Shown: in pieces, positions 1 through 13,236 of the stretch
Position numbering within the stretch: the stretch's first letter is position 1
How the letters are laid out: each line of letters starts with the position of its first letter
Assembly (NCBI GenBank): GCA_021771675.1
Contig: JAETOP010000104.1
Coordinates: forward strand, 1 to 13,236
Length of the DNA stretch: 13,236 nucleotides
Direction: 5' to 3'
Origin: Oscillospiraceae bacterium
GTDB lineage: Bacteria > Bacillota_A > Clostridia > Oscillospirales > Oscillospiraceae
Program-made: the position numbers and the translations under genes
The notes under the pieces: generated by a model
What the model was told of the DNA's origin: nothing
The model's database searches: none
Seen by the model: only the letters and a program-made list of their open reading frames with translations

Positions 1-1
1 G

Positions 2-358
2 GCCTGTTATGACGGGGACGATCTGTGCGGCGTTGCCATTTGTGGCCGTCCCGTCGCCCGGTATCTGGACGATGGGCTGACCCTTGAAATCCTGCGCTGC
101 TGTACGGACGGGACGGACAACGCCTGTTCCAAGCTCTATGGGGCCTGTTGCCGGATTGGTTTTGATATGGGCTATGAGCGCATTGTCACCTATACGCTGG
201 CATCGGAGAGCGGAGCGTCCCTGCGGGCCGCTGGCTTTGCCTTTGACGGCGAGGCCGGAGGCAAAGAATGGACGGGCCAGCGCCGCAGGAACTACTATGT
301 GGCCCCCGCCGAGCTGAAACACCGCTGGATAAAAAGACGGGCAGGTGAGCGGCCATGA
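2..358 (+). CDS. XF1762 family protein, 3' part (5' end outside window)
   Basis: An open frame runs from the window edge to TGA at 356-358, giving about 118 C-terminal residues. Motifs DGTDNACSKLYGACCRIG (about residues 38-55 of the visible part), YERIVTYTLASESGASLRAAG and GEAGGKEW are those of the XF1762 family, which has a GNAT acetyltransferase-like look: the SLRAAGF stretch resembles the end of a GNAT fold. No substrate is known to me. The family is frequent as an accessory gene in conjugative elements of Firmicutes. The gene overlaps the following CD1108-type gene by four bases (ATGA), so the two are probably translationally coupled in one transfer operon. An internal ATG at 167 is not needed, because the coding frame continues upstream to the edge. 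The family call is good; the biochemical role is unknown. Confidence 0.8.
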   Translation, partial: ACYDGDDLCGVAICGRPVARYLDDGLTLEILRCCTDGTDNACSKLYGACCRIGFDMGYERIVTYTLASESGASLRAAGFAFDGEAGGKEWTGQRRRNYYVAPAELKHRWIKRRAGERP

Positions 359-2529
359 GCAAGATCAAGACCCGTGAAAAGGGCAAGGACATTAAAGTGC
401 TGGATAAGTCCGCCGTAGTGGGCCAGCGCATGAAAAGCGCCTTTATCCGCTCCAAGCGGAACGCTGCGGCGTTGATGGACGACCGGCAGGCCACCCCCAG
501 CGAGTACGCCGAGGATAAGGTGGAGTTTGCCGCTGACGATCTGGCCCATGATACTGCGAATGTGGCCGTGTCCGGCACAAAAACGGCGGTACGCCAGGGG
601 CGGAAGCTGTTTCAGCGCCAGCGGGAGAAGCGGGCGGCGGAGAAACGCCGGGAGAACACCGCCCCCATCGAACAGGCCCCCGCCCCCGAACCGCCCCAGG
701 GTATAGCCCCGGAGGGCCAGCCCCCGCAGCGAAACAGTGGGCCAACCCCGGAGGGACGGCTCCCGCGCCAGCGAACCGACCCGCCCAGGGATGGGCAGCT
801 CCCCCGGCAGGGCACTGGCCCCGCCCAGGGCAGACGGCTCCCACGCCAGCGAACCGGGACAGCCCCGGAGCGCCAGCCCCTCCCACGGTATGAGCGCACA
901 GCGGAGCGGCCCCCGGCCCATGCTGACGTTGAGCACCCCGCCGATACTGTAAATTCCTTTGTAGAACGTGGGCGGACTTTTGCCAAGAAGCAGGCCGCAA
1001 AGTGGGCCGAGCGTAAACGTCAGGTGAAAAACCGGGCCGTCCAGTCCGACCGGCCACCACAGGTAAAGCCCCAGGACGCAGTTAAAGCGCCCCGGCAGGG
1101 GGAAACGGCGGTCAACACCGTGGAAACGCCCGTAAAAGCGGCAAAACGGCCCGCCCAAGCTATGGGGCAGACCGCAAAGGCCACCGGCAGGGGCGCAAAG
1201 GGCACCGTCAAGAGCGCCCAGCGGACGGTCAAGACGGCACAGCGCACCGCAAAGGGCACCGTGAAAACCGCCCAGCATACGTCTAAAACCGCTATCAAGA
1301 CCGCAGACCATACGGCAAAGGCGGCGCAGAAAACGGCCCAGGCCACCGCAAAGGCGGCGAAAATGACCGCCTACGCCGCCCGTGCTACGGCCAAGACCGC
1401 CGCCGCTACCGCAAAAGCCGCCGCAAAGGGCGTTTCCGCCACGGTAAAAGCCATGATTGCATCCGTCAAGGCGCTTGTGGCCGCTATTGCCGCTGGGGGC
1501 TGGGTGGCTATCCTTGCCATCGTGATTATCTGCCTGATAGGTTTGATTGTTGGCTCCTGTTTTGGTATCTTCTTCTCCGGGGAGGACAGCGGCACGGGAC
1601 AGACCATGCCCACCGTTGTCCGGGAGATCAATCAGGAATACGAGGGAAAGCTGGATGAAATCAAGAGCGGCACCGCCCATGACACGCTTGAAATGTCCGG
1701 CTCCCGCGCTGTCTGGCCGGAAGTGTTGGCGATATACGCCGTTAAGACCACCACCGACCCGGACAACCCCCAGGAAGTCGCCACGATGGACGACAGCAAA
1801 AAAGAGCTGTTGAAAGAAATATTTTGGGCTATGAACGAGATAAGCCACCGTTCGGAAACCGCCACCACAACCCAAACCGTGGAAACGGACGATGGAGCGG
1901 GTAACATCGTTGAGGAAGAAGTTGAGGTAACGACAACGACCCTCTATATCACCGTAACCCACAAGACCGCCGATGAAATGGCGGACGCTTACAATTTCAC
2001 CGCCGACCAGCGGGCGCAGCTTGCCGAATTACTGGCTGAAGAAAACCGCAGTATGTGGAGCAGCGCCCTATACGGCATCGGCGTGGGGGACGGGGAGATC
2101 GTGGTGGTGGCCCTCTCCCAGCTCGGCAACGTGGGGGGCCAGCCCTATTGGTCATGGTACGGCTTCAACTCCCGCGTGGAGTGGTGCGCCTGCTTTGTCA
2201 GTTGGTGCGCCAACGAGTGCGGGTATCTGGGCGCCGGTGTTATCCCCAAAACGGCGGGCTGTATCTCTGGCTCTAATTGGTTCAAAGACCGGGGGCTATG
2301 GCAGGACAACAGCTACGAGCCGCGTCCCGGAGATATAATTTACTTTGATTGGGACAACAAGGGCAGTTCCGGCCCCCAGGACGGCCTTGCCGACCATGTT
2401 GGCATCGTGGAAAAGGTGGAGAACGGGATGGTCTACACTGTGGAGGGCAACTCCGGCGATAGCTGCCGGGAGAACCGCTACGCCATAGGCCATTATGAGA
2501 TTTACGGGTACGGCACCCCAGCCTATTAG
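355..2529 (+). CDS. CD1108 family mobile element protein: membrane-anchored conjugation protein with C-terminal CHAP-like amidase domain
   Basis: This 724-residue protein probably opens the peptidoglycan for the conjugation channel. Residues 1-100 are basic and end in an Arg/Lys-rich stretch; 101-200 are Pro/Gln/Arg-rich and disordered; 250-370 are Ala/Lys/Thr repeats; one membrane helix lies at about 380-407 (VAILAIVIICLIGLIVG); 415-570 is a linker domain. Residues 575-724 form a CHAP/NlpC-P60-like cysteine peptidase or amidase: EWCACFVSWC gives the likely nucleophile Cys611, DHVGIVE gives His681, and VEGNSGD supplies Glu697/Asn699. The basic N-terminus should be cytoplasmic and the hydrolase outside. 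Start ATG 355 overlaps the previous stop and has AGGTGAG about 5 bases upstream. The family normally sits beside the VirB4-like genes of Tn1549-type elements, which would be to the left of this window. The family call is from recognition of the N-terminal (MSKIKTRE, KDIKVLDK) and C-terminal sequence. Confidence 0.9.
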   Translation: MSKIKTREKGKDIKVLDKSAVVGQRMKSAFIRSKRNAAALMDDRQATPSEYAEDKVEFAADDLAHDTANVAVSGTKTAVRQGRKLFQRQREKRAAEKRRENTAPIEQAPAPEPPQGIAPEGQPPQRNSGPTPEGRLPRQRTDPPRDGQLPRQGTGPAQGRRLPRQRTGTAPERQPLPRYERTAERPPAHADVEHPADTVNSFVERGRTFAKKQAAKWAERKRQVKNRAVQSDRPPQVKPQDAVKAPRQGETAVNTVETPVKAAKRPAQAMGQTAKATGRGAKGTVKSAQRTVKTAQRTAKGTVKTAQHTSKTAIKTADHTAKAAQKTAQATAKAAKMTAYAARATAKTAAATAKAAAKGVSATVKAMIASVKALVAAIAAGGWVAILAIVIICLIGLIVGSCFGIFFSGEDSGTGQTMPTVVREINQEYEGKLDEIKSGTAHDTLEMSGSRAVWPEVLAIYAVKTTTDPDNPQEVATMDDSKKELLKEIFWAMNEISHRSETATTTQTVETDDGAGNIVEEEVEVTTTTLYITVTHKTADEMADAYNFTADQRAQLAELLAEENRSMWSSALYGIGVGDGEIVVVALSQLGNVGGQPYWSWYGFNSRVEWCACFVSWCANECGYLGAGVIPKTAGCISGSNWFKDRGLWQDNSYEPRPGDIIYFDWDNKGSSGPQDGLADHVGIVEKVENGMVYTVEGNSGDSCRENRYAIGHYEIYGYGTPAY
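1108..1470 (+). repeat. Low-complexity Ala/Lys/Thr repeat region within the CD1108-type protein
   Basis: Codons 252-372 encode degenerate short repeats built on KTA, TAK and KAA (for example VKTAQRTAKGTVKTAQHTSK, then AKAAQKTAQATAKAAK). Strongly basic and alanine-rich, it resembles the tails of histone H1-like proteins and probably forms long amphipathic helix or coiled coil before the membrane helix. Codon choice (gcc, aag, acc) keeps the opposite strand open too, which creates a long meaningless minus-strand reading frame over this region. Confidence 0.75.
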
Positions 2530-2533
2530 CAGT

Positions 2534-2555
2534 CCCGCCGCTATTCGGCGGCGGG
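2534..2555 (+). terminator. GC-rich hairpin just after the CD1108-type gene
   Basis: CCCGCCGC (2534-2541) pairs perfectly with GCGGCGGG (2548-2555) around a six-base loop TATTCG, four bases after the stop codon. There is no following T-run, so it is either a weak or factor-dependent terminator, or an mRNA 3'-end stabiliser of the transfer operon. It marks the left boundary between backbone and cargo. Confidence 0.5.
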
Positions 2556-2562
2556 TACATAC

Positions 2563-2591
2563 TTGCGTTGTGCAGATTATACCATTATACT
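2563..2591 (+). promoter_or_regulatory. Sigma-A-type promoter upstream of the module 1 regulator
   Basis: TTGCGT (2563-2568) is followed after 17 bases by TATACT (2586-2591), a five-of-six match to the -10 consensus. It could give basal transcription of the regulator/kinase operon, starting near 2598 and running through the operator at 2607-2622. Base pattern only. Confidence 0.45.
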
Positions 2592-2606
2592 ATTGTTAAG
2601 CTAATG

Positions 2607-2638
2607 TTGACCGAATGTAGACTTTTCTCTGATAGCAT
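2607..2638 (+). promoter_or_regulatory. Putative response-regulator box and inducible promoter, module 1 regulator operon
   Basis: TTGAC (2607-2611), six bases, then TAGAC (2618-2622) form a direct repeat with 11-bp period, the geometry of OmpR-family operators such as the SpaR box. The same element occurs at 5197-5212 before the transporter ATPase, with a 16-base identical core (2613-2628 equals 5203-5218). TAGCAT (2633-2638) is a -10-like hexamer ten bases after the box; the other copy also has a -10-like hexamer at ten bases. An alternative -35/-10 reading is TTGACC with TGATAG at 2630. Binding by the neighbouring regulator (2682-3356) is inferred. Confidence 0.6.
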
Positions 2639-2681
2639 AGACGGGACAACCCATGAGACACACAACGGAGAGGAACATAAA

Positions 2682-3356
2682 ATGACACCTAAACTTTTGT
2701 TGGTTGATGATGAAGCTGCTATCAACAACCTTATCAAGCTGCATTTCCAGACCGAGGGCTATCTTGTCTATACTGCGTCCGACGCGGAGGAAGCCTCTCA
2801 AATGCTGTCCCATGCGCCTGACCTGATCCTACTGGACATCAATATGCCGGATATGGACGGGCTGGAATTTTGCAAGAAGGTACGCAATCACATTGACTGT
2901 CCCATTATCTTCCTGACCTCCCGCATCACGGAGCAGGACAAAATCATCGGCTTGCGGGCCGGTGGGGACGATTACATCACAAAGCCGTTCAGCCTGGACG
3001 AATTGACGGCCCGCGTGGAAGCCCATCTTCGGCGGGAGAACCGCGCACGGCATGGCGGCAATACGAGGATGTTTGGCGATTTGTTCATTGACTATGTGGG
3101 GCGCTGCGTGTACTGCAACGAGCAGGTCATCCCATTCTCGAAAAAGGAATTTGATATCATCGAATTTCTTTCGCTCAACGCCGGACAGGTTTTTGACCGG
3201 GAACGGATTTATGAGAGGCTTTGGGGCTATGACGCCGAGGGGAGCAGCGACATCCTGAAAGAACATATCCGCAGGATACGCACGAAGCTGGCAAAGGCAA
3301 CCAGCAAAAATTATATTGAAACGGTTTGGGGGTGCGGATATAAATGGGTAAGCTGA
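2682..3356 (+). CDS. OmpR-family DNA-binding response regulator (module 1)
   Basis: The 224-residue protein has a receiver domain at 1-115 and a winged-helix DNA-binding domain at about 125-224. The phosphorylation site is Asp52 (LILLDINMPDMDG), with acidic Asp9/Asp10, Thr79 and Lys101 (YITKPFS) completing the active site. The effector domain ends in the usual wing motif (YIETVWGCGYKW). Start ATG 2682 is chosen because GGAGAGG lies at 2667-2673 and the receiver fold begins here; the frame is open further upstream to 2568, but that stretch contains the promoter and operator. The gene overlaps the kinase start by 13 bases. It should be phosphorylated by that kinase and activate both its own operon and the transporter genes through the shared boxes. 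It resembles NisR/SpaR/VanR-type regulators; the exact subgroup is not settled. Confidence 0.92.
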   Translation: MTPKLLLVDDEAAINNLIKLHFQTEGYLVYTASDAEEASQMLSHAPDLILLDINMPDMDGLEFCKKVRNHIDCPIIFLTSRITEQDKIIGLRAGGDDYITKPFSLDELTARVEAHLRRENRARHGGNTRMFGDLFIDYVGRCVYCNEQVIPFSKKEFDIIEFLSLNAGQVFDRERIYERLWGYDAEGSSDILKEHIRRIRTKLAKATSKNYIETVWGCGYKWVS

Positions 3357-4546
3357 AAAATCTCTCCATCAAAAAAGCATTCTGCCTGATTGTTATCGTG
3401 ACCGCCATCGTCGTAATTCTTTTGTCCACTGCTTCGGTACGAATTTGCTCTAATATACGCGACCAAATCCTGCTTCCCCACGCCTATGTTTTTCAGCCGT
3501 CTATTGTCCAGCCGGAGGGAAACGGCAAATTCACCTTGGAAGCCAGCGGCGGCCCGGCAAACGGCGAGGCATCTGAGTTTACGGATCAAGAAGTGATCCT
3601 ATTTAAGACCGCTCAAACGCTGATGGTTCTCCTGCCCGTCCTTTTTTCTTTCGCGGGCATCGCCTGTGCCAGCTCTGTGTTCTATCGGATCAAGCTGAAG
3701 GAGCCGCTGGACGCGCTCAAACAGGGCATCGTCCACATTGCGGACAACGATTTATCCTTTCCCATCAGCTATCAGAAGCAGGATGAATTGGGCCAGCTCT
3801 GCGGTGCGTTTGAAACAATGCGGCGGGAGCTGCTGGATAATAACCGGCGGATGTGGGCCTTGGTGGAGGAACGGAAGAAGATCAACGCCAGCATTTCCCA
3901 CGACCTGCGGACACCCATCACCGTGATAAAAGGGTACAGCGAATATCTGGACAGAAACATCGGCAAAGATGTACTGACCGAGGACGGAACGCGGGAGATT
4001 GCCGGATATATCCATGAAGCGGCCAGCCGGTTAGAGGATTACGCCAACTCCGTCCACGAGGTACAAGCCCTGGAGGATATGAGCCTGGACTATAAGGAAA
4101 TATCGCTGACCGAGTTGATGAAAGAAATGCAGACCCAGCTTTCCGTTCAATCCGAACAGCACCAAACAAAAATCAACATCTCCGGGCAGTTGCCGGAGCA
4201 GACAGTTTCCCTCGCGCCCGCCGCTGTGTTTCGTATCGTGGAAAACATCGTTTCCAACGCCCTGCGGTACTGCAAATCTAAAGTTGACGTTGATTTCTCT
4301 TACTCGCAGCCCTTTCTTACCATCACGGTAACGGATGATGGGAAAGGCTTCACGGCGCAAGACCGGGCCGAGGCGGTCAATTACTTCTACAAGGGGAAGA
4401 AAGAAAAGGAGCATTTTGGCATCGGCCTAACGATTTGCAAGATTTTAGCAGAGAAGCATGGCGGTGAGATTTTTCTTGACAATGCGCCGGGCGGCGGAGC
4501 GAGGGCGATGGTAAAGTTGAAAGCGGAAAGGAAGCCTGAAAAATGA
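3344..4546 (+). CDS. Sensor histidine kinase (module 1)
   Basis: A 400-residue membrane kinase pairing with the preceding regulator. Membrane helices lie at about 11-33 and 92-115, enclosing a sensor region of some 60 residues outside the cell. A HAMP-like segment (about 115-170) leads to the H-box SISHDLRTPIT with phospho-accepting His186. The ATP-binding domain has the N-box (Asn305 in NIVSNALRYC), the D/G1 box DDGKGF (331-336) and the G2 box FGIGLTIC (358-365), so the enzyme looks intact. ATG 3344 overlaps the regulator stop by 13 bases, with GGGGGTG about nine bases upstream, implying coupled translation. The signal is unknown; context with an ABC exporter suggests an antimicrobial peptide or cell-envelope stress. 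The stop overlaps the next start (ATGA). Confidence 0.92.
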   Translation: MGKLKNLSIKKAFCLIVIVTAIVVILLSTASVRICSNIRDQILLPHAYVFQPSIVQPEGNGKFTLEASGGPANGEASEFTDQEVILFKTAQTLMVLLPVLFSFAGIACASSVFYRIKLKEPLDALKQGIVHIADNDLSFPISYQKQDELGQLCGAFETMRRELLDNNRRMWALVEERKKINASISHDLRTPITVIKGYSEYLDRNIGKDVLTEDGTREIAGYIHEAASRLEDYANSVHEVQALEDMSLDYKEISLTELMKEMQTQLSVQSEQHQTKINISGQLPEQTVSLAPAAVFRIVENIVSNALRYCKSKVDVDFSYSQPFLTITVTDDGKGFTAQDRAEAVNYFYKGKKEKEHFGIGLTICKILAEKHGGEIFLDNAPGGGARAMVKLKAERKPEK

Positions 4547-5181
4547 ATAAGACAATTGCAAGTACGGGAGCTTGGATTGCAACCATTTCGGTGGTTTTGT
4601 TTGCTGCCTGTATGCTGCTCTCCTTTAACTTTGGAAGCTACTTTGTATGTATGTTTTTGCCCATTGGATATATCATGATGTCCGCCGGTTTTTGCAATGA
4701 AAGTGATGAAAAGCATAGGGTGGCTGCCTATGTTGGATTGGTGTTTGCTGCGGTCTATGCTGTTTTGATATTTCTTGTTTATTTCGCACAGACAACCTCA
4801 GTACGGCTGGATTCCTTTGACGAACAGGCGATGGGGATACTGGATTATTCAAAAGGGGGATTGTTTTTTAATTATGATTTACTTGGATATGGGATGATGG
4901 CCCTTTCAACATTTTTCATTGGACTTACAATAACCGGCAGAACCAAAGCGGATAAGTGGTTAAAGTACCTGATGATTATTCATGGAATATTCTTTTTGAG
5001 CTGTTTTATTATGCCAATGACAGGGGTATTTGGCTCGATGTCAAATGGCGAAACGAGGATAGGCGGAGTCGTTGCACTTGAGTTTTGGTGTGCATATTTT
5101 ACTCCAATCGGTATTCTGTCGCTGATACATTTCAAAAGAGGCGGTATAAATTCTGATCTGCCGGATAGAAAAAACCAATAA
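4543..5181 (+). CDS. Six-helix integral membrane protein of unknown function
   Basis: A 212-residue hydrophobic protein that I do not recognise. Predicted helices lie at about 7-27, 32-50, 59-82, 110-131, 139-161 and 173-195, with a short acidic loop at 87-103 and a charged tail. It overlaps the kinase stop codon by four bases (ATGA) and has AAGGAAG at 4528-4534, so it is translated with the regulator and kinase, ahead of the transporter promoter. This position suggests a part in sensing or immunity, such as a kinase accessory protein, but that is inference. The gene is visibly AT-richer than its neighbours and uses AT-ending codons, so it may have a different origin from the rest of the module. 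Confidence 0.8.
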   Translation: MNKTIASTGAWIATISVVLFAACMLLSFNFGSYFVCMFLPIGYIMMSAGFCNESDEKHRVAAYVGLVFAAVYAVLIFLVYFAQTTSVRLDSFDEQAMGILDYSKGGLFFNYDLLGYGMMALSTFFIGLTITGRTKADKWLKYLMIIHGIFFLSCFIMPMTGVFGSMSNGETRIGGVVALEFWCAYFTPIGILSLIHFKRGGINSDLPDRKNQ

Positions 5182-5196
5182 AGAAAACTCTCCATT

Positions 5197-5228
5197 GTGA
5201 CGGAATGTAGACTTTTCTTGATTAAACT
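5197..5228 (+). promoter_or_regulatory. Putative response-regulator box and promoter of the module 1 transporter operon
   Basis: GTGAC (5197-5201), six bases, then TAGAC (5208-5212) match the box before the regulator gene; bases 5203-5218 are identical to 2613-2628. A -10-like TAAACT (5223-5228) follows ten bases after the box, as in the first copy. Transcription would begin near 5235. There is no good -35, as expected for a promoter that needs the activator. AAACTCTCC flanks the box on both sides (5185-5193 and 5224-5232). Confidence 0.62.
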
Positions 5229-5257
5229 CTCCTTATCAACTCGAAAGGAGAGTTTTT
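5224..5257 (+). terminator. Terminator-like hairpin that covers the ATPase ribosome-binding site
   Basis: AAACTCTCCTT (5224-5234) pairs perfectly over 11 bp with AAGGAGAGTTT (5245-5255) around a ten-base loop and runs into TTTTTCTT. It looks like an intrinsic terminator for the regulator/kinase/membrane-protein operon. Its right arm contains AGGAG (5246-5250), the Shine-Dalgarno site of the ATPase gene starting at 5261, so the hairpin would also hide it. Another left-arm copy, AAAACTCTCC (5184-5193), could pair with the same right arm. Confidence 0.7.
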
Positions 5258-5260
5258 CTT

Positions 5261-6142
5261 ATGGAAATAAAAATCCAAGCCCTAAAAAAGAACTACGGGC
5301 AAAAGACAGCATTGGACAATATTACCCTCGCCATTGAAAACGGTATGTTCGGCCTGCTGGGGCGCAACGGCGCGGGGAAAACAACGCTGATGCAGATATT
5401 GTCCACCCTGCGGGAACCAACCTCTGGCACAGTTACATTCAACGAAATCCCGCTGGAAGAAACCCGCAAAATCCGGCCCCTTATTGGCTATTTGCCGCAG
5501 GAATTTTCCTTGTACCCGGATATGTCGGTGTTGGAGATCATGCGCTATCTGGCCGCACTGTCCAATCTTCCGATGGAAGTACAGCGCCAGCGCATCCCCG
5601 ACCTGCTGCAAAGAGTAAATCTGTGGGAGGACAGGGGGAAAAAGGTGCGGAAGCTGTCCGGGGGTATGAAACGGCGGCTGGGTATTGCCCAAGCCCTGCT
5701 CCACGACCCGCAAGTGTTGATTGCCGACGAGCCGACAGTTGGCCTTGACCCACAGGAACGGCTTCGCTTCTATGCCCTGCTGAACGAGTTTTCCAGTAAC
5801 CGTATTGTGATTGTGTCCTCACATATCGTCAGCGATATTGAAACGGTCTGTGAAAAGGTGGCCGTTCTGGATGCCGGGAAGCTGCTGTTTACTGGAACCG
5901 TGGAAGATTTGGCGCAGACGGCGGCGGGAAAGGTCTACGAGCTGACTGTCCCCAAGAGCAGGCAGGCGTCCATCCAAAATCAATATTGCGTCCTGTCCAG
6001 TCAGGGCCATTTGGCGGATGTGAAAATCCGCGTCCTCCATGACAGTGTGCCGACTGTTGGTGATCCTGTGACCTGTGAGGCCACGGTAGAGGACGGCTAC
6101 ATGGAAATGCTGCGTCAGTTGGAGCAGGGGGTGAAAAGATGA
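5261..6142 (+). CDS. ABC transporter ATP-binding protein (module 1)
   Basis: A 293-residue cytoplasmic ATPase that should power the two membrane proteins that follow. Walker A is GRNGAGKTT (34-42, Lys40), the Q-loop is Gln80, the signature LSGGMKRR spans 132-139, Walker B is VLIADEP (152-158, Glu157), and the H-loop is His188. All key residues are present. The C-terminal 80 residues form an extra domain of the kind found in drug/bacteriocin-type ATPases of the ABC-2 group. Start ATG 5261 has AGGAG ten bases upstream, lying inside the hairpin at 5224-5257. The stop overlaps the permease start (ATGATGA region). Family context suggests export of, or immunity to, an antimicrobial peptide or antibiotic; the substrate is not visible. 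Confidence 0.93.
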   Translation: MEIKIQALKKNYGQKTALDNITLAIENGMFGLLGRNGAGKTTLMQILSTLREPTSGTVTFNEIPLEETRKIRPLIGYLPQEFSLYPDMSVLEIMRYLAALSNLPMEVQRQRIPDLLQRVNLWEDRGKKVRKLSGGMKRRLGIAQALLHDPQVLIADEPTVGLDPQERLRFYALLNEFSSNRIVIVSSHIVSDIETVCEKVAVLDAGKLLFTGTVEDLAQTAAGKVYELTVPKSRQASIQNQYCVLSSQGHLADVKIRVLHDSVPTVGDPVTCEATVEDGYMEMLRQLEQGVKR

Positions 6143-7713
6143 TGCGCCTGTTTGGAATGGAGTGCAAAAAGATTGCCAAAAGCATTTTGTATTGGGTGCT
6201 TGTCCTGGCGCTGCTGGCCGTCAGCCTTTATCAGTACGACCCTTCTGTGGAAAGTGAACTTCGGCGCACCAACGACCCCGCTTCGGTGTTCTATACCGCA
6301 GCCGACGGCAACTACGCAGAGGAACGCAATACCGTCCCCGATGCAGCGATGGAACACGCCATGATGATCGGGGCCACAAAACTCCTGATGTATAATTACC
6401 GCGATAACTGCTATCAGTATTACCCCTTTGGCTATGTCAAGGAGAAAACTATGTCCGCCAAGGAGCAGGCTGTAATCCTCCAATACCTGATGGAGCTGAC
6501 CGGGCTTAGCGAACAGGAGTTGGCCGGAACAAAAGACGGAGCGGGAGATACCAATATCGGTGATGTTCCCATCTCCGGCGGCGGCGCTTTTGTCCTGGAA
6601 CCGGGCAAGGGAAGTACAAACGAGAACGGGCAGTTTGTCGCAGAGCCAGACGACTGGCAGTATGTTCCCAATGGTGAAACTGCTTCGGAACAATCGGAAA
6701 ATACGAATGGAAATATAGGCGATATTCCGATTTCCGGCGATGGCGCGTTCATTTTGGAACCGGGCAAAGGAAACACAAACGAAAACGGACAGTTTGTAAT
6801 AAGGCCGGATGAATGGCAATACGTTCCCAGCGATGGCACATCTTCCGAAACGCCGTCGCAGTCAAGCGGCAGCTTTGAAATACAAGTGTCGTTTGAACGC
6901 TTCAAAGAGATCATGGAGGAAGTCAATCGGATGATTGGGCGCAACTCCTATTTTAGCTGGACAATGCTGAAACTGTACTATTTCGGGAACGACATGGAGG
7001 AATCTCCCATCACCGAGCGGCAGCACCGGGAGTTCTACGAGGGCGACCGAGTAACCGGCGCTTTTGCCCGGTACTACTGCGACAGCATTTCCATCAGCGC
7101 GCTGTTCCTCCCGGTCTTTGTAATTGTTGACCTGATGCTGCGGGATAAACGCCGCAAAATGCAGGGCTTGACTTACCCAAGAACGATTTCCAGCGCAAAG
7201 CTGATCTGCACCCGTTACGCCGCCGCAGTCTGTATGACTATGCTTCCCATCCTCATTCTGCCAGTCAAATCCCTGGTTGTGCTGATGCGGTACTGCGGCA
7301 GCATTGGCGTTCAAGCGGACGCGCTGGCTTTTGTCAAGTACACCCTTGCGTGGATTTTACCCACTGTTTTGCTGATTATGGCAATCGGCCTGGTGGTGAC
7401 GGCGCTGCTGGAAAACTACACAGCAATCCTGCTGGCCGGTCTGATCTGGCTGGTTGGTAAGCCCACCATTGATAAGCTGGAAGGCGGGAATTATGGTCTG
7501 TTCGACCTTATCATCCGGCACAATACCCTGAAAGGCTATGGGCGGATGATGGAGAATATTCAAATGCTGGCACTAAACAGGATCACTATTTCCGTCATTG
7601 CCCTGGCGCTTGTGGGGTTGGCTGTCCTTGTGTATCACAAAAAGCGGAAAGGAGGGCTGACCTTTGGACGCCAAAAATCTGCTCACCATCACAAATTCAA
7701 ACTTACGGCTTAA
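6139..7713 (+). CDS. Large ABC-2-like permease with repeat-containing extracellular domain
   Basis: A 524-residue membrane subunit of the module 1 transporter. Helix 1 is at about 14-31, followed by some 285 residues predicted outside the cell, then helices at about 314-333, 358-384, 402-424, 426-441 and 473-498, and a basic tail (KKRKGG). The segment DLMLRDKRRKMQGLTYPRTI after the second helix is typical of ABC-2 permeases. The external domain holds a diverged tandem repeat at 139-244 and a helical part after it. Permeases of bacteriocin-immunity LanFEG systems are about half this length, so the external domain is an addition. ATG 6139 overlaps the ATPase stop; ATG 6142 is equally possible. 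AGGGGGTG lies about six bases upstream. The 3' end overlaps the next gene by 50 bases. A true permease is well supported; the role of the external domain is unknown. Confidence 0.85.
   Translation: MMRLFGMECKKIAKSILYWVLVLALLAVSLYQYDPSVESELRRTNDPASVFYTAADGNYAEERNTVPDAAMEHAMMIGATKLLMYNYRDNCYQYYPFGYVKEKTMSAKEQAVILQYLMELTGLSEQELAGTKDGAGDTNIGDVPISGGGAFVLEPGKGSTNENGQFVAEPDDWQYVPNGETASEQSENTNGNIGDIPISGDGAFILEPGKGNTNENGQFVIRPDEWQYVPSDGTSSETPSQSSGSFEIQVSFERFKEIMEEVNRMIGRNSYFSWTMLKLYYFGNDMEESPITERQHREFYEGDRVTGAFARYYCDSISISALFLPVFVIVDLMLRDKRRKMQGLTYPRTISSAKLICTRYAAAVCMTMLPILILPVKSLVVLMRYCGSIGVQADALAFVKYTLAWILPTVLLIMAIGLVVTALLENYTAILLAGLIWLVGKPTIDKLEGGNYGLFDLIIRHNTLKGYGRMMENIQMLALNRITISVIALALVGLAVLVYHKKRKGGLTFGRQKSAHHHKFKLTA
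6553..6828 (+). repeat. Diverged 53-residue tandem repeat within the permease external domain
   Basis: Codons 139-177 and 192-230 encode two copies at an offset of 159 bases (6553-6669 and 6712-6828). They begin NIGDxPISG, pass through EPGKGxTNENGQFV and end WQYVP; 32 of 39 residues are identical. Of these 32, 15 are encoded by different synonymous codons, so the duplication is old and the protein sequence has been kept. Each copy is followed by a Ser/Glu/Thr-rich linker. Confidence 0.9.
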
Positions 7714-8308
7714 CATGAAACAGACCCTTTTCCCGGCAATTCTGCTCTTGTTCGTGATCCCGCTGATCTACGGAACATCTAACCTCGACAGTGTGAAGTC
7801 TGCGGATTGCCTGGAACGGATGGTGGCGCTGATCGGCCTGCCCATATTCGTGCCGTTGCTAAAGCCGGAGCAGAACGGCGGTATGGACGCGATTATCACA
7901 ATGCGGCCCTTTCCATATCGGATGATTGTTGCGTTGCGGGTTGTGCTTTCCCTGATCTGCACCGTTGCGCTAATTCTCGTTTTCGAGGGATATATGAGTA
8001 TCGGCAGATGTTCATTCCCAGCTTACGCTTATGCGCTCCGAACACTGGCAGTAACTATGACGCTCGGCTTTGTCGGACTTCTGGCAAGCGCCATATCAAG
8101 AAATACGATAGTTGGTTTTTTGGTATCGTTCTGTTGGTATTGTGTCCTGCAAGTAGAGAACATTGGAGCGATCTTCAAATCCGTTTCAAACGGCATCAAC
8201 GTTTATCAAGTCCTGCTGTTGCTGGGAAGCGGTGCGGCAATCATCTTCTTTAGCGGACTTCCCTTTGAAGAAAAAATACAATCAATACGCAAACGGTTCT
8301 GCTCATAA
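7664..8308 (+). CDS. Second ABC transporter membrane subunit (module 1)
   Basis: A 214-residue protein with about six predicted helices (19-36, 50-66, 86-108, 124-146, 148-163 and 179-198), the size and layout of a single ABC-2 permease subunit. It would pair with the preceding permease in the membrane. The start is taken as TTG 7664, because AAAGGAGG lies nine bases upstream; the in-frame ATG at 7715, two bases after the permease stop, has no ribosome-binding site. The TTG start makes a 50-base overlap with the permease gene in another frame, so expression is probably coupled. It is the last gene of module 1, and the operon ends in the hairpin at 8343-8386. I do not recognise a named family. 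Confidence 0.82.
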   Translation: MDAKNLLTITNSNLRLNMKQTLFPAILLLFVIPLIYGTSNLDSVKSADCLERMVALIGLPIFVPLLKPEQNGGMDAIITMRPFPYRMIVALRVVLSLICTVALILVFEGYMSIGRCSFPAYAYALRTLAVTMTLGFVGLLASAISRNTIVGFLVSFCWYCVLQVENIGAIFKSVSNGINVYQVLLLLGSGAAIIFFSGLPFEEKIQSIRKRFCS

Positions 8309-8342
8309 TCAGACTCCGGTCAAATAAGGCTTTTTCCATTGA

Positions 8343-8386
8343 ACGACAGCCAGTGGGCAAGGCAGTCCTTACCCACTGGCTGTCGT
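8343..8386. terminator. Long hairpin between convergent operons (probable bidirectional terminator)
   Basis: ACGACAGCCAGTGGG (8343-8357) pairs perfectly over 15 bp with CCCACTGGCTGTCGT (8372-8386). The 14-base loop contains a further small stem (AAGG 8359-8362 with CCTT 8367-8370). It lies between the stop of the module 1 permease (8308) and that of the module 2 kinase (8401, minus strand). There is no clean T-run on either side, so termination may be inefficient or the structure may protect both 3' ends. Confidence 0.65.
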
Positions 8387-8400
8387 CTATTATGAGTAGC

Positions 8401-9498
8401 TTATAACCAGATTGTAAAACGCATTCCGGCTGGGAATTTCATGGGGACAAACGAGTATGAAATATCCATGGAGGTCAGAAGTGTGTCCACGATATAAAGG
8501 CCCAGGCCATTGCCGCCGCTCTCACTACTGCGGGAGAAGTCAGGCCGGTAAAACGGCTCAAATAGGCGGCGAATCTCGTTGTCAGGGATAGGGGTACACT
8601 CGTTTTCAACAACAAGACTGCGCCCATCTATATACACGGAAACGGATTTCCCGGTTTCGGTGTAGGCCACAGCATTGGCAAGAATATTGGACACTACTTT
8701 ACTGAATGGGCCAACGGGTAATAAGGCCGGAAACTTCTCTGGCAAGTCAAGAGAGAAAGAAATTTTATGTGCCGCCGCAATCATCTGATACGGTTCGCAC
8801 AGCTCCGCCAGTAAGTCAGAAATATCAACCGGCCTTGGCTGCTCCATGATCGTACTTAATTTGGAGGTTTCCAGAATTTCATGTATCATCCCGGCAAGCT
8901 GCTCGACCATTTCCTTGCACTCCGGCAGATAAGTGGCATGATCCTGATACTTCCCAACGCCTAGGATCATGTTTTCCAGAGTAGCGTTCAGCGCAGTCAC
9001 AGGAGTTTTCAGCTCATGGGATGCCGCCCGCAGGAAGTCCACTTTGGCCCTCTCCATATCGCGCACAGTATTTTTCTCCTGCTCCAGATGCCTGATGGTG
9101 GATAACAGATTAGAGTACAGGTCATTGACATTTTGGGCCAATGTTCCGATTTCGTCCCTGGAGCAGACAGAACAGCTTGCCCCTTGGTCTAATTCCATCA
9201 TTCGCTCCGTAGATGCTGAAATTCTCTTGATTGGGTCGGCAATCACCTTGGAAAACAAGAGAGAGCAAACAACAGAAATGAGCAAAGAACAGCCTAAAGA
9301 GATCGGCAATGCTTTCGTTACCGCCTCGGTCACGAATTTTACCTGATTGATACTAACGACTATATCATCCTGGGTACTCAATGAAAGTTGCATCCGGGGT
9401 GCAAGAAGATAGATTAGCCCATGTGACACCGCAACAATAAAAAGCATGATGCCCAGGGTGTAAAGAAAGAATTTAGGGAACAATTTTAATCGTTTCAT
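8401..9498 (-). CDS. VanS-like sensor histidine kinase (module 2)
   Basis: A 365-residue membrane kinase. Two helices (about 11-33 and 64-85) enclose a short external loop of some 30 residues, followed by a HAMP-like region, a coiled segment and the H-box AASHELKTPVTAL with His161. The N-box is SNILANAVAYT (Asn271/Asn275) and the G2 box is GGNGLGLYIV (328-337). The usual G1 box DxGxG is replaced by VENECTPIPDNE (297-308), a shape also seen in VanSB-type kinases but here without the glycine. The stretch from the H-box onward resembles VanSB of Tn1549-like vanB elements, although no van resistance genes are present. ATG 9498 overlaps the regulator stop (ATGA), with GAGGTG six bases upstream. 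The signal is unknown; the short loop suggests sensing at or in the membrane, or through the transporter. Confidence 0.9.
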   Translation of the reverse strand: MKRLKLFPKFFLYTLGIMLFIVAVSHGLIYLLAPRMQLSLSTQDDIVVSINQVKFVTEAVTKALPISLGCSLLISVVCSLLFSKVIADPIKRISASTERMMELDQGASCSVCSRDEIGTLAQNVNDLYSNLLSTIRHLEQEKNTVRDMERAKVDFLRAASHELKTPVTALNATLENMILGVGKYQDHATYLPECKEMVEQLAGMIHEILETSKLSTIMEQPRPVDISDLLAELCEPYQMIAAAHKISFSLDLPEKFPALLPVGPFSKVVSNILANAVAYTETGKSVSVYIDGRSLVVENECTPIPDNEIRRLFEPFYRPDFSRSSESGGNGLGLYIVDTLLTSMDISYSFVPMKFPAGMRFTIWL

Positions 9499-10160
9499 GC
9501 CTGCACCTCATACTTATAGCCAATCCCCTTGACCGTCACGATGCAGTCAAGCCCCAGCTTTTTTCGCAGGTTTTTAATGTAAGTGTCAACAGTTCGGTCA
9601 ATGATTGGACAGTCAGCGCCCCATAGTTCATCCAAAATCTGCGAACGGGTCAGTACCAGACCCTTATGCTCCATCAGCAGGCGGAGCAGGTCGATTTCCT
9701 TGGGCATGATGTCAATTTTCCCATTGGTGCCGCTGGCGGTATAGCCGGAAAAGTCAACTTCAACATCCCCAAAATACACTTTTTGCAATGGAGCAGTCCG
9801 CCCGCTCCGACGCAGGAGTGCGGTGATCCGTTTCCCCAGCAGCACCATCGAAAAAGGCTTTGTCATGTAATCATCCGCCTGTTCGTCAAAGCTCATGACC
9901 TGAGTGTACTCGTCCCCGATTGCCGTGAGCATCAGGACAGGCGTTGTGCTTACTTGACGTATCTCATGCAGCACCGATAGTCCACTGACGCAAGGGAGCA
10001 TAATATCCAGCACCACAAGATCAACACGTTTTTCCTTGAAAAACTGCAAGGCTTTCTCACCGTCATAAGCCGGAATAACGGTATGGCCCGCAGGCTTGAG
10101 ATACTCGCAAATTGCCTCATTGGTTTTGAGATCGTCCTCAACGATCAATAATGTGGCCAT
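9495..10160 (-). CDS. OmpR-family (VanR-like) response regulator (module 2)
   Basis: A 221-residue regulator. The receiver domain (1-115) has Asp9/Asp10, the phosphorylation site Asp52 (VVLDIMLPCVSG), Thr79 and Lys101 (YMTKPFS). The winged-helix domain (about 125-221) ends in VTVKGIGYKYEV. Start ATG 10160 is chosen because AGGAGG (complement of 10168-10173) lies seven bases upstream and the receiver fold starts directly; the frame is open 12 codons further upstream, but that would begin at or before the predicted transcription start region. It shares an ATGA overlap with the kinase gene. It should bind the TTTCA-type 11-bp repeats between itself and the divergent transporter operon and activate both. 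Overall resemblance is to VanR regulators; vancomycin sensing is not implied. Confidence 0.92.
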   Translation of the reverse strand: MATLLIVEDDLKTNEAICEYLKPAGHTVIPAYDGEKALQFFKEKRVDLVVLDIMLPCVSGLSVLHEIRQVSTTPVLMLTAIGDEYTQVMSFDEQADDYMTKPFSMVLLGKRITALLRRSGRTAPLQKVYFGDVEVDFSGYTASGTNGKIDIMPKEIDLLRLLMEHKGLVLTRSQILDELWGADCPIIDRTVDTYIKNLRKKLGLDCIVTVKGIGYKYEVQA

Positions 10161-10181
10161 GGTGACACCTCCTTTTCGGAT

Positions 10182-10214
10182 AGTGTACCACCGCAATGTG
10201 AAATGGGTATGAAA
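10182..10214 (-). promoter_or_regulatory. Operator and promoter of the module 2 regulator/kinase operon
   Basis: Read on the minus strand, TTTCA (10214-10210), six bases and TTTCA (10203-10199) form a direct repeat of 11-bp period. Eleven bases later comes the -10-like TACACT (10187-10182). The divergent transporter promoter has the same arrangement and nearly the same sequence, so autoregulation by the regulator encoded at 9495-10160 is likely. Confidence 0.65.
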
Positions 10215-10285
10215 TCAAAGTGTTATTTTTGAAAATTTCCCATTTCATCTGTGTTCCACACCAGTTTCATACCCATTCCACATTG
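10194..10285. repeat. 21-bp inverted repeat joining the two divergent promoters
   Basis: Bases 10194-10214 are the reverse complement of 10265-10285 at 20 of 21 positions (shared core TTTCATACCCATT). The arms are 50 bp apart. Similarity continues outward through CATTGxGGTG to the -10 region on both sides, so each divergent gene has its own copy of one promoter-operator unit in its own direction. Confidence 0.88.
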
Positions 10286-10297
10286 GGGTGCTATTCT
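10243..10297 (+). promoter_or_regulatory. Four-pentamer operator array and promoter of the module 2 transporter operon
   Basis: TTTCA 10243, TTCCA 10254, TTTCA 10265 and TTCCA 10276 lie exactly 11 bp apart, all on the same strand, enough for two regulator dimers in tandem on one helix face. Eleven bases after the last comes TATTCT (10292-10297), a -10-like hexamer. No -35 is seen; the last repeats occupy its place, as in PhoB-type activation. Transcription would start near 10304, leaving a leader of about 40 bases. Confidence 0.7.
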
Positions 10298-10343
10298 ACG
10301 GGTGCGTTCGGAAGAACAGTACAACAATATGGAGGTATCAACC

Positions 10344-11780
10344 ATGAGCATTTTCAAGAGGGCGTTTTTATACGTCACGCGAAAACGGGGAAAAACTATT
10401 CTCCTGTTCGCTATCCTGCTGATTATGGCAACCTTTGTCCTGACGGGCCTCTCCATCTGGAAAGCATCGGAGGCCGCGCAGCTTGACCTGCGGCAGAGTT
10501 TGGGCGGCAAATTTGACGTTTTTGTGGATTGGAGCAACAGCCCCTATGTAGTGAAAAAAACCGTCAAAGATGAAGTAGACGAGGAAACCGGCAAGACATC
10601 AAGCAGCTTTCTCATGTATTCCACCGTACAATTTACCCCGGAAAACATTGCGGCAATCAAAGGTGTTTCCGGCGTAAAGTATTGCAGCGCAAGGCAGGAC
10701 AATCTTTTGCCGTTCGATGGGCTTTCCTTGTTTCCCGGAACGATCTCAACTGACGCAAAATATCAGGGATATACAAAGGCGCTGGGCGTCTGCAACACGG
10801 AAGATGATGAACTTTTCACCACCGGCACACTGACGCTGGCAGAGGGGCGGCATATCTCCGCCGACGATACCCAGGTGGCGATCATCAGCCAGGATTTGGC
10901 GGAGCGGAATGAGCTGAAGATTGGGGACTATCTCACCGCCCACAGTTACAGCGTGGAAGATCAGAGCTTTACCGGGCAAGAAATCAAGGTGCAGATCATC
11001 GGACTGTTTACCCCGAACGTGGTGGAGCAGTTTGGGGAAACCGTCACCACCTACGACAAAATCCAGAACCGTGTATTTGTGGATTTACAGTCCTCAAAAG
11101 AATTGGACGGCGGAGAAATCAACTACGGCTTTTCCGCACTCCACGTTACCATGGACGACCCGCAGGACATGGCGCGGGTGGTGGCCGAAGTCAAGGCCCT
11201 GCCGGGTATCGACTGGAACGCCTTTACCGTGGAGGTGGACAATGAAACCTACGAAAACGCCGCCGCTCCGCTGGCTACGCTGAATGAATTGGTCGTGACC
11301 CTGCTGGTGGTGATTATCGTTGTCAGCGCCATTATTCTGGCCCTGATCCTGACCCTCTGGACAAAGACCCGTATTCACGAAATCGGCGTGTTCCTGTCCG
11401 TGGGTATCAGGAAATCGGCTATTATCGGGCAGTATTTGATTGAGGTGCTACTGATTGCCGTCCTCGCCTTTGGCCTGTCCTACTTCACCAGCAACACCGT
11501 AGCGGGGCAGATCGGCAACCACCTGTTGGAGCAAAGTATGCAGACCGAGCCGGAGGACGATAACGATGTTGTAGCTGCCGCCGCTGCGGTTGATGTGGGC
11601 GCGGACACTCTTATTCAAAAACCCCTGCCTACGGAGAATGGCATCCAAGTGTCCGTTGGGCTGGACAATCTGGCCCAACTCTATCTGATTGGCCTTGCCA
11701 TTATCATTGTGGCCGTCAGCGCATCGTCCATTACGGTTATGCGGCTGAAACCCCGCGAAATCTTGTCGAAAATGAGCTAA
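10344..11780 (+). CDS. MacB/FtsX-type ABC transporter permease (module 2)
   Basis: A 478-residue permease with the four-helix MacB plan: helix 1 at about 18-38, an external domain of some 275 residues, and helices at about 316-339, 361-382 and 445-466. The FtsX-family cytoplasmic motif after helix 2 is clear (KTRIHEIGVFLSVGIRKSAI, 341-360). An unusual acidic and Ala-rich stretch (TEPEDDNDVVAAAAA, 401-415) enlarges the external loop between helices 3 and 4. Start ATG 10344 has GGAGG eight bases upstream; the frame is open further upstream to 10251 but that lies in the operator array. Such permeases use force on extracytoplasmic partners or export peptides and antibiotics, often under VanRS/BceRS-like control. 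The ATPase follows after 13 bases. Substrate unknown. Confidence 0.92.
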   Translation: MSIFKRAFLYVTRKRGKTILLFAILLIMATFVLTGLSIWKASEAAQLDLRQSLGGKFDVFVDWSNSPYVVKKTVKDEVDEETGKTSSSFLMYSTVQFTPENIAAIKGVSGVKYCSARQDNLLPFDGLSLFPGTISTDAKYQGYTKALGVCNTEDDELFTTGTLTLAEGRHISADDTQVAIISQDLAERNELKIGDYLTAHSYSVEDQSFTGQEIKVQIIGLFTPNVVEQFGETVTTYDKIQNRVFVDLQSSKELDGGEINYGFSALHVTMDDPQDMARVVAEVKALPGIDWNAFTVEVDNETYENAAAPLATLNELVVTLLVVIIVVSAIILALILTLWTKTRIHEIGVFLSVGIRKSAIIGQYLIEVLLIAVLAFGLSYFTSNTVAGQIGNHLLEQSMQTEPEDDNDVVAAAAAVDVGADTLIQKPLPTENGIQVSVGLDNLAQLYLIGLAIIIVAVSASSITVMRLKPREILSKMS

Positions 11781-11793
11781 AGGAGGGACAATC

Positions 11794-12429
11794 ATGCCTA
11801 CACTGGAATTAAAAAATGTTTCTTACGCCTACGAAAAGGGCAAGGCAGTTTTGCAGAATGTCAGCACAGAACTGGAAACCGGGAAAATGTACGCCATCCT
11901 CGGCCCGTCCGGGTCGGGCAAGACCACGCTGCTGTCCCTCCTGGGCGGGCTGGATGTGTCAACACAGGGTAGCGTCCTGTTTGACGGCGAGGACATTACG
12001 ACAAAGGGCCTGGAACACCACCGCAGGAACCATATTTCGCTGATCTTCCAGAGCTACAACCTGATCGACTATATGACGCCCGTAGAAAATGTGCGGCTTA
12101 CCGCCAAGCTGGACGCCGCCCCCATCCTGGAACGGCTGGGGCTGGAGCAGGACGAGATTACCCGGAACGTACTGAAACTGTCCGGCGGACAGCAGCAGCG
12201 GGTGGCGATTGCGCGGGCGCTGGCCTCCGATGCCCCGGTCATTCTGGCGGACGAGCCGACCGGGAACCTGGACGCCGACACCGCCGAGGAAATCACCGCT
12301 ATTTTGAAAGAGAGCGCCCATGCGTTCGGGAAGTGCGTGGTGGTCGTGACACACTCTGGCGAGGTTGCAAAGCAAGCAGATGTGGTACTGGAAATCAAAC
12401 GGGGGCATTTGAAAGAGAGGGAAATGTGA
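11794..12429 (+). CDS. MacB/LolD-type ABC transporter ATP-binding protein (module 2)
   Basis: A 211-residue ATPase of the MacB/LolD/FtsE kind, partner of the preceding permease. Walker A is GPSGSGKTT (37-45, Lys43), the Q-loop is Gln86 (SLIFQSYNL), the signature [15 protein letters not shown] starts at 129, Walker B is [12 protein letters not shown] (149-160, Glu154), and the H-loop is His187 (VTHSGE). The helical subdomain before the signature is slightly short compared with typical members. Start ATG 11794 has AGGAGG seven bases upstream. The stop overlaps the lipoprotein start by one base (TGATG). Confidence 0.94.
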
Positions 12430-12692
12430 TGAAGAAAATTGCTATTATTTTGGCGTGTATGCTGGTCTGCTTCTCACTGTTCACCGGCTGTACCGATCAG
12501 AAAAACGGCGGCGATCAGGACACGAACGTGGGAAACTCCGTAGAATTTGATGATACGGATATTGATGTTGATACCGAAACAAAGCCGGGTGCCGAGGACA
12601 ACTCTGACAGTGTTTCCCTGCCAGATGGCTACACTTATAGTTTCAAAGACCCGGATAATGCGGAGGGCATTGTAGTCACGCCGAGGGAGTAG
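12429..12692 (+). CDS. Small acidic lipoprotein of the module 2 transporter operon
   Basis: An 87-residue protein with a lysine start, hydrophobic signal helix (4-18) and lipobox LFTGC, making Cys21 the lipidated residue. The mature part is acidic (runs such as [11 protein letters not shown]) and probably flexible, ending in a short segment [16 protein letters not shown] 12429 is chosen because the signal peptide begins there and because it overlaps the ATPase stop by one base; the frame is open upstream inside the ATPase gene but is not used. GAGAGG lies about 9 bases upstream. It should sit on the outer face of the membrane and may be the extracellular partner of the MacB-like permease, or an immunity/ligand-binding protein. 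I recognise no family. Confidence 0.85.
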
Positions 12693-12753
12693 CCAAATAT
12701 TTCATCCCGGAAGAAATTGGACAAAGCCATTAGTAAAGAGCCAGACGCATAGA

Positions 12754-12802
12754 AAGGAGCCGATGAATTTGTGAAATACTCACCAATCATCGGCTCTTTT
12801 CT
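12754..12802 (+). terminator. Intrinsic terminator of the module 2 transporter operon
   Basis: GAGCCGATGA (12757-12766) pairs with TCATCGGCTC (12787-12796), extendable through a G-U and A-T pairs at the base, and is followed by TTTTCT (12797-12802). The 20-base loop carries a second small stem (GTGA 12771-12774 with TCAC 12780-12783). It separates the cargo from the convergent XRE gene. Confidence 0.8.
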
Positions 12803-12824
12803 ATAAGTTTGAACAAAACTGCTG

Positions 12825-13181
12825 TTATTCCTGCTCTTTTGCTTTATGTATTCCCTTTATGACCGCTTCAACAATAACAAGGTCTTTGTCGGCCAGTCCA
12901 TCCAGCAGCGTGTCCACACGCCGCCGTATGGAACTTTTGACGGTATCCCTATCTTTGAATATGTGCCGGTCAAGAGAAACATCAAACATTTCGGCAAGCT
13001 GAAACAGAAAATCCACGCTGGGCGTTTGCCCCTCGTTTTCGATAGCCTGGATGTGCCGGGGAGCATAACCAGTTATTTCTGAAAGCTGTTCTCGCGTTAC
13101 GTCCTTGGCTTCACGGTTTTGTTTGATGTCCTGACCAATGGGCATGAAGTCAAGTTTGAACCTGTCGTTTCGATTATTCAT
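12825..13181 (-). CDS. XRE-family helix-turn-helix regulator of the mobile element
   Basis: A 118-residue cytoplasmic DNA-binding protein. The Cro/C1-type helix-turn-helix covers about residues 16-70: IGQDIKQNREAKDVTREQ, then LSEITGYAPRHIQAIENEG as second and recognition helices. A C-terminal helical part (IRRRVDTLLDGLADKDL) probably dimerises. Start ATG 13181 is chosen for GAGGTGAG a few bases upstream; an upstream in-frame ATG at 13214 has no ribosome-binding site, and a -10-like TAAAAT (complement of 13216-13221) overlaps that region. Proteins with this opening (MNNRNDRFKLDF) are common in Tn1549-like elements, where they are thought to control transfer or excision genes. It is convergent with the cargo and probably divergent from genes to the right of the window. 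Confidence 0.87.
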   Translation of the reverse strand: MNNRNDRFKLDFMPIGQDIKQNREAKDVTREQLSEITGYAPRHIQAIENEGQTPSVDFLFQLAEMFDVSLDRHIFKDRDTVKSSIRRRVDTLLDGLADKDLVIVEAVIKGIHKAKEQE

Positions 13182-13236
13182 AAGCTCACCTCTGCAAGTT
13201 GGAAGTATCATCACTATTTTACAGATATGTGAGCGC

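Follow-up and report, generated by a model that had tools for sequence, protein, structure and literature searches.

A kinase-to-ATPase hairpin as a likely insulator of an ABC transporter operon in an Oscillospiraceae bacterium

In the insertion sequences IS10 and IS50, the start of the transposase gene is hidden in read-through RNA and accessible in RNA that the element initiates itself. The locus described here would resemble them in its protection against read-through, and differs in that they are transposons without two-component control. In phage T4 the long early RNA of gene e, as of soc, 49 and I-TevI, folds over the ribosome site; the 5' strand of this structure is encoded by the DNA in which the late promoters sit, and late RNA lacks that strand and is translated (PMC3014915, in the text available). 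The likeness to gene e would be that RNA started upstream hides the ribosome site and a local start drops the 5' strand. T4 differs in its phage genes and phage late promoters, whereas the present hairpin would answer to a putative two-component activator, lies in a bacterial, possibly mobile operon and is followed by a T-tract. For IS10, the available part of PMC8450116 discusses antisense RNA and Hfq. Among operons in which sensor genes precede ABC transporter genes, psdRSAB of L. paracasei (a Bce-like RSAB system) was found by RT-PCR to be co-transcribed across sensor and transporter despite a Bce-like promoter before psdAB (PMC10858260), and a terminator with supposed read-through was predicted for yfiK-yfiL of B. 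subtilis (PMC4672918). Both psdRSAB and yfiJK-yfiLMN (lnrJK-lnrLMN) share with our locus the gene order and an inner promoter or predicted terminator; they differ in that the available text of these reports describes no hairpin with a -10 element in one arm and a ribosome site in the other. The titles and abstract openings of the literature searched, a set outside which most subscription journals lie, mention no such hairpin at a sensor-transporter junction. Gene e of T4 already shows this logic, and employing it where a kinase gene meets transporter genes looks like a novel variation.

The window, that is, the whole 13,236-nucleotide stretch analysed (contig JAETOP010000104.1), contains an operon of two-component and ABC transporter genes (Table 1). 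The best NCBIfam model for its regulator is PhoB, at a score below the cut-off of that model. In relatives with upstream sequence the ATPase gene comes directly after the kinase gene (the kinase stop lies 60 nt before the ATPase ATG in L001, L002, L003 and L010) and no gene for a 212-residue membrane protein is found there, which makes it an additional gene of the window. The operon is flanked by a gene for a CHAP-domain protein (355-2529) and by another kinase/regulator pair that is accompanied by permease and ATPase genes (8401-12429); judged by ORF starts, the neighbours in L008 are similar. The flanking genes and the like neighbours in L008 suggest that the operon is cargo of a mobile element. 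In the plasmid and phage collections (6 and 5 records, respectively) the region 2600-8320 was matched weakly and never in full.

Table 1. Genes and predicted regulatory features of the operon, with the basis of each assignment
Feature	Position	Strand	Basis
Predicted promoter of response-regulator gene, TTGAC-N6-TAGAC-N10-TAGCAT, no hairpin	2607..2638	+	Pattern match
OmpR/PhoB-type response regulator	2682..3356	+	Response_reg, Trans_reg_C
Sensor histidine kinase	3344..4546	+	Family match
Extra gene, probable membrane protein of 212 aa, in kinase-hairpin gap	4543..5181	+	No Pfam/NCBIfam family
Second left-arm copy, probably kinase 3'-end relic, unconserved	5185..5193	+	Relatives, L010 match
Direct repeat (11 bp) GTGAC-N6-TAGAC, predicted box of the response regulator	5197..5212	+	Like box before regulator gene
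Predicted -10 TAAACT, overlaps left arm	5223..5228	+	Fixed 10-nt box spacing in family A; TACACT in family B
Hairpin, 11-bp stem (5224-5234 with 5245-5255), 10-nt loop	5224..5255	+	Fold, stem census, kept in relatives
Predicted local start of transcription at A, 7 nt past the -10	5235..5235	+	Inference from geometry; A in 21/21 rows
Ribosome-binding site AGGAG, right arm	5246..5250	+	Sequence, pairing probability
T-rich tract TTTTTCTT, stem end up to ATG, terminator-like	5253..5260	+	Terminator score +3.3
ABC transporter ATPase	5261..6142	+	ABC_tran
Probable permease 1	6139..7713	+	Position, hydrophobic stretches; no Pfam or NCBIfam hit
Probable permease 2, start uncertain	7664..8308	+	Position, hydrophobic stretches; no Pfam or NCBIfam hit

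It is likely, in our judgement, that the hairpin before the ATPase gene insulates the ABC transporter from the two-component gene pair that controls it. The phosphorylated response regulator would bind the direct repeat and recruit RNA polymerase, which would use TAAACT as its -10 element and start at about A5235. Because the resulting local RNA would lack the left arm, its AGGAG would be free and the transporter would be translated. Read-through RNA from the regulator and kinase genes would carry both arms, and the stem would fold; part of this RNA may terminate at the T-tract, and the rest would have its ribosome site locked. With read-through RNA terminated or locked in this way, production of the transporter would depend chiefly on firing of its own promoter, despite upstream transcription in the same direction. 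If this is true, 32 bases would unite a promoter element, a terminator and a translation lock, and a compact operon, possibly mobile cargo, would keep its transporter silent behind transcribed sensor genes. The signature (a regulator box and, 10 nt further on, a -10 element in one stem arm whose partner arm bears the ribosome site) could then serve to find regulated transporters in unstudied gut bacteria, and the arrangement would be a natural design for low-leak expression.

The stem pairs AAACTCTCCTT with AAGGAGAGTTT without a mismatch, and 10 nt separate the end of GGAG from the ATPase ATG. A T-run (5253-5257) is followed by C and then TT, this T5-C-T2 series following the stem before the ATG; a U-tract thus adjoins the stem as in an intrinsic terminator, with a C interrupting it, and the stem covers the ribosome site as in a read-through/local-start switch of the T4 gene e type. 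The RNA fold of 5170-5290 has an energy of -27.8 kcal/mol (z = -3.69), and none of 200 shuffles was as low. Of the 130 gene starts in the window and L001-L011 that have a ribosome-site motif (L004, too near its contig end, being uncounted), nine show a perfect 11-bp stem over the ribosome site, all nine at the kinase-to-ATPase hairpin junction; the next-longest such stem has 6 bp. Sequence, fold and census together confirm the first-pass annotation, which had described a perfect 11-bp stem running into a T-run with AGGAG in its right arm. A simple promoter/terminator scan of the window listed neither the hairpin nor the local promoter, because it limited loops to at most 8 nt and required a -35 hexamer; its totals were near chance (14 promoters vs 11.0; 16 terminators vs 15.8).

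The evidence for a local start comes from the geometry of the promoter region. Its two direct repeats have a period of 11 bp, the period that the available text of PMC3978041 gives for PhoB sites, and an OmpR/PhoB-family regulator is encoded nearby. TAAACT begins exactly 10 nt after this box. The comparable box before the response-regulator gene has the same 10-nt gap; there, box, N10 and TANNNT are exact in six of nine loci, differ at one position in a seventh, and are absent in L006/L007. In 983,094 letters searched on both strands, [TG]TGAC-N6-TAGAC-N10-TANNNT had 27 matches (counting loci present in duplicate), all before regulator or ABC ATPase genes. Promoters of the regulator genes lack CTCTCC after the -10, which indicates that the promoter alone does not need the arm, and as box, spacing and TANNNT recur there without a hairpin, the hexamer in the left arm is a likely -10. 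From this we infer transcription starting about 7 nt after TAAACT at A5235, the first base past the left arm, and a promoter placed in the 5' strand of the stem fits such a start geometrically. The equivalent base is A in all 21 rows of the two families, A and B, described below. Family B has the box TTGAG-N6-TTGAG, again 10 nt, and then TACACT, so that TA[AC]ACT is kept at a fixed 10-nt distance across both families; no conserved hexamer was seen upstream of it in either. As there is no good -35 hexamer, use of the promoter would depend on the putative activator. Since a box followed by TAGCAT at identical spacing also precedes the regulator gene, the sensor pair is probably autoregulated. 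A local start near 5235, just after the left arm, had been proposed at the outset, and the box-10 nt-TAAACT geometry shared with the regulator promoter speaks for it by comparison.

Folding was compared between a modelled read-through RNA, beginning as much as 150 nt ahead of the -10, and a local RNA beginning at the predicted start (23 loci given, 22 rows; in L056, which was left out, the downstream frame does not pass the length filter). In the 21 rows of families A and B the unpaired probability of the ribosome site in the read-through RNA is 0.00 for 19, the others being L058 (0.12) and L073 (0.24), and in the local RNA it is 0.41-0.83. These modelled values favour the original suggestion that the ribosome site is hidden in read-through RNA and freer in local RNA. 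A terminator score, calculated for ten loci, was positive in nine, with a modest +3.3 in the window and -2.1 in L074; L017 scored +20. Given these folding and terminator scores, the read-through RNA would plausibly carry a translation lock as well as a weak terminator, and the local RNA neither.

A protein search for relatives gave 13 loci (L001-L013), in nine of which (L001-L008 and L010; L006 and L007 are alike at the hairpin region) GTGAC-N6-TAGAC, TAAACT and both arms are unchanged. The layout is absent in L009, whose match begins at residue 28 with the start unaligned, and in L011-L013 (28-37% identity). An 86-nt query matched five of 397 genomes; L057 and L059, which matched at the ribosome-site end only, were dropped. 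The DNA and pattern searches supplied one further family A copy (L056/L068, a single place). In a DNA search eight of nine genomes matched, and Blautia schinkii had an additional locus (L055), which precedes another ATPase gene. The pattern ACTCTCCTTATN{2,32}AAGGAGNGTNTTT had 12 matches in 11 of 397 genomes and none in the reversed control; two belong to family A (L060, the place of L010 in the commensal Blautia schinkii DSM 10518, and L068) and ten to family B, with near-identical matches in L062, L065, L066 and L070 and again in L063 and L064. An open ATPase frame follows all but L068, and a kinase stop lies 25-32 nt before all but L071. In L071, the place of L055 in Blautia schinkii, the kinase end is 544 nt upstream of the hairpin, and no reading frame of more than 81 codons was found between them (930-1500). 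The hairpin pattern had no match in 400 genomes of the family of G001.

By its sequences family B is a second, distinct sensor-transporter family with the same layout. Its stem, ACACTCTCC/GGAGAGTGT, has one pair altered from A-U to C-G on both sides; two added members, L073 and L074, have one stem mismatch or wobble. In an alignment of 16 stem sequences 98.3% of the cells pair, against at most 71.0% when the alignment is slid. One pair is changed on both sides in seven of the 16 rows, probably through one change that separates families A and B, and eight of the 11 pairs never vary. Conservation of the stem is thereby upheld, at the level of sequence comparison, in close relatives and in a second family with a compensatory pair. 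In all 16 rows the right arm contains the ribosome site, and T at 5255-5257 is invariant.

These alignments bear on two rival explanations. In the first, which narrows the insulator model, read-through RNA would be silenced purely by sequestration of its ribosome site and would hardly terminate. The folding probabilities, the stem census and the gene e precedent agree with this; the invariant T residues and the position of the co-varying pair outside the AGGAG core fit a terminator stem as well, and we regard this narrower form as somewhat unlikely. A plain intrinsic terminator after the kinase genes, with overlap of the ribosome site as mere economy of space and an unimportant translation block, seems to us improbable. 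The T-tract directly after the stem and the mostly positive scores agree with it, as do the more distant relative L017, in which TATACT stands in one arm (the left) of a stronger terminator and the ribosome site comes further downstream, and the terminator predicted in the sensor/transporter gap of yfiK-yfiL (available text of PMC4672918). However, the ribosome site lies within the right arm throughout the 16 rows and is almost fully closed by folding in most, and the window's own score is near zero, with a C breaking the tract.

Upstream of the box, the window has a 9-nt copy of the left arm. Positions 5177-5200 agree with the 3' end of the kinase gene of L010 at 22 of 24 positions and with those of L001, L002, L003, L006 and L008 at 17-20 of 24 (in L005 the best match, 15, lies elsewhere than the kinase 3' end), and 5185-5193 is therefore best read as a remnant of a kinase tail. 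The copy is not kept in relatives. We rejected it as a part of the device, as it is unconserved and resembles the tail of a kinase gene. The first-pass annotation had proposed a compact insulator for transporter control, strengthened by this extra copy: the copy is present and comparison bears out the core of the proposal, but the strengthening role falls away. The extra membrane-protein gene adjoins the relic.

The same relic contains the 5' partner of two alternative pairings, I1 and I2, which were considered as an attenuator and rejected, this partner being unconserved. They speak for a reading in which transcription starts upstream of the stem and the hairpin, present in every transcript, acts as a leader under conditional control, be it a riboswitch, a thermosensor or an antitermination switch. 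Rfam gave four matches on the window up to E 5, none at the gathering score, which is still compatible with a novel family. Against such a leader stand the position of that partner in an unconserved relic and the retention of TA[AC]ACT at its fixed distance, no upstream hexamer of like conservation having been seen, and we think it very unlikely.

The loop ranges from 10 nt in the window to 45 nt in L006 with the arms fixed, and the longer loops of L005, L006, L008 and L068 hold hairpins of their own, all of which fits a folded RNA and not a protein operator. A DNA operator for a dimeric protein, suggested by the perfect dyad beside a promoter, is hardly credible given this widely varying arm spacing with inserted hairpins and an arm that the ribosome site explains. 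The loop insertions are inverted repeats; the hairpin grows at its tip and the stem is kept.

Closure of the ribosome site alone is not special, since among 52 loci fetched by ATPase similarity ten of the 50 with a motif have a closed site (at most 0.05) in the long RNA, and only some of these ten have the hairpin-promoter layout. In L072 (L055), L074, L076 and L088 closure is combined with a TA-type hexamer near the pairing stretch, with local values of 0.41-0.75; L073 combines them weakly in this control (0.35 to 0.61). Three sets of distant ATPase relatives were fetched without regard to hairpins, and most of these loci lack the arrangement. Among L014-L036 (23 loci, 37-45% identity) no comparable layout was seen except a looser one in L017; L022 has an upstream kinase and a closed ribosome site, with no -10-like hexamer there. 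The 18 loci L072-L089 comprise the place of L055 fetched again (L072), L073 and L074 with the layout, L076 and L088 with looser forms, and 13 in which no layout was seen, among them L075 and L077, where the ribosome site pairs 60-76 nt upstream. None was seen among 11 relatives of L017 (L090-L100); L097 has an ordinary terminator after the kinase. At 17 kinase-to-ATPase junctions, a set biased by the many loci fetched with the hairpin pattern, 14 have a perfect stem of at least 9 bp, the exceptions being L073, L074 and L078.

In L088 (minus strand) the kinase stop lies 64 nt before the start, and TATGAT runs into a left arm over the ribosome site. In L076, near a contig end, TATAAT forms part of the left arm of a hairpin of -25.5 kcal/mol. 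L017 (41% identity, minus strand) has GTAGAT repeated at 11 bp and, at a distance of 10 nt, TATACT within the left arm of its strong terminator between kinase and transporter; its separate ribosome site is not clearly freer in the local RNA (0.84 to 0.23, or 0.05 to 0.19 with another motif and RNA length). We advance tentatively, as possible rather than probable, that promoter-in-arm insulators recur in sensor-to-transporter operons of gut Firmicutes, the stem of families A and B acting as -10, terminator arm and lid of the ribosome site, with L017, L076 and L088 as looser versions that may have arisen independently. L088 speaks for the insulator model, and the ten closed sites in 50 speak against it.

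Viral contigs had no relative of the ATPase and no match to the box; they had ten matches to the hairpin pattern, five with an ORF start close behind. In one of these contigs (L038, minus strand, near 8015-8060) the arms CTCTCCTTAT/AAAGGAGAG precede an ORF, with TATAAT in the loop, and this hairpin is a possible phage counterpart.
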